From Thermodesulfobium sp. 4217-1 (GTDB lineage: Bacteria; Thermodesulfobiota; Thermodesulfobiia; Thermodesulfobiales; Thermodesulfobiaceae): DNA of 57,962 bases. The notes beneath the pieces were generated by a model. That model worked only from the letters and a program-made list of their open reading frames with translations. It ran no database searches and was not told the DNA's origin. This document shows positions 1-57,962 of the stretch, one piece after another. The translations under genes were made by a program, and so were the position numbers. The DNA lies in NCBI RefSeq assembly GCF_039822205.1, contig NZ_JBAGBW010000014.1, positions 1-57,962 of the forward strand. Reading direction: 5' to 3'. Each line of letters opens with the position of its first letter. The stretch's first letter is position 1.

Positions 1-5
1 GTATA

Positions 6-33
6 TTGACACTAATCTTATTTTAATTATAAT
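6..33 (+). promoter_or_regulatory. Sigma-70-type promoter of the SLH porin gene
   Basis: A perfect TTGACA (6-11) and a perfect TATAAT (28-33) are separated by 16 bases. Transcription should start near 40, giving a leader of about 140 bases before the porin start at 180. This is the strongest promoter match seen in the window and suits an abundant envelope protein. Confidence 0.8.
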
Positions 34-124
34 TTAATGTAATTCAAATTTTTATTTTAAAAATAAAAAGGGGCAGTGGGGGGATTTTCTTTTTGTAAGT
101 ACCTTATCTACAAAAGGAGGTGGG

Positions 125-139
125 ATGTTTTTATTTTAG
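125..139 (+). other. Four-codon mini-ORF in the porin leader
   Basis: An ATG at 125 follows a near-perfect Shine-Dalgarno sequence (AAAGGAGG, 113-120) and is followed by three codons and TAG (MFLF). It lies in the untranslated leader of the porin mRNA, about 40 bases before the porin start. It could be a leader peptide or a ribosome standby site. The sequence shows the SD and the frame; any function is inferred. Confidence 0.35.
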
Positions 140-179
140 GAAGATAGTTTTTTAATTTTTTACGTAAGGAGGAGATGAG

Positions 180-1814
180 TTGAGAAAATTTTCATTGTTT
201 TTTGCTCTATTATTCTTTTTTTTGTTAACTTCATCTGCATTTGCAGGACCATTCTCGGATGTACCGGCTAATTCTTGGGCATACAAGGCAGTGCAAGACT
301 TAGCGGCAAAAGGACTGGTTATAGGCTATGGAGATGGCACTTTTAGAGGTGACAGACTTGCCACTCGTTATGAGATGGCAATGGTAGTTGCAAGAATGCT
401 CGATATGTATGAAAAAGGCCAGAATGCTCAAGATCAAAAGATCCAGTTAAACGCTAACGACATCGCAACACTTATGAAGTTAGCTGATGAATTTAAGTCA
501 GAACTAGCTTCTCTTAACGTTAGAGTTGCAGCACTTGAGAAAAAAGCAGCTCTGGACACGGTGAACTTTACGGGGGATGCAAGGTTTAGGCTTGCCTATC
601 GAAAGCAAACTTTCTATGCACTTGATGAGCCATACAAGGTTGCTTCTTTAGGGTATACGACTCAAAATCTACCTGGCACTACAATTAACGGATCTTATGT
701 AATGCCTGTTGTAAACGGTCTATATCCAAGTGGCGCACAAACTACAAAGCCCTTAGATAAGACAGATACATTTATGCGCTACTATATAAGATTAAACGTT
801 AATGCGCCAGTTGCAGACAACATATCTTATACTGGCAGGCTTTCAATGGAAAAGAACGCAGGCAAAAACGGGACAGGTGATCTATCAAGCCCCTTTGGAA
901 ATCCAAATACTGGAGCTATTACTTCTGGATACAATGATAATGACAATAGGCTATTCGTAGAAAGGTCATTTATAACCTGGAATCTAAATCCATATCCAGT
1001 AACCTTTTTGCTTGGACGACTGCCTACTATGGTTGACGGCCAATACTTCAATAAATTCTTTCTTGATTCAGAGACTGAAGGGGCAATCGTAAGGTTTGAC
1101 CTAAATAACTTCTTACCACAGTCGAATCTTTCACTTGCCTGGGTGAAGTTTTTTGATGATGGCTTGATTACTGCAAGCAATGAAACATACGGTTTAAAGG
1201 ACAGAGATGCTTATATTGCGAGCTTTAAGTCAAAGATTTTTAATGCCTTTGGCTTAGAGGCTGATTATGGCACAATGCCTAATTTTACCTATTTTTCTAA
1301 TTATAATATTTCAACTCCTACTACAGCTGCTTCCAATCCTCAATATGGAAAGTATAACTGGTGGACAATTCAATCTGATTTCAACTTTTATGGAGTTAAT
1401 TTCTGGGCTGGTTATGAGGGCACATGCGTAGATATGCCTGCTGGAATTACTGGCTCTTCAAAAAATTATACTTATTCTGGAATGAATTCTGTAAATGGCG
1501 GTGCTTGGAGAATCGGAGCGCTATATAAGCTTCCTGTAGGTTATCTATGGGGAGATTTTTATTTCGGAAACAACAAATGGTATAACCCTGTAGCATTTTT
1601 CTACTCTAGCTCTGATACCTCATGGAAGGATTTCTATCAGGTATGGTATATATTGCCTATAGCAAAGAACACTACTTTGAAGTTTAACTATGAATATTGG
1701 AAGGGCAAGAAGCCTTATGCTACAGATGTAGCAAACCAAGTATATTATACTTTTAACCCAATGCAGCTCGATACCGATCAAAGATATTACATTCAGATGG
1801 ATGTAAGCTTCTAA
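180..1814 (+). CDS. SLH-domain outer-membrane porin
   Basis: Predicted 544-residue secreted protein. A signal peptide covers about residues 1-22 (hydrophobic stretch ending SAFA). A single S-layer homology domain follows at about 23-75 (FSDVPANSWAY, then GYGDGTFRG and TRYEMA). Residues 80-120 look like a coiled-coil spacer. The remainder is rich in aromatic and alternating residues typical of a beta-barrel, and the protein ends in Phe, the usual outer-membrane assembly signal. In diderm relatives of Firmicutes such proteins are trimeric porins that tether the outer membrane to the cell wall through the SLH domain. The TTG start at 180 is chosen because AAGGAGGAG (166-174) lies just upstream and the signal peptide begins there. 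The gene is monocistronic. Confidence 0.88.
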   Translation: MRKFSLFFALLFFFLLTSSAFAGPFSDVPANSWAYKAVQDLAAKGLVIGYGDGTFRGDRLATRYEMAMVVARMLDMYEKGQNAQDQKIQLNANDIATLMKLADEFKSELASLNVRVAALEKKAALDTVNFTGDARFRLAYRKQTFYALDEPYKVASLGYTTQNLPGTTINGSYVMPVVNGLYPSGAQTTKPLDKTDTFMRYYIRLNVNAPVADNISYTGRLSMEKNAGKNGTGDLSSPFGNPNTGAITSGYNDNDNRLFVERSFITWNLNPYPVTFLLGRLPTMVDGQYFNKFFLDSETEGAIVRFDLNNFLPQSNLSLAWVKFFDDGLITASNETYGLKDRDAYIASFKSKIFNAFGLEADYGTMPNFTYFSNYNISTPTTAASNPQYGKYNWWTIQSDFNFYGVNFWAGYEGTCVDMPAGITGSSKNYTYSGMNSVNGGAWRIGALYKLPVGYLWGDFYFGNNKWYNPVAFFYSSSDTSWKDFYQVWYILPIAKNTTLKFNYEYWKGKKPYATDVANQVYYTFNPMQLDTDQRYYIQMDVSF

Positions 1815-1818
1815 AAAA

Positions 1819-1846
1819 ATATGGGCGCAAGAAATTGCGCCCATAT
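1819..1846. terminator. Bidirectional hairpin terminator
   Basis: A perfect 12-bp stem (1819-1830 with 1835-1846) closes a GAAA tetraloop. On the minus strand it is followed by a run of seven U, so it is a classical intrinsic terminator for the gene ending at 1864. It also lies right after the porin stop codon and can end that transcript. Confidence 0.85.
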
Positions 1847-1863
1847 AAATACATTTTAAACTT

Positions 1864-2973
1864 TTATTTTACTTTGTCTCCCAGAATGCCTCCCCATTCT
1901 ACAACTGTAAAACCATTCCTTGTTGGCTTCACTAAAACAGGCGTTGGTATTTTGATGGGATTGTCAAGAGGACTGAAGTATAAGATTACTCTTATTACAG
2001 TATCTGGAGTAGGAGTGACCTCTAATTTAAGATTGTTCTCAATAAATTCTTTTGACAACGGACTTATCAGATAATAGTTAGCTCTTTTTAAGTTCTTCAG
2101 CCAATATTCTTTAAATTGAGCAGTCTCTTTCTTGTTCAAACCTAAGACTGGCAGAAATTTGTCGAAAAACAAGCTAAGATCGTTGTAGCCTACAATCCAA
2201 CCCTCAGTTGGCGTGAAGCTTTCGTTTAAATCCGCTTCGTAAAAAAGATAGTCATATTGTTTATCTATCTTGCCATTCTTTGTAACGTTTACAGTCCATT
2301 TTCCATTGTAGTCGGGAATGGTCTTTGTAATCTTGCCGTTTGGGTCTATCGACACGGTAACCGTGCTATCAGCAGTAGGGTAGAGATATATTGCAGGCTT
2401 TTTGACAACCGTGTGATCGATAGGTCTCCAGCTATCAGATTTTATATTTTCTATCTTTTCAAGATCTGTAATTAGCTTGCCATCGCTGACGTATTTGTCG
2501 CTGAGACCATTTGTAAGAAAATCCTTTAGCTCGTCCTTAGTGTTAAATATGCATTCGAAACTGTCGCCTACTAGTGACGAAAGGTCCTTGCTCCTTAGAT
2601 CTGGATATTGCTCCAATAGCGTTTTGAAAATGGAGTTTTCAGGATTTTCTTTAAAGCCTCTAAATAGGGTTAACGTGCCCTTTACATAATACTTTGCGTT
2701 TTCGGGAATCTGGTGATCTAAGAACCATGGCTTAATGGTTTCATTTTCGTTGTAGGTTTCAACGTTTAACTCGCTTTCTTCTATGGTTAAGCCATATTCT
2801 GTTTCAGATTTTGTAAACTTTACGTAATCTGAACTGCCAAGAGAGCTTAGTACGCAATTGACGTCATTTTGCGGGCATGCAGTGCTGGCATGAGACACAC
2901 TCTCAAAGGATGTAAAAAAAGTAAAAAATAAGATAATACTAAAAATTGAAAAAAACCTAAATAGCTTCATCAA
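1864..2973 (-). CDS. Secreted protein of unknown function (KPAIYLYP...WGG type)
   Basis: 369-residue protein with an N-terminal signal peptide (hydrophobic residues about 8-25). The C-terminal part, from about residue 190, contains KPAIYLYP and ends with NGFTVVEWGG. I recognise this pattern as a widespread uncharacterised extracellular domain in Firmicutes-like bacteria, but I know of no assigned activity. The N-terminal half has few recognisable motifs (one CPQNDVNC pair of cysteines near the mature N-terminus). A strong Shine-Dalgarno (AAAGGAGG) precedes the ATG. It starts 10 bases after the serpin stop, so the two are very probably co-transcribed and exported together. Confidence 0.7.
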   Translation of the reverse strand: MMKLFRFFSIFSIILFFTFFTSFESVSHASTACPQNDVNCVLSSLGSSDYVKFTKSETEYGLTIEESELNVETYNENETIKPWFLDHQIPENAKYYVKGTLTLFRGFKENPENSIFKTLLEQYPDLRSKDLSSLVGDSFECIFNTKDELKDFLTNGLSDKYVSDGKLITDLEKIENIKSDSWRPIDHTVVKKPAIYLYPTADSTVTVSIDPNGKITKTIPDYNGKWTVNVTKNGKIDKQYDYLFYEADLNESFTPTEGWIVGYNDLSLFFDKFLPVLGLNKKETAQFKEYWLKNLKRANYYLISPLSKEFIENNLKLEVTPTPDTVIRVILYFSPLDNPIKIPTPVLVKPTRNGFTVVEWGGILGDKVK

Positions 2974-2983
2974 AAAACCTCCT

Positions 2984-4162
2984 TTATTGTGGATTTAAAA
3001 TTTTTCCTAAGAATAAAACTGTTTTTGTTTTGTTATCCATTATTGCGAAGATAAAAGGATGATCGACTATGAAATTTTTTACTGGAACAGGGTTGAAAGC
3101 TGTCGTAGTAAAGCTTATGGATGTAGCTGCAGCGGCCTCTGTACCAGTTTCGTTTACATCTATATATGCTTGATGGATAACGTCGGAAATGTAGAGACTC
3201 TGAGATTTACTTATGCCAGAGAAATCAGCATCTGTAGTAAAAGCTGACCTCATTCCTAAATCGCTTAATTGTTTGGCTAAGTCTGATGTGTAACTAAATT
3301 TAAATTTTGGAATCTTTATGTTTAATTCCTCAGGTTTCATATTCCTCAATATCGACCTAAATTCTTCGTCGCTTAAATTTTTTATGAAATTGTCTATGTT
3401 TCCTTCTGGCAAAATTATTACTAAGGAAAGGCTATCTCCTTTATAGTTTAACTGCAACAACTTTTCTGATTGATTTTCGTAATAAAAAAATGCTCCATCT
3501 TGCTGCATAAAAGTCGTCTTAACTGGCTTATCTGGAGTAACATAAAAGTTTAGGTCTGAATCTTCTTTGGGATCAAACGATCTTTCCCAATTGCCCTTAA
3601 AGTAAATTGCGTTGGTTATAATAATACGAGTATTGATGCTTATACTGCTCGGACTTATCAAATTTTTTATAAGGTTGTTCGTGTTTTGTTCTATCCATGA
3701 GTTTATGGTGTCTGAGCTATCTTTTGGATTGTTTTGAAAATCTAAGTTTTCAACGTGGGTGTCAAATAAGTTAGTGGCATTGTTCAAAAAATCTTCTTCT
3801 GGTTGAAAACCATTGTCAAGCCATAGGGCATTTGCAATGTTAAACTTATTTGAGCCAATTGAGGCGCTATCTATTATATCTTTGTAAGACTGATGAAACT
3901 GCTCAAGAGGTAAATTGTTATTTAGAACTTTGTCAAACTCATCTTTTGTGGTGCCACCTGCCCATAAAGATGTTATAGAAAGAGCTGTATATATGCTAAA
4001 AGGCGAGAAGACTATATTTTTATCAGAATTTAATTCTCTAAACATATTAAAAGCAAAGGTGTTGTTGTTTTCAGAAAGACTAGAGAGCTCGTCTACAGCA
4101 TAAGCGCTTGATTGAACTGACACAAGAAACAAAAAAGCTAACAAAAAACTCAAAAACTTCAA
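2984..4162 (-). CDS. Secreted serpin (serine protease inhibitor)
   Basis: 392 residues: signal peptide (1-22, ending SSAYA) followed by a full-length serpin fold. Family landmarks are NIVFSPFSI near residue 50, the TNAIYFKGNWE segment near 190, and the reactive-centre hinge ETGTEAAAATS near 340, followed by DHPFIFAI. The Ala-rich hinge is the signature of inhibitory serpins. Counting from the hinge Gly as P15 gives Thr at P1 and Ala at P1', which would suggest an elastase- or subtilisin-like target; that assignment could be off by one or two residues. Start is TTG with AAGGGGTGG upstream. It is the first gene of a two-gene unit with the secreted protein downstream. Bacterial serpins are uncommon but known in thermophiles. 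Confidence 0.92.
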   Translation of the reverse strand: MKFLSFLLAFLFLVSVQSSAYAVDELSSLSENNNTFAFNMFRELNSDKNIVFSPFSIYTALSITSLWAGGTTKDEFDKVLNNNLPLEQFHQSYKDIIDSASIGSNKFNIANALWLDNGFQPEEDFLNNATNLFDTHVENLDFQNNPKDSSDTINSWIEQNTNNLIKNLISPSSISINTRIIITNAIYFKGNWERSFDPKEDSDLNFYVTPDKPVKTTFMQQDGAFFYYENQSEKLLQLNYKGDSLSLVIILPEGNIDNFIKNLSDEEFRSILRNMKPEELNIKIPKFKFSYTSDLAKQLSDLGMRSAFTTDADFSGISKSQSLYISDVIHQAYIDVNETGTEAAAATSISFTTTAFNPVPVKNFIVDHPFIFAIMDNKTKTVLFLGKILNPQ

Positions 4163-4285
4163 AGTATACCACCCCTTTTGATTTATTTTAACTTAGTATA
4201 TCACAATTACAAAAGATTAAATTTTAGGGTTTAAAGGCGTGCTAAATTGATTGAATTTTGCTATACATAAAATTTTATATTTTCA

Positions 4286-4948
4286 CTAAATTACAGAATA
4301 AAAATTATCCATCAAATCAAAATACATTCCAACTTTTAGCACGTTGCCCTTGTTTATCAATATTTTTACCACTTCCATAGCTTGAATTGAAGCAGCTACT
4401 GCGACAGTAGGCGAAATTATGCCCCTATATTCTTCTGTGCCTCTATTTTTTTTGAAATCAATTATTTCGTCTTCTGGGAAGAAAACCCTTATCTCTCCAG
4501 AAGTCATTGAGACTGCTGCATGGACTACGGGTATGCCAAGGCTTTTGGCAATTCTGAACAACAGCGACCTGGAATTGTTGTTATCGAGTGCATCTACTAC
4601 CACACTTGATCCTCTTAATATTTCACCTGCGCTCTCTTCGTTGAATCCAGCCTCAAATGAATCTATTATTACTTCTTTGTTGATGCTTTTTGCTCTGATT
4701 TTAGCTATCTCTACCTTTGGTTTGCCAAGAGAATTGACATCTGAGAGTATTTGTCTATTTAGGTTTGATTCATCAAAGACGTCCTTGTCTACAATTTTTA
4801 TATGGCCTACTCCTAATCTGACAAGGTGCTCAAGTACAAAGCCCCCAAGGCCACCCATTCCTACAATAGACACGGTAGAGTTAAAGAGCTTTATCTGGTT
4901 TTCTTTTCCCAGAGACATTACATTTCTCTCAAATTGTTTTGCTATCAC
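4286..4948 (-). CDS. ThiF/MoeB/HesA-family protein, cysteine-free
   Basis: 220 residues with a Rossmann nucleotide site (VGMGGLGG, about 29-36), the SNLNRQI motif (about 62-68) and VVDALDN (about 117-123), all typical of E1-like adenylyltransferases that activate a ubiquitin-like sulfur carrier. The protein has no cysteine at all, so it lacks both the usual catalytic cysteine and the two CxxC zinc pairs of MoeB and ThiF. It may adenylate without forming a thioester, or act on a different substrate. No ThiS- or MoaD-like partner is next to it. GTG start with AAGGAG upstream. It is followed by a 123-base gap before the serpin. Confidence 0.75.
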   Translation of the reverse strand: MIAKQFERNVMSLGKENQIKLFNSTVSIVGMGGLGGFVLEHLVRLGVGHIKIVDKDVFDESNLNRQILSDVNSLGKPKVEIAKIRAKSINKEVIIDSFEAGFNEESAGEILRGSSVVVDALDNNNSRSLLFRIAKSLGIPVVHAAVSMTSGEIRVFFPEDEIIDFKKNRGTEEYRGIISPTVAVAASIQAMEVVKILINKGNVLKVGMYFDLMDNFYSVI

Positions 4949-5031
4949 TTTATTCTCCTTAAAATTTAAATATTTATATCATATATGTTATATTTAAAAT
5001 TACTTTAAATCAATTTTATTGGGGTGATAAT

Positions 5032-6636
5032 TTGAAATTTGACAGAGTATTTTATTCTTTATTAATACCATATATTCTTTTGTTTATTTTTGGGAATCTT
5101 TTTAAGATCGAATTTTTTTTATCGATTATGCCAATCTTTCTTGGCGCCCTTGTGGGATACGTTACGAACGTTGTGGCTGTGTGGATGATATTTAACCCAA
5201 AGAAGAAAAAATTTGGCTATCAGGGTATAATCCCAAAGTCGAAATTTGAAATAAGCGAAAGGCTGTCGAATATTGTAGAAAAAGAGCTTATTAATCACGA
5301 TTCTATATTAATTATGCTTGAAAGCAAGTCTGACAGGATAAAGAGATCGCTAGTAGATTTTCTATACTCTTTGTTGAACAATGATTTTGGATCTGCGAAG
5401 GACTGTTTTAAAGATAAATCTTCAGAGTTCAGATCTATGTTTGTAAGATTGTATGAGGAAAATTTGAATTTGATAGTGCGTCTTGTAGACTCTATTCTCT
5501 TAAAGGTGCTATCCAATCCTCTGGGCAAACTTATTGATTTGGAAAAATTAAGAGTTGAAATAATAAATTCTCGAGAGACTATAAAGGATAAGTTTGATAA
5601 CTTCTTGGCTGAAAAGACGATAGTTGATGTATTTGGGGAAGACAATCTTGACGTAGTTTTCGATAAAATTAAAAAATATCTGCAGTATGATTTTAAGGAA
5701 GTTCTGTATTCAAACCTATCAGATAAGAGCGTTAACCAGATAGTGCCCAATTCGAAGCTAATAGTAAATTTTGTGCTTAACTGGCTGGCTACAAAGCTAA
5801 GCGATGATGAGTTTGTAGATAAAATAGCTTCTTTTATTGAGGAAGAGATTAAGTCTTCTAAAAAGGGCATTGTCGAGGAGGCTTTACTTTTTTATACAAA
5901 CATTTTTGCACCAAATTATATTTCTGAAAAGATTAAAAAATTTATTACGGGTTTAAGAGAAGAGATAATTTCAAACGAAAAGTTTGTTGAGAGCATAGAA
6001 TATAGCATAAATGAACTAATGAGCAAAAAATTAAGTGAAATTGTAACCGCTGAGAGTTTTTTTAACTCTTATGATAAGGTATTTACTTTTTTTGAGCCAA
6101 ATATTGATGATTCAAGGGTCAGGGTGTATGACAAGAAAATATTGGATTATTTTGGTTACGATGCATTTGAAAAAGTTTTGCTTACTCTGTTCGGCTGTAT
6201 CGATGAGAACAAAGAAAAAATATATTTTAAAGAGTTATATCTTCTGAAGAGAGAGAGCTTTAAGTCATGGCTTTATACATTCCTGGGTTCTGACAAGGTT
6301 AAAAGAAAAGTTAGCGTAATTGTTGAGTACCTGCTTTCAAGGAAAATAGGAAATATCGTCAAATTTTTTGAGAATATGAACCTGGATATAGACCTGATCT
6401 TAAGTGAAATTGTTGATGGATTGTATGCATATATAAAAGACTGGATATCTCTTTTGATAGGTCATGTGGACGTAAAATTGATAGTAAAAGAGAAAATAGA
6501 AAACTTTTCGGTGGAAGAGATGGAAAACCTTGTTTTTGGCATAATGGACAAGGAGTTTAGGATAATAGAGCTCTTGGGAGTGCCTATAGGAGCGCTATTG
6601 GGAATTGTCCAGGTGGTTGTGAGCCTTTTTAAATAA
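5032..6636 (+). CDS. DUF445 family membrane protein
   Basis: 534 residues. Two N-terminal membrane segments (about 8-25 and 30-55) contain GYVTNVVAVWMIFNP followed by GIIPK, the conserved head of the DUF445 family. A long charged helical region rich in Lys and Glu follows (about 70-500), and a C-terminal membrane segment (GVPIGALLGIVQVVVSLF) closes the protein. Members are inner-membrane proteins with a large helical domain; their role is not established. TTG start at 5032 with GGGGTGAT just upstream. It ends exactly where the convergent gene ends, with no bases between the stop codons. Confidence 0.8.
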   Translation: MKFDRVFYSLLIPYILLFIFGNLFKIEFFLSIMPIFLGALVGYVTNVVAVWMIFNPKKKKFGYQGIIPKSKFEISERLSNIVEKELINHDSILIMLESKSDRIKRSLVDFLYSLLNNDFGSAKDCFKDKSSEFRSMFVRLYEENLNLIVRLVDSILLKVLSNPLGKLIDLEKLRVEIINSRETIKDKFDNFLAEKTIVDVFGEDNLDVVFDKIKKYLQYDFKEVLYSNLSDKSVNQIVPNSKLIVNFVLNWLATKLSDDEFVDKIASFIEEEIKSSKKGIVEEALLFYTNIFAPNYISEKIKKFITGLREEIISNEKFVESIEYSINELMSKKLSEIVTAESFFNSYDKVFTFFEPNIDDSRVRVYDKKILDYFGYDAFEKVLLTLFGCIDENKEKIYFKELYLLKRESFKSWLYTFLGSDKVKRKVSVIVEYLLSRKIGNIVKFFENMNLDIDLILSEIVDGLYAYIKDWISLLIGHVDVKLIVKEKIENFSVEEMENLVFGIMDKEFRIIELLGVPIGALLGIVQVVVSLFK

Positions 6637-7224
6637 CTATTCGTATCTTTCTTCGAGCCATGGATCGCCTCTCATATGATACCCTCTATCTTCCCAAAAT
6701 CCCGGCATATCTTGTTCGACTAATTCTATCGATTCTATGTATTTAGCACTTTTCCAGGCGTAGAGCTTCGGAATTACGATTCTCAATGGATAGCCATTTG
6801 ACTTTGGGATGGGCATAGAGTTCATCTTCCACGCAAGCAAAGAGTCTTCTTCAAAAAGATAACTTAAAGGAAGATTTGTGGTGTAGCCTTCGCGGCAGTG
6901 GACTATAACGTATTTTGCGCTCTCTTTTGGCTTGCACATCTTCATAAGCTCTTTTGTCTGCACTCCTTCCCATACTATATTTTTTACGCTCCAGGTGGTA
7001 ACGCAGTGAAAATCGGCAGTTAGCTCTACAGGTTCGAGCTTCTTTATCTCATTAAAGCTCATGATTAATTCGCTCTCTACAAGACCATATATCCTAAATC
7101 TAAAAGATGATAGATCTACTTCTGGAACCTTTTTTATGTCATATACAATCGGTTTTTCAACCCATCTCTGACCTGGAGGCAGCCTGTCAGGTCTATTTGT
7201 ATCTGAGCTAACTATTGATCTCAT
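6637..7224 (-). CDS. Sulfite oxidase-like molybdopterin protein
   Basis: 195 residues matching the short sulfite-oxidase/MsrP-type molybdenum-cofactor domain. The FHCVTTWSV motif near residue 92 carries the expected Mo-ligand cysteine. Later GYPLRIVIPKLYAWKSAKYI is the usual end of the fold. There is no Tat signal or membrane segment, so a cytoplasmic location is predicted, unlike periplasmic MsrP. The substrate cannot be read from sequence. ATG start with a strong AAAGGAGG. Transcribed divergently from fmdB. Confidence 0.8.
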   Translation of the reverse strand: MRSIVSSDTNRPDRLPPGQRWVEKPIVYDIKKVPEVDLSSFRFRIYGLVESELIMSFNEIKKLEPVELTADFHCVTTWSVKNIVWEGVQTKELMKMCKPKESAKYVIVHCREGYTTNLPLSYLFEEDSLLAWKMNSMPIPKSNGYPLRIVIPKLYAWKSAKYIESIELVEQDMPGFWEDRGYHMRGDPWLEERYE

Positions 7225-7383
7225 GTTTTGCCTCCTTTATAAAATATAATGTTAATTATTATCATTATATAGCAAATAATTTGCCAATACAAAAAATTGT
7301 GTATTTAATAAATAGTTCTTATATTAAATTTATAGCTATTTTATGCGAAAATGATTGATAATATATTAATATAAATTTTTGTA

Positions 7384-7412
7384 TTAACAAATAATAATTT
7401 TTGGTTTATAAT
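7384..7412 (+). promoter_or_regulatory. Promoter for the FmdB-like zinc-ribbon gene
   Basis: TTAACA (7384-7389), 17 bases, then a perfect TATAAT (7407-7412). It sits about 35 bases before the start at 7448 and could also drive the downstream tRNA-Pro gene. Confidence 0.6.
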
Positions 7413-7447
7413 AAATTGTATATATTTTAATTTAAGGAGGGATGAAA

Positions 7448-7720
7448 ATGCCAACTTATGTTTATAGATGTAATAGCTGTGGAAATAAATTTGAGTTGCG
7501 AAGATCTTTTAAGGATGAATCGGAGGTTTTGTGCCCTGAGTGTGGCAGTCCTTCCGAAAAGATTTTTGTGCCTGTGCCTATAGTTTTCAAGGGATCTGGA
7601 TTTTATGTGAATGACTCCACAAACTCTAAAAATAGCGCTGGCACCGTATCGTCAGGCGACAAGGGATCTCTTTCTATCGAAGGCGCAAAGTGTCCTGCGT
7701 CAAACAAAACTAAGAAGTAG
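7448..7720 (+). CDS. FmdB-family zinc-ribbon protein
   Basis: 90 residues. The N-terminal MPTYVYRCNSCG and the later CPECG form a four-cysteine zinc ribbon of the FmdB family, and the tail is Ser/Lys-rich and likely disordered. Members are small proteins often called putative regulators (FmdB: formamidase/acetamidase regulatory protein), with no proven general role. An earlier ATG in frame at 7442 sits only one base from the AAGGAGG (7434-7440). The ATG at 7448 has proper spacing and begins the conserved MPTY, so it is preferred. Confidence 0.85.
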   Translation: MPTYVYRCNSCGNKFELRRSFKDESEVLCPECGSPSEKIFVPVPIVFKGSGFYVNDSTNSKNSAGTVSSGDKGSLSIEGAKCPASNKTKK

Positions 7721-7726
7721 TTTTTT

Positions 7727-7801
<75 letters not shown>

Positions 7802-7947
7802 TAAGTATAAATTTATTTTTTTAATATAATTTGAGGGTTTTTCAAGGGAGATAATTGAGCTGATACTTAAAAGATTTTGTAACTTTTATGGGATTATTAA
7901 GTTTCATAGTCATTGCGAATTTCTTTTGCCTTTTTACATGGTGCGCA

Positions 7948-8868
7948 ATGTCTAATTTAAGGATAAAGCTTGACAAGAAATTTTTAGAAAATCCCTTTAT
8001 AGCCCCCTCAGGCGTATTTGGTTTGGGCTATGATGTGAGCTTTGATTATGAGATTAAAAAATTTGGCGCTTTTACAATGAAAACTGCTACCACAAAAAAA
8101 AGAGATGGGAATATCCCACCAAGGACAGTAGAAACGCCTGCTGGAATGCTAAATTCTATCGGGCTTCAGAACCCGGGCATAGACGAATATCTAAAACTCT
8201 TCCCTGCAATAAAAAAATTTTTTTCAAAATGTCCGCTAATATTTAGCATATCTGGTGAAACAGTTGACGATTTTGAATATTTAGCTAATAGAGTTGCAGA
8301 GATTGAAAGCGATCTTATAGCACTTGAATTAAACCTTTCCTGTCCAAATCTACGAAGTGGAGGGGTAACCTTCTCTTCAAGCGTTAGAGATTCTATTGAT
8401 GTTTGCAAAAAGGTTAGGAAGGCCTGGGGGAAAAGCCTAATAGCAAAGTTGTCCCCTCTTTCTGATTTCAAAGAAATGGGAATATCTCTGGAAGCTGAGG
8501 GTGTAAATATTTTTTGTGCAATAAATACATTGCCTGGAATGAGATTCGATATATACAAGAGGAAGCCATCACTTGGAAATTCTCACGGTGGGCTTTCAGG
8601 TCCTGCGCTATTGCCAGTATCTCTGAAATGCGTTTGGGATTTGCGCAAGGTTACAAAGTTGCCGATCATTGGAGTAGGCGGAGTGTATTCTGCGGAATCT
8701 GCTATAGAGATGTTTATGGCTGGAGCTAATTATGTAGGGATTGGCTCTGCTTATTATAACAATCCAGATTTATTGGACGAGGTTATCGGCGGCGTTAAGA
8801 AGTTCTTGATAGAAAACGATCTGAAGGGTATAGAGGAGCTTGCCTCTCTGGCTCACAAGGATGCTTAG
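7948..8868 (+). CDS. pyrD: Dihydroorotate dehydrogenase, class 1B catalytic subunit
   Basis: Oxidises dihydroorotate to orotate in pyrimidine synthesis; cytoplasmic FMN enzyme. Seen: NPFIAPSGVFGLGYD at the N-terminus, TVETPAGMLNSIGLQNPG, and ALELNLSCPN with the catalytic cysteine typical of class 1 (class 2 has Ser). The GGVYSAESAIEMFMAGA and GIGSA phosphate-binding segments are present. The frame is open back to 7888, which would add a 20-residue hydrophobic lead. The ATG at 7948 gives the family's normal N-terminus (MSNLRIKL), so I use it, though its ribosome site is weak. Class 1B enzymes usually work with PyrK, which is not adjacent. First gene of a run into dtd and rdgB. Confidence 0.9.
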   Translation: MSNLRIKLDKKFLENPFIAPSGVFGLGYDVSFDYEIKKFGAFTMKTATTKKRDGNIPPRTVETPAGMLNSIGLQNPGIDEYLKLFPAIKKFFSKCPLIFSISGETVDDFEYLANRVAEIESDLIALELNLSCPNLRSGGVTFSSSVRDSIDVCKKVRKAWGKSLIAKLSPLSDFKEMGISLEAEGVNIFCAINTLPGMRFDIYKRKPSLGNSHGGLSGPALLPVSLKCVWDLRKVTKLPIIGVGGVYSAESAIEMFMAGANYVGIGSAYYNNPDLLDEVIGGVKKFLIENDLKGIEELASLAHKDA

Positions 8869-8920
8869 CAGAAGGAATCCTTTAAAATATTTTCAAATAA
8901 TAAGGGGGAAGTGATAAGTT

Positions 8921-9370
8921 TTGAGGGTTGTTGTCCAAAGGGTACAAAGCGCAAGCGTCAGCGTAAGTGAGAAAAATTTATATTCATCCATAGATAGAGG
9001 CTTAGTTTTACTTGTAAACGTCGAGAAGGATGACTCCAAGGAAGAGATATCTTCATTTTGTGAAAAAATATGTAAATTAAGGCTTTTTCAATCTGAAAAG
9101 ATGCCGATGGACATATCTCTTGTCGATATAAATGGCGAAGTATTGATCATACCTCAATTCACATTGCTTGCTAACACATCAAAGGGCTTGAGACCGAGCT
9201 TTGAGAGATCTGAAAAGCCAGATAGGGCTAATGAACTATTTGATTATATGTTTAGCGTTTTAAAAGAAAAGGTTGTTGTAAAAAAGGGATTTTTCGGGGA
9301 ACACATGCAGGTATCTCTTATAAACGATGGGCCTGTAACGGTTATTTTTGATACCAGGATGAGTCTATGA
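8921..9370 (+). CDS. dtd: D-aminoacyl-tRNA deacylase
   Basis: 149 residues, the normal length for DTD. Hydrolyses D-amino acids wrongly attached to tRNA. The start MRVVVQRVQSASV, the PQFTLLA segment (equivalent of the family's SQFTL) near residue 86 and the C-terminal NDGPVTVI (cross-subunit GPVT motif) are all present. TTG start with AAGGGGGAAG upstream. The stop overlaps the next gene's start (ATGA), indicating translational coupling to rdgB. Confidence 0.95.
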   Translation: MRVVVQRVQSASVSVSEKNLYSSIDRGLVLLVNVEKDDSKEEISSFCEKICKLRLFQSEKMPMDISLVDINGEVLIIPQFTLLANTSKGLRPSFERSEKPDRANELFDYMFSVLKEKVVVKKGFFGEHMQVSLINDGPVTVIFDTRMSL

Positions 9371-9954
9371 AGTTATTGCTTGCTACTAACAATAAAAACA
9401 AAATAAAAGAAATTGTAAACATTTTATCTAAATATTATTTTGAATTTGTGCTGCCAGGGGAAGTAGGTTGCTTTATCGATCCTGAAGAAACAGGCTCTAC
9501 TTTTTGTGAAAACGCTTTAATAAAAGCCAGGGCATTCTATGAAGCTACAGGTATCGCTGCTTTGGCAGATGACTCTGGCCTTGAAGTTGACGCGTTGGAC
9601 AAAAAGCCAGGGGTTTTGTCATCAAGGTTCTTTGGCGAGGTAACAGACGCAGAAAAATGTATGGGTATTTTGAAACTTCTTGGTGATTTGCCATTCGAAA
9701 AAAGGACTGCAAGGTTTAAGGCTTGTTTTGTTTTGTATAACGGCAAGATTTTGAATCAGGCAGAAGGTGTTTGTGAGGGACGCATTGCTTTTGAGCCTAA
9801 GGGCGAAAATGGGTTTGGTTACGATCCAATATTTATTCCATTAGACTTTAAAAAAAGTATGGCCGAGCTATCACTTGATGAAAAAGAAAAGATAAGCCAC
9901 AGGGGCAATGCATTAAGAATTTTCAGTAATAACATAAAAAAATTTAACAAATAG
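9367..9954 (+). CDS. rdgB: XTP/dITP pyrophosphatase (RdgB/HAM1)
   Basis: 195 residues. Removes non-canonical purine triphosphates (ITP, XTP) from the nucleotide pool. Motifs: N-terminal LLATNNKNKIKEI substrate loop, ALADDSGLEVDAL near residue 70, GYDPIFIP near 153, and KEKISHRGNALR near the C-terminus. Overlaps dtd by 4 bases and ends 12 bases before gcvT, so it is part of the same transcription unit. Confidence 0.95.
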   Translation: MKLLLATNNKNKIKEIVNILSKYYFEFVLPGEVGCFIDPEETGSTFCENALIKARAFYEATGIAALADDSGLEVDALDKKPGVLSSRFFGEVTDAEKCMGILKLLGDLPFEKRTARFKACFVLYNGKILNQAEGVCEGRIAFEPKGENGFGYDPIFIPLDFKKSMAELSLDEKEKISHRGNALRIFSNNIKKFNK

Positions 9955-9966
9955 GAAGGTGAAGTA

Positions 9967-11058
9967 ATGGAAAATCTTAAATCAACTCCGCTTGAGGCCG
10001 AACACATAAGGCTAAAGGCGAAAATGGCGCCATTTGGCGGTTGGAACATGCCTATTCAGTATGAAAGTATAATTGAAGAGCATATGCAGTGCAGAAAAAG
10101 TATAGCGCTTTTTGACACCTGTCATATGGGAGAGTTCTTCTTTACTGGCGATCTGGAAAAGACAAACATTGAGAGAGCTTTTTCATTTAAAGTCGGAACT
10201 ATAAAAGTTGGAAAGTGCAGATATGGTCTCATATTGAACGAAAAAGGTGGAATGGTAGACGATTGCATTATCTACAGATTGGGCGAAAATGAGCTTATGA
10301 TGGTAGTGAATGCAGGTACGAAGGATAACGATTTTAACGTTATAAAAAGTGTCTTAAAGGGTGATTTTGTATTCGAAGACAAGTCTGAAGTTACCTCAAA
10401 GATAGATGTTCAGGGGCCTCTTTCGAGAGATCTATTAAGAAAATATTTTGGCAGCGCAGTGGACGAGTTAAAATATTTCTCTTTCGTCAATGCTAATCTC
10501 ATGGGTCAGGATGTAATGCTTTCAAGAACTGGTTATACGGGGGAGCTGGGTTTTGAGATATACATGCCATCAAAGATTTGTGTAGAGGTTTGGAATGAAT
10601 TGCTTAAAGATGAAAGGATAAAACCTGCTGGTCTTGGAGCAAGGGATTTGCTAAGGCTTGAAATGGGCTATCCTTTGTACGGCAGCGATCTTGATGAAGA
10701 AACTACGCCTTTGGAAGCTGATCTGTCATATTTTGTGCACCTTGACAAAGATTTTGTTGGCAAGGATGTGCTTATGAAACAGGTGGAAAACGGATTAGAG
10801 AAAATTAGAGTTGGTTTTGTTTGCGATGGAAGAAGGGCTCCCAGACACGGTTATAGAATTTTTGCGGACGGGGTAGATATTGGATACGTTACGAGCGGTG
10901 GCTTTTCTCCGTCATTGGGCAAAGGAATCGGTATGGGTTATGTAAAGACCAAATATAGCAGTGAGAATTCTACATTAGAGCTATCGCAAGACAAGGTAAA
11001 AATCAATGCTGTAGTGGAAAAGATACCTTTTTACAAAGATGGATCTCTTAGAAAATAA
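9967..11058 (+). CDS. gcvT: Glycine cleavage T protein (aminomethyltransferase)
   Basis: 363 residues, standard length. Transfers the methylene group from aminomethyl-lipoyl-GcvH to tetrahydrofolate and releases ammonia. Seen: MAPFGGWNMPIQY near the N-terminus, LFDTCHMGE, GYTGELGFEIY in the folate-binding part, GLGARDLLRLEMGYPLYG, and the C-terminal barrel with VTSGGFSPSLGKGIGMGYV. First gene of gcvT-gcvH-gcvPA-gcvPB. No glycine riboswitch fits in the 12 bases before it, so control must come from further upstream. Confidence 0.97.
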   Translation: MENLKSTPLEAEHIRLKAKMAPFGGWNMPIQYESIIEEHMQCRKSIALFDTCHMGEFFFTGDLEKTNIERAFSFKVGTIKVGKCRYGLILNEKGGMVDDCIIYRLGENELMMVVNAGTKDNDFNVIKSVLKGDFVFEDKSEVTSKIDVQGPLSRDLLRKYFGSAVDELKYFSFVNANLMGQDVMLSRTGYTGELGFEIYMPSKICVEVWNELLKDERIKPAGLGARDLLRLEMGYPLYGSDLDEETTPLEADLSYFVHLDKDFVGKDVLMKQVENGLEKIRVGFVCDGRRAPRHGYRIFADGVDIGYVTSGGFSPSLGKGIGMGYVKTKYSSENSTLELSQDKVKINAVVEKIPFYKDGSLRK

Positions 11059-11090
11059 AAAAACTAAAAAATATTTGAGGAGGATTATTT

Positions 11091-11465
11091 ATGTCAAGAT
11101 ATTATTCAAAGGATCATGAGTGGTTAGAGATCGAGGGAAATGTGGGAACAATTGGAATTACAGATTATGCGCAGCATCAATTGGGAGATATAACGTATAT
11201 AGAAATGCCTGAAGTTGGTTCTGAGATTAAGCAATTTAGCATATTTTGTACTATTGAATCTGTAAAGGCTGCAAGCGATGTTTATGCCCCAGTGAGCGGC
11301 AAGATAAAAGAGATTAATGAAGCCTTGGAAAACACGCCAGAAATTATAAATAAGAGTCCTGAAGGCGAAGGCTGGATAGTAAAGGTTGAAGTTTCAAATG
11401 TGAGCGAGTTTGATAACCTGATGGACAAGAGCTCTTACGAATCTTACGTTAAGGGGTTGGACTAA
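11091..11465 (+). CDS. gcvH: Glycine cleavage H protein
   Basis: 124-residue lipoyl carrier that shuttles the aminomethyl group between P, T and L proteins. The lipoylation lysine is Lys59 within ESVKAASDVYAPVSG, and the family signatures DHEWLE, GITDYAQHQLGD and the C-terminal GEGWIVKVE are present. AGGAGGATT upstream gives a good start. Two bases separate it from gcvPA. The lipM and lipA genes that would modify Lys59 follow in the same cluster. Confidence 0.97.
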   Translation: MSRYYSKDHEWLEIEGNVGTIGITDYAQHQLGDITYIEMPEVGSEIKQFSIFCTIESVKAASDVYAPVSGKIKEINEALENTPEIINKSPEGEGWIVKVEVSNVSEFDNLMDKSSYESYVKGLD

Positions 11466-11467
11466 AA

Positions 11468-12790
11468 ATGAATTTTTGTCCGCATACGCCAGAGGATATA
11501 AAGGAAATGTGCTCTGCTTGTAATATAAGCGATCCAGATGATCTATTTAAAGGTCTGCCTGTAGAAGATATAGATTTTAAGAAATTGAATAAGGGCATCT
11601 CTGAATTTGAGGGATATAACAATATTTTAGATCTGGCCAAGAAAAATAATTTATTGTCATATCATTTTATAGGGGGAGGTCTCTACGATCACATAATTCC
11701 AAGCGTAGTTGATTTTACCACATCGAGATCTGAATTTTATACCGCATATACTCCCTACCAGCCAGAGTGTTCTCAAGGAACCTTGCAAGCATTGTTTGAA
11801 TATCAGACTGCTATATGCAATCTGACCGATCTAGATGTAACAAATGCTTCGCTTTACGATGGCGGTAGCGCTCTTGCCGAGGCTGTTTTGATGTCTCTTA
11901 GGATTACCAAGAGAGAAAAAATAGTTATGGACAAAAGCGTTAATCCTATATATAGAAATATAGTTAAGACATATTTAAAGTTCTTGCCTTACGAGCTAAT
12001 CGAGGTTGAGACCAATGGGATTGAGCCTGATTTTGAAAAGATAAAGTCTTTGCTTGATTCAGATGCAGCATGTTTTGTCTTTCAAAATCCAACTTTTTAT
12101 GGTAGTGTGCACGACTGGACTGATTTGATAAGCGTTGCACACGAAAAGGGAGTATTGGCGATAGCTTCTGTTTACCCAATTTCTTTAGGAATTGTAAAAA
12201 CTCCTGGTCAGATGGGGGTAGACATAGCTACTGGTGATGGGCAGTCATTGGGTAATCCACTTTCCTTTGGCGGACCATATTTTGGCTTTCTGGTTACGAA
12301 AAAGGCATATATTAGAAATATGCCTGGTAGGATTGTGGGCGAAACAGTAGATAGGAACAATAAGAGGGCTTTCGTCCTTACATTACAAGCAAGAGAGCAG
12401 CACATAAAAAGACATCGTGCAACTTCAAACATATGCTCAAATGAAGGACTTTGTGCTTTGAGGGCTTTGGTTTATCTGTGCTCTCTTGGGAAAAGCGGTC
12501 TTAAGGAATTGTCTTTGCTAAACTTCAGCAAGAGTGAATATATGAAAGAAAAGCTGTCTAAGCTTGGCTTGAAGATAAAAAACAATGGCACTACTTTTAA
12601 CGAATTTGTAGTTGAATTTAAGAAGCCTGCAAAAGATATTTTTTCAGATCTTTTATCAAAGAATATTGCTTTTGGGATACCTCTTTATATTTTCGGAGGC
12701 TCTGAAAATGATATTTTAATCAACGTAACTGAAAAGATGTCAAAGGAAAAGATAGATAATGTATGTTCTATTTTGGAGGCCATACTATGA
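11468..12790 (+). CDS. gcvPA: Glycine dehydrogenase subunit 1 (P protein, N-terminal half)
   Basis: 440 residues, the size of the alpha subunit of split two-part P proteins. Together with GcvPB it decarboxylates glycine using PLP. Seen: CPHTPEDIKEM near the start, FTAYTPYQPECSQGTLQALFEYQT near residue 100, and KRAFVLTLQAREQHIKRHRATSNICSN near 300. The alpha subunit has the aminotransferase fold without the PLP lysine. Stop codon overlaps the gcvPB start (ATGA). Confidence 0.96.
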   Translation: MNFCPHTPEDIKEMCSACNISDPDDLFKGLPVEDIDFKKLNKGISEFEGYNNILDLAKKNNLLSYHFIGGGLYDHIIPSVVDFTTSRSEFYTAYTPYQPECSQGTLQALFEYQTAICNLTDLDVTNASLYDGGSALAEAVLMSLRITKREKIVMDKSVNPIYRNIVKTYLKFLPYELIEVETNGIEPDFEKIKSLLDSDAACFVFQNPTFYGSVHDWTDLISVAHEKGVLAIASVYPISLGIVKTPGQMGVDIATGDGQSLGNPLSFGGPYFGFLVTKKAYIRNMPGRIVGETVDRNNKRAFVLTLQAREQHIKRHRATSNICSNEGLCALRALVYLCSLGKSGLKELSLLNFSKSEYMKEKLSKLGLKIKNNGTTFNEFVVEFKKPAKDIFSDLLSKNIAFGIPLYIFGGSENDILINVTEKMSKEKIDNVCSILEAIL

Positions 12791-14235
12791 AATTAATATT
12801 TGAGGAATCGAAATGCGGTAGAAAGTCATTTAATCTGCCCGAATCAGACGTAAGCTTAAAAAATTTCCCAGTTGAATTGTCGCGCTCAGATGTGGATCTG
12901 CCAGAGATTTCAGAACTTGATTTGGTAAGACATTTTGTTAATTTATCCAGATTAAACTTTTCTGTAGATACGCAGTTCTATCCATTGGGATCTTGCACAA
13001 TGAAATACAATCCAAAAATATTGGAAAAGGCTTCAAGCACGCCTGAATTTTCAAATCTGCATCCTTATTTGTCTATTTTGCCAGAGTGCATTGATAGGTG
13101 TAATGGTGCCCTTGAGATAATTTCTGATTTTCAAGATATGCTGTGCGAGATAACTGGAATGGATTGCGCTACTGTAAACCCAATGGCTGGTGCTCATGGC
13201 GAATTAACTGGCATTATGATTATTTCCAGCTATCATAAGTCAAAAAATTCTAAGAGAACCAAGGTTATTGTCCCTGATTCTTCACATGGGACGAACCCTG
13301 CGAGCGCATCTATGGTGGGCTATGAGGTGGTTACCATACCATCAAATAGCGAAGGCGAGATGGACGTAAACGAGCTAAAAAAGCATCTTGATACCGATGT
13401 GGCAGCTGTAATGATGACGTGTCCGAATACGCTGGGCCTATTTGAGAAAAATATAAAGCAGATTTCCGACATGGCGCATTCGGTAGGCGCTTTAATGTAC
13501 TATGACGGTGCAAATCTTAATGCAATTATGGGTAAGGTAAGACCTGGCGACCTTGGGTTTGACGTAATACACGTGAACGTTCATAAAACTTTTGGTACCC
13601 CTCATGGCGGCGGAGGTCCTGGGGCTGGCCCTGTGGGAGTAAAGAAGTTTCTTGAAGACTTTCTCCCTATACCAAGGGTAAAAAGAGATAATGGCTCTTT
13701 GGTAGTAATATCTAGCTCAGACAAGTCTATTGGTCACGTTTCGTCATTTTTCGGAAATTTTGCTGTGGTGCTGAGGGCATATCTGTATATTAAGCTCCTT
13801 GGTCATGATGGAATAAAATATTCTGCTGAAATGGCAGTACTGAACGCAAATTATGTAATGAATAAGCTTAAAAAATATCTAAAGCTTCCCTATGATAGAT
13901 CTTGTATGCATGAGTGCGTATTCTCTCTTTCTGAAATGGCAAAAGTTGGAGCAAGCGCATTGGATTTCGCAAAATATCTTATAGATATGGACTTTCATCC
14001 GCCTACGATATATTTTCCATTGATAGTAAAAGAGGCCTTTATGATAGAGCCAACCGAAACAGAATCAAAAGAAACTCTGGATAAATTTGTCGATACTATT
14101 ATTGACGCAGTAAAATTAACCGAACAAAATGCTGAGGTTTTTAAAGAATTCCCCAAAACAACTATCATTTCAAGGCCTGATGAGACGAAGGCTGCCAGAG
14201 ATTTAGTAGTTAAATATGAAAAAGTAGTTGGTTAA
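12787..14235 (+). CDS. gcvPB: Glycine dehydrogenase subunit 2 (P protein, PLP half)
   Basis: 482 residues, catalytic beta subunit. The PLP lysine is in VHKTFGTPHGGGGPGAGP near residue 265. N-terminal FYPLGSCTMKYNPK and the SSHGTNPASA segment are standard for the family. The reading frame is open from 12763, but the ATG at 12787 has GGAGG eight bases upstream (12775-12779) and overlaps the gcvPA stop, so it is the start. Followed by a 69-base gap before lipM. Confidence 0.96.
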   Translation: MKLIFEESKCGRKSFNLPESDVSLKNFPVELSRSDVDLPEISELDLVRHFVNLSRLNFSVDTQFYPLGSCTMKYNPKILEKASSTPEFSNLHPYLSILPECIDRCNGALEIISDFQDMLCEITGMDCATVNPMAGAHGELTGIMIISSYHKSKNSKRTKVIVPDSSHGTNPASASMVGYEVVTIPSNSEGEMDVNELKKHLDTDVAAVMMTCPNTLGLFEKNIKQISDMAHSVGALMYYDGANLNAIMGKVRPGDLGFDVIHVNVHKTFGTPHGGGGPGAGPVGVKKFLEDFLPIPRVKRDNGSLVVISSSDKSIGHVSSFFGNFAVVLRAYLYIKLLGHDGIKYSAEMAVLNANYVMNKLKKYLKLPYDRSCMHECVFSLSEMAKVGASALDFAKYLIDMDFHPPTIYFPLIVKEAFMIEPTETESKETLDKFVDTIIDAVKLTEQNAEVFKEFPKTTIISRPDETKAARDLVVKYEKVVG

Positions 14236-14304
14236 TAAATTTTGTGAGACATAATGTCGTGGGTGTTTTAAAAAATATTATTATTAAGAAAGAAGGGGCT
14301 TGGG

Positions 14305-15093
14305 TTGTCTAATAAGAGCTTTAGGTTTATAGTTTCGTCGCCATTAAGCGGTGATTACAATATGGCTATTGACGAGGCTTTGTATCTAACCTTTCTAAAG
14401 AAAAGAGAACCTGTAATAAGATTTTATTTTTGGAGTCCCTCAGTGCTTTCTGTGGGTAGATTTCAGAAAATATCTGATATTAACAAGGTCTTCTTATCTA
14501 AAGAAGAAGGATCTTTCGTTAGAAGACTAACCGGGGGGAATGCTCTATATCATCATGAGGAAATTTCATATTCTATAGTTTGTTCCCAGGAGCATTTAGG
14601 CAACCTATCTGTAATTGATTCTTATAAAAAGTTGACTTCTTTCGTTTTAGACTTTTATAATTCTTTAAATTTAAATGCAAAATGGGCTTGCGAGTGTGAG
14701 GATAAAAGGTCAAGCGAAAACCCAATATTGTGTTATCAGGGAAAAGAAAAATACGATATTGTAATAGATGGACAAAAAGTTGGCGGCAATGCTCAGAAGC
14801 GCTCTCATGACGTGATATTTCAACACGGATCTATTCCTATAAAAAGTAGAAAAAACCTTTCTAAATTGTACGAAAGCGGTAAGTCACTTCAGGATTGGAT
14901 CGGTGACATCTCTTATGAGAACACTGTTAAAGGGCTTGCGTCTTCGTTTAGCAAAGAGATGAAGGCAGAGCTAAATTTTTGTGAACCAACAAAAAACGAG
15001 ATTAAACTCTCCTCCCTCCTAAGGGAGAAAAAATATTTATCTGAAAGCTGGAATTGTGATGGTATTGAAAAAGAAACCTATTTGGCTTCATAA
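14305..15093 (+). CDS. LipM-like octanoyltransferase / lipoate-protein ligase family
   Basis: 262 residues of the BPL/LplA/LipB fold. Seen: NMAIDEALYL, RRLTGGNALYHHEEISYS (the RRxTGG acyl-site motif), and YDIVIDGQKVGGNAQKR with the conserved lysine, followed by FQHGSIPI. A cysteine in PILCYQG just before this segment sits where LipM has its acyl-thioester cysteine, which favours octanoyl transfer from octanoyl-ACP over free lipoate ligation. The adjacent lipA, which needs octanoylated protein, supports this. TTG start with AAGAAGGGG upstream. Its 3' end overlaps lipA by 38 bases. Confidence 0.82.
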   Translation: MSNKSFRFIVSSPLSGDYNMAIDEALYLTFLKKREPVIRFYFWSPSVLSVGRFQKISDINKVFLSKEEGSFVRRLTGGNALYHHEEISYSIVCSQEHLGNLSVIDSYKKLTSFVLDFYNSLNLNAKWACECEDKRSSENPILCYQGKEKYDIVIDGQKVGGNAQKRSHDVIFQHGSIPIKSRKNLSKLYESGKSLQDWIGDISYENTVKGLASSFSKEMKAELNFCEPTKNEIKLSSLLREKKYLSESWNCDGIEKETYLAS

Positions 15094-15940
15094 TAAGGTT
15101 TGTCAAAAAACAGAAAACTATACAAGATCTTTGCTAAAAGATTTAGATTTGCACACGGTGTGCGAAGAGGCAAGGTGCCCAAATATTTCTGAGTGTTTTG
15201 GAAAGGGGCATGCGACCTTCTTAATTATGGGCGATGTGTGCACAAGAGCGTGCGAATTTTGTAATGTTAAAAAGGCTAAGTCTGGAAATTTGCTAAATCC
15301 TTTGGATCCTGGTGAGCCTGAAAGGATATCTCAGGCAGTTCAGAGAATGAATCTCTCTCATGTGGTTATCACTTCACCCACGAGAGACGATGTCTTTGAC
15401 GGTGGGGCGTTGCACTTTGCAAACACTATAAAAGAGATTAGAAATTCTATGCCAGATACTACAATTGAAGTATTGGTGCCCGACTTTAAGGCTGATATAG
15501 ATTCTATAAAAACAGTATTGGATTCAGAACCTGAGATCTTTGGTCACAACGTAGAAACAGTTCCAAGGCTTTATTCTATAAGGAAGGGCGCATCGTTCGA
15601 GAGGTCCTTAAGCGTTTTAGAAATTGCAAAAAAGATGTCGCCAAATATGTATACAAAAACCGGAATAATGCTTGGCCTGGGAGAAACATTTGATGAATTG
15701 AAAGAAGTTTTTGATAAACTTATTAAAATCAAATGCGACTTTCTTAGTATGGGACAATATCTTCAACCAGGGCTGAACAATATAGAGGTCTCTGAATACG
15801 TTCATCCCGACAAATTTCAAGAAATAAAAGATATTGCAAAAGAATTTGGGTTTAAACATGTTGAAAGTGCCCCTTATGTGAGAAGCTCTTACAACGCGCA
15901 AAAATATTTATCTTATGAGGAGTATGATGGTGGAAAATAA
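15056..15940 (+). CDS. lipA: Lipoyl synthase
   Basis: 294 residues. Radical-SAM enzyme that inserts two sulfurs into octanoyl-GcvH. The auxiliary cluster motif CEEARCPNISEC (CX4CX5C) precedes the radical-SAM CTRACEFC, and the C-terminal RSSYNAQ supplies the serine ligand of the auxiliary cluster. The start is GTG at 15056, inside the end of lipM, followed at once by ATG at 15059; either could be used. Placed between lipM and lpd, it completes local lipoylation of GcvH. Confidence 0.96.
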   Translation: MMVLKKKPIWLHNKVCQKTENYTRSLLKDLDLHTVCEEARCPNISECFGKGHATFLIMGDVCTRACEFCNVKKAKSGNLLNPLDPGEPERISQAVQRMNLSHVVITSPTRDDVFDGGALHFANTIKEIRNSMPDTTIEVLVPDFKADIDSIKTVLDSEPEIFGHNVETVPRLYSIRKGASFERSLSVLEIAKKMSPNMYTKTGIMLGLGETFDELKEVFDKLIKIKCDFLSMGQYLQPGLNNIEVSEYVHPDKFQEIKDIAKEFGFKHVESAPYVRSSYNAQKYLSYEEYDGGK

Positions 15941-17282
15941 ATTTGATGTTATTGTACTTGGCGCAGGTCCAGCTGGGTATGAGTGCGCGCTCTATCTGGG
16001 CGAAAGAGGCAAAAGAGTATGTCTTGTAGATAAATCCGAGGAACATATTGGCGGGACGTGTCTGAATGAAGGATGTATTCCAGTAAAGTCATTGGTTGAA
16101 AGTGCCCATTTAATTCAGAGAATGAAAGAATACAAGGGCGTTTTCGATATAAATTTTAATGTCGAATATGCTAATGCAGTAAAACTCTTAGATGAACAAA
16201 AGTCTCAGTTAAGACAGGGAGTAATCTCAAGGCTGAAAAAGTCAAAGATTGATATGGTTTTTGGTAAAGGGACATTGATTGGCAAAAATGCCGTAAGAGT
16301 AGGAGATGCTGATTATTTTGCTGATAATATAGTCTTATCAACTGGCTCATATCCAAAGAGCCTTCCAGGTCTGGTGATTGATGAGAAGAAGATTATTTCA
16401 AGCAGCGGTCTCTTAAGGCTGAAATGCCTGCCAAAGGATATCCTTATCGTAGGCGGGGGTTATGTGGGCTGTGAATTTGCATCCTTACTAAATTATTTGG
16501 GATCAAACGTAACAATTGTCGAGTTTTTGCCAAAAATAATGGGTTTTGAAGACGAAGAGGTTTCGCGCACCCTTCTTAGAGAATTTAAAAAGAGAAATAT
16601 TTCTGTGAATACCAATTCAGAGATTGTGGATGTCCAAAATAAAGATGAAAAGATTTCGGTTAGTTTTAAAAACAGACAAAATGATTCTGTTAAAGACGTT
16701 TCAGTAGATCTGATCCTGGTCTCAGTTGGAAGGGGAGCTAACACAAAGGATCTGAATTTGGAAGTAGTTAGCGCAAAAACTGAAAGAGATTTCATAGTTG
16801 TAGAGAAAGACTTTAGCATAAACAACAGCTGCGTATATGCCGTGGGAGATATAATAAAAACTCCTATGCTTGCTAATGTGGCTACAAGAGAGGGCATATT
16901 TGTAGCAAGGGGGATAACTGGAGAACCAAGAAATTTAAACTATGATCTTTTGCCAAGGGTTGTATTTACCGATCCTGGTGTAGGGTGCATTGGGTTTACC
17001 GAAGAGGATCTAAAGTCAAAGGGCATTTCTTACAAGACTTACAAGGCATTTTTCAAGGGCAATGGAAAGGCCCTTATTATGGGTCAAAATTCAGGGTTTT
17101 TTAAAGCCCTTACTTCTGAAGATGGAGCGATACTGGGTGCTATGTTCATTGGTCCTATGGCCTATGAGTTAATTCATATTGTCGCAGTTGCGATGAAAAG
17201 CAGCATAAGCATTGCTGAGCTTAATGACATAATATATGGTCATCCTACTCTTTCTGAGATAATCTTTAACGCAGTTTTGTAA
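15927..17282 (+). CDS. lpdA: Dihydrolipoamide dehydrogenase (L protein)
   Basis: About 451 residues. FAD enzyme that reoxidises dihydrolipoyl-GcvH with NAD+. Seen: VIVLGAGPAGYE (FAD site), GGTCLNEGCIPVKSL (redox disulfide CxxxxC), VGGGYVGCEFAS (NAD site), VYAVGD, and the C-terminal HPTLSE with the active-site His-Glu pair. The frame opens at ATG 15915, but AGGAG at 15918-15922 places the likely start at ATG 15927 (or GTG 15930). It overlaps the lipA 3' end. Last gene of the glycine cleavage cluster. Confidence 0.95.
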   Translation: MVENKFDVIVLGAGPAGYECALYLGERGKRVCLVDKSEEHIGGTCLNEGCIPVKSLVESAHLIQRMKEYKGVFDINFNVEYANAVKLLDEQKSQLRQGVISRLKKSKIDMVFGKGTLIGKNAVRVGDADYFADNIVLSTGSYPKSLPGLVIDEKKIISSSGLLRLKCLPKDILIVGGGYVGCEFASLLNYLGSNVTIVEFLPKIMGFEDEEVSRTLLREFKKRNISVNTNSEIVDVQNKDEKISVSFKNRQNDSVKDVSVDLILVSVGRGANTKDLNLEVVSAKTERDFIVVEKDFSINNSCVYAVGDIIKTPMLANVATREGIFVARGITGEPRNLNYDLLPRVVFTDPGVGCIGFTEEDLKSKGISYKTYKAFFKGNGKALIMGQNSGFFKALTSEDGAILGAMFIGPMAYELIHIVAVAMKSSISIAELNDIIYGHPTLSEIIFNAVL

Positions 17283-17521
17283 ATATTTTCAGTAAATTTA
17301 TTTTTGGTAGAAATTTCTTACCCGTGGGGGGGGGAGATTTTTAAATTTATAAATAATATTTAGTTTGCTATAAGTATGTTTTATCTATTCTATATGTTTT
17401 ATTTATTCTTTAAGGTGTAAAATAAATATATATTTTTTAACTAATTTAACATAGAAATGCTATCTATTCTTGTTTTCTTTATTTTATTATTATATATGCC
17501 TCAAAAAAGGGAGTGAATTGA
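17283..17521. other. Intergenic region upstream of the Sec formate dehydrogenase operon
   Basis: 239 bases without a gene. It contains a run of nine G (about 17325-17333) that stands out in AT-rich DNA. Three copies of TATYTATTCT lie at 17382-17391, 17400-17409 and 17461-17470 and could be regulator sites. No convincing -35/-10 pair was found. The ribosome site AAAAAAGGGAG precedes the ATG at 17522. Confidence 0.4.
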
Positions 17522-20515
17522 ATGGGGAACATTAAAAGGAGGGACTTCTTAAAACTTACATTTGCAGGTGCTGCGGCAATGGTTATGGACGGCAATATTG
17601 CTGTGCCTGCAAGGGCTTCTGTAAAGCCCTTTAAGTTAAAAGATACTAAAGTAAGTCCTTCAGTATGTATTTATTGCGGTGTTGGCTGCGGACTATTGGT
17701 TTATGCGAAAGACGGCAAGGTAGTAAACATCGAGGGAGATCCTGATAATCCTAACAACGAAGGCGGACTTTGCGCAAAGGGTGCTACCTCATACAACGTT
17801 TATGTCAATCCTCTGAGATTGAAAAAGCCTATGTATAGGGCGCCAGGTTCTGACAAATGGGAAGAAAAAAGTTGGGATTGGACTATCAACGAAGTTGCAA
17901 AGAGGATTCTGAAAACAAGAAATGAAACCTTTGTAAAAGAAGTTGGTGGTGTTCCTGTAAATAGAACTGATGGACTTGTTCAGCTGGGCGGGGCATCTCA
18001 CGATACTGATGAATGCTATCTGCTGTCTAAGTTTGCAAGGTCTCTTGGGATAGTCTATCTCGAACACCAGGCTCGTATATGACACTCTTCCACAGTGGCC
18101 AGTTTAGGCCCTAGTTTTGGAAGAGGTGCAATGACAAATCCACTAACCGATGTAAGAAATTCAGATGTTATTATGATTTGTGGTGGGAATCCTGCCGAGA
18201 ATCACCCTGCTATTGCAAGATATATAAATATGTGTAAAGATTCTGGCGGGACTGTAATCTCTGTAGATCCAAGGTTTACGAGAACTTCTTCGCTATCTGA
18301 CATATATTCGCCGATAAGGCCAGGCACTGACATAGTGTTTTTTGGCGGTTTAATTAATTACATTATCCAAAACAAAAAGTATCAAGAAGTTTATATGAAA
18401 AACTACACAAATGCTTCTTGGTTATTAAAGCCTGAATATGAATTTAAGGACGGACATTTTTCTGGATGGGATGAAGCAAAGAGAATGTACAATTATGCAA
18501 GCTGGGGATTCCAAACGGGGCCAGATAAAAAGGTTTTGAAAGATATGACCCTTCAGGACCCAAATTGTGTGTTTCAAAGGCTTGCAGAGCATTATTCTCG
18601 ATATACGCCTGAAGTTGTAGAAAATGTAGCTGGAATGAAGAAGGAAAACTTCTTGAAAATTGCTGAGGTTTATGCTTCTACTGGAGCACCAGAAAAATCA
18701 GGTTGTTTGATATATGCTATGGGTCTAACTCAACATACTATCGGCACACAAAATATTAGGGCTTTTTGTATGATTCAGCTCTTGCTTGGAAATATGGGTA
18801 TGGCTGGTGGCGGAGTAAACGCTATGAGAGGCGAGGCAAACGTTCAGGGGTCTACTGATATGGGTCTTTTGTTCCATACTTTGCCAGGTTATCTGCCAGC
18901 ACCAAACGACAAATTGCATCCTAATCTTCAGGAATTTATTAAAAAATCTATCGCACCTGATAGTTACTGGGTTAACGCTCCGAAGTTTATTGTAAGCATG
19001 CTAAAGGCATGGTATGGAGATGCAGCCACAAAGGAAAACAATTTCGGATATGACTGGGTGCCAAAGTGGTCAAGGCCAGCTTCCTGGATGCACATATGGG
19101 ACAACCTATATAAAAATGAAGGAATTAAGGGCATGATGATCTGGGGACAAAACCCCCTGGTATCGAGTCCATTTGCTGATAAAACCGGTAAGGCGCTCGA
19201 AAACCTTGAATGGCTGATGCAAGCAGATTTATTTGAGACTGAAACAGCTAATTTCTGGAGAAGGCCTCATGCCGATACGAAAAATATTAAGACAGAAGTA
19301 TTTTTGCTGCCTGTGGCATCAATGGTAGAGAAAGACGGCTCAGCTACCAATACTTCCAGGTGGCTTCAGATGAGATATAAGTCAGTAGAGCCACTTTATG
19401 AATGCAGAGAAGATTCTGTAATAATGCACGACTTAATTCATAAAATAAAAGATCTGGTAAAGGCTGATCCGTCTACGCCAAGTCCAGAATCAATACTGAA
19501 CTTAACATGGGATTACGGTGGACACAACCATAGTGCGGATGAGGTATTTAAAGAAATTAATGGCTTTGAGGTGGCAACGAAAAAACAAGTTCCAGGTTTT
19601 GCTGCGCTAAAAGATGATGGTTCTACTACAAGCGGTTGCTGGATATATTCTGGGATGTTTCCTCCTGCAGGAAATCTTGCTAAGAGGAGGAAACCAGAAA
19701 AAACTGGACTGGGACTCAATCCTGAATGGGGTTGGGCATGGCCTGTAAATAGAAGAATTCTTTACAATAGAGCTGGATGTGACCTGGAAGGCAATCCTTG
19801 GAATCCTGAAAAATATGTTATAAAGTGGGATGCTGGGCAGAAGAAGTGGCTGGGGCGAGATGTTCCTGACTTCTTACCTACAAAAGCTCCGTCAGACGCC
19901 GGAGGAACGCTGCCATTTATCATGCTTACTGGCGGACAGGGAAGAATATTTGTTCCTGGCGGTATAGTGAAAGATGGCCCTGTCCCTGAACACTATGAGC
20001 CAATTGAGTCGCCAGTTGCAAATAAAGTAAATCCTGTACAGAACAATCCAATTGCTGTGATATTTAAGTCAAACATAGACAAGTATGCCCCACTCAACGA
20101 TCCAAAATTCCCATATATTTGTACTACATATAGGGTTGCAGAACATTATCAATCGGGTGCAATCACAAGAAAAATACCTATAACCGTAGAAGCTATGCCA
20201 CAAGTTTTCGCTGAGATCGATCCTGAACTTGCAAAAGAGCTTAACATAAAAGATGGTGACAATGTCGAATTGGAATCCATAAGGGGCAAGGTTAAAGCTA
20301 AGGCATGTGTCACTACCAGGGTCCAGCCGATGACAATCAATGGCAAGAAATATCATGTAGTTGGTATTCCATGGAACTGGGGTTTTGTCGGTATAGATCC
20401 TGATAGCGGTAAAGACGAATCATTTGCTGCAAATCTTGTAACAGAGAATGTAGGGGATCCTACAAGCCTTATTCCAGAATCCAAAGCTTTGATGATTAAC
20501 TTGAGGAGGGCCTAA
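17522..20515 (+). CDS. Formate dehydrogenase catalytic subunit, selenocysteine form (UGA at 18080-18082)
   Basis: A 997-residue protein if the in-frame UGA is read as selenocysteine at residue 187. Tat signal KRRDFLKL (5-12) directs export. A [4Fe-4S] site is formed by Cys49, 52, 56 and 84, followed by the molybdopterin oxidoreductase domain and a C-terminal dinucleotide-binding domain from about residue 880. Around the UGA the product reads QARI-U-HSSTVASLGPSFGRGAMTN; the paralogue at 23758 has Cys there, and FdnG-type enzymes have Sec. The frame continues unchanged for 811 codons after the UGA, and a SECIS-like hairpin follows it. It oxidises formate to CO2 at a Mo or W bis-pyranopterin centre on the outer face of the membrane. 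Followed one base later by its iron-sulfur subunit. Confidence 0.93.
18085..18125 (+). promoter_or_regulatory. Bacterial SECIS element
   Basis: Directly after the UGA, CTCTTCC (18085-18091) pairs perfectly with GGAAGAG (18119-18125). Inside, GGCC (18097-18100) pairs with GGCC (18107-18110) around loop AGTTTA (18101-18106). The apical loop lies 18 bases after the UGA, in the range seen for bacterial SECIS elements that bind SelB. The hairpin is inside coding sequence. The equivalent stretch of the Cys paralogue does not keep the upper stem and has a mismatch in the lower stem. Confidence 0.8.
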
Positions 20516-20516
20516 A

Positions 20517-21296
20517 ATGGAAAGAGTGGCCTATATGTACGATTCTTCTAAGTGTATGGGTTGTAGGGGGTGCCAGAGTATTTGTAAGGAATGGAACGAT
20601 CAAAAAACCGATCCTACAACTTTTAATGGGGTATATACCAATCCTCCCAGTCTAAATCCTGATACCAGGATGATTATAAAATTTTATGACACATTTACTC
20701 CTGATCCAAATTTTAACTTTTTAAAATATCAGTGTTTCCATTGCGGAGATCCTGCATGTGTAAAGGCATGTCCAAGCGGAGCTCTTTTTCAGGCAGAAAA
20801 CGGCATAGTAGCATTTGATGAAAACAAGTGTATAGCATGTGGATACTGTCATAGTGCCTGTCCATTTGGGATTCCGCAAATTGGAAAAGTGATAAACAAA
20901 TGCGATATGTGTTATTCAAGGGTTATGGAGGGTTCTGAATCTGATAAAACTTCTACACCTGCCTGTGTAAAGAGCTGCCCTGCGGGCGCACTTACTTTTG
21001 GGAAAAGAAATGATTTGGTTGAGCAAGGCAAGAAAAAGGTTGAAATTTTGAAAAATAAAGGCTACACAGAAGCAAATCTTTATGGAGAAAATATTCTTGG
21101 GGGATTAGGAGTTCTGGCTATACTAAAGTATTCTCCTGAAAAATATGGTCTTCCAAAGGAACCTACATTTCCTAATGATATTGGTTTGTGGAAAGGCATA
21201 TTACATCCTTTAGGAGTAATAATGTTAGGAGGCGCAGCTGGTTTTGTCGTGCTTCATAGAGCGCTTAACCTGGGGAAAAAGGGAGGTGATCAATAA
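20517..21296 (+). CDS. Formate dehydrogenase iron-sulfur subunit (FdnH-like), copy 1
   Basis: 259 residues. Four ferredoxin-type cysteine clusters carry electrons from the catalytic subunit to the cytochrome b: CMGCRGCQSIC (about 14-24), CFHCGDPACVKACP (about 74-87), CIACGYCHSACP (about 107-118) and CDMC...CVKSCP. A C-terminal membrane anchor (VIMLGGAAGFVVLHRAL) holds it at the membrane, as in FdnH. Start ATG lies one base after the catalytic subunit stop, with GGAGGG upstream. The stop overlaps the next start. Confidence 0.93.
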   Translation: MERVAYMYDSSKCMGCRGCQSICKEWNDQKTDPTTFNGVYTNPPSLNPDTRMIIKFYDTFTPDPNFNFLKYQCFHCGDPACVKACPSGALFQAENGIVAFDENKCIACGYCHSACPFGIPQIGKVINKCDMCYSRVMEGSESDKTSTPACVKSCPAGALTFGKRNDLVEQGKKKVEILKNKGYTEANLYGENILGGLGVLAILKYSPEKYGLPKEPTFPNDIGLWKGILHPLGVIMLGGAAGFVVLHRALNLGKKGGDQ

Positions 21297-21946
21297 TGGC
21301 TGTAGAAAAGATTGAAAAACATAAGAAAAATACGAGGATATTTCACTGGTTGCACTTAATAACATTTATAGTAATGCTCTGGACTGGAATTTCTTTGTTT
21401 TATCCTTGGACCAATGTACTAGGTATGACTTTTGGCAGTCTTAGAAATGCAGCATTTATTCACAAATATCTTGGGTGGTTTTATGTGGTTCTTCCGATAA
21501 TTTATGTTTCCTGGAACTTCAAGCTATTTTCAAACTTTTTCAAAACTATTAGCACATTTACGCCCGAAGACAAGAAATGGTTATCTGTACTGGGTGGTTA
21601 TTTGCATCCCATAATAAAGACTGATGAAGTTCCTCCACAAGGCAAATACAATGCGGGGCAAAAACTCTTGGGTTGGATAATAATTGTTTTTTCAATTTTA
21701 CTGGGCATTACAGGGTTGGTTATGTTTTATTATGCGCTATTCCCTGGTTTATTGGTTCGAACGGCTATAATAGTTCACGTATTTTGTGGCACATTTTTAG
21801 GGGCTGCTGTGATTGTGCACTTTTACCTTGCTGCGGTTAATCCTACATCAAACAAAGAGTTGGGGACTATGCTTGGCAGTGGTATGATAGAGGAAGATTA
21901 TGTAAAACATCACAATGCGCTATGGTATGAAGATCTAAAAAAGTAG
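21296..21946 (+). CDS. Formate dehydrogenase cytochrome b subunit (FdnI-like), copy 1
   Basis: 216 residues with four membrane segments. Histidines in FHWLHLITF, HKYLGWFY and the VHVFCGTFLGAAVIVHFYL segment fit the two heme b sites of FdnI, which pass electrons to the quinone pool. Overlaps the iron-sulfur subunit by one base (TAATG). Ends the first three-gene operon, 10 bases before the first direct repeat. Confidence 0.93.
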   Translation: MAVEKIEKHKKNTRIFHWLHLITFIVMLWTGISLFYPWTNVLGMTFGSLRNAAFIHKYLGWFYVVLPIIYVSWNFKLFSNFFKTISTFTPEDKKWLSVLGGYLHPIIKTDEVPPQGKYNAGQKLLGWIIIVFSILLGITGLVMFYYALFPGLLVRTAIIVHVFCGTFLGAAVIVHFYLAAVNPTSNKELGTMLGSGMIEEDYVKHHNALWYEDLKK

Positions 21947-21956
21947 ACAGTTTCTA

Positions 21957-22051
21957 ATGATACAATAGATTTATAAAGTATATTTAATATTGTTTTAATT
22001 TGAGTGCAAGGTCTTATTTGGCTTTGCACTCAAAAATTGTAAATCTTTATT
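21957..22051 (+). repeat. Direct repeat A1 flanking hicBA, with hairpin
   Basis: 95 bases that recur at 22647-22742 with only two substitutions and one single-base insertion. It contains a hairpin: TTTGAGTGCAA pairs with TTGCACTCAAA (extended by GGTC/GGCT pairs to about 15 bp) around a TTATTT loop. No U-run follows the hairpin, so it is not a classical terminator. It lies between fdnI copy 1 and hicB. Confidence 0.93.
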
Positions 22052-22126
22052 AAAGAGAATTTGATATGAATATATTGATAATTTTAAATCGACGGGTTTT
22101 TGTATATATGATAAAGGAGGAGAATT

Positions 22127-22360
22127 ATGAGGGTTTTAAATTATCGTATATTTCTGAGAAGGGAGCCTGAAGGTGGTTACACGGTAACAGTTCCGTCGTT
22201 GCCAGGCTGTGTAACTTATGGTGATACATTAGACAATGCGGTGTTGATGGCAAAGGAGGCAATTGAGCTTTATATAGAAACCCTTGATTCTCATGGCGAA
22301 GATATACCGTTGGAAGATAACATATTTGAGACTACAGTCGCTGTAGAATCTAATGCCTAA
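22127..22360 (+). CDS. hicB: HicB-family antitoxin
   Basis: 77 residues with the HicB/UPF0150 fold: LNYRIFLRREPEGGYTVTVPSLPGCVTYGDTLDNA and MAKEAIELYIETL are characteristic. Neutralises the HicA RNase by binding it. The protein stops after this domain; there is no C-terminal HTH or ribbon-helix-helix domain of the kind used by longer HicB proteins for autorepression. AAAGGAGGAG precedes the ATG. It overlaps hicA by 8 bases, so the order is antitoxin then toxin. Confidence 0.92.
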   Translation: MRVLNYRIFLRREPEGGYTVTVPSLPGCVTYGDTLDNAVLMAKEAIELYIETLDSHGEDIPLEDNIFETTVAVESNA

Positions 22361-22577
22361 ACTGCCTTCATTAACTTCTCAGAAGGTGATATATATTCTT
22401 CAAAAAAAAGGATTTATACTTGAGAGAACAAAGGGGAGTCATCATATCTATATAAATTTAGAAACTAAAAGAATGGTAGTTGTGCCGTTTCATAAAAAAG
22501 ACCTGCTAAATGGGACGCTTCTTGAGATATTAAAACAGTCAGGTATAAGCAAAGAAGAACTAGAAAAATTGATTTAG
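22353..22577 (+). CDS. hicA: HicA-family mRNA interferase toxin
   Basis: 74 residues, slightly longer than the usual HicA of about 60. Double-stranded-RNA-binding-like fold with the catalytic histidine in TKGSHHIY (about 25-33), then VVPFHKKDLLNGTLLEILKQSGIS, the family's C-terminal signature. Cleaves mRNA when free of HicB. Start ATG lies within the end of hicB. The pair sits between the two formate dehydrogenase operons and is bracketed by direct repeats. Confidence 0.93.
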   Translation: MPKLPSLTSQKVIYILQKKGFILERTKGSHHIYINLETKRMVVVPFHKKDLLNGTLLEILKQSGISKEELEKLI

Positions 22578-22646
22578 AGATATTAAATTGATTTATTTAA
22601 ATTATTTCTGTAATTAATTTAAATAAATTTTAAGCTATATTTGATT

Positions 22647-22742
22647 ATGATAAAATAGATTTATAAAGTATATTTAATAATTGTTTTAATTTGAGTGCAA
22701 GGTCTTAATTGGCTTTGCACTCAAAAATTGTAAATCTTTATT
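22647..22742 (+). repeat. Direct repeat A2 flanking hicBA, with hairpin
   Basis: 96-base second copy of the repeat at 21957-22051, including the same hairpin (TTTGAGTGCAA with TTGCACTCAAA). It ends immediately before the GGAGG ribosome site of fdhE, so it forms the fdhE leader. Recombination between the two copies would remove hicBA and leave one repeat. Confidence 0.93.
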
Positions 22743-22752
22743 GGAGGTATAT

Positions 22753-23538
22753 ATGAATTTAACAAAATATGTAGAAAAGTACCCAATATTAGAATCTGTT
22801 GCTGGGTTTTGGGAAAACTATTTTTCTTGTAGAGATAAGTTGTTATCTAAACTACCTGATTTTATTTCATTAGATAGCATTAAAGTTGAAGAATTTAAAA
22901 AAGCCTTTGATGAAGGCAGACCGTATTTAGATTTATTTAAGCTAAAGATATATAAGAAGGATCTAAATTTTTTGGCAAAAGTTGTAAAAGATGATTTTGG
23001 CATAAAAGAAAAGGTAAAGTTTGATGAAAAGGATTTACCGATATTTGACAAATTAATTTTATCTGAGGATGAAATAGGCTTTGTAAAGCTAATCGTTTAT
23101 TCTTCAATTTATTCATATATTGGCGAGATAATAATGAAAAACTTTAGTCTTGCAAAGTGGTATGAGCCTATTTGCCCTGTTTGCGGTTCAAGAGCTGGCA
23201 TGGGATTTATAGAGGGGGATGGAAAGAAGAGCCTGGTATGCTCTACTTGTTATACCAGGTGGGGACACAGGAGGACAGCTTGCCCTGTATGTGCTGATGA
23301 AGAACAAAAGTCAATGAGATATTTTAGCGTAGATGAGCTTCCTGGGTGGAGAGTAGAGGTTTGCGAGGCTTGTGGGATGTATTTAAAGGTTTTGGATTTA
23401 AGAGAAAAAAATGAGGATACGCCCCTTTATCCTTTGCTTTATCTTTCGAGCTGGGATCTGGACATTTCAGTGAAGGACTTAAATTTCAGACCATCCTGGT
23501 TCAAGATATTTTATGCTGCATCCTGGCTTAATAAATAA
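22753..23538 (+). CDS. fdhE: Formate dehydrogenase accessory protein FdhE
   Basis: 261 residues. The central CPVCGSRAGMG...CSTCYTRWGHRRTACPVC...CEACG arrangement of four CxxC pairs is the rubredoxin-like iron-binding signature of FdhE, a cytoplasmic protein needed to mature Tat-exported formate dehydrogenases. The N-terminal 140 residues are helical. An upstream TTG in frame at 22741 overlaps the ribosome site; ATG 22753 follows GGAGG with normal spacing. Its position between two fdn operons suggests it serves both. Confidence 0.9.
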   Translation: MNLTKYVEKYPILESVAGFWENYFSCRDKLLSKLPDFISLDSIKVEEFKKAFDEGRPYLDLFKLKIYKKDLNFLAKVVKDDFGIKEKVKFDEKDLPIFDKLILSEDEIGFVKLIVYSSIYSYIGEIIMKNFSLAKWYEPICPVCGSRAGMGFIEGDGKKSLVCSTCYTRWGHRRTACPVCADEEQKSMRYFSVDELPGWRVEVCEACGMYLKVLDLREKNEDTPLYPLLYLSSWDLDISVKDLNFRPSWFKIFYAASWLNK

Positions 23539-23703
23539 TACTTATTCTTGTTTAAGATAAGAATATTTTATAAGAAATTTTTTTAAATTAACAATTTCAA
23601 GAATATAATTTAAATTTGCAAATAAAATATTATTTAGGATAAAATTTTTTTATATATTTAATTTGAGTATTATTATTTAACCAGTTTAATGTGATATTAT
23701 TAA

Positions 23704-23745
23704 CTTGATAGTGTTTTGAAATTATAAAATATATTCACTATCAAG
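23704..23745 (+). repeat. 10-bp inverted repeat just upstream of the Cys formate dehydrogenase operon
   Basis: CTTGATAGTG (23704-23713) and its exact complement CACTATCAAG (23736-23745) are separated by 22 AT-rich bases. The right arm runs into the ribosome site AAGGGAG. It may be an operator for a dimeric regulator or an RNA hairpin controlling translation. The Sec operon has no counterpart. Confidence 0.7.
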
Positions 23746-23757
23746 GGAGTGAAATGA

Positions 23758-26754
23758 ATGGGGAAATTTAATCGAAGAGATTTTCTAAAGCTTTCCTTTG
23801 CTAGTGCTGCGATGATGGTATTCGATGGCAATGTAGCTGTGCCGAAGGTTGCCTATGCAAGCACACCCTTTAAACTGAAGGATACCAAGGTTACAAATTC
23901 TGTATGTATTTATTGCGGAGTTGGCTGTGGTCTTTTAGTCTATTCAAAGGGCAGCAAGGTGGTAAATGTCGAAGGAGATCCTGACAATCCAAATAGTGAA
24001 GGCGGGCTTTGTGCAAAGGGCTCTACCTGTTTTAGCGTTTACGATAGCCCATTGAGGTTGAAAAAACCAATGTATAGGGCTCCTGGTTCTGACAAGTGGG
24101 AAGAGAAAAGCTGGGATTGGACTATTTCTGAGCTTGTCAAAAGAATCAAAAAAACTCGAGATAGTTCGTTTGTAAAGACGTCAAACGGAGTAGCAGTAAA
24201 TAGAACTGAGGGACTTGCGATGCTTGGCGGTGCGGCACATGGTACCGATGAGTGTTATCTGTTTGCAAAAGTTGCCAGGGCGCTTGGCATAGTTTATCTG
24301 GAGCATCAGGCAAGAATATGTCACTCTTCTACTGTTACTGCCTTGGGGCCAAGCTTTGGCAGAGGGGCAATGACAAATTCTCTGATAGATGTGAAAAATT
24401 CTGATGTAATAATGATATGCGGCGGAAATCCTGCAGAGAACCATCCAGGCAGCGCGCGCTATATCAATATGTGCAAAGAACGCGGCGGCAAGGTTATTTC
24501 TGTGGATCCGCGATTCACGAGAACATCTGCGATCTCAAACATCTATGCTCAGATAAGGCCTGGTACTGATATTGCATTTTTCGGTGGTTTGATAAACTAT
24601 ATTCTTCAAAACAATAAATATCAGGATATTTATGTAAAACACTATACCAATGCGTCTTATCTCTTGAAACCTGAATTTGATTTTCAGGATGGATATTTTT
24701 CAGGATGGGATATAACTGGTAAATCATATAATTATGCAAGCTGGGCATATCAAACTGGTCCTGATAAGAAGCCATTGAGAGACATGACCCTTCAAGATCC
24801 AAGCTGTGTGTTTCAGAAAATGAAGCTTCATTATTCAAGATATACCCCTGATGTTGTTGAAAAAATCACAGGGATTAATAAGGAAACCTTCCAAGAGATA
24901 GCACAATTGTATAGCTCAACTGGTGCGCCAGATAAGTCTGGCACATTGATGTATGCGATGGGCCTAACCCAGCACACTATTGGCACGCAAAACATCAGAG
25001 CTTTTTGTGTTATTCAGCTTTTGCTGGGCAACTTAGGTATGGCTGGTGGTGGAGTAAATGCAATGAGAGGGGAGACCAATGTTCAGGGTTCTACTGATAT
25101 GGCTCTTCTTTATAACTCTTGGCCTGGCTATCTTGCTGCCCCGAACGAAAAGCTTCATCCAAATTTCAAGGAATATCTGAAAAAGATTACGTTGCCTGAT
25201 TGCTATTGGTCTAATGCGCCAAAGTTTGCAGTTAGCATGCTTAAGGCATGGTTTGGAGACGCAGCTACGAAAGAAAATGATTTTGGCTATGATTGGCTTC
25301 CAAAGTGGTCCAAGCCAGCTTCATGGATGTATATCTGGGATAATTTGTACAAAAATGAAGGAATTAAGGGAATGATGATCTGGGGTCAGAACCCATTGGT
25401 ATCAAGTCCCTTGGGTGACAAAACTGGCAAGGCATTAGAAAACCTTGATTGGCTTATGTCTGCTGATATCTTTGAAACCGAAACGGCTAACTTCTGGAGA
25501 AGACCAGGCGCTGATCCAAAAAGCATAAAAACTGAAGTTTTTATGCTCCCTATATCTTCATTTGTAGAGAAAAATGGTTCGGCTACCAACACTTCCAGAT
25601 GGCTTCAGATGAGATACAAGGCAATAGAGCCGCTTTATGAGTCTAAAGAAGACATGGTTGTATTGGATGGTCTTGTGCGTGGTTTAAAGAAGCAATTTAA
25701 AGACGATCCTTCTACCCCTTCTCCTGAAGCTATGCTTAACTTAACTTGGGGTTATGGCGGAGATAAATATGATATTAATTCTGTGTTAAAAGAAATTAAC
25801 GGTTTTGAGGTTGCAACGAGAAAACAATTAGTTAGTTTTGCAGCCCTTAAGGATGATGGCTCTACGGCATGCGGCTGTTGGATATATTCAGGAGTATACC
25901 CGCCGGCAGGAAATTTGGCTGCAAGGAGAAAGCCTGAAAAAGAAGGAATAGGCCTTAATTCTGAATGGTCATGGTCATGGCCCGTAAACAGAAGAATTCT
26001 ATATAACAGAGCCAGTTGCGATTTGGAGGGCAATCCCTGGAATCCAAAGTTGTCTGTCATTAGTTGGGATAGCGCTCAAAAGAAGTGGACTGGCCGAGAT
26101 ATACCTGATTTTCTGCCAACAAAGGCGCCAAGCGCACCTGGTGGGGATGCTCCTTTCATAATGATACCAGAGGGCGGAGGAAGGCTTTTCGTCCCTGCTG
26201 GTATAGTGAAAGACGGTCCATTCCCTGAGCATTATGAGCCAATAGAAGCTCCTGTGAAAAATCTTATAAGCTCTGTCCAAAATAATCCTGTGGCTATAGT
26301 TTTCAAATCAAACATTGATAAATATGCCCCCTTAAACGATCCAAAATACCCATATATATGCACTACATATAGATTGACAGAACACTATCAAAGTGGAACT
26401 ATAACCAGAAAGATTCCGATCTTAGTCGAAGAGATGCCGCAGGTCTTTGCAGAAATAGACCCTGAACTTGCAAAAAATCTTGGGATTAAAAATGGTGACA
26501 AAGTAGAGCTCGAATCTATCAGAGGCAAGGTAAAGGCACAAGCTTGTGTTACATCCAGGCTGCAGCCTATTATGATTGATGGCAAAAAGTTTCATATAGT
26601 TGGGATACCTTGGCATTGGGGCTTTGTAGGAATAGATCCTGATAGCGGCAAAAAAGAATCTTTTTCTGCTAACCTGATGACTGAAAATGTAGGGGATCCG
26701 ACTTCTGAGATTCAAGAGTCCAAAGCGTTGATGATTAACTTGAGGAGGGCCTAA
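23758..26754 (+). CDS. Formate dehydrogenase catalytic subunit, cysteine form
   Basis: 998 residues, a full-length paralogue of the protein at 17522. Tat signal NRRDFLKL near the N-terminus; [4Fe-4S] cysteines in SVCIYCGVGCG and GGLCAKG; molybdopterin domain; C-terminal domain with VELESIRGKVKA. The catalytic selenocysteine is replaced by Cys188 (TGT at 24319-24321, context RICHSSTVTALG). Cys enzymes of this family are usually slower but do not need selenium. Same gene order and one-base spacing to the next gene as in copy 1, so the whole operon was duplicated. The inverted repeat at 23704 lies just before it. Confidence 0.95.
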   Translation: MGKFNRRDFLKLSFASAAMMVFDGNVAVPKVAYASTPFKLKDTKVTNSVCIYCGVGCGLLVYSKGSKVVNVEGDPDNPNSEGGLCAKGSTCFSVYDSPLRLKKPMYRAPGSDKWEEKSWDWTISELVKRIKKTRDSSFVKTSNGVAVNRTEGLAMLGGAAHGTDECYLFAKVARALGIVYLEHQARICHSSTVTALGPSFGRGAMTNSLIDVKNSDVIMICGGNPAENHPGSARYINMCKERGGKVISVDPRFTRTSAISNIYAQIRPGTDIAFFGGLINYILQNNKYQDIYVKHYTNASYLLKPEFDFQDGYFSGWDITGKSYNYASWAYQTGPDKKPLRDMTLQDPSCVFQKMKLHYSRYTPDVVEKITGINKETFQEIAQLYSSTGAPDKSGTLMYAMGLTQHTIGTQNIRAFCVIQLLLGNLGMAGGGVNAMRGETNVQGSTDMALLYNSWPGYLAAPNEKLHPNFKEYLKKITLPDCYWSNAPKFAVSMLKAWFGDAATKENDFGYDWLPKWSKPASWMYIWDNLYKNEGIKGMMIWGQNPLVSSPLGDKTGKALENLDWLMSADIFETETANFWRRPGADPKSIKTEVFMLPISSFVEKNGSATNTSRWLQMRYKAIEPLYESKEDMVVLDGLVRGLKKQFKDDPSTPSPEAMLNLTWGYGGDKYDINSVLKEINGFEVATRKQLVSFAALKDDGSTACGCWIYSGVYPPAGNLAARRKPEKEGIGLNSEWSWSWPVNRRILYNRASCDLEGNPWNPKLSVISWDSAQKKWTGRDIPDFLPTKAPSAPGGDAPFIMIPEGGGRLFVPAGIVKDGPFPEHYEPIEAPVKNLISSVQNNPVAIVFKSNIDKYAPLNDPKYPYICTTYRLTEHYQSGTITRKIPILVEEMPQVFAEIDPELAKNLGIKNGDKVELESIRGKVKAQACVTSRLQPIMIDGKKFHIVGIPWHWGFVGIDPDSGKKESFSANLMTENVGDPTSEIQESKALMINLRRA

Positions 26755-26755
26755 G

Positions 26756-27535
26756 ATGGATAGAGTGGCCTATATGTTCGATTCTTCTAAATGCATGGGT
26801 TGTAGAGGGTGCCAATCTGTTTGTAAGCAGTGGAACGATCAAAAAACTGACCCTACTACTTTTAATGGATTTTACACAAATCCTCCAACTTTGAATCCGC
26901 ATACGCGTATGATTATAAATTTCTACGATGATTTTACTGAGAAACAGAACTTTAATTTTCTTAAATATCAGTGTTTTCACTGTGGAGATCCTGCTTGCGT
27001 AAAGGCGTGTCCAAGCGGTGCCCTGTTCCAAGCAGAAAATGGCATAGTAGCATTCGATGTAAACAAGTGTATAGCATGTGGATATTGTCATAGCGCGTGT
27101 CCATTTGGGATTCCGCAAATCGGTCAAGTGATAAATAAATGTGATATGTGTTATTCAAGGGTTATGGAGGGCAGCAAATCTGATGAAACTGCCACACCTG
27201 CCTGCGTAAAAGCATGTCTGGGAGGGGCGCTGTATTTTGGCAAGAGAGACGATCTAGTGAAGCAAGGAAAAGAAAAGGTTGAAATTTTGAAAAAAGAGGG
27301 CTTTACAGAAGCGAACCTCTATGGTGAAAATATACTTGGGGGCTTGGGAGTACTGTCTATACTAAAATATGAACCTGAAAAATATGGCCTGCCAAAAGAT
27401 CCTGTTTTTCCAGTAAATACTCTTATCTGGAAGAATATAATGCATCCACTTGGGCTGGTGATGTTGGGTGGTGCTGCTGGTCTGGTATTTCTTCACAGAA
27501 TACTGCAGACTGGCAATAAAGGAGGCGATCAGTAA
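26756..27535 (+). CDS. Formate dehydrogenase iron-sulfur subunit (FdnH-like), copy 2
   Basis: 259 residues, same length and cysteine layout as copy 1: CMGCRGCQSVC, CFHCGDPACVKACP, CIACGYCHSACP, CDMC and CVKACLGG. In the last cluster the copy 1 proline after the fourth cysteine is Leu here. C-terminal membrane anchor (LVMLGGAAGLVFLHRIL). DNA around its start is almost identical to copy 1. Transfers electrons from the Cys catalytic subunit to the cytochrome b. Confidence 0.93.
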   Translation: MDRVAYMFDSSKCMGCRGCQSVCKQWNDQKTDPTTFNGFYTNPPTLNPHTRMIINFYDDFTEKQNFNFLKYQCFHCGDPACVKACPSGALFQAENGIVAFDVNKCIACGYCHSACPFGIPQIGQVINKCDMCYSRVMEGSKSDETATPACVKACLGGALYFGKRDDLVKQGKEKVEILKKEGFTEANLYGENILGGLGVLSILKYEPEKYGLPKDPVFPVNTLIWKNIMHPLGLVMLGGAAGLVFLHRILQTGNKGGDQ

Positions 27536-28185
27536 TGGCAAAAAAGATGATTGAAAAACACAAAAAGGCTACTCGTATCTTTCACTGGATTCACCTTATA
27601 ACTTTTATAGTAATGCTTTGGACGGGATTATCTTTGTTTTATCCTGCAATGAACGTTATGGGATTGACTTTTGGGAGCCTAAGAAATGCTGCTTTTTTGC
27701 ATAAATATCTTGGATTTTTCTATTTGTTGCTTCCGCTCTCTTATGCAGCATTTAATTTCAATCTATTTTCTAAATTTATAAAACTTATCAGCACCTTTAC
27801 GCCAGAAGACAAGAAATGGATGAAGGTCTTTGGAGGATATCTTGCTCCACTGATAAAGGCAAAAGAGGTTCCTCCACAGGGCAAGATCAATGCTGGGCAG
27901 AAGCTTTTGGGATGGATAATTATCGTATTTTCTTTGTGCCTTGGCTTAACTGGCTCTATGATGTTCTTCTATGCATCTTTTCCTGGATATTTGATTCAAC
28001 TGGTGATAATTGTTCATGTATTTTGCGGCACATTTTTGGGTTCAGCAATCATTGTCCACTTTTATCTTGGGGCAGTCAATCCTAGTTCAAGAAAAGAGCT
28101 TGGAACAATGCTTGGCAATGGAATGATCGATGAAGAGTACGTAATGAAGCACAATGAGTTGTGGTATGAGGAGTTAAAGAAGTAA
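27535..28185 (+). CDS. Formate dehydrogenase cytochrome b subunit (FdnI-like), copy 2
   Basis: 216 residues, same length as copy 1, four membrane segments. Histidines in FHWIHLITF, HKYLGFFY and VHVFCGTFLGSAIIVHFYL provide the heme ligands. Overlaps the preceding stop by one base. Ends the second operon, just before a strong terminator. Confidence 0.93.
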   Translation: MAKKMIEKHKKATRIFHWIHLITFIVMLWTGLSLFYPAMNVMGLTFGSLRNAAFLHKYLGFFYLLLPLSYAAFNFNLFSKFIKLISTFTPEDKKWMKVFGGYLAPLIKAKEVPPQGKINAGQKLLGWIIIVFSLCLGLTGSMMFFYASFPGYLIQLVIIVHVFCGTFLGSAIIVHFYLGAVNPSSRKELGTMLGNGMIDEEYVMKHNELWYEELKK

Positions 28186-28208
28186 ATATACTTTTGCACT
28201 AAGTTTAC

Positions 28209-28253
28209 AAACTTCTGAGATATGTTTATTTAAAATATCTCAGAAGTTTTTTT
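28209..28253 (+). terminator. Intrinsic terminator of the Cys formate dehydrogenase operon
   Basis: A perfect 15-bp stem (28209-28223 with 28235-28249) with an 11-base loop, ending in a run of seven T (28247-28253). It lies 23 bases after the cytochrome b stop and abuts the convergent ABC-transporter operon. Confidence 0.9.
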
Positions 28254-29472
28254 ATGAATAGATAGCTCTTATAGGATCAACTTCTGCTGCCTTTTTGGCT
28301 GGTATTGTGCCAAATATTACGCCCATTAAGAATGCTACAAATATAAGTGGGATTAGAATATTGAAAGGCACTACAAAAGGCATTTTTGTAAATATGGTTA
28401 TTATAAAGGTTATTAGTAAACCAATTAATATGCCAAAAATTGTTCCTGAGCCAGAAAGAATGGCTGCTTCTATAAAAAATTGTGTTAATATATCTTTTTT
28501 TGTAGCGCCAAAGGACTTTCTGACTCCTATTTCTTTTGTTCTTTCTTTCACAGCTACTAAAAGAACGGCTGCTATCCCTAAACCTCCGATAAAAACGGCT
28601 ATCATTGCGAGCGCTACTGTAAGATTGTCAAGAGTTTGAGTAGATTTTGTTTGGGCGGCTATTATGTCGCTTTGATCTTGAACGGTAAAGTCATTTTCTT
28701 GACTACTAGTAAGATTGTGATTTTGTCTTAAAATTCTGATGGCTTCATCTTTGTATGAGCTCATCAGATACTCTTGAGGCGCAGAAATATAAATATTATT
28801 TATATAAGTGACATTTAGCAGCCTATCAAGTGCGGTATCAAGAGGAATAATTATTTGATTGTCCTCGTCTTGGCCTCCAATATCTATACCTACTGGATCT
28901 TGAATGCCTATGACCCTAAACGGTGTGGTGTTTATAATAATGGTGGCACCAAGAAGCTGCTCGGGGACGGCATTTAGATTCTGTATGACGGTTCTCCCAA
29001 TTATTGCCACTCTTTCGCGAAGCCTATCCTCTCTGGAAGTAAATTCTCTTCCCATGCTGACTGTATAACCTCTTACGCTAAACAGGCTTGGGGTTGCGCC
29101 TATGATAGTGGTTTGAGCGCTGTAATCAGAGAACTTTACCGTAAATGATTTTTGTTGAGTGGCAGCTACTTTCGCATTTGGAAGGTCTTTTCTCAGCATT
29201 GTGTAGTCGAATGGCTTTAGAGTGGTGACATTGCCAACCTGGTGTGCTCTGTTTCCCATTACTTTAAGCTGTCCTGCTGTAACTACGATCATATTGCTGC
29301 CCATACTTTTTATCTGGTCGATTGTTTTTTCTTTGACTCCCGAGCTGATGCTTGCTATTACGACTGTTGCGCTGATGCCTATGAGGAAGCCAAGAATAGC
29401 AAGGATTGATTTTCTCTTTCTCCTGGATATACTTCTCATAGCCTGTGAAAAATTAATAAAGAAGTTGTTCAT
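28252..29472 (-). CDS. MacB-type ABC transporter permease 2
   Basis: 406 residues. N-terminal membrane segment, a large extracytoplasmic MacB-PCD domain (about 50-250), and three C-terminal FtsX-type membrane segments including the VKERTKEIGVRKSFGATKKDI coupling region. This is the MacB permease without a fused ATPase. It overlaps the preceding permease by 4 bases and is the last gene of the operon. With its sister permease and the ATPase upstream it probably forms a heteromeric exporter or mechanotransmission pump of the MacAB-TolC type. Substrate unknown. Confidence 0.88.
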   Translation of the reverse strand: MNNFFINFSQAMRSISRRKRKSILAILGFLIGISATVVIASISSGVKEKTIDQIKSMGSNMIVVTAGQLKVMGNRAHQVGNVTTLKPFDYTMLRKDLPNAKVAATQQKSFTVKFSDYSAQTTIIGATPSLFSVRGYTVSMGREFTSREDRLRERVAIIGRTVIQNLNAVPEQLLGATIIINTTPFRVIGIQDPVGIDIGGQDEDNQIIIPLDTALDRLLNVTYINNIYISAPQEYLMSSYKDEAIRILRQNHNLTSSQENDFTVQDQSDIIAAQTKSTQTLDNLTVALAMIAVFIGGLGIAAVLLVAVKERTKEIGVRKSFGATKKDILTQFFIEAAILSGSGTIFGILIGLLITFIITIFTKMPFVVPFNILIPLIFVAFLMGVIFGTIPAKKAAEVDPIRAIYS

Positions 29473-30677
29473 CTTTGTAGCACTACCGCTGGATCGTATG
29501 AGCTAGCCTTCAGTGCTGGTTGAATCCCAGCAATTAAAGCAATTATAGTAGAGACGCTAAAAGCCACAAGAAATAGTATGGGGCTAATTGAGACATTTAT
29601 TCCAGTAAAATGTCCCATTATTAAGCCAAGAACAGCCCCTAAGGTTGCTCCAAAAATTGAACCGATGATGCTGATTACAAATATTTCGAGAAATACCTGT
29701 ATTACAATAAGAGACTTTGTGGCTCCGAAAGCCCTTCTAAGAGCTATTTCTTTTTCTCTTTCAGATATTGATGCCTGCATTATATTAGAAACTACAACAG
29801 AACCAATTATTATAGAGACTATAGTTGAAACAACGAGAAATATATTTAAAGTAGAGTTAATCCTGTTCAAGAATTCCATTACCTGATCGGGTGTTATGAT
29901 AGTAAAGTCATCTGGTAGTCCCTGGGCAGTGAGTTTGTGGTTATATCTTAAGATTGTACTAATTTCTCCTGCAACGTTAGTTATATTTGTACCCGGTGCA
30001 AATTTTATTCTCATCATAGTAATGTATGTCTGGTTCAACATTCTTTTTAACATTGTGTTGAGAGGTATGACGATCCTATTGTCTCTGTCCATTCCGTTTG
30101 GAGTAGTACCAAGTGTGCTTAGCACTCCAATAACTGTAAATGGTGTAGTGCCAATTCTGATCAGCTTGCCAAGAGGGTTTTGACCTTGAAATAGCTGCTT
30201 TGCAACCGTACTACCGATTATGGCTACCCTTGACATAGAGGTATTTTCTCTTTCGGTAAAAAATCTTCCTTCAGATACGTCCCAATTCCAAGCTGATGTA
30301 AATGAAGATGTAGCGCCTGAAACGGTTGTATCTATGTTTTGTGCTTCATACTTTGCGTTCATATTACTGTTTGCTTCAGAGTCTATTGCTGCAATGCCGC
30401 TTATCTGATCGCTAATTGAGCGAACATCATCTAACGTCATGGTAGTAGATCTTTGGAAAGGCTGACCTGGCTGTCTTCTGCCGCCTGCAAAGACTATAAC
30501 AGATGTAGGACCAAATTGTTGGAGGGTTTCATTTACAAGCTGTCTTGCTCCAAGGCTTATCGAGGTTACCAGTGTAATCACAAGAATACAAAGAGATATT
30601 CCTGCTATCATAATAAAAACCTTCAAGCCTTGTTTTAAGTTTATTTTTATTGCTGAAGAAAGAATCTTGATGATCAT
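29469..30677 (-). CDS. MacB-type ABC transporter permease 1
   Basis: 402 residues with the same plan as the next gene: one N-terminal membrane segment, a periplasmic MacB-PCD domain, and a C-terminal FtsX region with SEREKEIALRRAFGATKSLI. The two permeases are diverged, so the transporter is likely a heterodimer. ATG start, overlapping the ATPase gene by 4 bases. Confidence 0.88.
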   Translation of the reverse strand: MIIKILSSAIKINLKQGLKVFIMIAGISLCILVITLVTSISLGARQLVNETLQQFGPTSVIVFAGGRRQPGQPFQRSTTMTLDDVRSISDQISGIAAIDSEANSNMNAKYEAQNIDTTVSGATSSFTSAWNWDVSEGRFFTERENTSMSRVAIIGSTVAKQLFQGQNPLGKLIRIGTTPFTVIGVLSTLGTTPNGMDRDNRIVIPLNTMLKRMLNQTYITMMRIKFAPGTNITNVAGEISTILRYNHKLTAQGLPDDFTIITPDQVMEFLNRINSTLNIFLVVSTIVSIIIGSVVVSNIMQASISEREKEIALRRAFGATKSLIVIQVFLEIFVISIIGSIFGATLGAVLGLIMGHFTGINVSISPILFLVAFSVSTIIALIAGIQPALKASSYDPAVVLQR

Positions 30678-31414
30678 GTATTGATCACATACATTTTTTG
30701 TAATTCCTCTTGAGCTGATTTTGGATTTTTTACTACGTCTTCTTTTAAGACTTTTCCAAAACTGAGAGTAATGACTCTATTTGTAAAGAGGGCTATTTCG
30801 GGAGAGTGAGTGACCATCAGTATTGTAATGCCATCTTCGTTTAGCTTTTGAAAAACTGACAAGATCTCCATACCTGATTGCGGGTCAAGGTTTCCGGTTG
30901 GCTCGTCTGCTAAGATTAATTTTGGGTTGTTTATTAGAGATCTTGCAATGGCTACCCTTTGTTGCTGGCCGCCTGATAGCTCAGATGGATAAAAATTAAG
31001 CCTTTCTCCCAATCCAACGGTTTCAAGATATTTTTTAGCCCTGTCCTTGATATCTGATGGAGGATTTTGTGCATAGACAGAAGGGAGTAAGACATTTTCA
31101 ATTGCTGTAAGATCGGGCAAAAGATGAAATTGTTGGAATATAAAACCGATATATTGGTTTCTCAGATGGGCAAGCTCATTGTCAGATAGCTTTGATGCCT
31201 CTTTGTTATCGAGAAAATATCTGCCACCCGTAGGCCTATCCAAGAGTCCGATTATATTCATCAAGGTGGTTTTGCCGCTGCCTGAAGGAGCCATAATTGC
31301 GGCAAATTCTCCTTTTTCTATTATAAAGCTTATGCCCTTTAAAACGATTGTTTCAAGAGTGCCTGATTTGTAAACCTTTTGGATGTCATCTAATTCTATG
31401 ATTTTTTCGCTCAT
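30674..31414 (-). CDS. MacB/LolD-type ABC transporter ATPase
   Basis: 246 residues. Walker [10 protein letters not shown] (about 40-48), the Q-loop, signature LSGGQQQR (about 145), Walker [13 protein letters not shown] (about 165) and the H-loop VTHS. This is the LolD/MacB subclass that powers FtsX-type permeases. Overlaps both neighbours by 4 bases, so the operon is tightly coupled. Confidence 0.93.
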
Positions 31415-32517
31415 TTTGAATTCTTCAATATACTTTCTGGAATATCTCCTACTATTACTTTGTCGCCTTCTTTTAACCCGCTAGTTATCTCAGTATAGTC
31501 TAAATCGGATAAGCCAGTCTTGACTGCTCTTTTTTCGAATGATCCAGGACTGGTTTGTACAAATACAACTGTCTGATTACCAAAAGTCTTCAGGGCAAGG
31601 TTTGGAACTGCAATCACACCTGTTTTTTCTTGAGCCTTGATATTTACATTTGCTGTCATTCCAGGCATCAAAAGATGTTGTGGATTAGAATCAATGGTTA
31701 TGACCGTTGTGTAATATACTACGTTACTTACAACTGTGGAAGTTGGATATATCGCTGCAACTGTTCCTGTGAAAGTTTTGTCTGGATAAGCAAGAACAGT
31801 AAATGATGCTGGCATTCCTACCTTTACTTTGCCTATGTCTGTCTCATCGACAGAGGCATCTACCTCAAGCTTGTCAAGGTCATCAATCGTTACGAAATTG
31901 GGGGCGTTCATTCCAGATACTACTGTTTCACCCTGGTGGGTAGTAACAGCTGATACCATTCCGCCTATTGGAGCGGTAATAGTACAATATTCAAGGTTTA
32001 CCTGCGCGGTGTTTAGGGCTGCAGATGCTGCATCGACAGTACCCTTTTGAGCAAGATAGTCTGCTTTTGAGCTATCGTATTTATCTTTAGAAATGAGTCC
32101 TTCTTCGAAGAGCTTGGCATATCTTTCGTATGTAACCTTTGCATAGTTATAATTGCTCAATGCTGCCTGGTAATTTGCCTGAGCTTGATTTAGTACTGCA
32201 ATTTGAGGCCTTGGGTCTATTTCAGCTAAGACTTCTCCTGACTTAACTATAGTACCCACTTGTACATTTAATTTTGTGACCTGACCTGTTACTCTTGCGC
32301 CCACGTTAATTTGCGCCCCGACTTGGGGATTAATTGTTCCAGTAGAGTTTACCAATTCTGTAATAGTTCTCTTTGTTACGTCTGCTGTTTTAATCGCCTG
32401 CTGTGACTTTTTTAGATTGTTCATATAGGCGTTATATCCATAAAATGAACCTGCAATAATTATTATTAAGACGATAATTAAGGCTATTACCTTTTTTTGT
32501 TTAAAGATCTTTAACAT
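31411..32517 (-). CDS. MacA-like periplasmic adaptor
   Basis: 368 residues. N-terminal membrane anchor (about 10-28), barrel-sandwich hybrid halves (GARVTGQVTKLNVQVGTIVKSGEVLAEID and the later CTITAPIGGMVS), an alpha-helical hairpin between them (about 115-165), and beta-barrel and membrane-proximal domains. It would bridge the permeases and TolC across the periplasm. ATG start with GGAGGAG upstream. Confidence 0.9.
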   Translation of the reverse strand: MLKIFKQKKVIALIIVLIIIIAGSFYGYNAYMNNLKKSQQAIKTADVTKRTITELVNSTGTINPQVGAQINVGARVTGQVTKLNVQVGTIVKSGEVLAEIDPRPQIAVLNQAQANYQAALSNYNYAKVTYERYAKLFEEGLISKDKYDSSKADYLAQKGTVDAASAALNTAQVNLEYCTITAPIGGMVSAVTTHQGETVVSGMNAPNFVTIDDLDKLEVDASVDETDIGKVKVGMPASFTVLAYPDKTFTGTVAAIYPTSTVVSNVVYYTTVITIDSNPQHLLMPGMTANVNIKAQEKTGVIAVPNLALKTFGNQTVVFVQTSPGSFEKRAVKTGLSDLDYTEITSGLKEGDKVIVGDIPESILKNSK

Positions 32518-32552
32518 TTCTCCTCCTTATAAATATTAACTTTATGGTCCAT

Positions 32553-33905
32553 TTAATAATTTTCTATGTTGAGAAATTTTACGCCTATATCTCTTTCGAG
32601 AGCAGCAAGACTAAGATAGTAATTATATTCATTTATTATCCTTTGATTTTTTGCCGAAATATAGTTATTTCTGGCTGTTGTTAGATCGATTATTGAATTC
32701 AAGCCCTCTCTATATTGGGCTTCATTTACCTTTAGGTTCTCTTCAGCGCTTTTTACTGCAACATCAGAAAGTTCAAATGTAGAATAAGCGTTGTTTAAAT
32801 TCAATATGTCAGTCCATACAGCGAGCTTCACTGAGTCCTCTAAGTTATCCTTTGTTTTTATTAGAGAGTTCAATATATCCTGTTCCTGTCTGATCTTTGA
32901 AACGTTTTGTCCGCCGTTGTAAAAGGTCACTGTTGCGGTTACGCCGTAGAACCATGAATAGTTTTCTGGTGGAAATTTGCTGTCGCTTCTCGAATAATCG
33001 CCAACTAAATTAATCTTTGGGTAAAGTGAACTTTTAAGATTTTTTAATGTATATCTTGCTGCGTCAATGCCTTCAACGGCGGCTGCGATATCGGGTCTGT
33101 TTTTTATTGCCATAGAGAAAATTTCATCTGAAGAGTCTGTTTTTATTAATTTTGGTGCGCTGCTATATGCTGTTTGAGCAATATTAAAATCTTTTCTGGG
33201 GTCATAGCCTAAAACATTTGCTAAATTAGCGAGACTGACATTAATTTGATTTTGTGCATTTAAAAGAGAAATCTTTGCGTTTTGCGCTTCAACATCTGCT
33301 GATAAAACGTCTGATCTGGCGACTAAGCCAACGTCAAATTCTGATTGAGTGTATTTTAATACCAGGTTTGCAAGATCTAAGCCTTCTTTGGCTGTATTGT
33401 ATAGCTGGTCTGCTGACAGGACGCCTAAATAGTTTTGTTTTACCTGATATTCTATCTGGCGAAGAGTGTCGGTGTATTGTTTTTCACTTTGTTTGTAAGA
33501 GTGATAAGCGCTCTGTATATATGAGTTCGTGGCCCCAAAGTCGTAGAGGAGCTGACTTGCATCCAGTGAATATGAGAAATTGTCCTTTGAGCCGAATGAC
33601 GCATTATTTGTTGACATAGCTCGGTTTCTCTCATAGTTTAGTGATCCTGTGACATCAGGTAATCTATAGCCCAAAGCTTGAATGTACGTTTCTTTTGCAG
33701 ATTGCATCTGATAATATTGCGCTTGAAGAGTTTTGTTGTTTTCCTTAGCAATTTTTAGTGCATCGTCAAGAGTGAGGGCACTCGAATCATCAGCAGACGC
33801 GATAAGTGGCTGAAGTTCTAAGGTACAAGTTGTTAGCACAAAAAGTAGTAAAATACTAAAGCAAATTATTAGTGGGTAATTTAAAACTTTAATTTTTTGA
33901 GTCAT
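32553..33905 (-). CDS. TolC-family outer membrane efflux protein
   Basis: 450 residues with an N-terminal signal or lipoprotein-like leader (hydrophobic to about residue 27, containing LTTC, a poor lipobox). Two repeats of the outer-membrane-factor coiled-coil domain follow (LTLDDALKIAKENNKTL start; GLNSIIDLTTARNNYI in the second). It forms the outer membrane exit duct for the MacAB-like pump encoded next. Its start codon abuts the panE stop. 35 bases separate it from the adaptor gene. Confidence 0.9.
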   Translation of the reverse strand: MTQKIKVLNYPLIICFSILLLFVLTTCTLELQPLIASADDSSALTLDDALKIAKENNKTLQAQYYQMQSAKETYIQALGYRLPDVTGSLNYERNRAMSTNNASFGSKDNFSYSLDASQLLYDFGATNSYIQSAYHSYKQSEKQYTDTLRQIEYQVKQNYLGVLSADQLYNTAKEGLDLANLVLKYTQSEFDVGLVARSDVLSADVEAQNAKISLLNAQNQINVSLANLANVLGYDPRKDFNIAQTAYSSAPKLIKTDSSDEIFSMAIKNRPDIAAAVEGIDAARYTLKNLKSSLYPKINLVGDYSRSDSKFPPENYSWFYGVTATVTFYNGGQNVSKIRQEQDILNSLIKTKDNLEDSVKLAVWTDILNLNNAYSTFELSDVAVKSAEENLKVNEAQYREGLNSIIDLTTARNNYISAKNQRIINEYNYYLSLAALERDIGVKFLNIENY

Positions 33906-34931
33906 CTATATCAGCCTGTATTTATACAAAAAATTTCTTTCCCTGTTCAGGTAGAGCTCTTCTAATCCTTTTACTACGCTGTAAGAGGTGCTAATAACAG
34001 GTATAGAAAGTTGATTTTTTACACCTCTGTGATAGAGATCTCCAAGGGTATATTCTAATTCTGTCTTTTTTTGTCTAATTATGTCAACCGACATTGATAC
34101 TCTTAAATCTTTTAAGTTCTTTGCTTCGAGTTGCTTTGCTTTGCCGTTTAGAATTGAAATTGCTTCATCTTCGCTCAGGGTGGTAGACAAGTTTATTACT
34201 TCAAGACCCTTCATGTCAAAAAGTTTTATGCCTTCACTTTCTGCTATAGCCTTGCCTTCCTTCAAGGCATTGAGAAACACCTTGCAAAGGTTTGGTGAAT
34301 TCCATATCAAGTGATAGGGCAGCAGTGTCAAACAGCCTATGGCTGCTCCTGCACTATAAAACACCATCTTATTCCACACAAGACCAATCGGATCGATTTC
34401 TATATTTGTTGGAAAGCTTGCGTCTATAAATATTTGAGATAACTCTTCTAAAAATTTTACGGCTGAGTTTGTCTGTTCATATAAAGAAAGCCATATAGCG
34501 CCAGGTGAAGTATAGTTCACAATCCCCTTATCGCTAAAAGTAGCACCAATTGTGCAAGCAGATGATATTGCTTTTTCTTTTCCTATGAAATTTAATAATT
34601 CATCTTCCTTTTCTACGCCATTTTGGAAAGAGAGCGCATAAGAGATGTTTGATTTTATTCCCTCAAGCGCGTCATAATAATCTTTTGTAGCAAATGATTT
34701 TACGACAGTAATCAACAGGTCAAATTTTTCATTTTCAATAAATTTTGGGTTACTAAATGCCTTAACATTTTTGTAATGCTTTGTGCCCTGCGGTGTTGTA
34801 ACCTTTATGCCGTTGTTGTTTATAAAATCAACATTTTTACTGAATCCAAAAAGCACAACGTCGTGTTTCTCAGATAAAAAAGCTGAAAACATCATTCCTA
34901 AAGCTCCAGTTCCAGCAATCAAAATTTTCAC
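33906..34931 (-). CDS. panE: 2-Dehydropantoate 2-reductase (ketopantoate reductase)
   Basis: 341 residues. Reduces ketopantoate to pantoate with NADPH in pantothenate and CoA synthesis. Seen: N-terminal ILIAGTGALG (NADP site), QNGVEKEDEL near residue 104, and LVWNKMVFYSA near 205 with the catalytic lysine. GTG start with AGAGGTGAT upstream. It heads the operon of the exporter genes, an arrangement that may only reflect shared transcription. Similar family members act on other 2-oxo acids, so the substrate is not certain. Confidence 0.85.
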   Translation of the reverse strand: MKILIAGTGALGMMFSAFLSEKHDVVLFGFSKNVDFINNNGIKVTTPQGTKHYKNVKAFSNPKFIENEKFDLLITVVKSFATKDYYDALEGIKSNISYALSFQNGVEKEDELLNFIGKEKAISSACTIGATFSDKGIVNYTSPGAIWLSLYEQTNSAVKFLEELSQIFIDASFPTNIEIDPIGLVWNKMVFYSAGAAIGCLTLLPYHLIWNSPNLCKVFLNALKEGKAIAESEGIKLFDMKGLEVINLSTTLSEDEAISILNGKAKQLEAKNLKDLRVSMSVDIIRQKKTELEYTLGDLYHRGVKNQLSIPVISTSYSVVKGLEELYLNRERNFLYKYRLI

Positions 34932-35110
34932 TCTATCACCTCTTAAGTAAAGAGTACGGATTAATTAATACATAAGTAACAAACTTATTCTATCATTTTA
35001 ATTTAATTTTGATCTAAAATAATATTATGTGCAGTTCTTAATTTGTTTATAATCAAATACAACTATAAATAATGAGAAAAATCTACACATTCTATTTTTT
35101 GGAGGTTAAA

Positions 35111-35755
35111 ATGAAGATTGAATACTTTGGTCATTCGTGTTTTGTAGGCGAGACAAAAGCTGGCACAAGGTTTATGTTCGACCCGTTTAATGAGAAAGTA
35201 GGATATCCTTTACCATCTGTATCGGTTGATGTAGTTTTTACCTCTCACGACCACTTTGATCATAATGCGGTTAATGTGGTTAAGGGAAGCCCAAAGGTAT
35301 TTAAGGATGCTGGCAAATTTGAATTTAATGATCTCTCTATAGAAGGATATCCCTTTAATCATGACAACAACGGCGGAAAGGATAGGGGGAAGGTTGTCGC
35401 TTTTAAGATAACTGCTGATGGTATTAGTATTGCTCATATGGGAGACCTTGGAGAAATTCCGTCTAAAGAATCCCTGAAGCCATACGAAAACGTCGATCTA
35501 ATTTTAATTCCTGTTGGTGGGTTTTATACGATTGGGCCAGATGAGGTAATGAAGATTGTAGATATGATCAAGCCAAAACAGATCGTTCCAATGCATTATA
35601 AAATGTCTGATAACGAATTTCCAATAAAGACTCTAAATGAATTTTTAGCAGCATGGAAGTATAGTGTAAATAAGATTAATTCTAGCAAATATGAGATTCT
35701 ACATGGAAATAAAGAAAAAGAATTAGTGGTGATGAAGGCGGTTTTTGAAAAATAA
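35111..35755 (+). CDS. UPF0173 metal-dependent hydrolase
   Basis: 214 residues of the metallo-beta-lactamase fold. FTSHDHFDHNAV is the HxHxDH metal motif, and MKIEYFGHSCF at the start is typical of UPF0173. A further His in VPMHYKM and IAHMGDLG complete the site. The cellular substrate is unknown. The frame is open from 35072, but ATG 35111 follows GGAGG with good spacing and begins the conserved N-terminus. A TATAAT at 35048-35053 may be its -10 box. Confidence 0.88.
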   Translation: MKIEYFGHSCFVGETKAGTRFMFDPFNEKVGYPLPSVSVDVVFTSHDHFDHNAVNVVKGSPKVFKDAGKFEFNDLSIEGYPFNHDNNGGKDRGKVVAFKITADGISIAHMGDLGEIPSKESLKPYENVDLILIPVGGFYTIGPDEVMKIVDMIKPKQIVPMHYKMSDNEFPIKTLNEFLAAWKYSVNKINSSKYEILHGNKEKELVVMKAVFEK

Positions 35756-35756
35756 A

Positions 35757-37022
35757 CTATTTCTCATTATCGCCCCATAGTTTTAATAATCTTTCTTTGA
35801 TCTTTTTCTCGAAGCCGACGTCAGAGGGATGATAAAACTTTCTATTTTCAGATAGATACCTTTGCTTCACAAAGTGTTCTGGGAAGTCGTGTGGGTAAAG
35901 GTATCTATTTTTCAGATCTTCGGTGTGAATATTTTTCAGATGTTCGGGTATTTTTAAAATTTGTTCGTCTTTAATTGATTTTTTTGCGTTGTTTAGTGCC
36001 ATATAAGCGGTATTACTTTTTGGTGCACAAGCAAGATATACTGTGGCATGTGCAAGGTTTATCTCAGCTTCAGGAAGACCTACGAAGTTTACTGCATCGA
36101 GAATGGATGTCGCAATAGTGATTGCATAAGGATCAGCTAAACCTATATCTTCTGAAGCAAGTATTATCAATCTTCTTGCTATAAACCTTGGATCTTCACC
36201 TGAGTCGAGCATCAGGGCAAGGTAATAGATAGCAGCGTCAGGATCGCTACCCCTTATAGATTTTATAAAAGCAGAAATTGTGTCGTAGTGTTGATCTGAG
36301 GACCTGTCAAGCAACAGTTTTTTTTCAATTATTCCATCTAAGTCGTCAATTGATAGCTTTAATTTATCCGTATCTGATGAGTCTACGATTAATTCGACTA
36401 TATTTAATAAATATCTTGCATCCTTTTGGGAAAGGTTTATTATCAAATCCTTTGTTTGTAAGTCAAATGTAATTTCTTTATTTTTAAATTTTTTGTAATA
36501 TTCTATTGCTCTATCGAATAGCTTGCCAAGGTCGTCTTTGCTGAGAGGATGCAATGTGAGTAGCAAGGATCTCGAAAGTAGAGGTTTGATGATGTAGAAA
36601 AACGGATTTTCTACAGTAGCTCCTACAAATTTTATCGTGCTGTCTTCTAAGACAGGGAGCAAGGCATCTTGTTGAGCTTTGTTCCAACGATGCACTTCGT
36701 CGACGAAAAGCAAAGTTTCCATTCCTCTTTTTTTATCCTCTATCGCTCTGTCGATAACTTTTCTAAGCTCTGGTACTCCACTTAACACAGCATTTAATAT
36801 TTCGAAATTGGCTTTCGAATAGGAAGCTATTATTTTCGCAAGAGTTGTTTTGCCAATTCCAGGAGGCCCGTATAGTATAATGCTTTTTAATTTTGCGTTA
36901 ACTATGCCTTTATAAATGGTGCCATCTCTTTTTAAAAGATGACTCTGCCCAAGAAATTCATCAAGATCTTTGGGCCTAAGCGATTGAGCTAAAGAAGTAT
37001 CGTTTTCAAATAAATTTTCCAT
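35757..37022 (-). CDS. rarA: Replication-associated recombination ATPase RarA/MgsA
   Basis: 421 residues. AAA+ ATPase related to clamp loaders, acting at stalled forks. Seen: SLRPKDLDEFLGQSHLL, Walker A GPPGIGKTT (about 52-60), Walker B LLFVDEVHRWNKAQQD (about 105), sensor 1 VGATVENP, and the C-terminal tetramerisation part with GSDPDAAIYYLA and EDIGLADP. One base separates its stop from the convergent hydrolase. No clear Shine-Dalgarno precedes the ATG. Confidence 0.95.
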   Translation of the reverse strand: MENLFENDTSLAQSLRPKDLDEFLGQSHLLKRDGTIYKGIVNAKLKSIILYGPPGIGKTTLAKIIASYSKANFEILNAVLSGVPELRKVIDRAIEDKKRGMETLLFVDEVHRWNKAQQDALLPVLEDSTIKFVGATVENPFFYIIKPLLSRSLLLTLHPLSKDDLGKLFDRAIEYYKKFKNKEITFDLQTKDLIINLSQKDARYLLNIVELIVDSSDTDKLKLSIDDLDGIIEKKLLLDRSSDQHYDTISAFIKSIRGSDPDAAIYYLALMLDSGEDPRFIARRLIILASEDIGLADPYAITIATSILDAVNFVGLPEAEINLAHATVYLACAPKSNTAYMALNNAKKSIKDEQILKIPEHLKNIHTEDLKNRYLYPHDFPEHFVKQRYLSENRKFYHPSDVGFEKKIKERLLKLWGDNEK

Positions 37023-37092
37023 ATTTTTATTTTATCAAAATACAGTTATAATTTGCTTAATATATTTATTTTCTTTTATCTTGGAGGTAACT

Positions 37093-37983
37093 ATGCAGTT
37101 AATTTATATAAACGAATATTGTGGATATATAAAATCTAGTGTAAATATTGGCTTTATCTTAAATGAAAAAAAAGAAGCTATTTTAATTGATGCTGGGATT
37201 GACGATGAGAATGCGAAAAAGGCATACAAACTGCTGAAGGCGGAGGAAATTGTTCCAAAAAAAATTATTATTACGCATGCCCATGCAGATCATTTTGGCG
37301 GTGCATGGTGGTTTGTAAAACATCTTGATACTGAAATATTCTCAAGTCTTCCAGCTAAATCCATATTGGAATATCCTTTGTGGGAGCCTATATATCTTTT
37401 TTCTGGAGCATATCCACCAAAGGTTCTTCATCAAAAATTTTTTCTTGGGAAAAAGGTAAGCGTAGACGGTGTTATAAGTCCAGGAAATCTAAATTTTGAA
37501 AATATAAATTTTGAAATTGTTGATCTGCCGGGTCACTCCTTTGGTCAAATTGGAGTTTTATTTGAAAACTATCTATTTTGTGCTGACTCTTTTATCTCGT
37601 GCGAGTTTTTGACCAAACACAAGATACCTCTAAATTCAGATATAAGGGGAACGCTTAGCACCCTTGGCTATTTGAAAAATTCTAATTATAAAGGGATAAT
37701 ACCCTCACACGGCGAACTCTTTGAAAACTATCTTGACGTCTTGGTTGAAAATGAAAGAATTATCAATCAGATTTTAGAATTTATTTTAGAAATATGCTTT
37801 AAGAAAATATCTGAAATAGAGCTTTTAAATTTGGTTTACGATAAATTCGCTATCTCAATAAAAGATATGGCTACCAATGTCCTAATGAGGCTTTCTACTT
37901 TAGCTTATATAAGCTATCTACTGGATGAAAACCTCTTAGCAGTAGAATTTATAGACAACCAGCAATTTTTTGTCAGGTCTTAG
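37093..37983 (+). CDS. MBL-fold metallo-hydrolase
   Basis: 296 residues. ITHAHADHFGG (HxHxDH), LPGHSFGQIG, CADSF and the later SHGE give the full set of metal ligands of a glyoxalase II-like metallo-beta-lactamase fold. The C-terminal 90 residues are helical and resemble a winged-helix-like extension found in some of these hydrolases. Substrate unknown. ATG at 37093 chosen over the upstream TTG at 37081, which lies inside the GGAGG ribosome site. Confidence 0.85.
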   Translation: MQLIYINEYCGYIKSSVNIGFILNEKKEAILIDAGIDDENAKKAYKLLKAEEIVPKKIIITHAHADHFGGAWWFVKHLDTEIFSSLPAKSILEYPLWEPIYLFSGAYPPKVLHQKFFLGKKVSVDGVISPGNLNFENINFEIVDLPGHSFGQIGVLFENYLFCADSFISCEFLTKHKIPLNSDIRGTLSTLGYLKNSNYKGIIPSHGELFENYLDVLVENERIINQILEFILEICFKKISEIELLNLVYDKFAISIKDMATNVLMRLSTLAYISYLLDENLLAVEFIDNQQFFVRS

Positions 37984-38048
37984 CAGCAAAAAGTGTAAAA
38001 TTTTCTGTTTTAAGATCTGGTTTAAAGAAAATTAAAGATTTTAGCGGC

Positions 38049-38075
38049 TTGACTCTTTTTGTTTTATGATATAAT
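38049..38075 (+). promoter_or_regulatory. Promoter of tRNA-Val
   Basis: TTGACT (38049-38054), 15 bases, then a perfect TATAAT (38070-38075), 17 bases before the tRNA. The spacing is short, but both boxes are good matches. Confidence 0.6.
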
Positions 38076-38091
38076 ATTTCAATATTCAAAT

Positions 38092-38167
38092 GGGCGGTTA
38101 GTTCAGTGGTTGGAACGCTTGCTTGACATGCAAGAGGTCGTAGGTTCGATTCCTACACCGCCCACCA
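38092..38167 (+). tRNA. tRNA-Val (anticodon GAC)
   Basis: Cloverleaf with acceptor GGGCGGU/ACCGCCC, anticodon stem CUUGC/GCAAG with loop UUGACAU (anticodon GAC), T arm GUAGG-UUCGAUU-CCUAC, discriminator A and an encoded CCA. Confidence 0.97.
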
Positions 38168-38297
38168 TTTAAGCCTTCCTAAATTCAAATTCAAACCTTC
38201 GTATAAGTTATTTTTAATTCTCCAATTAGTAAATTTTTTGTAATTTTGTGCTATATTAAAACCATCTATAATATATATATACAATTTGGAGGTTTTA

Positions 38298-40118
38298 ATG
38301 TCTAAAATTATTTGCTATCTGGACAACGATAAACTTGTAGATTTTAGGGATTTCAAAGATGGCGAAAAGTTTATACCTGTTACAAATGAAGATAAAAAGT
38401 CTTTGGACGTTCTTAGACATTCAGCAGCCCATCTATTAGCCCAAGCGGTAAAAGAGCTCTATCCTGAATCAAAATTAGCAATTGGTCCATCTATAGAAAA
38501 TGGTTTTTATTATGATATATATCGAGAAGAGCCTTTCAATCCAGAAGACCTTGAGATAATAGAGAAGAAGATGAAGGAGATATCAAAAAGAGATTTAGAG
38601 ATTAAGAGATCTTGTGTTACAAAAGATGATGCAGCTAAGCTTTTTTCTGATTTAAATGAAGATTATAAATTGGAATTAATTAAAGATATACCAGATACAG
38701 AAGTGTGTATATATAAACAGGGAGACTTTATAGATCTTTGCAGAGGGCCACATCTCTCTTCTACTGGTCAGATAAAACATTTTAAATTGTTGAATTTGGC
38801 TGGGGCCTATTGGAGGGGCGATGAAAAAAGAGAAATGCTTCAAAGAATATATGGCACTGCATTTTGGACCGAAGAAGATCTAAAAGAACATCTTAAATGG
38901 TTGGAAGAAGTGTCGAAGAGAGACCACAGAAAGCTTGGCAGAGAATTAGATTTATACAGCATGAATGAAGATATAGGAGCAGGTCTGATTTTGTGGCATC
39001 CAAATGGCGGAATTATTCGAACCCTTATCGAGGATTATTTAAGAAAAGAGCACACAAAAAGAGGCTATGAAATAGTTTATAGTCCCCATATGATGAACTT
39101 AAGAATATGGAAGATATCAGGGCATTATGATTTTTATAAAGAAAATATGTATATATTTGAAAATGATGGCCAGGAATATGCAGTTAAGCCAATGAATTGT
39201 CCAGGTCATATGATGATTTATAATTCTAAAACAAGAAGCTATAGAGATCTGCCCATAAGATTTTTTGAACTTGGAACTGTATACAGATTTGAGAGATCTG
39301 GAGCCTTGCATGGACTTTTGAGAGTTAGGGGATTTACCCAAGACGATGCCCATATTTTCTGTACAGACGAACAACTTCAAGATGAGATCATAGGGGTTCT
39401 TGATTTTGCAAAGGATATGATGGATCTATTTGGATTTAAATATGTGGTTTCGGTAGGGACCAGACCCGATGGTTCAATAGGCACAGATGAGCAGTGGAAG
39501 CTTGCTACAGATTCTCTGACTAATGCTCTGAAACATAAAAATATTGAATTCGAGATAATTGAAGGAGATGGGGCATTTTATGGTCCCAAGATTCAGGTAG
39601 AGCTTATAGATGCGCTTGGAAGGAAATGGACTGGTCCTACTATCCAGGTAGACTTTGCTCTGCCAGAGAGATTCAACCTCGAATATGCTGATAAGGATGG
39701 CACGAAGAAAAGGCCTGTGATGATTCACAGAACGGTAGTAGGCAGTATGGAGAGATTCCTTGGAGCGCTGATAGAGAATTATGCTGGGGTATTTCCAGCA
39801 TGGCTATCTCCAGTACAGGTAATGGTTATACCCATTAAGGAAGAAGCAGATCTCTTAGAATATTCTTCTCAGATTGAGAAAAGACTATTTGACGAAGGCT
39901 ATAGGGTGAAGGTTGACAAAAGAAATGAAACCTTGAAATATAGGATAAGGGAAGCAGAGATGAACAGGATTCCATATATATTGGTAGTGGGCAAGAAAGA
40001 ATATGAAGGAAAATTGGTGTCGCTCAGAACAAGGGGCATGAACGATGAAGGTCAGATGAACATTGAAGACTTTTTGAAAAGGCTATCTCTTGAAGCAAGA
40101 ATTCCTTCCGGCAAATAG
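38298..40118 (+). CDS. thrS: Threonyl-tRNA synthetase with shortened TGS domain
   Basis: 606 residues, about 30-40 shorter than most ThrS. Only about 38 residues precede LRHSAAHLLAQ, and they align with the end of the TGS domain, so its first half is missing. The frame is closed upstream, so this is not a start error. The editing domain (HSAAH and CRGPHLSSTG) and the class II catalytic core (KPMNCPGH, RVRGFTQDDAHIF, MIHRTVVGSMERF with zinc ligands Cys, His, His) are intact, followed by the anticodon domain. ATG at 38298 follows TTGGAGG. No T-box leader was recognised in the 118 bases before it. Confidence 0.95.
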   Translation: MSKIICYLDNDKLVDFRDFKDGEKFIPVTNEDKKSLDVLRHSAAHLLAQAVKELYPESKLAIGPSIENGFYYDIYREEPFNPEDLEIIEKKMKEISKRDLEIKRSCVTKDDAAKLFSDLNEDYKLELIKDIPDTEVCIYKQGDFIDLCRGPHLSSTGQIKHFKLLNLAGAYWRGDEKREMLQRIYGTAFWTEEDLKEHLKWLEEVSKRDHRKLGRELDLYSMNEDIGAGLILWHPNGGIIRTLIEDYLRKEHTKRGYEIVYSPHMMNLRIWKISGHYDFYKENMYIFENDGQEYAVKPMNCPGHMMIYNSKTRSYRDLPIRFFELGTVYRFERSGALHGLLRVRGFTQDDAHIFCTDEQLQDEIIGVLDFAKDMMDLFGFKYVVSVGTRPDGSIGTDEQWKLATDSLTNALKHKNIEFEIIEGDGAFYGPKIQVELIDALGRKWTGPTIQVDFALPERFNLEYADKDGTKKRPVMIHRTVVGSMERFLGALIENYAGVFPAWLSPVQVMVIPIKEEADLLEYSSQIEKRLFDEGYRVKVDKRNETLKYRIREAEMNRIPYILVVGKKEYEGKLVSLRTRGMNDEGQMNIEDFLKRLSLEARIPSGK

Positions 40119-40156
40119 CACAAGAGTGTTTTCAGAGCGAGTAATGACAATCAATA

Positions 40157-43100
40157 GTGGATAAGAAGCTTAAAGCTTTATCAATTATCAATAGCTTATA
40201 TAATATTGTCTTTACTTCTAAATTTGTTAATTTTGATAGAAATTTATCCGTATATAATTTTTGTTTTTTAAATAATTCTAAAAATCGAACAGTGTGTGGT
40301 TTTACTGATAAGGAGTTAGCTGAAAACAGTCTCTTTTTTGAAAACATTTATCCAGAAGATAGGTCAGGGTTTATTGAAAAGATTTTTGATTTAGGGTTGG
40401 GGGATAGCTTGCAATATGAGTTTCGATTCAAATCAAAAGAAGGTAGCTATACCTGGCTTAGATCTAATATGACCGCATTTAGTAAAGATGAGAGATTTAT
40501 TGAAGTCGGTGGCGTGATAGAATCAATATCTAAAGAGAAAAATCTTGAGGCGATTTTATATACGATAAAAGAAATTAATCAACTTGCTGTGAAAATAGAT
40601 AGAGAAGAAGAGCTTTTACAGAGCCTGTGTGACTTGCTTGTCGATAAGCTCGGATATGTTGGAGCCTTTCTTGGAAATATAGATTCTGAAAAATTATTTA
40701 GATTAAAATATTTTGCAAAAAATACTCCTGATTCACTTGTGGACAACTTTAAACAAGTTACTATTTCAGTGGATGAAAGTATTCCTGAAGGTAGAGGGAC
40801 AGTAGGCAACGCCTATAGAAAAGGCAAGATTTTTTTAATCTCTGATACGTTAAGCTATGAGAAGATGAGCCCATGGATAACTTATCACAAGAAATATGGC
40901 ATTCGTTCTACTTGTTCTATACCATTGAGCAAAGATGGAAGGGTAGAATTTGTACTAGTAATATACTCTAATACGCCAGATCTTTTTAATGATGAATACA
41001 TGGACATACTTAATGAGATTGAGATGGACATTTCTTTTGCATTGAGAAAGATCGATAAAGAAAAAAATATAAAAATTCTTAGCGATGCAATGGAAGAATC
41101 TTCTGAATGGTTCTTGGTAGCGGATGAAGCTGGCACTATTTTACATGCAAATAAAGCAGTTGAAAAAATTTCTGGTTATAGTTTGGACGAAATTATTGGC
41201 AAAAAGATGCCTGTGTTTAATTTCGACGATCATTTAAGTAGGCATTATGAGAAGCTTTTCGAAAAGGTTTTATCAGGGGAGAAATGTCAATGTGAAGTTG
41301 TCAAACAGGCTAAAGATAAAAGTAAATTTTATTTAAATACTATAGTTATTCCGTTTTTTTTTGATAACAAGATTTATAGACTTGTAGAGCTCTCAAGGGA
41401 TATAACCAAAGAAAGGCTTCAGCAGGAAAAGATATTGGAATTAACCAAGCTTTATATGACGCTTTCAAATATAAATCAACTGATTGTTCGAACCGACTCT
41501 GTTAGAGAGCTGTATACAATGATGAACGAGATATTAGTCAAAGATGCTGGCTTTTCAATAGCTTACTTTTCTCTTATTGACGGAGAAAATAAGCTAAAGG
41601 TTTATAATTTTTACTATTTAGAAAATGATGTAGAAAAGAAGTATAAAGAATTTCTAAAGTTCATTGAAGAGAGCTATAAATCTGAGGATATACCTATTTT
41701 AATTAAAAAAGGTTTTATTGGTGCGGTTGCAATAGAAACAAAGGAAATTTCTTATTATAACGATCTTCTTACATCTCTAAAGACTGATGAAATCAAAGAA
41801 AAATTTAAAGATTATGACTTATTGAGATCTGCTGCTGCAATACCTATTTTTAAAAATAATAAAATTTTGGGATCAATTTTTTGTGGTTCTACAAAAAAAG
41901 ATTTCTTTACTCCTGATGTGTTAAGACTTTTAAATGAAATAGGCAGTGACATAAGTTTTGCTCTGGGAAAAATTGAGCTGGAAAGATTTAATGCTATGAC
42001 CTCTCTTGCGCTAAATTCTGGCAGTGACTTTGTAATGGTTACTGATAAAAACTTTAAGATTGTTTACGTAAACGATAATGCTCAAAAGATATTTGGATAT
42101 GCGAAAGATGAGTTGATAAATCATCATCACTCTATTATATCCTCAAGGTCTCAGGGTCTGGGTTTTGCAAGAAGGTTTTATAGGACTATTAGAAGTGGTC
42201 AAAAATTTTCAGATTTTTTTGTTTACATGACGAAATCTAGTGAAAAAATTTATTGTTACACTACAATCACTCCATATTTAATTCGGGGCGAAATAAGATA
42301 TTATGTCGCAGTAGGCAAAGATATCACCCATTCAAAGTCTCTTGAGGACAGTTTAAAAAAGCTAAAGGATTTCGATCCTTTAACAGGGTTGTTAAACAGG
42401 AACAAATTTATTGAAAGTGCCAACGAATTCATTAAAGTTGCTAAATATGAAAAAAAACTTGCAAGCGTATGCATTATAAATCCAATGAGTTTTTCTGCTA
42501 TAAATCAGGCTTACGGGTTTTATACTGGGGATTTGATTTTATGCGATATAGCTAAAAGAATTCAAGACAATCTAAGAGAGTACGATTTAATAGCGAAATT
42601 GGAATCTGATATGTTTATAATTTTACTAAAAGATATTGCATCTTTGGAAGATGTTATAAATATAATTTCAAAGTTAAATTCTGTTCTTGAGAAGCCATAC
42701 GATACTCCAAAAGAAAAAAATGCCTTAGTGTCTTTCAACTATGGCGTTAGCTTTTTCCCAAATGACAGTGAAAATGCCCAAGATCTTGTTGAAAAAGCCA
42801 ATATAGCGTTGGGTAGCATTAAAAATAGAAAAGATAAGAAGATAGGCTTTTATAAGAAGGATTTCGAACAAAATGCAAAGATTAAGCTGGATTTAAGATC
42901 AAAATTAGAAAAGGCAATCTCAAATAAAGAATTTGTTCTTTATTATCAGCCAATTTTTTCAATAAAAGACAGGAAAATCGTTGGAGCGGAGGCGCTTCTT
43001 AGATGGAAGGATAATGGCAATATAATTTTGCCAATGGATTTTATCCCAATATTAGAAGAGATGGACCGCATAGTAGATGTTGAAAAATTTGTAGTTGATA

Positions 43101-43636
43101 GCGTGTGCGGTAAATTAAAACAGTGGGAATCAAGAGGAAAATCAAGTGTGCCTATTTCAATCAATCTTTCTGAAAGAAGCTTTAAAGATGACAACTTCAG
43201 GAAATATATAATCTACTCTGTTAAAAAATATGCTATTCGCAGGGGATTTTTTTCCATCGAACTGGTTGAGAGGGTATTTGTCGATGATTTCGAGCACTGT
43301 TCTGTAGTTTTAAAAAAGTTTAATAGAGAAGGCATATCAATATCGCTGGATGACTTTGGAACAGGATTTTCATCTCTTAACTACCTTTACAAACTCAGAT
43401 TTAAATTTTTAAAGGTTGACAAATCATTTATAAACAATATTGCGAACGATATAAGGGCAAAATCTATTATTGAAAGCATCATCTTTTTAAGTAAAAAGTT
43501 AGATTTGATAACTGTGGCTGAGGGCGTTGAAACGCTTGAACAGTTCGAGATGCTGGAAAGTTTAGGGTGTAATATTGTCCAGGGATATCTTTTGGCCAGG
43601 CCTATGTCAGAAGAGGACTTTGAAGATCTACTATAA
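40157..43636 (+). CDS. PAS-GAF-PAS-GAF-PAS sensor with degenerate GGDEF and EAL domain (1)
   Basis: 1159 residues, no signal peptide or membrane segment, so cytoplasmic. Order by inspection: PAS (about 20-130), GAF (about 135-300), PAS (about 310-415), GAF (about 430-610), PAS (about 615-735), GGDEF (about 740-895), EAL (about 905-1155). The GGDEF motif reads ESDMF, so cyclase activity is unlikely. EAL residues look complete: EALLRW, INLSERSF, ELVER, DDFGTGFSS, KVDKSF, AEGVE and QGYLLARP. It is likely a c-di-GMP phosphodiesterase controlled by small ligands or redox state. GTG start at 40157 has a poor ribosome site, so the start is uncertain. Its paralogue follows 50 bases downstream. Confidence 0.87.
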   Translation: MDKKLKALSIINSLYNIVFTSKFVNFDRNLSVYNFCFLNNSKNRTVCGFTDKELAENSLFFENIYPEDRSGFIEKIFDLGLGDSLQYEFRFKSKEGSYTWLRSNMTAFSKDERFIEVGGVIESISKEKNLEAILYTIKEINQLAVKIDREEELLQSLCDLLVDKLGYVGAFLGNIDSEKLFRLKYFAKNTPDSLVDNFKQVTISVDESIPEGRGTVGNAYRKGKIFLISDTLSYEKMSPWITYHKKYGIRSTCSIPLSKDGRVEFVLVIYSNTPDLFNDEYMDILNEIEMDISFALRKIDKEKNIKILSDAMEESSEWFLVADEAGTILHANKAVEKISGYSLDEIIGKKMPVFNFDDHLSRHYEKLFEKVLSGEKCQCEVVKQAKDKSKFYLNTIVIPFFFDNKIYRLVELSRDITKERLQQEKILELTKLYMTLSNINQLIVRTDSVRELYTMMNEILVKDAGFSIAYFSLIDGENKLKVYNFYYLENDVEKKYKEFLKFIEESYKSEDIPILIKKGFIGAVAIETKEISYYNDLLTSLKTDEIKEKFKDYDLLRSAAAIPIFKNNKILGSIFCGSTKKDFFTPDVLRLLNEIGSDISFALGKIELERFNAMTSLALNSGSDFVMVTDKNFKIVYVNDNAQKIFGYAKDELINHHHSIISSRSQGLGFARRFYRTIRSGQKFSDFFVYMTKSSEKIYCYTTITPYLIRGEIRYYVAVGKDITHSKSLEDSLKKLKDFDPLTGLLNRNKFIESANEFIKVAKYEKKLASVCIINPMSFSAINQAYGFYTGDLILCDIAKRIQDNLREYDLIAKLESDMFIILLKDIASLEDVINIISKLNSVLEKPYDTPKEKNALVSFNYGVSFFPNDSENAQDLVEKANIALGSIKNRKDKKIGFYKKDFEQNAKIKLDLRSKLEKAISNKEFVLYYQPIFSIKDRKIVGAEALLRWKDNGNIILPMDFIPILEEMDRIVDVEKFVVDSVCGKLKQWESRGKSSVPISINLSERSFKDDNFRKYIIYSVKKYAIRRGFFSIELVERVFVDDFEHCSVVLKKFNREGISISLDDFGTGFSSLNYLYKLRFKFLKVDKSFINNIANDIRAKSIIESIIFLSKKLDLITVAEGVETLEQFEMLESLGCNIVQGYLLARPMSEEDFEDLL

Positions 43637-43654
43637 AAAAATTTTTTATAGTAG
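43628..43654. repeat. Perfect 13-bp inverted repeat at the end of the first EAL gene
   Basis: CTACTATAAAAAA (43628-43640) and its exact complement (43642-43654) are separated by one base. It spans the stop codon. As RNA it makes a weak A/U-rich hairpin ending without a U-run, so it is at best a poor terminator between the two paralogues. Confidence 0.55.
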
Positions 43655-43686
43655 AATAATAATAAATTAGTGGGTTTGGAGCTAAC

Positions 43687-46600
43687 ATGAAAAATTTTGA
43701 TGAATTTACTGTTTTGCTAAAAAATCTTCCAATTATCATATTTCGAACAGAATTCTTTCTTAGAGATATGCAGATAGAATACAAAAAAATATCAATATTA
43801 AATCCTGATTATTTTTGTGAGCACTATGGTTATTCGATTGATGAATTGGACTCTATAGATTTTTGGCCAAGCAGAATTCATCCTGATGATAAAAGAAAAA
43901 TTTTTGAGAAATTGTTAGACTTACAGATGGATAATGTTGCTAGCTATGATTGTAGGTTTTTAAATAAAGATGGAAGCTATATCTGGGTTAAGGTAACCGA
44001 CAATATAATAAATAGAGATGGCCTCTTCTTTGAAAGTGTAGGTTTTGTACAAGACATTACAAAAGAGAAGGTAATGTTGGACAAAATTGAAGAGTCAAGC
44101 GATCTGTTTTCAATAATTTCTGAACAATTTTCTTTAGGAATATGTGTTTTTAATAAAGATAAGATATTGTATGTAAATAAATTTCTTAAAGATACTCTTG
44201 GACTTGTAGAAAAAGAATTTTTAGAGTCAGATATATCTAAGCTTCATAAAAATCTGAGTAATTTTGAAGAAGTTGAGTTAATATTTCAAGAGATCTTTAG
44301 CAGAAACGATATTATAAAGTGTGTTAATGATGTTAGGATAAGACGAAATGACGCAAAAACAAGATTTTTTAATATCTTGGTAAATCCCTTCAGATACAAA
44401 GGCGAAGATTCTTTTTTGTCTATATTTTTTGACATAACAAAACAAAAAAATTTTGAAATGCTATATTCTGCATTGAAAGATATAAATCAAATATTGGTAA
44501 GGTCTATCCAGGAAGACGAGGCTCTAAAAAATATTACAGATTTACTAGTTAGAAAAATTGGATTTAAAAATGCGATATTTGGCGATGTTGATGAACAAAA
44601 GAATTTTAGGCTTTTGCACAGCACAGGAGGAAGAGATTCTTTTATAGAAGACTATGAGTCATTAAATATTTCTGTTGGTTCTGAGGTAAAAGAAAATTAT
44701 TGCACTATCCAAGCCGCATATTTCTCAGGGAAGATTTCTTTGATTTCAGATATACTGAAAACGCAAATGCCAGATGCGCTAAAAAATCTATTTATAAAAT
44801 TTAGCATAAGGTCAGTCTGCTCTATCCCTATAAAGATCTATAACAAAATTAAATATATTCTTGTAATATTTTCCGATACCCCCGATATGTTTAGCAATGA
44901 ATACATGAACATACTTGAAGAAGTAGAAGAAGACATCTCTTTTGCAATGGAGAAGATCGATAAGGAGAGAAATATTAAATTACAACAGGAAAAAATAGTA
45001 GAATTGACGAAGTTATACAAAACTATTTCTGAAATTAATAGTTTCGTTGTAAAAGTGAAAAGTTATACTGAGATCTTTGAAAATGCACCTAAGATTTTGG
45101 TTGAAAATGCAGGATTTGATTTTGTTTTTTTTGCAACTATTAACAAAGATCATCTGGAAATGAAGAGTTTTTATGCTACAAACGATAGATTTGTAGATTT
45201 TAAGGACTACATTGTTGATGTATATAAGGAAAAAGATATTAGAAACCTTAGTGACTTTTTTATAACTGCGCAATCTTTTTTGACTGGAGAAATTGTTGTA
45301 GATAATAATATATTAGATGCAAAAAGATATGCTCCAGTAAAAGAAAAATTTAAGGACTTTGCTTCACTTTCTGCTGCTGCAATACCAATATATAACAACG
45401 AAAATAAAGTTGGAGTGGTATATTATTGTGCTACAAATAAAAAGGGATATTTTAACGAAAGTATTTTAAACTTGTTAGGCGAGATAGCTAGTGATATTAG
45501 TTTTGCACTTAATAAGGTAGAAATGGAGAGATTTAGCTCTCTTACCATGTTAGCATTGAATTCTGGAAACGATTTTGTAATTGTTACCGACAAAAATTTT
45601 AATATCATATATGTAAGCGATAATACTGAGAGAATTTTTGGATTCAGTAAGAAAGAACTAATTGGCAAGCATCATTCAATTTTTTCCTCGAAATCTCAAA
45701 GCTTAAGTTTTTCTAGAAGATTTTATAGAACGATTAGAGGTGGTCAAAAATTTGCAGATGTTTTTATTTATAAGAAAAAATCTGGTGAAAAATTTTATTG
45801 TTATACGACCGTTAGCCCTTTTGTTATAGACAATGATATAAAGTACTTTGTGGCGGTTGGAAAAGATATCACTCAGGAAAAGGCGCTGAGTGAGTCGGTC
45901 GAAAGACTTGTGGATTTTGATTCTTTGACAAACCTGCCAAATAGAAAAAAATTCTTAGAAGAAGTTGATTCATATTTAAAAATCGCTAAATATAGCAAAA
46001 AGATATTTGCGGTTATAATAGTTAACCCTATTTCTTTTTCTGATGTAAATCATGCTTATGGTTTTTATAAAGGCGATATGGTGTTAAAAGAAATTGCCAA
46101 AAGACTTAAGGATCTTTTGTTTGATTTTGATATTATTGCGAGACTAGAGTCTGAGAAATTTGCTATCCTCGTGAAAGAGCTAAGCTCTTTAAATGATGTG
46201 GTAGGAGTAGTTGACAAGGTCTTCTTGGAACTTAATAAACTCTATAATATTGCTGATAATAATATTAAACTATTTTTTAATGTAGGAATAAGCTTTTACC
46301 CTGTAGATTCTAATAATGCAGAAAAGCTCCTGGAAAAAGCAAATATTGCTGTTAAGGAAGCAAAGGAAAAAGGAGAGAACTCAATAGGATTTTACAAAAA
46401 GGAGCTTGAGAGCTTTGCTGTTAAAAGCTTGAAACTCAAGGACGACTTGTCGCAAGCTGTCAAAAACAACGAGTTTGTTCTGTATTATCAGCCGTATTTT
46501 TCTACTTATAATAATTCGATGATTGGTGCTGAAGTCTTGCTAAGATGGAAAAGAAATGACAATATAATTTTGCCATCTGAATTTATAGCATTTTTAGAAA

Positions 46601-47187
46601 AAAGCGATTTAATAGTAGAGGTAGAAAGAGGCATAATAGACCATCTTGTAGAAAAATTTAATGAATGGCAAATTAATAAATATTCTATTGTTCCTATTTC
46701 AGTTAACCTCTCCACCAAGAGCTTTGAATCTACTGATTTTAAGGAACACCTATTTGACCTGTTAAAAAATAATAAATTGCCTCAAAATTATATAAATATT
46801 GAGATTATAGAGCGTTTGTTTATAAACGATTTTTCAAGCGTAAGAATTGAGTTGGAAGATATAAAAAGAAGAGGAATCAATATTTCATTGGATGATTTTG
46901 GCACTGGATTTTCATCGTTTAATTATTTATATCAGCTACCATTAGATATATTGAAGATAGACATGTCTTTTATTAGAAACATGTTAATAGATGATAAGGC
47001 TATGGCGATTGTAGAGAGTATTCTAAAACTTGCTAAAAGGCTAAAAATAAATAGCTTAGCTGAGGGCGTAGAAAATATTGAACAATTAAAGATATTGGAA
47101 GAGCTTGGTTGTGATTATATTCAAGGTTACCTTTTAGCAAGGCCAATGGCTGAAGAAGATTTTGAGGAGTTAATAAAAACCCAATAA
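43687..47187 (+). CDS. PAS-PAS-GAF-GAF-PAS sensor with degenerate GGDEF and EAL domain (2)
   Basis: 1166 residues, tandem paralogue of the preceding gene but with a different sensor order: PAS (about 10-125), PAS (about 130-245), GAF (about 255-425), GAF (about 435-605), PAS (about 610-730), GGDEF, EAL. The GGDEF motif reads ESEKF (degenerate). The EAL motif reads EVL (EVLLRW), an accepted variant, with NLSTKSF, EIIER, DDFGTGFSS, KIDMSF, AEGVE and QGYLLARP kept. Cytoplasmic, probable c-di-GMP phosphodiesterase. ATG start with GGAGCTAAC upstream. Ends next to a convergent tRNA-Leu. Confidence 0.87.
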   Translation: MKNFDEFTVLLKNLPIIIFRTEFFLRDMQIEYKKISILNPDYFCEHYGYSIDELDSIDFWPSRIHPDDKRKIFEKLLDLQMDNVASYDCRFLNKDGSYIWVKVTDNIINRDGLFFESVGFVQDITKEKVMLDKIEESSDLFSIISEQFSLGICVFNKDKILYVNKFLKDTLGLVEKEFLESDISKLHKNLSNFEEVELIFQEIFSRNDIIKCVNDVRIRRNDAKTRFFNILVNPFRYKGEDSFLSIFFDITKQKNFEMLYSALKDINQILVRSIQEDEALKNITDLLVRKIGFKNAIFGDVDEQKNFRLLHSTGGRDSFIEDYESLNISVGSEVKENYCTIQAAYFSGKISLISDILKTQMPDALKNLFIKFSIRSVCSIPIKIYNKIKYILVIFSDTPDMFSNEYMNILEEVEEDISFAMEKIDKERNIKLQQEKIVELTKLYKTISEINSFVVKVKSYTEIFENAPKILVENAGFDFVFFATINKDHLEMKSFYATNDRFVDFKDYIVDVYKEKDIRNLSDFFITAQSFLTGEIVVDNNILDAKRYAPVKEKFKDFASLSAAAIPIYNNENKVGVVYYCATNKKGYFNESILNLLGEIASDISFALNKVEMERFSSLTMLALNSGNDFVIVTDKNFNIIYVSDNTERIFGFSKKELIGKHHSIFSSKSQSLSFSRRFYRTIRGGQKFADVFIYKKKSGEKFYCYTTVSPFVIDNDIKYFVAVGKDITQEKALSESVERLVDFDSLTNLPNRKKFLEEVDSYLKIAKYSKKIFAVIIVNPISFSDVNHAYGFYKGDMVLKEIAKRLKDLLFDFDIIARLESEKFAILVKELSSLNDVVGVVDKVFLELNKLYNIADNNIKLFFNVGISFYPVDSNNAEKLLEKANIAVKEAKEKGENSIGFYKKELESFAVKSLKLKDDLSQAVKNNEFVLYYQPYFSTYNNSMIGAEVLLRWKRNDNIILPSEFIAFLEKSDLIVEVERGIIDHLVEKFNEWQINKYSIVPISVNLSTKSFESTDFKEHLFDLLKNNKLPQNYINIEIIERLFINDFSSVRIELEDIKRRGINISLDDFGTGFSSFNYLYQLPLDILKIDMSFIRNMLIDDKAMAIVESILKLAKRLKINSLAEGVENIEQLKILEELGCDYIQGYLLARPMAEEDFEELIKTQ

Positions 47188-47189
47188 AA

Positions 47190-47276
47190 TGGTGCCGAGG
47201 GTGGGACTCGAACCCACACATCCGTAAAGATACTGGATTTTGAGTCCAGCGCGTCTGCCAATTTCACCACCTCGGC
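47190..47276 (-). tRNA. tRNA-Leu (anticodon CAA)
   Basis: 87 bases including an encoded CCA. Acceptor GCCGAGG/CCUCGGC, anticodon stem CUGGA/UCCAG with loop CUCAAAA (anticodon CAA), long variable arm as in all class II tRNAs, T loop UUCGAGU, discriminator A. Confidence 0.96.
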
Positions 47277-47316
47277 CTATATGTTAGAGAAAATATATAA
47301 CAAAAAGTTCAAAAAG

Positions 47317-47616
47317 TCAAACGTATTTCCAACCATCAATTACAAGTTGATGCCTTCCAAGAGACTTTTTTAGCTTAATTGTTAAGTCTCGATTGTATTG
47401 AACGTCTTTTGGGAGATATATCTTTATCCCATTAACTTCTGAAATCTCAAATCTACCTAGATCCTTTGGGATGCCCAATTTTATTGAAGGTGGAAACTTT
47501 ATATCCCCAACACAGGTGCCGATTGAAGGATAGTCGTCAAAATATACAACATTTCCATTTTTGCTAATATACAACTTTGCGTCATCAGCAATTGATAAAG
47601 TCATATGTACCCTCAT
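47317..47616 (-). CDS. Small protein resembling the CC/Se-motif family
   Basis: 99 residues. Begins with a strand-helix segment (LSIADDAKLYISKNGNVVYF), then SIGTCVGD, PPSIKLGIPKDL, EVNGIKIYLPKDV and a C-terminal RHQLVIDGWKYV. This layout is like the small CC/Se-motif family, whose members carry adjacent Cys-Cys or Cys-Sec in the loop where this protein has Cys-Val. If the match is right, this member has lost the second redox residue. Function of the family is not established. It lies between two tRNA-Leu genes on the same strand and is probably co-transcribed with them. Confidence 0.55.
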   Translation of the reverse strand: MRVHMTLSIADDAKLYISKNGNVVYFDDYPSIGTCVGDIKFPPSIKLGIPKDLGRFEISEVNGIKIYLPKDVQYNRDLTIKLKKSLGRHQLVIDGWKYV

Positions 47617-47629
47617 TTTAAAAATTTAA

Positions 47630-47716
<87 letters not shown>

Positions 47717-48110
47717 CTACTTCATAAGTTACAATATTTATTAGATACTGTCAAATATTCATATATTTTATTATATTAGACTTAGTTTAATATAGATTCA
47801 ATTTGCTATTTTTTTAAAAGACGATTCGGATATACTAAGGCTATGAGATTTAGAGCAGTTGAAAGCTAAAAAAATTCACTAATGAATCTTGCAGTGCATT
47901 TGTATTTTTGTAATTAGATTTGGATACAATAGCAATAATAAATGTTTATTTTACCCGATATGTAGTGGAGTTTTTGTTTTTCAATTGTATATATTTATGT
48001 TAATATTATGTACAAGTAATATGATTGATATTTGACAACTAAATATTATCTGTATTTACAAAATTGTCTTTCTGGTTTAGAATTTATGAAATCTGACTGA
48101 TTGGTCATAA
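47717..48110. other. 394-base AT-rich intergenic region
   Basis: No gene, RNA or long repeat recognised. It must hold the minus-strand promoter for the tRNA-Leu genes and the plus-strand promoter for the efflux operon. A TTGACA at 48033-48038 is present, but no well-spaced -10 box accompanies it. The palindrome at 48094-48107 lies at its right end. Confidence 0.5.
48094..48107. promoter_or_regulatory. Probable TetR-family operator
   Basis: TGACTGATTGGTCA has TGAC/GTCA arms and the general look of operators bound by TetR/AcrR repressors. It lies three bases before the start of the tetR-like gene that heads the RND operon, where binding would block transcription or initiation. This is inferred from pattern and place only. 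Confidence 0.45.
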
Positions 48111-48686
48111 ATGGAGATTATGAATATAGAAGATAAAATTTTGAAAATTTCTTTTGAACACTTTTCACAAAAAGGGTATGCTCAAGTCAGAATAGGCGAT
48201 ATCTCTAAAGAGGCAGATATAGGTAAGGGTACAGTATATCTCTACTTTAACTCTAAAAGAGATCTATTCTATTCTACTGTGGAACATGCTTTTAGAAAGT
48301 TATCAGAGATTCTCTGGTTTAACAAAGATTTTAATAGCGTTTTGAGCTTGAGGGCTTTTGTATATGACTATTTTGATAATTGGGAGCTTGCTAGCAGGTT
48401 AGGCAGCTTGGTATTGGAAGGGCTCTCGCTGGGCGATAGAGCTTTTTATAGTGAGTTAAGAAGCGTTAGAGATAGATACATTATCGAAGATCTTGATAAG
48501 ATTATTAAGAATCTCATGAAGGTAAACATAATTCGTGAGATTGATCCAAGAATGGTTTCGCTTTTTATTTGGGGAAATTTAGTATTTTTTACAACTTTAG
48601 TTTTGAAAGGGGAAGAGATTAAATTGGATAAAAAAGAAATATGGCAAATGATTTTCTCAGGTCTTACTTCGGGGTTGATTAAATGA
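48111..48686 (+). CDS. TetR/AcrR-family transcriptional regulator
   Basis: 191 residues. The N-terminal HTH (FEHFSQKGYAQVRIGDISKEADIGKGTVYLYFNSKRDLF, given here in part as GKGTVYLYFNSKRDL) is typical of TetR repressors; the C-terminal half is a helical ligand-binding and dimer domain. It heads the RND efflux operon and overlaps the TolC gene by 4 bases, so it probably represses its own operon until a substrate binds. ATG 48111 is used; ATG 48120 is an alternative with GGAG very close upstream. Confidence 0.93.
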   Translation: MEIMNIEDKILKISFEHFSQKGYAQVRIGDISKEADIGKGTVYLYFNSKRDLFYSTVEHAFRKLSEILWFNKDFNSVLSLRAFVYDYFDNWELASRLGSLVLEGLSLGDRAFYSELRSVRDRYIIEDLDKIIKNLMKVNIIREIDPRMVSLFIWGNLVFFTTLVLKGEEIKLDKKEIWQMIFSGLTSGLIK

Positions 48687-50014
48687 AAATAAAATCTTAT
48701 ATTTGTTTTTTTGTTCTTTTTATTTTTCTGACTCTTCCTGGTGTTGCATACTCAAAAGAGACTACGCTGGAGTATAAGCCTACCAATCCCCCTGAGCAGT
48801 TGAACCTTACTTTGGACAAATCAATTGAGCTTGCAAAGGATTATAGTCCTGCAATAAAGATGGACAAGGAGAAGATTGGCAATGCAAGAATGCAAGCGCA
48901 CGAAATATCTGGTTATCTCGTTCCTCATCTAAATTGGAAATCAACTTATACAGAGTTAAAAAGTGCTCCTGCTATTATGCTTCCGGGAATAGGTAAAGTC
49001 CCAACAGGCTATAAAACTACTTATGATCATAGGGCTGTTTTAACATATGAGTTTGATGTATGGAGAAAGATATGGGAGCAACGATCCGCTGCATGGTTAA
49101 ACGTAAGAGAAGCAGAAGAGAATTATAGAAGCGCTGTTCAAAATTTAACCTATCAGGTTACAAGCGCTTATTTTCAGTGTTTACAGGCAGAAGACAATGT
49201 GGCTTCTCAGGAATCTGATTTAAAGCAAATTGAAGAACAGTTAAGGGTTACGCAGGCTATGTACAATGCTGGTACGGCTGCTAAGATTGACGTTTTGAGA
49301 GTTGAGGTATCATTGGCTCAAATTAAACAGAATTTGTTAGATGCTGAGAATCAAAGGGATTTATCTTATTCTTCCTTGAATAACCTTATCGGCTATCCAA
49401 TGAATACTAAATTGGTTCTGGCAAAAGATCAAGACGTTCCAAATATAACTGGAAGTGTGGATGACTTGACTGCTAAGGCTGTTTCCTTCAGGCCAGATCT
49501 TAGATCTGTAAGATTTGCTGCTGAGGCTGCAAAGAAGCTTATATGGGTTGCAAAGACGCAGAGGCTGCCTGATTTTTCTGTCACCGCATACAAAGAATGG
49601 GTTGATAACACATTCTTTCCTGATAATCAAGACTGGGGTGCTGTAGTTCAAATGACTATTCCGATATATGATGGTGGAGTGATTAGGAGTCAGGTTCAAC
49701 AGGCAATCATTGCCTACAGAACGCAAAAGGATTATGAAAGACAAGTCTTCGATCAGATTAAATTGGATGTAAAACAAGCAATTTTAAATCTTTCTTCTGC
49801 AAAACAGAGAATTGATACAATTGCACAATCTGTTTCTGAGGCTGAGGAAAGCTTGAGACTGGCTAGGGTTCGATATCAGGCAGGAGTAAATACCATCTCA
49901 GAGGTTTTAGACGCTGAGGCTCAGCTCTCTACTTCACAAACCCAATATGCCCAAGCAAAATTTGACTATCAGGTTGCAAAGGCATCACTTTATAAGGCTA
50001 TAGGTTTAGATTAA
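48683..50014 (+). CDS. TolC-family outer membrane factor of the RND pump
   Basis: 443 residues with a cleavable signal peptide (about 1-24). Two outer-membrane-factor repeats follow: LTLDKSIELAKDYSPAI at the start and GVNTISEVLDAEAQLSTSQTQ near the end. Exit duct of the RND system encoded next. Start overlaps the TetR gene stop (ATGA), 3 bases before the adaptor gene. Confidence 0.92.
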   Translation: MKIKSYICFFVLFIFLTLPGVAYSKETTLEYKPTNPPEQLNLTLDKSIELAKDYSPAIKMDKEKIGNARMQAHEISGYLVPHLNWKSTYTELKSAPAIMLPGIGKVPTGYKTTYDHRAVLTYEFDVWRKIWEQRSAAWLNVREAEENYRSAVQNLTYQVTSAYFQCLQAEDNVASQESDLKQIEEQLRVTQAMYNAGTAAKIDVLRVEVSLAQIKQNLLDAENQRDLSYSSLNNLIGYPMNTKLVLAKDQDVPNITGSVDDLTAKAVSFRPDLRSVRFAAEAAKKLIWVAKTQRLPDFSVTAYKEWVDNTFFPDNQDWGAVVQMTIPIYDGGVIRSQVQQAIIAYRTQKDYERQVFDQIKLDVKQAILNLSSAKQRIDTIAQSVSEAEESLRLARVRYQAGVNTISEVLDAEAQLSTSQTQYAQAKFDYQVAKASLYKAIGLD

Positions 50015-50017
50015 TGT

Positions 50018-51178
50018 ATGATGAAAAATATTTTAAAAAGAAAAGTTTTACTTGCATCATTATTGATAGGTGTTTTAGTAGTTGCAGGCTTAGTTTTTGC
50101 TCTGCTTAACAAGAAACCCATGCCCATACATCAGCCTGTATCAGTTAAGACTATGAAGGTGGTAGTTAAGGACACTGACGTTTATCAGGATTATGTGGGT
50201 CAGGTGGAAGCTGTAAATGATATCGAAGTTAGGTCTAAAGTATCTGGCAACATCGTAGAGAAATTCATAAAAGGTGGAGAGATAGTAAAAGCTGGTCAAC
50301 CACTCTTTCAAATTGATAAAAGAACCTATGTAGCTGCTGTTTCTAATGCTAAAGCACAGTTAGCTCAAGCAATTGCAAATTATGACAATGCAAAACTTGA
50401 TGCAGATAGATATAAAGCTCTTGCTGCTCAGGATGCTGTTTCTCAGCAGACTTCTGATACTGCTACTTCGGTAGCATTACAAGACTATCAGATTGTGGAG
50501 GCGATGAGGGCAAACCTAAAACAGGCAGAAGATAATCTAAGTGATACTTTGATAGTAGCACCCTTTAGCGGGAAGCTTGGTGTGGGAGACGATCTGAGTC
50601 TGGGCGCGTTTGTGACTGCTGGTCAGACTGTAATGTGCACTTTGTCATCTCCAGATCCGATGTACGTTTTGTTCAGCATATCTGAGAACGACTATTTAAA
50701 TATGGTTAAGAATGGCATTGATCCTATGAACAGTGATGTTGGGAAAAACGTCGTGCTAACTCTTTCTAATGGCACTACCTATAAGTATCACGGAAAGATA
50801 GCTGAGATAAACAGAGGGCTAACTCAAAATACAGGCACTCTCTCAATTAAGGCTCTTTTCCCCAATCCTGACAATGTTCTTGTGCCAGGAATGTTTGCCA
50901 ATGTGGTTCTTAAAGAAGGCAATTTAAAAAATGCTATACTTATTCCTCAAATGGCAGTTCAGCAGGTCTTGGACAAAACCTTTGTTACTATTGTAGATAG
51001 CGATAATAAAGCGCAAATGGTGCCAGTTAAAATGGGTCCAAGAGTTGGATCTTTTTGGGTTGTAGAAGAGGGGTTGAAACCTGGTGACAACGTCATAGTC
51101 GAAGGGTCCCAAAAGGCGCCTACTGGAACGGTAGTCAAGCCGACAGAAATAACTCCTGAGTCACTGGGCTTAAAGTAA
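50018..51178 (+). CDS. RND efflux periplasmic adaptor (AcrA-like)
   Basis: 386 residues. N-terminal membrane anchor (about 8-30), lipoyl-like barrel-sandwich halves (EVRSKVSGNIVEKFIKGGEIVKAGQPLFQID, abbreviated here to EVRSKVSGNIV, and TLIVAPFSGKLG), an alpha-hairpin (about 105-165), and a C-terminal barrel with GSQKAPTGTVVKP. Links the inner-membrane pump to TolC. Three bases separate it from the RND transporter. Confidence 0.93.
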   Translation: MMKNILKRKVLLASLLIGVLVVAGLVFALLNKKPMPIHQPVSVKTMKVVVKDTDVYQDYVGQVEAVNDIEVRSKVSGNIVEKFIKGGEIVKAGQPLFQIDKRTYVAAVSNAKAQLAQAIANYDNAKLDADRYKALAAQDAVSQQTSDTATSVALQDYQIVEAMRANLKQAEDNLSDTLIVAPFSGKLGVGDDLSLGAFVTAGQTVMCTLSSPDPMYVLFSISENDYLNMVKNGIDPMNSDVGKNVVLTLSNGTTYKYHGKIAEINRGLTQNTGTLSIKALFPNPDNVLVPGMFANVVLKEGNLKNAILIPQMAVQQVLDKTFVTIVDSDNKAQMVPVKMGPRVGSFWVVEEGLKPGDNVIVEGSQKAPTGTVVKPTEITPESLGLK

Positions 51179-51181
51179 TTT

Positions 51182-54100
51182 ATGGCACAATTTTTTATTA
51201 AAAACCCAATTTTTGCCATAGTAGTCTCGCTGATTATTGTATTATTAGGGCTTCTTGCAATGACAAACCTACCTATCGCTGTCTATCCTCAAATTACACC
51301 TCCTCAGGTGAACGTCATAGCAAGCTATCCTGGTGCTAATGCTGAGACTGTAGAACAAACTGTAGCTCAGCAAATGGAGGACCAAGTAAACGGCGTAGAG
51401 GGCATGGTTTCAATGCTATCAACAAGTACTGATGCAGGGAGCTATACGTTAAACGTTCAGTTTGAGCTTGGTAAAGACCCAGACATGGCAACAGTCCAAA
51501 CACAAAATAGGGTAGGGCAGGCATCTCCTCTCTTGCCAAATGCAGTTGTCCAATATGGAATAAACACGATGAAAGTAACTCCTCAAAACGTTCTTGTGTT
51601 TTCACTTTACTCTCCTAAGGGCACGTATGATTCTACCTTTCTTGCAAATTATGGAAATATTAACATAGTTCATCAATTGCAAAGGGTTAAGGGCGTCGGT
51701 CAGGTAAATATGTTTGGATCTCCTTTTGGTATGAGGATATGGCTAAACCCTGAGAAGATGGCTCAATTGGGCATTACAACAACTGATGTATATAATGCAA
51801 TTCAGGAACAAAACTTACAGGCAGCATCAGGTACTATAGGCCAGATGCCTACAGCATCCAATCAAGCATTTCAATACACCACAAGGGTAAAAGGCAGGTT
51901 AAGTACCCCCCAAGAATTTGATAATGTAATCATCAGAGCAAATCCCGATGGTTCTATCGTGAGGCTTAGGGATATTGCAAAAATTGATATGGGTGGAAGG
52001 TTTTATACATATAGTTCAACTATGAATAACTATAATGCTGCTGCTTTCGGTGTGCAGCTAACTCCTGATGCTGATGCCTTGAAAACTGTAGATGAATGCA
52101 AAGCAATCATAGCAAAAGCTGAGAAGAGTTTCCCGCCTGATATGAAATCAGAAATTATAGTAGACAATACGCTTTTTATAAGAGAGTCTTTAAAAGAGGT
52201 TTTGATAACCTTATTTGAAGCCTTGCTTTTGGTTATGGCAGTAATTTTTATCTTTTTACAGTCGTGGAAAGCGACTCTTATACCAATGCTTGCAGTGCCA
52301 GTGTCGTTGATAGGTACGTTTGCCACATTTCTTGTTTTTGGATTTTCTATAAATACCCTTACACTTTTTGCTATGGTTTTAGCAATAGGTTTGGTAGTTG
52401 ATGACGCGATTGTCGTTATTGAGGCAGTAGAGCATCACATTCGATATGACAATATGAAACCTTTTGAGGCGGCGCAGAAAGCTATGAAAGAAGTCTCTGG
52501 TGCAATAGTCGCTATCGCATTTGTCTTGTCTTCTGTTTTTATTCCTGTTGCCTTTTTTGGTGGAACTATGGGAGTATTGTACAAGCAATTTGCGTTAACC
52601 ATTACCGTTTCTATGATACTTTCTGTAATAGTAGCTCTTTCTCTTACGCCTACTTTATGTGCAAGAATGCTCACACCTTATGATCCAACAAAACATAAGG
52701 GATTGTTAGCCAAATTTTTCGATAAATTTAACGATATTTTCGAAAAAATGATTTCTGAATATTCTAAGATTGTTTTTAAATTTGTTAGAAAAGTAAAATG
52801 GGGACTGCTGTTTATTTTATTATTGACAGCTGTTACTTTTTTCATTATATCTCAACTTCCAACCTCATTTGTGCCAGATGAAGATCAGGGGTATCTAATT
52901 ACTGCGGTTTCTCTGCCAGAGGGCACAAGCTTGAATGTCACCTCTAATGAAATGAATAATATTGGTGAGGTAATAAGAAAAATTCCAGGTGTATATGCTG
53001 TAACATGTATTAGCGGTATCAACTTTTTAACATTCGCTGCAGATTCAAGTACTGGAATAGTATTTATAAGACTTAAGCCCTGGGATGAAAGAACAACTGA
53101 TCAGACTTCTGCCTCAGGCATTATAAAACAGATATTTATTAAATCAGGACAATTTCCAAACGCAACAATATTACCTTTGCTGCCTTCTTCATTGCCAGGA
53201 ATTGGTACAAGGGGAGGCTTTACAATGATGCTTGAAGATAGAAGTGGGACTACAAGTAATCAAGATTTGGGCAATATATCTAAAGAATTCATTCAGGAAG
53301 CCAAAAAAATGCCAGCTATCGGAACGATTTATTCCACTTATAACGCTAATGCACCTGGTTACACATATAATATAGATAGGGATAAGGTAAAAAAACTGGG
53401 CATTCCTCTTGATGACGTTTTTAATGCAATGCAAGCATTCTATGGTGGTATTGAGATAAATGATATAAATCTTTATGGAGAAACCTATAAAGTTACAATG
53501 CAAGCTTTACCGCAATTTAGGAAGAGTCCTGATGACATAAAATATTTCTTTGTAAAAAACTCAAGCGGCCAAATGGTTCCGCTAAGCACTCTTGCTACCG
53601 CAAAACTTACAAATGGTCCTTCAGTAATACAAAGATTTGATGGCTACAAAACAATTCAAATCGGAGGTAACCCTGCTGCAGGATATAGTTCTGGCCAGGC
53701 TATGCAAGCACTGGTGGATACTGCTCAGAAAGTTTTGCCAAGATCTTTTTCTTATGGTTGGTCAGACTTAAGCTTGGAAGAGCAAAAATCAGGTCAAAAA
53801 GCGCCTGTACTGTTTGCACTCGCTATTATTTTTGCATTCTTATGTCTTGCAGCTCTTTATGAGAGTTGGTTTGTGCCAATTAGCGTGGTATTATCTGTTC
53901 CTACTGCAGTCTTTGGCGCTGCCTTTTTCCAATATGCCAGACACCTTAACAACAACGTTTATATGCAAATTGGCCTTGTTATGCTTATAGGTCTTGCTGC
54001 CAAAAATGCTATCTTGATAATCCAGTTTTCAAGACAGAGAGAAGAAGCTGGCATGAGTCAGATCGAAGCTGTGGTAGAGGCTGCAAAAGTCAGGCTTAGG

Positions 54101-54304
54101 CCAATTCTTATGACGTCATTTGCGTTTATATTTGGTTGTCTGCCTTTGGCAATAGCAACTGGTGCAGGCTCAGGCGCAAGAATTGCTATGGGCACATCGG
54201 TAGTTGGCGGGATGTTCACGGGCACATTTATTGGTGTTTTTATAATACCTGTCCTATACGTTGCAGTTGAAAGGGTTGCTTACAAGATATTTAAGAAGAG
54301 ATAA
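51182..54304 (+). CDS. RND efflux transporter, HAE1 family (AcrB-like)
   Basis: 1040 residues, full length for an AcrB/MexB-type drug-proton antiporter. Twelve membrane segments with two large periplasmic loops. The proton-relay Asp pair is in LVVDDAIVVIEAVEHH (about 405) and the partner Lys in GLAAKNAILIIQF (about 935). N-terminal FFIKNPIFAIVVSL is standard. Likely exports hydrophobic drugs or solvents; substrate not readable. Last gene of tetR-tolC-acrA-acrB. Confidence 0.96.
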   Translation: MAQFFIKNPIFAIVVSLIIVLLGLLAMTNLPIAVYPQITPPQVNVIASYPGANAETVEQTVAQQMEDQVNGVEGMVSMLSTSTDAGSYTLNVQFELGKDPDMATVQTQNRVGQASPLLPNAVVQYGINTMKVTPQNVLVFSLYSPKGTYDSTFLANYGNINIVHQLQRVKGVGQVNMFGSPFGMRIWLNPEKMAQLGITTTDVYNAIQEQNLQAASGTIGQMPTASNQAFQYTTRVKGRLSTPQEFDNVIIRANPDGSIVRLRDIAKIDMGGRFYTYSSTMNNYNAAAFGVQLTPDADALKTVDECKAIIAKAEKSFPPDMKSEIIVDNTLFIRESLKEVLITLFEALLLVMAVIFIFLQSWKATLIPMLAVPVSLIGTFATFLVFGFSINTLTLFAMVLAIGLVVDDAIVVIEAVEHHIRYDNMKPFEAAQKAMKEVSGAIVAIAFVLSSVFIPVAFFGGTMGVLYKQFALTITVSMILSVIVALSLTPTLCARMLTPYDPTKHKGLLAKFFDKFNDIFEKMISEYSKIVFKFVRKVKWGLLFILLLTAVTFFIISQLPTSFVPDEDQGYLITAVSLPEGTSLNVTSNEMNNIGEVIRKIPGVYAVTCISGINFLTFAADSSTGIVFIRLKPWDERTTDQTSASGIIKQIFIKSGQFPNATILPLLPSSLPGIGTRGGFTMMLEDRSGTTSNQDLGNISKEFIQEAKKMPAIGTIYSTYNANAPGYTYNIDRDKVKKLGIPLDDVFNAMQAFYGGIEINDINLYGETYKVTMQALPQFRKSPDDIKYFFVKNSSGQMVPLSTLATAKLTNGPSVIQRFDGYKTIQIGGNPAAGYSSGQAMQALVDTAQKVLPRSFSYGWSDLSLEEQKSGQKAPVLFALAIIFAFLCLAALYESWFVPISVVLSVPTAVFGAAFFQYARHLNNNVYMQIGLVMLIGLAAKNAILIIQFSRQREEAGMSQIEAVVEAAKVRLRPILMTSFAFIFGCLPLAIATGAGSGARIAMGTSVVGGMFTGTFIGVFIIPVLYVAVERVAYKIFKKR

Positions 54305-54347
54305 TTTCGTAAATTTTTATTTTTTATGTATTTAAGGAGATGTTAAC

Positions 54348-54872
54348 TTGACTATATTAGAATTTTCTTTTAGAAACAGCATTGGATCCTTTCCTGTAGT
54401 GCATGAAATTTCTGAGATATATAGCTTTATAAATAAAGATTTTTCACCCTTTCCAAATTATAGGGTTTTACAGCTCTCAGCTATTGAAGATGATTTGGCA
54501 AGCATAAAGGTTTCGCCTTTCTTTTCAGTACTTTTCTGCGCAGGTAAGGCTTTCCTCTCTAAGGGAATAAGATTTGATGTGAGAGATGTTAGTTTTTATA
54601 ATATGTCGCGAAATTTGTTTTCTTTTGATGATGTTAAAGAAAATATTAATTTATGTAGATTTCATTATAGAGGCAATGTAAGGCCTTTGAAAGATTTGTT
54701 TTTAGGATTGGATTCAGATTTTTTTAATGAAAGGTCTATAGATATTAAGTGTTTATATCTTTTTAACATATTTGAGGGGTTGTTTCTCCCTATGCCAGAA
54801 GAAGAAGTTGTTTTTGAGAATAAGTTAGGCAATTTCAAATTTGTCTGTGAATTCAACAATATAATTAGGTAA
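54348..54872 (+). CDS. Unrecognised 174-residue protein coupled to selA
   Basis: I do not recognise this protein. It is soluble, without signal peptide or membrane segments, of mixed predicted alpha/beta character, with four scattered cysteines and no metal motif. A segment CRFHYRGNVRPLKDLFLGLDS near residue 103 (shown only by its ends CRFHYRG and FLGLDS) is the most motif-like part. TTG start with AAGGAG at 54334-54339. Its stop is one base from the selA start, so it is almost certainly translated with selA. That context suggests a role in selenium or selenoprotein metabolism, which is inference only. Confidence 0.75.
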   Translation: MTILEFSFRNSIGSFPVVHEISEIYSFINKDFSPFPNYRVLQLSAIEDDLASIKVSPFFSVLFCAGKAFLSKGIRFDVRDVSFYNMSRNLFSFDDVKENINLCRFHYRGNVRPLKDLFLGLDSDFFNERSIDIKCLYLFNIFEGLFLPMPEEEVVFENKLGNFKFVCEFNNIIR

Positions 54873-54873
54873 A

Positions 54874-56223
54874 ATGGACTTTTCTCAACTCCCTTCAATA
54901 TCTTATATTTTGGAAGAGATAAAAAAAAGTGATATTGAAATTCCACATGACTTATGTGTATTGGTTAGTCAGAGAGAGGTGGAGATTTCAAGACAGCTAA
55001 TTAAGAGTGGCAAGAGCATTGCCAAGGACAAAGTAATCGAAAGTGTTTTGGTCAAATTAAAATTTTTTAGCAATTCTGTACTCAGAAGACTGATTAACGC
55101 CACAGGAATTATTGTACACACCAATCTTGGAAGATCTCCTTTGAACGAGTCTGTAGCTAAAGAAGTGGCTAAAATAGCTACTAACTATTCAAACCTTGAA
55201 TACGATCTTTTTAATAATAAAAGAGGTAAAAGAGATTCTCTGGTGAGAGATTTACTGGTAGCCCTCACAGGAGCCGAAGATGCAACGGTGGTGAATAATA
55301 ATGCTGCTGCTGTTTATATAATTTTAAATACTATTGCGAATAACAAAGAAATTTTAATTTCAAGGTCTGAGCTCATTGAAATTGGTGGATCATTTAGGAT
55401 TCCTGATGTAATATCGTCTTCTGGAGCAATTCTGAAGGAAGTCGGGACAACCAATAAAACTCATTTAAGAGATTATGAAAATAACTTAAACGAATTAACT
55501 GGCGCTATTATGAAGGCTCACCAAAGCAATTTTTATCAAGAGGGATTTGTTCACAGTGTAGAAATTGAAGAATTGTCAGATCTTGCTAAGAAAAAAAATA
55601 TTTTATTTTTTGAAGATTTGGGCAGCGGATGCCTGGTTGATTTAAGGAAATATGGTTTAAATCACGAACCTACTGTGCAGGAAAGTTTGAAAAAGGGTGT
55701 AAATATCGTTAGCTTCTCTGGAGATAAATTGCTTGGTGCAGGGCAGTGTGGAATTATTTTGGGTGAAAATAGATTGATTGAGATGATTAGAAAGAACCCT
55801 CTAATGAGAGTATTGAGAGTTGACAAGATGACTTTGTGCGCTCTTGAGGGGACTTTGAGATTGTATCTTGATAAACGACATGAAGAAATACCTGTTTATA
55901 AAATGTTGTCGAAAACCGTAGATGAAATGATAGTTGATGCAAAAAAGGTCATCAATAACGTAAAAAATGACAATTTAATACTGAAAATTCTTGAAAGCGA
56001 AGGCAGACTTGGCGGTGGATCTACCCCTAAGAGCTCTTTCAAAACTATTGGAGTAGGGTTGATGCATAAAAAATTATCGATAAAAGAGATTGAAACTTTT
56101 CTGACAAGAAGAGATGTGCCCATAATTGGCAGGGTCTTGGATGAATATTATTTTCTTGATATGAAGACGGTTTTTCAGGACGATATTGATTTTATCTCGA
56201 GCACATTAAACCAAATGCATTAG
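54874..56223 (+). CDS. selA: L-seryl-tRNA(Sec) selenium transferase (selenocysteine synthase)
   Basis: 449 residues. PLP enzyme that converts Ser-tRNA(Sec) to Sec-tRNA(Sec) using selenophosphate. Seen: RLINATGIIVHTNLGRSPL near residue 72, NNNAAAVYIIL, and SFSGDKLLGAGQCGIILG with the PLP lysine (family SGDKLLGGPQ). ATG one base after the preceding stop. Usually followed by selB; here the next genes are convergent, so selB, selC and selD must lie elsewhere. It provides the machinery for the UGA-containing formate dehydrogenase at 17522. Confidence 0.96.
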   Translation: MDFSQLPSISYILEEIKKSDIEIPHDLCVLVSQREVEISRQLIKSGKSIAKDKVIESVLVKLKFFSNSVLRRLINATGIIVHTNLGRSPLNESVAKEVAKIATNYSNLEYDLFNNKRGKRDSLVRDLLVALTGAEDATVVNNNAAAVYIILNTIANNKEILISRSELIEIGGSFRIPDVISSSGAILKEVGTTNKTHLRDYENNLNELTGAIMKAHQSNFYQEGFVHSVEIEELSDLAKKKNILFFEDLGSGCLVDLRKYGLNHEPTVQESLKKGVNIVSFSGDKLLGAGQCGIILGENRLIEMIRKNPLMRVLRVDKMTLCALEGTLRLYLDKRHEEIPVYKMLSKTVDEMIVDAKKVINNVKNDNLILKILESEGRLGGGSTPKSSFKTIGVGLMHKKLSIKEIETFLTRRDVPIIGRVLDEYYFLDMKTVFQDDIDFISSTLNQMH

Positions 56224-56227
56224 CTTT

Positions 56228-56385
56228 CTAATTCCCATGTGATTTCAGTATCATAAGAGTCATTTTGACATTTATTATTGCAAACTTTATTAGTTGCCAA
56301 AAGAAAAAAGTTCTTAGAAATTTTGTGAATCCTAAGGGTTTTGACGCAAAAAAAGCTTGTTCATAAGGCTTTCTATTTTCAACCA
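56228..56385 (-). CDS. 52-residue membrane-associated small protein downstream of the SQR-like gene
   Basis: Start codon at 56384-56386 (ATG). The product is 52 residues: MVENRKPYEQ, then a middle with GFTKFLRTFFFWQLIKFAI and a C-terminal MTLMILKSHGN. It has one amphipathic or membrane-associated helix rich in Phe and Trp, flanked by Lys and Arg. GAGGTG lies 7 bases before the ATG, and it starts 13 bases after the SQR-like stop on the same strand, so it is probably co-transcribed. It is too short for routine gene calling. I cannot name a family. A small subunit or membrane anchor for the flavoprotein is a plausible guess. Confidence 0.68.
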
Positions 56386-56399
56386 TTTTTAACACCTCA

Positions 56400-57845
56400 C
56401 TATTCTGGAATTATATACCAAAATGGATTTTGTTTTGCTTTATATATAAACGCATAGTGCAAAAAAAGCTTGATCCAGTGCCCAGCTAAACCTATTTCTC
56501 CGAATGTATAGTTTAAGTCTCTGCCATATTCGGGAAATCTTTTGAAATCTGGAACAATTGGAAAAACAGTAATAGATACGGCTGTTCCTGAAAACAATCC
56601 TGTTCCTGTAGATGCTACGCAAGCAGCACCTAATTTTGCCATACTTGCTGTGTGTAAGGGCTTATCCCTGCCATTGACTAAGTTCGCTATACTTTGGGCT
56701 ACAGCCTTTCCCATCATAGCTGACGGCATTCCAGTCCTGGGTGGCGCTGGTGATATTGTAGTTTTATTTGGACTTTGCATTGGCTTGCTAATTGGATGCG
56801 GAGGCGCAAATGCAATGCCTATTGCAAATATATTTTTATATATTGGATTTTGCAGTGTTTTTGGCCAATCTTCAGCATCCCATTCTGAATACGATTTTGG
56901 GTTATAATTCCCATCCACTTTCATAAAGCCATTTGGCAAAAATAAAGAGCTGGTAATATCTTCTTCATTTTTGTTAAAGGCTTTTAGACCTACGCCAGCA
57001 AATGGTGGTATTAGCATTGCAAAATCGAACTCTTGCTCATTGAAAGTGCCATCAAGAGTTTCGTATTTAATTTTATTTTTATCAATCTTTATCGGATGAG
57101 CTCTCTTTATCCAAAAAATCTCTCTCTCAGCAAAAAGAGACTCTGTAAAAGTCTTGCTATGGGCGATGTATCCGCCATATTTAAGGTGAAGGCTTCCCAT
57201 CCCAAAGTCCCCAAGCTCGTATTCGTTGGTCATATAAACTATTTTCGCCCTGTCTCTTACGCCTTCTCTCCTTAACTTTGATTCCACATTGAAAAGATAT
57301 TCAAAAGCAGCTCCCTGGCAGGTAGCCATTCCATGTCCCATGCCTACTACAATAGTTTTGTTCTTGCCAGCTTTCATTTCTGCAATTAAAGAACTCAGAT
57401 TCTCCCAAGCTTGTACAGCGTGAGATGCGGAGCAAATTGATTGAGAATTTTTTGATGGGCCCAATCCTTCTGTAGCATCAAAATTTAATTTTGGTCCAGT
57501 AGCGTTTATGAGATAATCGTACTCTATATTTTTTACCTCTTTTGACGTTACACCTTCTGCAACTACAAATGGAGACGATATATCCCTGCTTCCTTCTGGG
57601 TATATCTTTGTCGCCCTTGCATTTATATAATTGATATCTGCCTTATTATAGATTGGTTCTAAATCAAACAGTACTTGTTCAGGCTTCATATCTCCCACGC
57701 CGACCCATACATTCGAAGGAATCCAGTTATACTTTTTTGTAGGGGAGATTACGGTAATCTGATGGTCTTTGCCTAAATATTTTCTCAATAAACATGACGC
57801 AGTATGTCCCGATATCCCAGCTCCTAAAACTACAATTTTTGACAT
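56400..57845 (-). CDS. Sulfide:quinone oxidoreductase-like flavoprotein
   Basis: 481 residues. N-terminal FAD site IVVLGAGISGHTASCLL, a second nucleotide segment VVGMGHGMATCQGAAFEY, and IFAIGIAFA near residue 340. Cysteines in SICSAS, GMATCQG and GAACVASTG lie where SQR enzymes have their three functional cysteines (about residues 137, 176 and 410). The C-terminal part is rich in aromatic residues and could contact the membrane, as in SQR, which oxidises sulfide and passes electrons to quinone. FCSD-type or other sulfur flavoproteins cannot be excluded. AAGGTGGG precedes the ATG. A 52-aa ORF follows on the same strand. Confidence 0.83.
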   Translation of the reverse strand: MSKIVVLGAGISGHTASCLLRKYLGKDHQITVISPTKKYNWIPSNVWVGVGDMKPEQVLFDLEPIYNKADINYINARATKIYPEGSRDISSPFVVAEGVTSKEVKNIEYDYLINATGPKLNFDATEGLGPSKNSQSICSASHAVQAWENLSSLIAEMKAGKNKTIVVGMGHGMATCQGAAFEYLFNVESKLRREGVRDRAKIVYMTNEYELGDFGMGSLHLKYGGYIAHSKTFTESLFAEREIFWIKRAHPIKIDKNKIKYETLDGTFNEQEFDFAMLIPPFAGVGLKAFNKNEEDITSSLFLPNGFMKVDGNYNPKSYSEWDAEDWPKTLQNPIYKNIFAIGIAFAPPHPISKPMQSPNKTTISPAPPRTGMPSAMMGKAVAQSIANLVNGRDKPLHTASMAKLGAACVASTGTGLFSGTAVSITVFPIVPDFKRFPEYGRDLNYTFGEIGLAGHWIKLFLHYAFIYKAKQNPFWYIIPE

Positions 57846-57962
57846 TTAGGATCCCACCTTTAAAAAAATATTTATAACATTATATATTATTTGTTGGTTT
57901 TTGAATATAAAAATTATTAGCAAATAAATAACGGTAGTTTGACAGTTGAGCAGGTCCAAAAT

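Follow-up and report, generated by a model that had tools for sequence, protein, structure and literature searches.

The gene at positions 17522-20515 almost certainly encodes the catalytic subunit, with selenocysteine (Sec), of an FdnGHI-type formate dehydrogenase that is predicted to be bound to the membrane and to face the periplasm, and the adjacent operon, which carries cysteine at the same position, would be its back-up isoform. This reading was developed from sequence comparisons of the window, i.e., the whole stretch of 57,962 nucleotides of Thermodesulfobium sp. 4217-1 that was analysed, and of the genome to which it belongs. All window features described below are on the + strand.

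An In-Frame UGA at the Catalytic Position

The reading frame of this fdhA/fdnG-type gene is broken by a single UGA at 18080-18082. Translated with TGA as U, it yields 997 residues with Sec at position 187 (U187) and zero further stops. The first-pass annotation, made from the DNA letters alone, had described a frame that was open apart from this UGA, and this was borne out; its count of 811 further codons corresponds to 810 sense codons plus the stop. Its expectation that automatic annotation would split the gene was reproduced by mechanical ORF calling, which returned one protein of 186 aa (17522-18082) and another of 806 aa with a GTG start (18095-20515).

The 997-residue protein matches the family of formate dehydrogenase-N alpha subunits (TIGR01553) over residues 3-995 with 1184 bits (cut-off 814). 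PF04879, PF00384 and PF01568, representing the Fe4S4, molybdopterin and dinucleotide-binding domains, all exceeded their cut-offs, and both PDB 1h0h and E. coli FdnG (1kqf) were full-length matches. Residue 187 aligns with a non-standard residue of 1h0h, the x of EHQARIxHS, and is followed by H188, so that the UGA stands at the metal-ligating position with His next to it. A twin-arginine (Tat) signal, RRDFLK, was spotted by eye at the N-terminus. With the nitrate-inducible E. coli FdnG and the formate dehydrogenases 1h0h, 6sdr and 8cm4 the protein shares homology over its full length, the Sec position, the Tat signal and a SECIS directly after the UGA, although it is only about half identical to them. 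Among the selenoproteins of bacteria, FdhA with Sec is the most widespread one (PMC13188914).

Conservation of the codon points in the same direction. Both congeners whose contigs cover the site (G001 and G003) carry TGA at codon 187 and are otherwise free of stops, while the contig of the third congener (G002) begins downstream of the UGA and codon 187 is unreadable there. Across the 89 homologues compared, codon 187 was TGA in 78 and Cys in 11. Chance can be excluded as the source of the UGA, because it is shared by both readable congeners and by so many homologues. Together with the 1h0h alignment, the 78 TGA-bearing homologues also confirm the earlier proposal that the UGA occupies the catalytic Sec position of FdnG-type enzymes. 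Among the three orthologues, dN/dS was ~0.02-0.03 upstream and ~0.03 downstream of the UGA (dS ~1), which indicates that selection is equally strong on both sides.

The SECIS Hairpin

The UGA is followed by a bacterial SECIS hairpin at 18085-18125. Its lower stem pairs 18085-18091 with 18119-18125, and its upper stem pairs 18094-18095 and 18097-18100 with 18107-18112, leaving a bulged U at 18096. The apical loop AGUUUA (18101-18106), with GU at 18102-18103, is 6 nt long, one nt longer than the loop of most relatives. Numbered from the U of the UGA as 1, the bulge is U17 and the loop dinucleotide is G23-U24, which we take to be the positions contacted by SelB in E. coli fdhF. U17 was found in all 70 distinct Sec sequences, and GU at 23-24 in 46 of the 70. 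According to the published bacterial SECIS model, the loop measures 3-9 nt with a G at its first or second position, the upper stem has 4-16 bp, the distance from the UGA is 16-37 nt and the minimum free energy (MFE) is at most -7.5 (PMC13188914). The hairpin described here fits this model, with its 6-nt loop, G in second place, a distance of 18 nt from the UGA and -18.2 kcal/mol.

The 43 bases after the UGA (18083-18125) fold with this MFE of -18.2 kcal/mol at a z-score of -3.9, and 0 of 200 dinucleotide shuffles folded as well. Protein-preserving recoding, in which synonymous codons were drawn from those of the window's own genes, offers a stricter control than shuffling. Here the Sec copy reached -19.3, the recodings averaged -8.7 (sd 2.4), and none of the 5000 was as good. 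The matching stretch of the Cys copy scored -11.0 and was equalled by 14% of its synonymous recodings; hence no sign of a SECIS remains in that copy.

The pairing is also reflected in sequence change. At pair 19-30 (18098/18109), the G-C of the window corresponds to A-U in both congeners; the first of the two changes replaces Ala by Thr, and its partner leaves the encoded Gly unaltered. Across 37 homologues, read in the register of a 5-nt loop, the upper-stem pair 18-30 occurs as CG, GC, UA and GU types, and the covariation score of this set was reached by 0 of 500 shuffles and lay above all slid controls too; this gap-free alignment of 37 rows mixes 5- and 6-nt loops, the rows of the genus fail in its structure, and the SECIS of the genus was judged separately, from its three rows alone. 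Over the first 15 codons past the UGA, only 2-3 of 14-15 codons changed synonymously among the Sec copies, which is a weak signal of constraint on its own, with 5-10% of other stretches as low; synonymous change in the same stretch of the Cys copies was not unusual. A scan of the window with Rfam reported only tRNAs and no SECIS, which we regard as uninformative because the bacterial SECIS is too variable for a general model. Overall, the SECIS-like hairpin noticed at first pass is upheld by its fold, the synonymous recodings, the covariation and its loss from the Cys paralogue.

Selenocysteine Machinery

The Sec-decoding trait is complete, with selA, selB, selC and selD all present in the genome above curated cut-offs. 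As already noted at first pass, selA, encoding L-seryl-tRNA(Sec) selenium transferase, lies in the window ~34 kb downstream (54874-56223; TIGR00474, 526 bits, cut-off 268). The first-pass annotation had also made its reading depend on the other three genes, and each was found: the tRNA-Sec gene (selC) at G000:C11:24289-24378 (76.1 bits, cut-off 47), selB ~40 bases downstream of it (349 bits, cut-off 242), and selD at G000:C8:52822-53745 (325 bits, cut-off 125).

Since both the full machinery and the required RNA hairpin are present, we read the UGA as a selenocysteine codon. SelA, with selenophosphate supplied by SelD, would produce Sec-tRNA(Sec). SelB would bind the hairpin at 18085-18125 and bring the charged tRNA to the UGA at 18080-18082, and the inserted Sec187 would then ligate the cofactor's Mo or W.

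SelD, too, is encoded as a selenoprotein: the frame of its gene contains a TGA at the GxU active site (RCAGUAAKL), where SelD is known to carry Sec. Directly upstream of selA, an ORF of 174 residues (54348-54872) matched neither NCBIfam nor Pfam and is a possible candidate for a selenium-related gene. FdhA and SelD are the selenoproteins that were found, in a search that beyond these covered two common families: the FlpD/MvhD family has three copies in the genome, none with an in-frame UGA, and no copy of the HesB-like family was found. A Thermodesulfobium genome has been listed with four selenoproteins (PMC12013277).

Alternative Explanations for the UGA

An intact Cys paralogue 3 kb downstream might suggest that the gene is a pseudogene, ended by a genuine nonsense mutation, and that the paralogue took over its function. 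This is very improbable. Strong purifying selection acts on the part of the gene after the UGA (dN/dS ~0.03, as before it), which in effect rules out a pseudogene, and there is no other damage to the frame. Moreover, the congeners keep the same TGA, the SECIS folds far better than its synonymous recodings, and the genome contains the complete Sec machinery. The view of the first-pass annotation, that the gene encodes a selenoprotein and is not a pseudogene, is supported by the conserved TGA, the dN/dS values, the machinery and the hairpin.

The codon could also be decoded in another way, by a UGA-suppressor tRNA or through a reassigned code in which UGA stands for Trp or Gly. We assign next to no probability to this explanation. 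Nothing specific speaks for it; the sole other in-frame TGA that was found, in selD, is also at a known Sec position. Against it, UGA also occurs here as an ordinary stop, closing for instance the reading frame of selD; tRNA-Sec, selB and a SECIS are all present, and the residue is the known Sec site. A sequencing or assembly error, with the UGA standing for TGT or TGC, would agree with the TGT at the matching codon of the paralogue, but it is vanishingly improbable, because TGA recurs in independent genomes of the genus and in many other species, and the Sec-type hairpin is confined to the TGA copies within the genus.

A Duplicated Operon with Cysteine

The Sec-type alpha gene is followed by genes for a beta subunit with 4Fe-4S clusters (20517-21296; best NCBIfam family TIGR01582, 228 bits, cut-off 335) and a cytochrome b gamma subunit (21296-21946; TIGR01583, 110 bits, cut-off 116). 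The alpha-beta-gamma order is the same as in fdnGHI. Compared to the FdnGHI type, the beta and gamma subunits have formate dehydrogenase families as their best matches but score under the curated cut-offs of these families, and we therefore consider both subunits divergent.

A second operon at 23758-28185 repeats this arrangement, with an alpha subunit (23758-26754; TIGR01553, 1192 bits), a beta subunit (26756-27535) and a gamma subunit (27535-28185), the latter two again with TIGR01582 and TIGR01583 as best families. In line with the first-pass annotation, this alpha paralogue has Cys, encoded by TGT at the matching codon (Cys188, 24319-24321), and it lacks a SECIS. Identity between the two operons is 76% for alpha, 82% for beta and 75% for gamma. 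In the tree, a single clade (support 100), nested among Sec sequences, unites the genus's Sec and Cys copies and splits into two fully supported sub-clades. From this topology it follows that the three-gene operon was duplicated before the radiation of the genus and that one copy then changed from Sec to Cys. The converted copy most likely acts as a selenium-independent back-up. Changes of this kind have precedent, as FdhA accounted for 46.7% (7/15) of the Sec-to-Cys changes in one bacterial survey (PMC1794560). The tandem arrangement itself is not common, since no second FdhA was found near homologues elsewhere at any of 79 loci, 40 of which had full 8-kb flanks.

Between the two operons lies a gene for a divergent FdhE-like formate dehydrogenase accessory protein (22741-23538; TIGR01562 with E 6e-13, under cut-off; PF24859 with 26.8 bits vs. 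27), whose near-cut-off matches cover only the central and C-terminal domains. The stretch from the Sec operon to this fdhE gene contains a HicB/HicA toxin-antitoxin pair (22127-22360 and 22353-22577; PF15919 and PF07927 above cut-off). The pair is flanked by a direct repeat of ~95 bp, 97% identical (21957-22051 and 22647-22742), each copy of which contains a terminator-like hairpin. Two congeners have a single hairpin at this site and no HicB/HicA pair, and hence the pair looks like an insertion accompanied by duplication of its flank.

Comparison with Known Sec/Cys Pairs

Paired Sec and Cys formate dehydrogenases have been described before. FdhF2 and FdhF1 of Acetobacterium woodii are about 80% identical, and the transcript levels of fdhFsec and fdhFcys of Treponema primitia respond oppositely to selenium (PMC6288185). 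As in our window, these species have two paralogues in one neighbourhood, one with Sec and one with Cys. However, their pairs are FdhF-type enzymes in HDCR-like clusters, whereas here a whole membrane-type operon of three genes was duplicated. Methanococcus maripaludis also has pairs of Sec and Cys isoforms, of which the Cys isoforms serve under selenium shortage (PMC11097638), but this archaeon differs in the enzymes concerned and in its type of SECIS.

An Inverted Repeat Upstream of the Cys Copy

An inverted repeat, CTTGATAGTG-N22-CACTATCAAG, with 10-bp arms and a 22-nt middle, abuts the Cys copy's ribosome-binding site (23704-23745) and is absent before the Sec copy. Its core pattern has a single occurrence per genome in all four genomes of the genus, always before the Cys copy; the 9-bp core arms were fixed in the search pattern, so that only the place of the repeat, its uniqueness in each genome and its constant spacing are informative. 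Further copies with up to 3 mismatches were not found in its own genome, and no regulon is definable. An A+T-rich genome could yield such a repeat by chance, and the case for a candidate regulatory element rests on its conservation in place.

The repeat might act as an operator or form a leader hairpin; a role in the response to selenium is a guess. One could imagine a selenium switch in this genus, made up of the Sec and Cys operons, in which the repeat at 23704-23745, acting as a DNA operator or as a leader hairpin beside the ribosome-binding site, is the site where selenium status represses the Cys operon. We consider this rather unlikely.

Implications

The gene is an intact and ordinary member of the best-known family of bacterial selenoproteins, and both the Sec enzyme and Sec/Cys pairs are already known elsewhere. 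The only mildly new element is the genus-conserved inverted repeat that abuts the Cys copy alone, as a possible regulatory site. For annotation, our results mean that 17522-20515 should be treated as a single gene for a selenoprotein of 997 residues, neither as a pseudogene nor as two genes. The adjacent Sec and Cys operons, present genus-wide, offer a tractable case for studying the use of selenium versus sulfur in formate metabolism.

What the first reader, a model, noticed from the sequence alone, without database searches (positions are those of the whole stretch)
17522..28185. Tandem Sec and Cys copies of a whole formate dehydrogenase operon
Two complete GHI operons, equal in length and gene spacing, differ at the catalytic residue: Sec187 versus Cys188. 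The pattern suggests selenium-dependent and selenium-independent isoenzymes held side by side, as known for some methanogen hydrogenases and formate dehydrogenases. A whole-operon Sec/Cys duplication sharing one fdhE would be a good natural experiment on Sec loss or gain.
Basis: partly seen in the sequence, partly recalled or inferred. Interest (0 to 1): 0.75.

Follow-up and report, generated by a model that had tools for sequence, protein, structure and literature searches.

The report
Paired selenium and sulfur formate dehydrogenases
A heat-loving sulfate reducer carries two back-to-back copies of a respiratory formate-oxidising enzyme, one built with selenocysteine and one with ordinary cysteine, most likely so it can use formate with or without selenium; the pair is real and old, but of a kind already known from other microbes.

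Summary
Two complete fdnGHI operons stand in tandem (17522-21946 and 23758-28185) with one fdhE-like gene between them. The first has an in-frame TGA at codon 187 followed by a SECIS hairpin; the second has Cys188 and no SECIS. The genome has tRNA-Sec, SelA (in this window), SelB and a SelD that is itself TGA-coded. All four genomes held for the phylum (one genus, inferred to be Thermodesulfobium) carry the pair in the same order. The copies are sisters (76% identical; about 50% to anything else) and reciprocally monophyletic, so one whole-operon duplication preceded the split of the genus. Of 79 relatives 71 are Sec, including the nearest groups in the tree, so Sec is ancestral and the second copy lost it. 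Both copies are under strong purifying selection and keep all Fe-S cysteines. Two additions: the Cys operon alone has a conserved 10-bp inverted repeat at its ribosome site, unique in each genome and a candidate control element; and a hicBA toxin-antitoxin pair lies inside the array in two of the four genomes. Selenium-dependent switching is inferred from analogues, not shown. A new member of a known kind.

The parts
17522..20515 (+). fdnG-Sec: catalytic alpha subunit of formate dehydrogenase-N, Tat signal (RRDFLKL), 997 aa with Sec at codon 187
   Evidence: TIGR01553 1184 bits vs cut-off 814; 944 bits to D. gigas FDH 1h0h, whose Sec (X) aligns with this position
18080..18082 (+). in-frame TGA read as selenocysteine (Sec187)
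   Evidence: same codon is TGA in 71 of 79 relatives and in G001, G002
18077..18135 (+). SECIS hairpin after the TGA
   Evidence: Rfam SECIS_3, 37 bits, E 9.4e-5 (below the gathering score of 63); fold -19.3 kcal/mol, z -2.8; G-C to A-U change on both sides of the apical stem in two other species
20517..21296 (+). fdnH-Sec: four-cluster [4Fe-4S] beta subunit with C-terminal membrane helix
   Evidence: Pfam Fer4_11 and Form-deh_trans; 16 Cys invariant in all copies
21296..21946 (+). fdnI-Sec: membrane cytochrome b gamma subunit
   Evidence: Pfam Ni_hydr_CYTB; seven invariant His
21957..22074 (+). direct repeat, left copy (hairpin-bearing spacer)
   Evidence: 91% identical over 119 columns to 22647-22761
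22127..22360 (+). hicB-like antitoxin gene
   Evidence: Pfam HicB_lk_antitox 1.3e-14
22353..22577 (+). hicA-like toxin gene
   Evidence: Pfam HicA_toxin 1.6e-18
22647..22761 (+). direct repeat, right copy
22753..23538 (+). fdhE-like accessory gene, the only copy in the array
   Evidence: TIGR01562 49 bits vs cut-off 188, Pfam FdhE_central 26.8 vs 27: weak; G-H-I-fdhE order in several relatives
23704..23745 (+). 10-bp inverted repeat CTTGATAGTG-22-CACTATCAAG abutting the ribosome-binding site of the Cys operon; candidate operator or leader hairpin
   Evidence: 9-bp core conserved before the Cys operon in all four genomes and found nowhere else in them; RNA fold z -4.7; alignment
23758..26754 (+). 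fdnG-Cys: catalytic alpha subunit, 998 aa, Cys188 (TGT 24319-24321)
   Evidence: TIGR01553 1192 bits; no SECIS fold, z +0.2
26756..27535 (+). fdnH-Cys: [4Fe-4S] beta subunit
27535..28185 (+). fdnI-Cys: membrane cytochrome b gamma subunit
54874..56223 (+). selA, L-seryl-tRNA(Sec) selenium transferase
   Evidence: TIGR00474 526 bits, Pfam SelA

Best explanation
One ancestral Sec-containing fdnGHI operon was duplicated whole, in tandem, before the genus diversified. The second copy then changed its catalytic codon from UGA to UGU/UGC and let its SECIS decay, while both copies kept the other conserved catalytic and electron-transfer residues (shown). Both encode periplasmic, membrane-anchored formate:quinone dehydrogenases of the FDH-N type that feed formate electrons into the quinone pool for sulfate respiration (inferred from family). 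The Sec enzyme is the faster one and is used when selenium is present; the Cys enzyme keeps formate oxidation going when selenium is scarce, with maturation (fdhE, the single mobA-fdhD gene, Tat) shared (inferred). Separate leaders, with a conserved palindrome only on the Cys operon, are the likely seat of differential control (inferred).
For: Sister copies with full support in a mixture-model tree, each clade holding all species. All three subunits duplicated. Sec in 71 of 79 relatives and in all nearest groups. SECIS intact with a compensatory change in Sec copies, gone in Cys copies. tRNA-Sec (this genome) and SelA, SelB and TGA-coded SelD in all four genomes. dN/dS about 0.02-0.04 between species within each copy. 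All 16 Fe-S Cys and seven His kept in both. Same order and flanks in the genus. Palindrome unique to the Cys leader. Formate use reported for T. narugense and T. acidiphilum (PMC8539903). An analogous Sec/Cys pair switches with selenium in T. primitia (PMC6288185).
Against: No expression or activity data. The pair has been kept while accumulating about 24% amino-acid difference, so the copies may also differ in reaction direction, metal (Mo or W) or pH optimum rather than only in selenium need. A further Cys FDH of the cytosolic type exists in the genome, so the Cys copy is not the only selenium-free FDH.
Confidence: 0.72

Rival explanations
1. Functional division unrelated to selenium supply: the copies are both made but work in different directions or conditions (formate oxidation versus CO2 reduction, Mo versus W, different pH or temperature), and the Cys change is a by-product.
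For: Both copies long conserved with equal constraint, neither decaying. Several relatives keep more than one FdnG that are all Sec, so FdnG paralogues are often kept for other reasons.
Against: The change is at the selenium residue itself and the SECIS was lost; residues around it (HQARI-U/C-HSSTV) are otherwise the same.
Confidence: 0.22
2. The Cys copy was acquired by transfer from another lineage rather than by local duplication.
For: None found; Cys FdnG does occur in scattered lineages.
Against: Other Cys enzymes fall elsewhere in the tree; 7-8 separate state changes are needed. Copies are sisters in G and far closer to each other in H and I than to anything else.
Confidence: 0.02
3. The TGA is a true stop or sequencing error and copy 1 is a pseudogene.
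For: TGA is a stop in the standard code; the Rfam SECIS score is below its gathering threshold.
Against: Same TGA in other species of the genus, dN/dS about 0.03 over the gene, full Sec machinery, SECIS with a compensatory pair.
Confidence: 0.02

Closest known systems
Acetobacterium woodii fdhF1 (Cys) / fdhF2 (Sec) of the HDCR cluster (PMC6288185)
   Same: Two FDH catalytic subunits about 80% identical, Cys versus Sec at the catalytic site, each with its own small partner gene
   Different: Soluble CO2-reducing FdhF subunits of a hydrogen-dependent CO2 reductase; here a periplasmic quinone-linked FDH-N with all three subunits duplicated
Treponema primitia fdhF-Sec / fdhF-Cys (Matson et al. 2010, as described in PMC6288185)
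   Same: Sec and Cys paralogues in one genome, the Sec copy with SECIS; shows selenium control of transcription (up to 40-fold)
   Different: Genes separated by 14 others, acetogen, FdhF type; selenium control is not shown here
Methanococcus maripaludis Sec/Cys isoenzymes (PMC11097638)
   Same: Parallel Sec and Cys enzyme sets, Cys set repressed when selenium is adequate (HrsM)
   Different: Archaeal SECIS system; mainly hydrogenases, HdrA and Fwd; its FDHs have no Cys isoform
Escherichia coli FDH-N (FdnGHI)
   Same: Same subunit plan, Tat-exported Sec alpha subunit; alpha matches PDB 1kqf at E 2.4e-263
   Different: No Cys counterpart of FdnG there (own knowledge); here beta and gamma are below the NCBIfam equivalog cut-offs
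Humidesulfovibrio sp. GS33 Cys and Sec FdnG (L090/L139 and L140)
   Same: A second, independent case of closely related Sec and Cys FdnG in one genome (path 0.23 in the tree)
   Different: On separate short contigs, so tandem arrangement unknown; a deltaproteobacterial lineage

Membership tests
Formate dehydrogenase-N (FdnGHI) | alpha subunit above the TIGR01553 cut-off (814 bits) | tested here: met
   1184 and 1192 bits
Formate dehydrogenase-N (FdnGHI) | Tat signal on alpha | tested here: met
   RRDFLKL near the N-terminus in both copies, read from sequence
Formate dehydrogenase-N (FdnGHI) | beta subunit with four [4Fe-4S] sites and membrane helix | tested here: inconclusive
   16 invariant Cys, Form-deh_trans met for copy 1, but TIGR01582 228 bits vs cut-off 335
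Formate dehydrogenase-N (FdnGHI) | gamma cytochrome b | tested here: inconclusive
   Pfam cytochrome b561 family met; TIGR01583 104 bits vs cut-off 116 for copy 2
Bacterial selenoprotein | in-frame UGA at a known Sec position with a downstream SECIS | tested here: met
   SECIS_3 E 9.4e-5 though below gathering
Bacterial selenoprotein | genome encodes tRNA-Sec, SelA, SelB, SelD | tested here: met
   tRNA-Sec 76.1 bits vs cut-off 47 (own genome only), SelB 349 vs 242, SelA 526 vs 268, SelD 325 vs 125; the three proteins also in the other three genomes
Bacterial selenoprotein | selenium actually incorporated | not testable with these tools
   needs 75Se labelling or mass spectrometry
Selenium-responsive Sec/Cys isoenzyme pair | Sec and Cys paralogues of the same enzyme in one genome | tested here: met
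Selenium-responsive Sec/Cys isoenzyme pair | reciprocal expression with selenium supply | not testable with these tools
   no expression data; conserved leader element only on the Cys operon
FdhE accessory protein | above the TIGR01562 cut-off (188 bits) | tested here: not met
   49 bits; Pfam FdhE_central 26.8 vs 27; called fdhE-like on position and partial match only

The most novel reading that the evidence does not exclude
The Cys operon is switched by a selenium-responsive element of undescribed type: a perfect 10-bp inverted repeat with a 22-nt loop, placed at the ribosome-binding site, present once per genome and only in front of the Cys operon, either bound by a repressor or folding in the mRNA leader, so that the Cys enzyme is made only when selenium is short.
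Probability: 0.3. Interest if true: 0.6.

Novelty: new member of a known kind. Interest (0 to 1): 0.45.

Why it matters
It is a clean natural experiment on selenocysteine loss: the same respiratory enzyme, duplicated whole and kept as Sec and Cys forms in every genome held of a phylum-level lineage, with direction of change resolved. The two purified enzymes could show what Sec buys in a formate dehydrogenase that matters for CO2/formate catalysis, and the Cys leader offers a specific place to look for bacterial selenium sensing, which is poorly understood.

Tried and rejected
The related-loci scan was seeded with the Cys copy, so more distant FdnG are under-sampled; 208 places matched and only 80 were kept. 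Lateral origin of one copy: rejected by the tree. TGA as stop or error: rejected. Gene conversion homogenising the copies: no window in G or I, but 31 overlapping 60-nt windows in fdnH exceed orthologue identity; those printed are in its Fe-S part, in the window genome and G001, so limited local conversion there is possible and H alone should not be used for dating. Synonymous-site depression over the SECIS: only weak (6-19% of windows as low in Sec copies), not claimed. A Sec/Cys pair on one contig of the Syntrophobacteraceae genome G020 (C205, about 7 kb apart) looked like a second tandem case, but its Sec member groups nearest FdnG of other genomes and its Cys member was not placed in the tree, so it is left open. 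Consensus promoter and terminator scans gave little beyond chance. The hairpin in the fdnI-fdhE spacer as a terminator: no T run follows it, left open.

Full report
What is there. The window holds two complete fdnGHI operons on the + strand, 17522-21946 and 23758-28185, with identical gene spacing and nearly identical gene lengths. The first alpha gene has an in-frame TGA at codon 187 (18080-18082); read through, it gives one 997-aa protein. The second has TGT at codon 188 and is open throughout (998 aa). The alpha subunits are 76% identical, and the beta and gamma subunits 82% and 75%. Both alphas exceed the curated cut-off of TIGR01553, formate dehydrogenase-N alpha, and copy 1 aligns end to end with solved Sec formate dehydrogenases; the Sec (X) of D. 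gigas 1h0h falls on this TGA.

Is the TGA selenocysteine? Yes, as far as sequence can show. It sits in the motif HQARI-U-HSSTV and in 71 of 79 relatives the same codon is an in-frame stop, with Cys in the other 8. A SECIS_3-like hairpin follows in the window and in the two other species where the stretch is present (E 9e-5, 3e-5 and 4e-4, all under the Rfam gathering score). The window's hairpin folds better than nearly all shuffles (z -2.8), while the same stretch of the Cys copy does not (z +0.2). Between the window and the other two species the apical stem changes on both sides, GGCC/GGCC to GACC/GGTC, although this alters an amino acid. The genome encodes tRNA-Sec (C11:24289-24378), and SelB, SelA and a SelD with its own in-frame TGA; the three proteins are present in all four genomes of the genus. 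selA lies in this window at 54874-56223. tRNA-Sec, selB, a tatC-like gene and a mobA-fdhD fusion stand together, and the selB to fdhD distance is the same 1407 bases in all four genomes.

Who carries it. The held phylum has four genomes of one genus. Its make-up, a single-genus phylum of about 2 Mb genomes, points to Thermodesulfobium (Thermodesulfobiota); this naming is inference. All four have the tandem pair; in G003 (L021) the contig begins inside the first copy, after the Sec codon. Order and flanks (lplA, lipA, dld upstream) are the same in G001 and G002.

History. Trees of the alpha subunit (LG+G4 with 87 rows; LG+C20 mixture with 39 rows) put the Sec copies in one clade and the Cys copies in another, each with 99-100% support, and the two as sisters with 100/100. 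Neighbouring groups are Bacillota and Chloroflexota enzymes that are almost all Sec. The exact sister group of the eight is not resolved. The simplest history is one duplication on the stem of the genus followed by one Sec-to-Cys change; the reverse would need a loss before duplication plus a regain with SECIS. Sec-to-Cys change in FdhA is a documented trend (7 events, none in the other direction; PMC1794560). Both copies evolve under strong constraint (dN/dS about 0.02-0.04 between species). Every one of the 16 beta-subunit cysteines and seven gamma-subunit histidines is kept in both. Neither copy is decaying.

Surroundings. Several relatives have the order G-H-I-fdhE, so the fdhE-like gene (22753-23538) belongs to the first unit and the second lacks one. 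Its match to FdhE models is below their cut-offs. Only one FdhD is found per genome, so maturation is probably shared. Between fdnI and fdhE the window and G003 carry a hicB-hicA pair flanked, in the window, by about 119-bp direct repeats; G001 and G002 have only a single short spacer there. The Cys operon has a perfect inverted repeat, CTTGATAGTG-22-CACTATCAAG, ending at its ribosome-binding site (23704-23745). It is present in front of the Cys operon in all four genomes (outermost pair broken in G003) and its 9-bp core pair occurs nowhere else in them; the reversed control pattern has no match. The Sec leader has nothing like it.

How it most likely works. Both enzymes should oxidise formate in the periplasm and pass electrons through FdnH and FdnI to the quinone pool, feeding sulfate reduction; formate use is reported for T. 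narugense and T. acidiphilum (PMC8539903). In E. coli FdhH a Sec-to-Cys exchange lowered turnover more than a hundredfold and also lowered Km (cited in PMC6288185). The Sec form would therefore be preferred with selenium, the Cys form held in reserve. That the choice follows selenium is inferred from Treponema primitia, Acetobacterium and Methanococcus. The palindrome is the best candidate site for such control, untested.

Novelty. Sec/Cys FDH pairs are known, for example in A. woodii. Among 50 genomes of relatives searched, a few hold both Sec and Cys FdnG, and Humidesulfovibrio holds a closely related pair. What is distinctive here is duplication of the whole three-gene respiratory operon in tandem, kept across every genome held of a deep lineage, with direction of change and SECIS decay readable. 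I found no paper describing this pair, though the library is partial; a 2025 survey counts four selenoproteins in a Thermodesulfobium genome (PMC12013277). It is a new member of a known kind.

Noticed in passing
22127-22577, repeats 21957-22074 and 22647-22761: A hicBA toxin-antitoxin pair sits between fdnI and fdhE, flanked by 91% identical direct repeats of about 119 bp that carry a hairpin; present in the window and G003, absent in G001 and G002, which have one short spacer with a similar hairpin. Looks like an insertion that duplicated the spacer.
   Followed up: partly
23704-23745: Conserved 10-bp inverted repeat at the ribosome-binding site of the Cys operon; its core occurs once per genome in all four genomes.
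   Followed up: partly
L109 8290-12354 (G000:C11): tRNA-Sec, selB, a tatC-like gene and a mobA-fdhD fusion gene in a row: decoding, export and maturation for a Sec formate dehydrogenase in one cluster; selB to fdhD spacing is the same in four genomes.
   Followed up: partly
fdnH of both copies (20517-21296 and 26756-27535), from about codon 90: Stretches where the two copies in one genome are more alike than orthologues between species, suggesting local gene conversion in the Fe-S core.
   Followed up: partly
L112 7167-9884 (G000:C13): A further, cytosolic-type FDH alpha (905 aa, Cys in DHCARLCHSSTV, TIGR01591 873 bits) next to NuoE/NuoF-like genes.
   Followed up: partly
L139/L090 and L140 (G047, Humidesulfovibrio): Independent close Sec/Cys FdnG pair in one genome.
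   Followed up: no
G020:C205:26544-39319 (L132): Sec and Cys FdnG about 7 kb apart on one strand in a Syntrophobacteraceae genome.
   Followed up: partly
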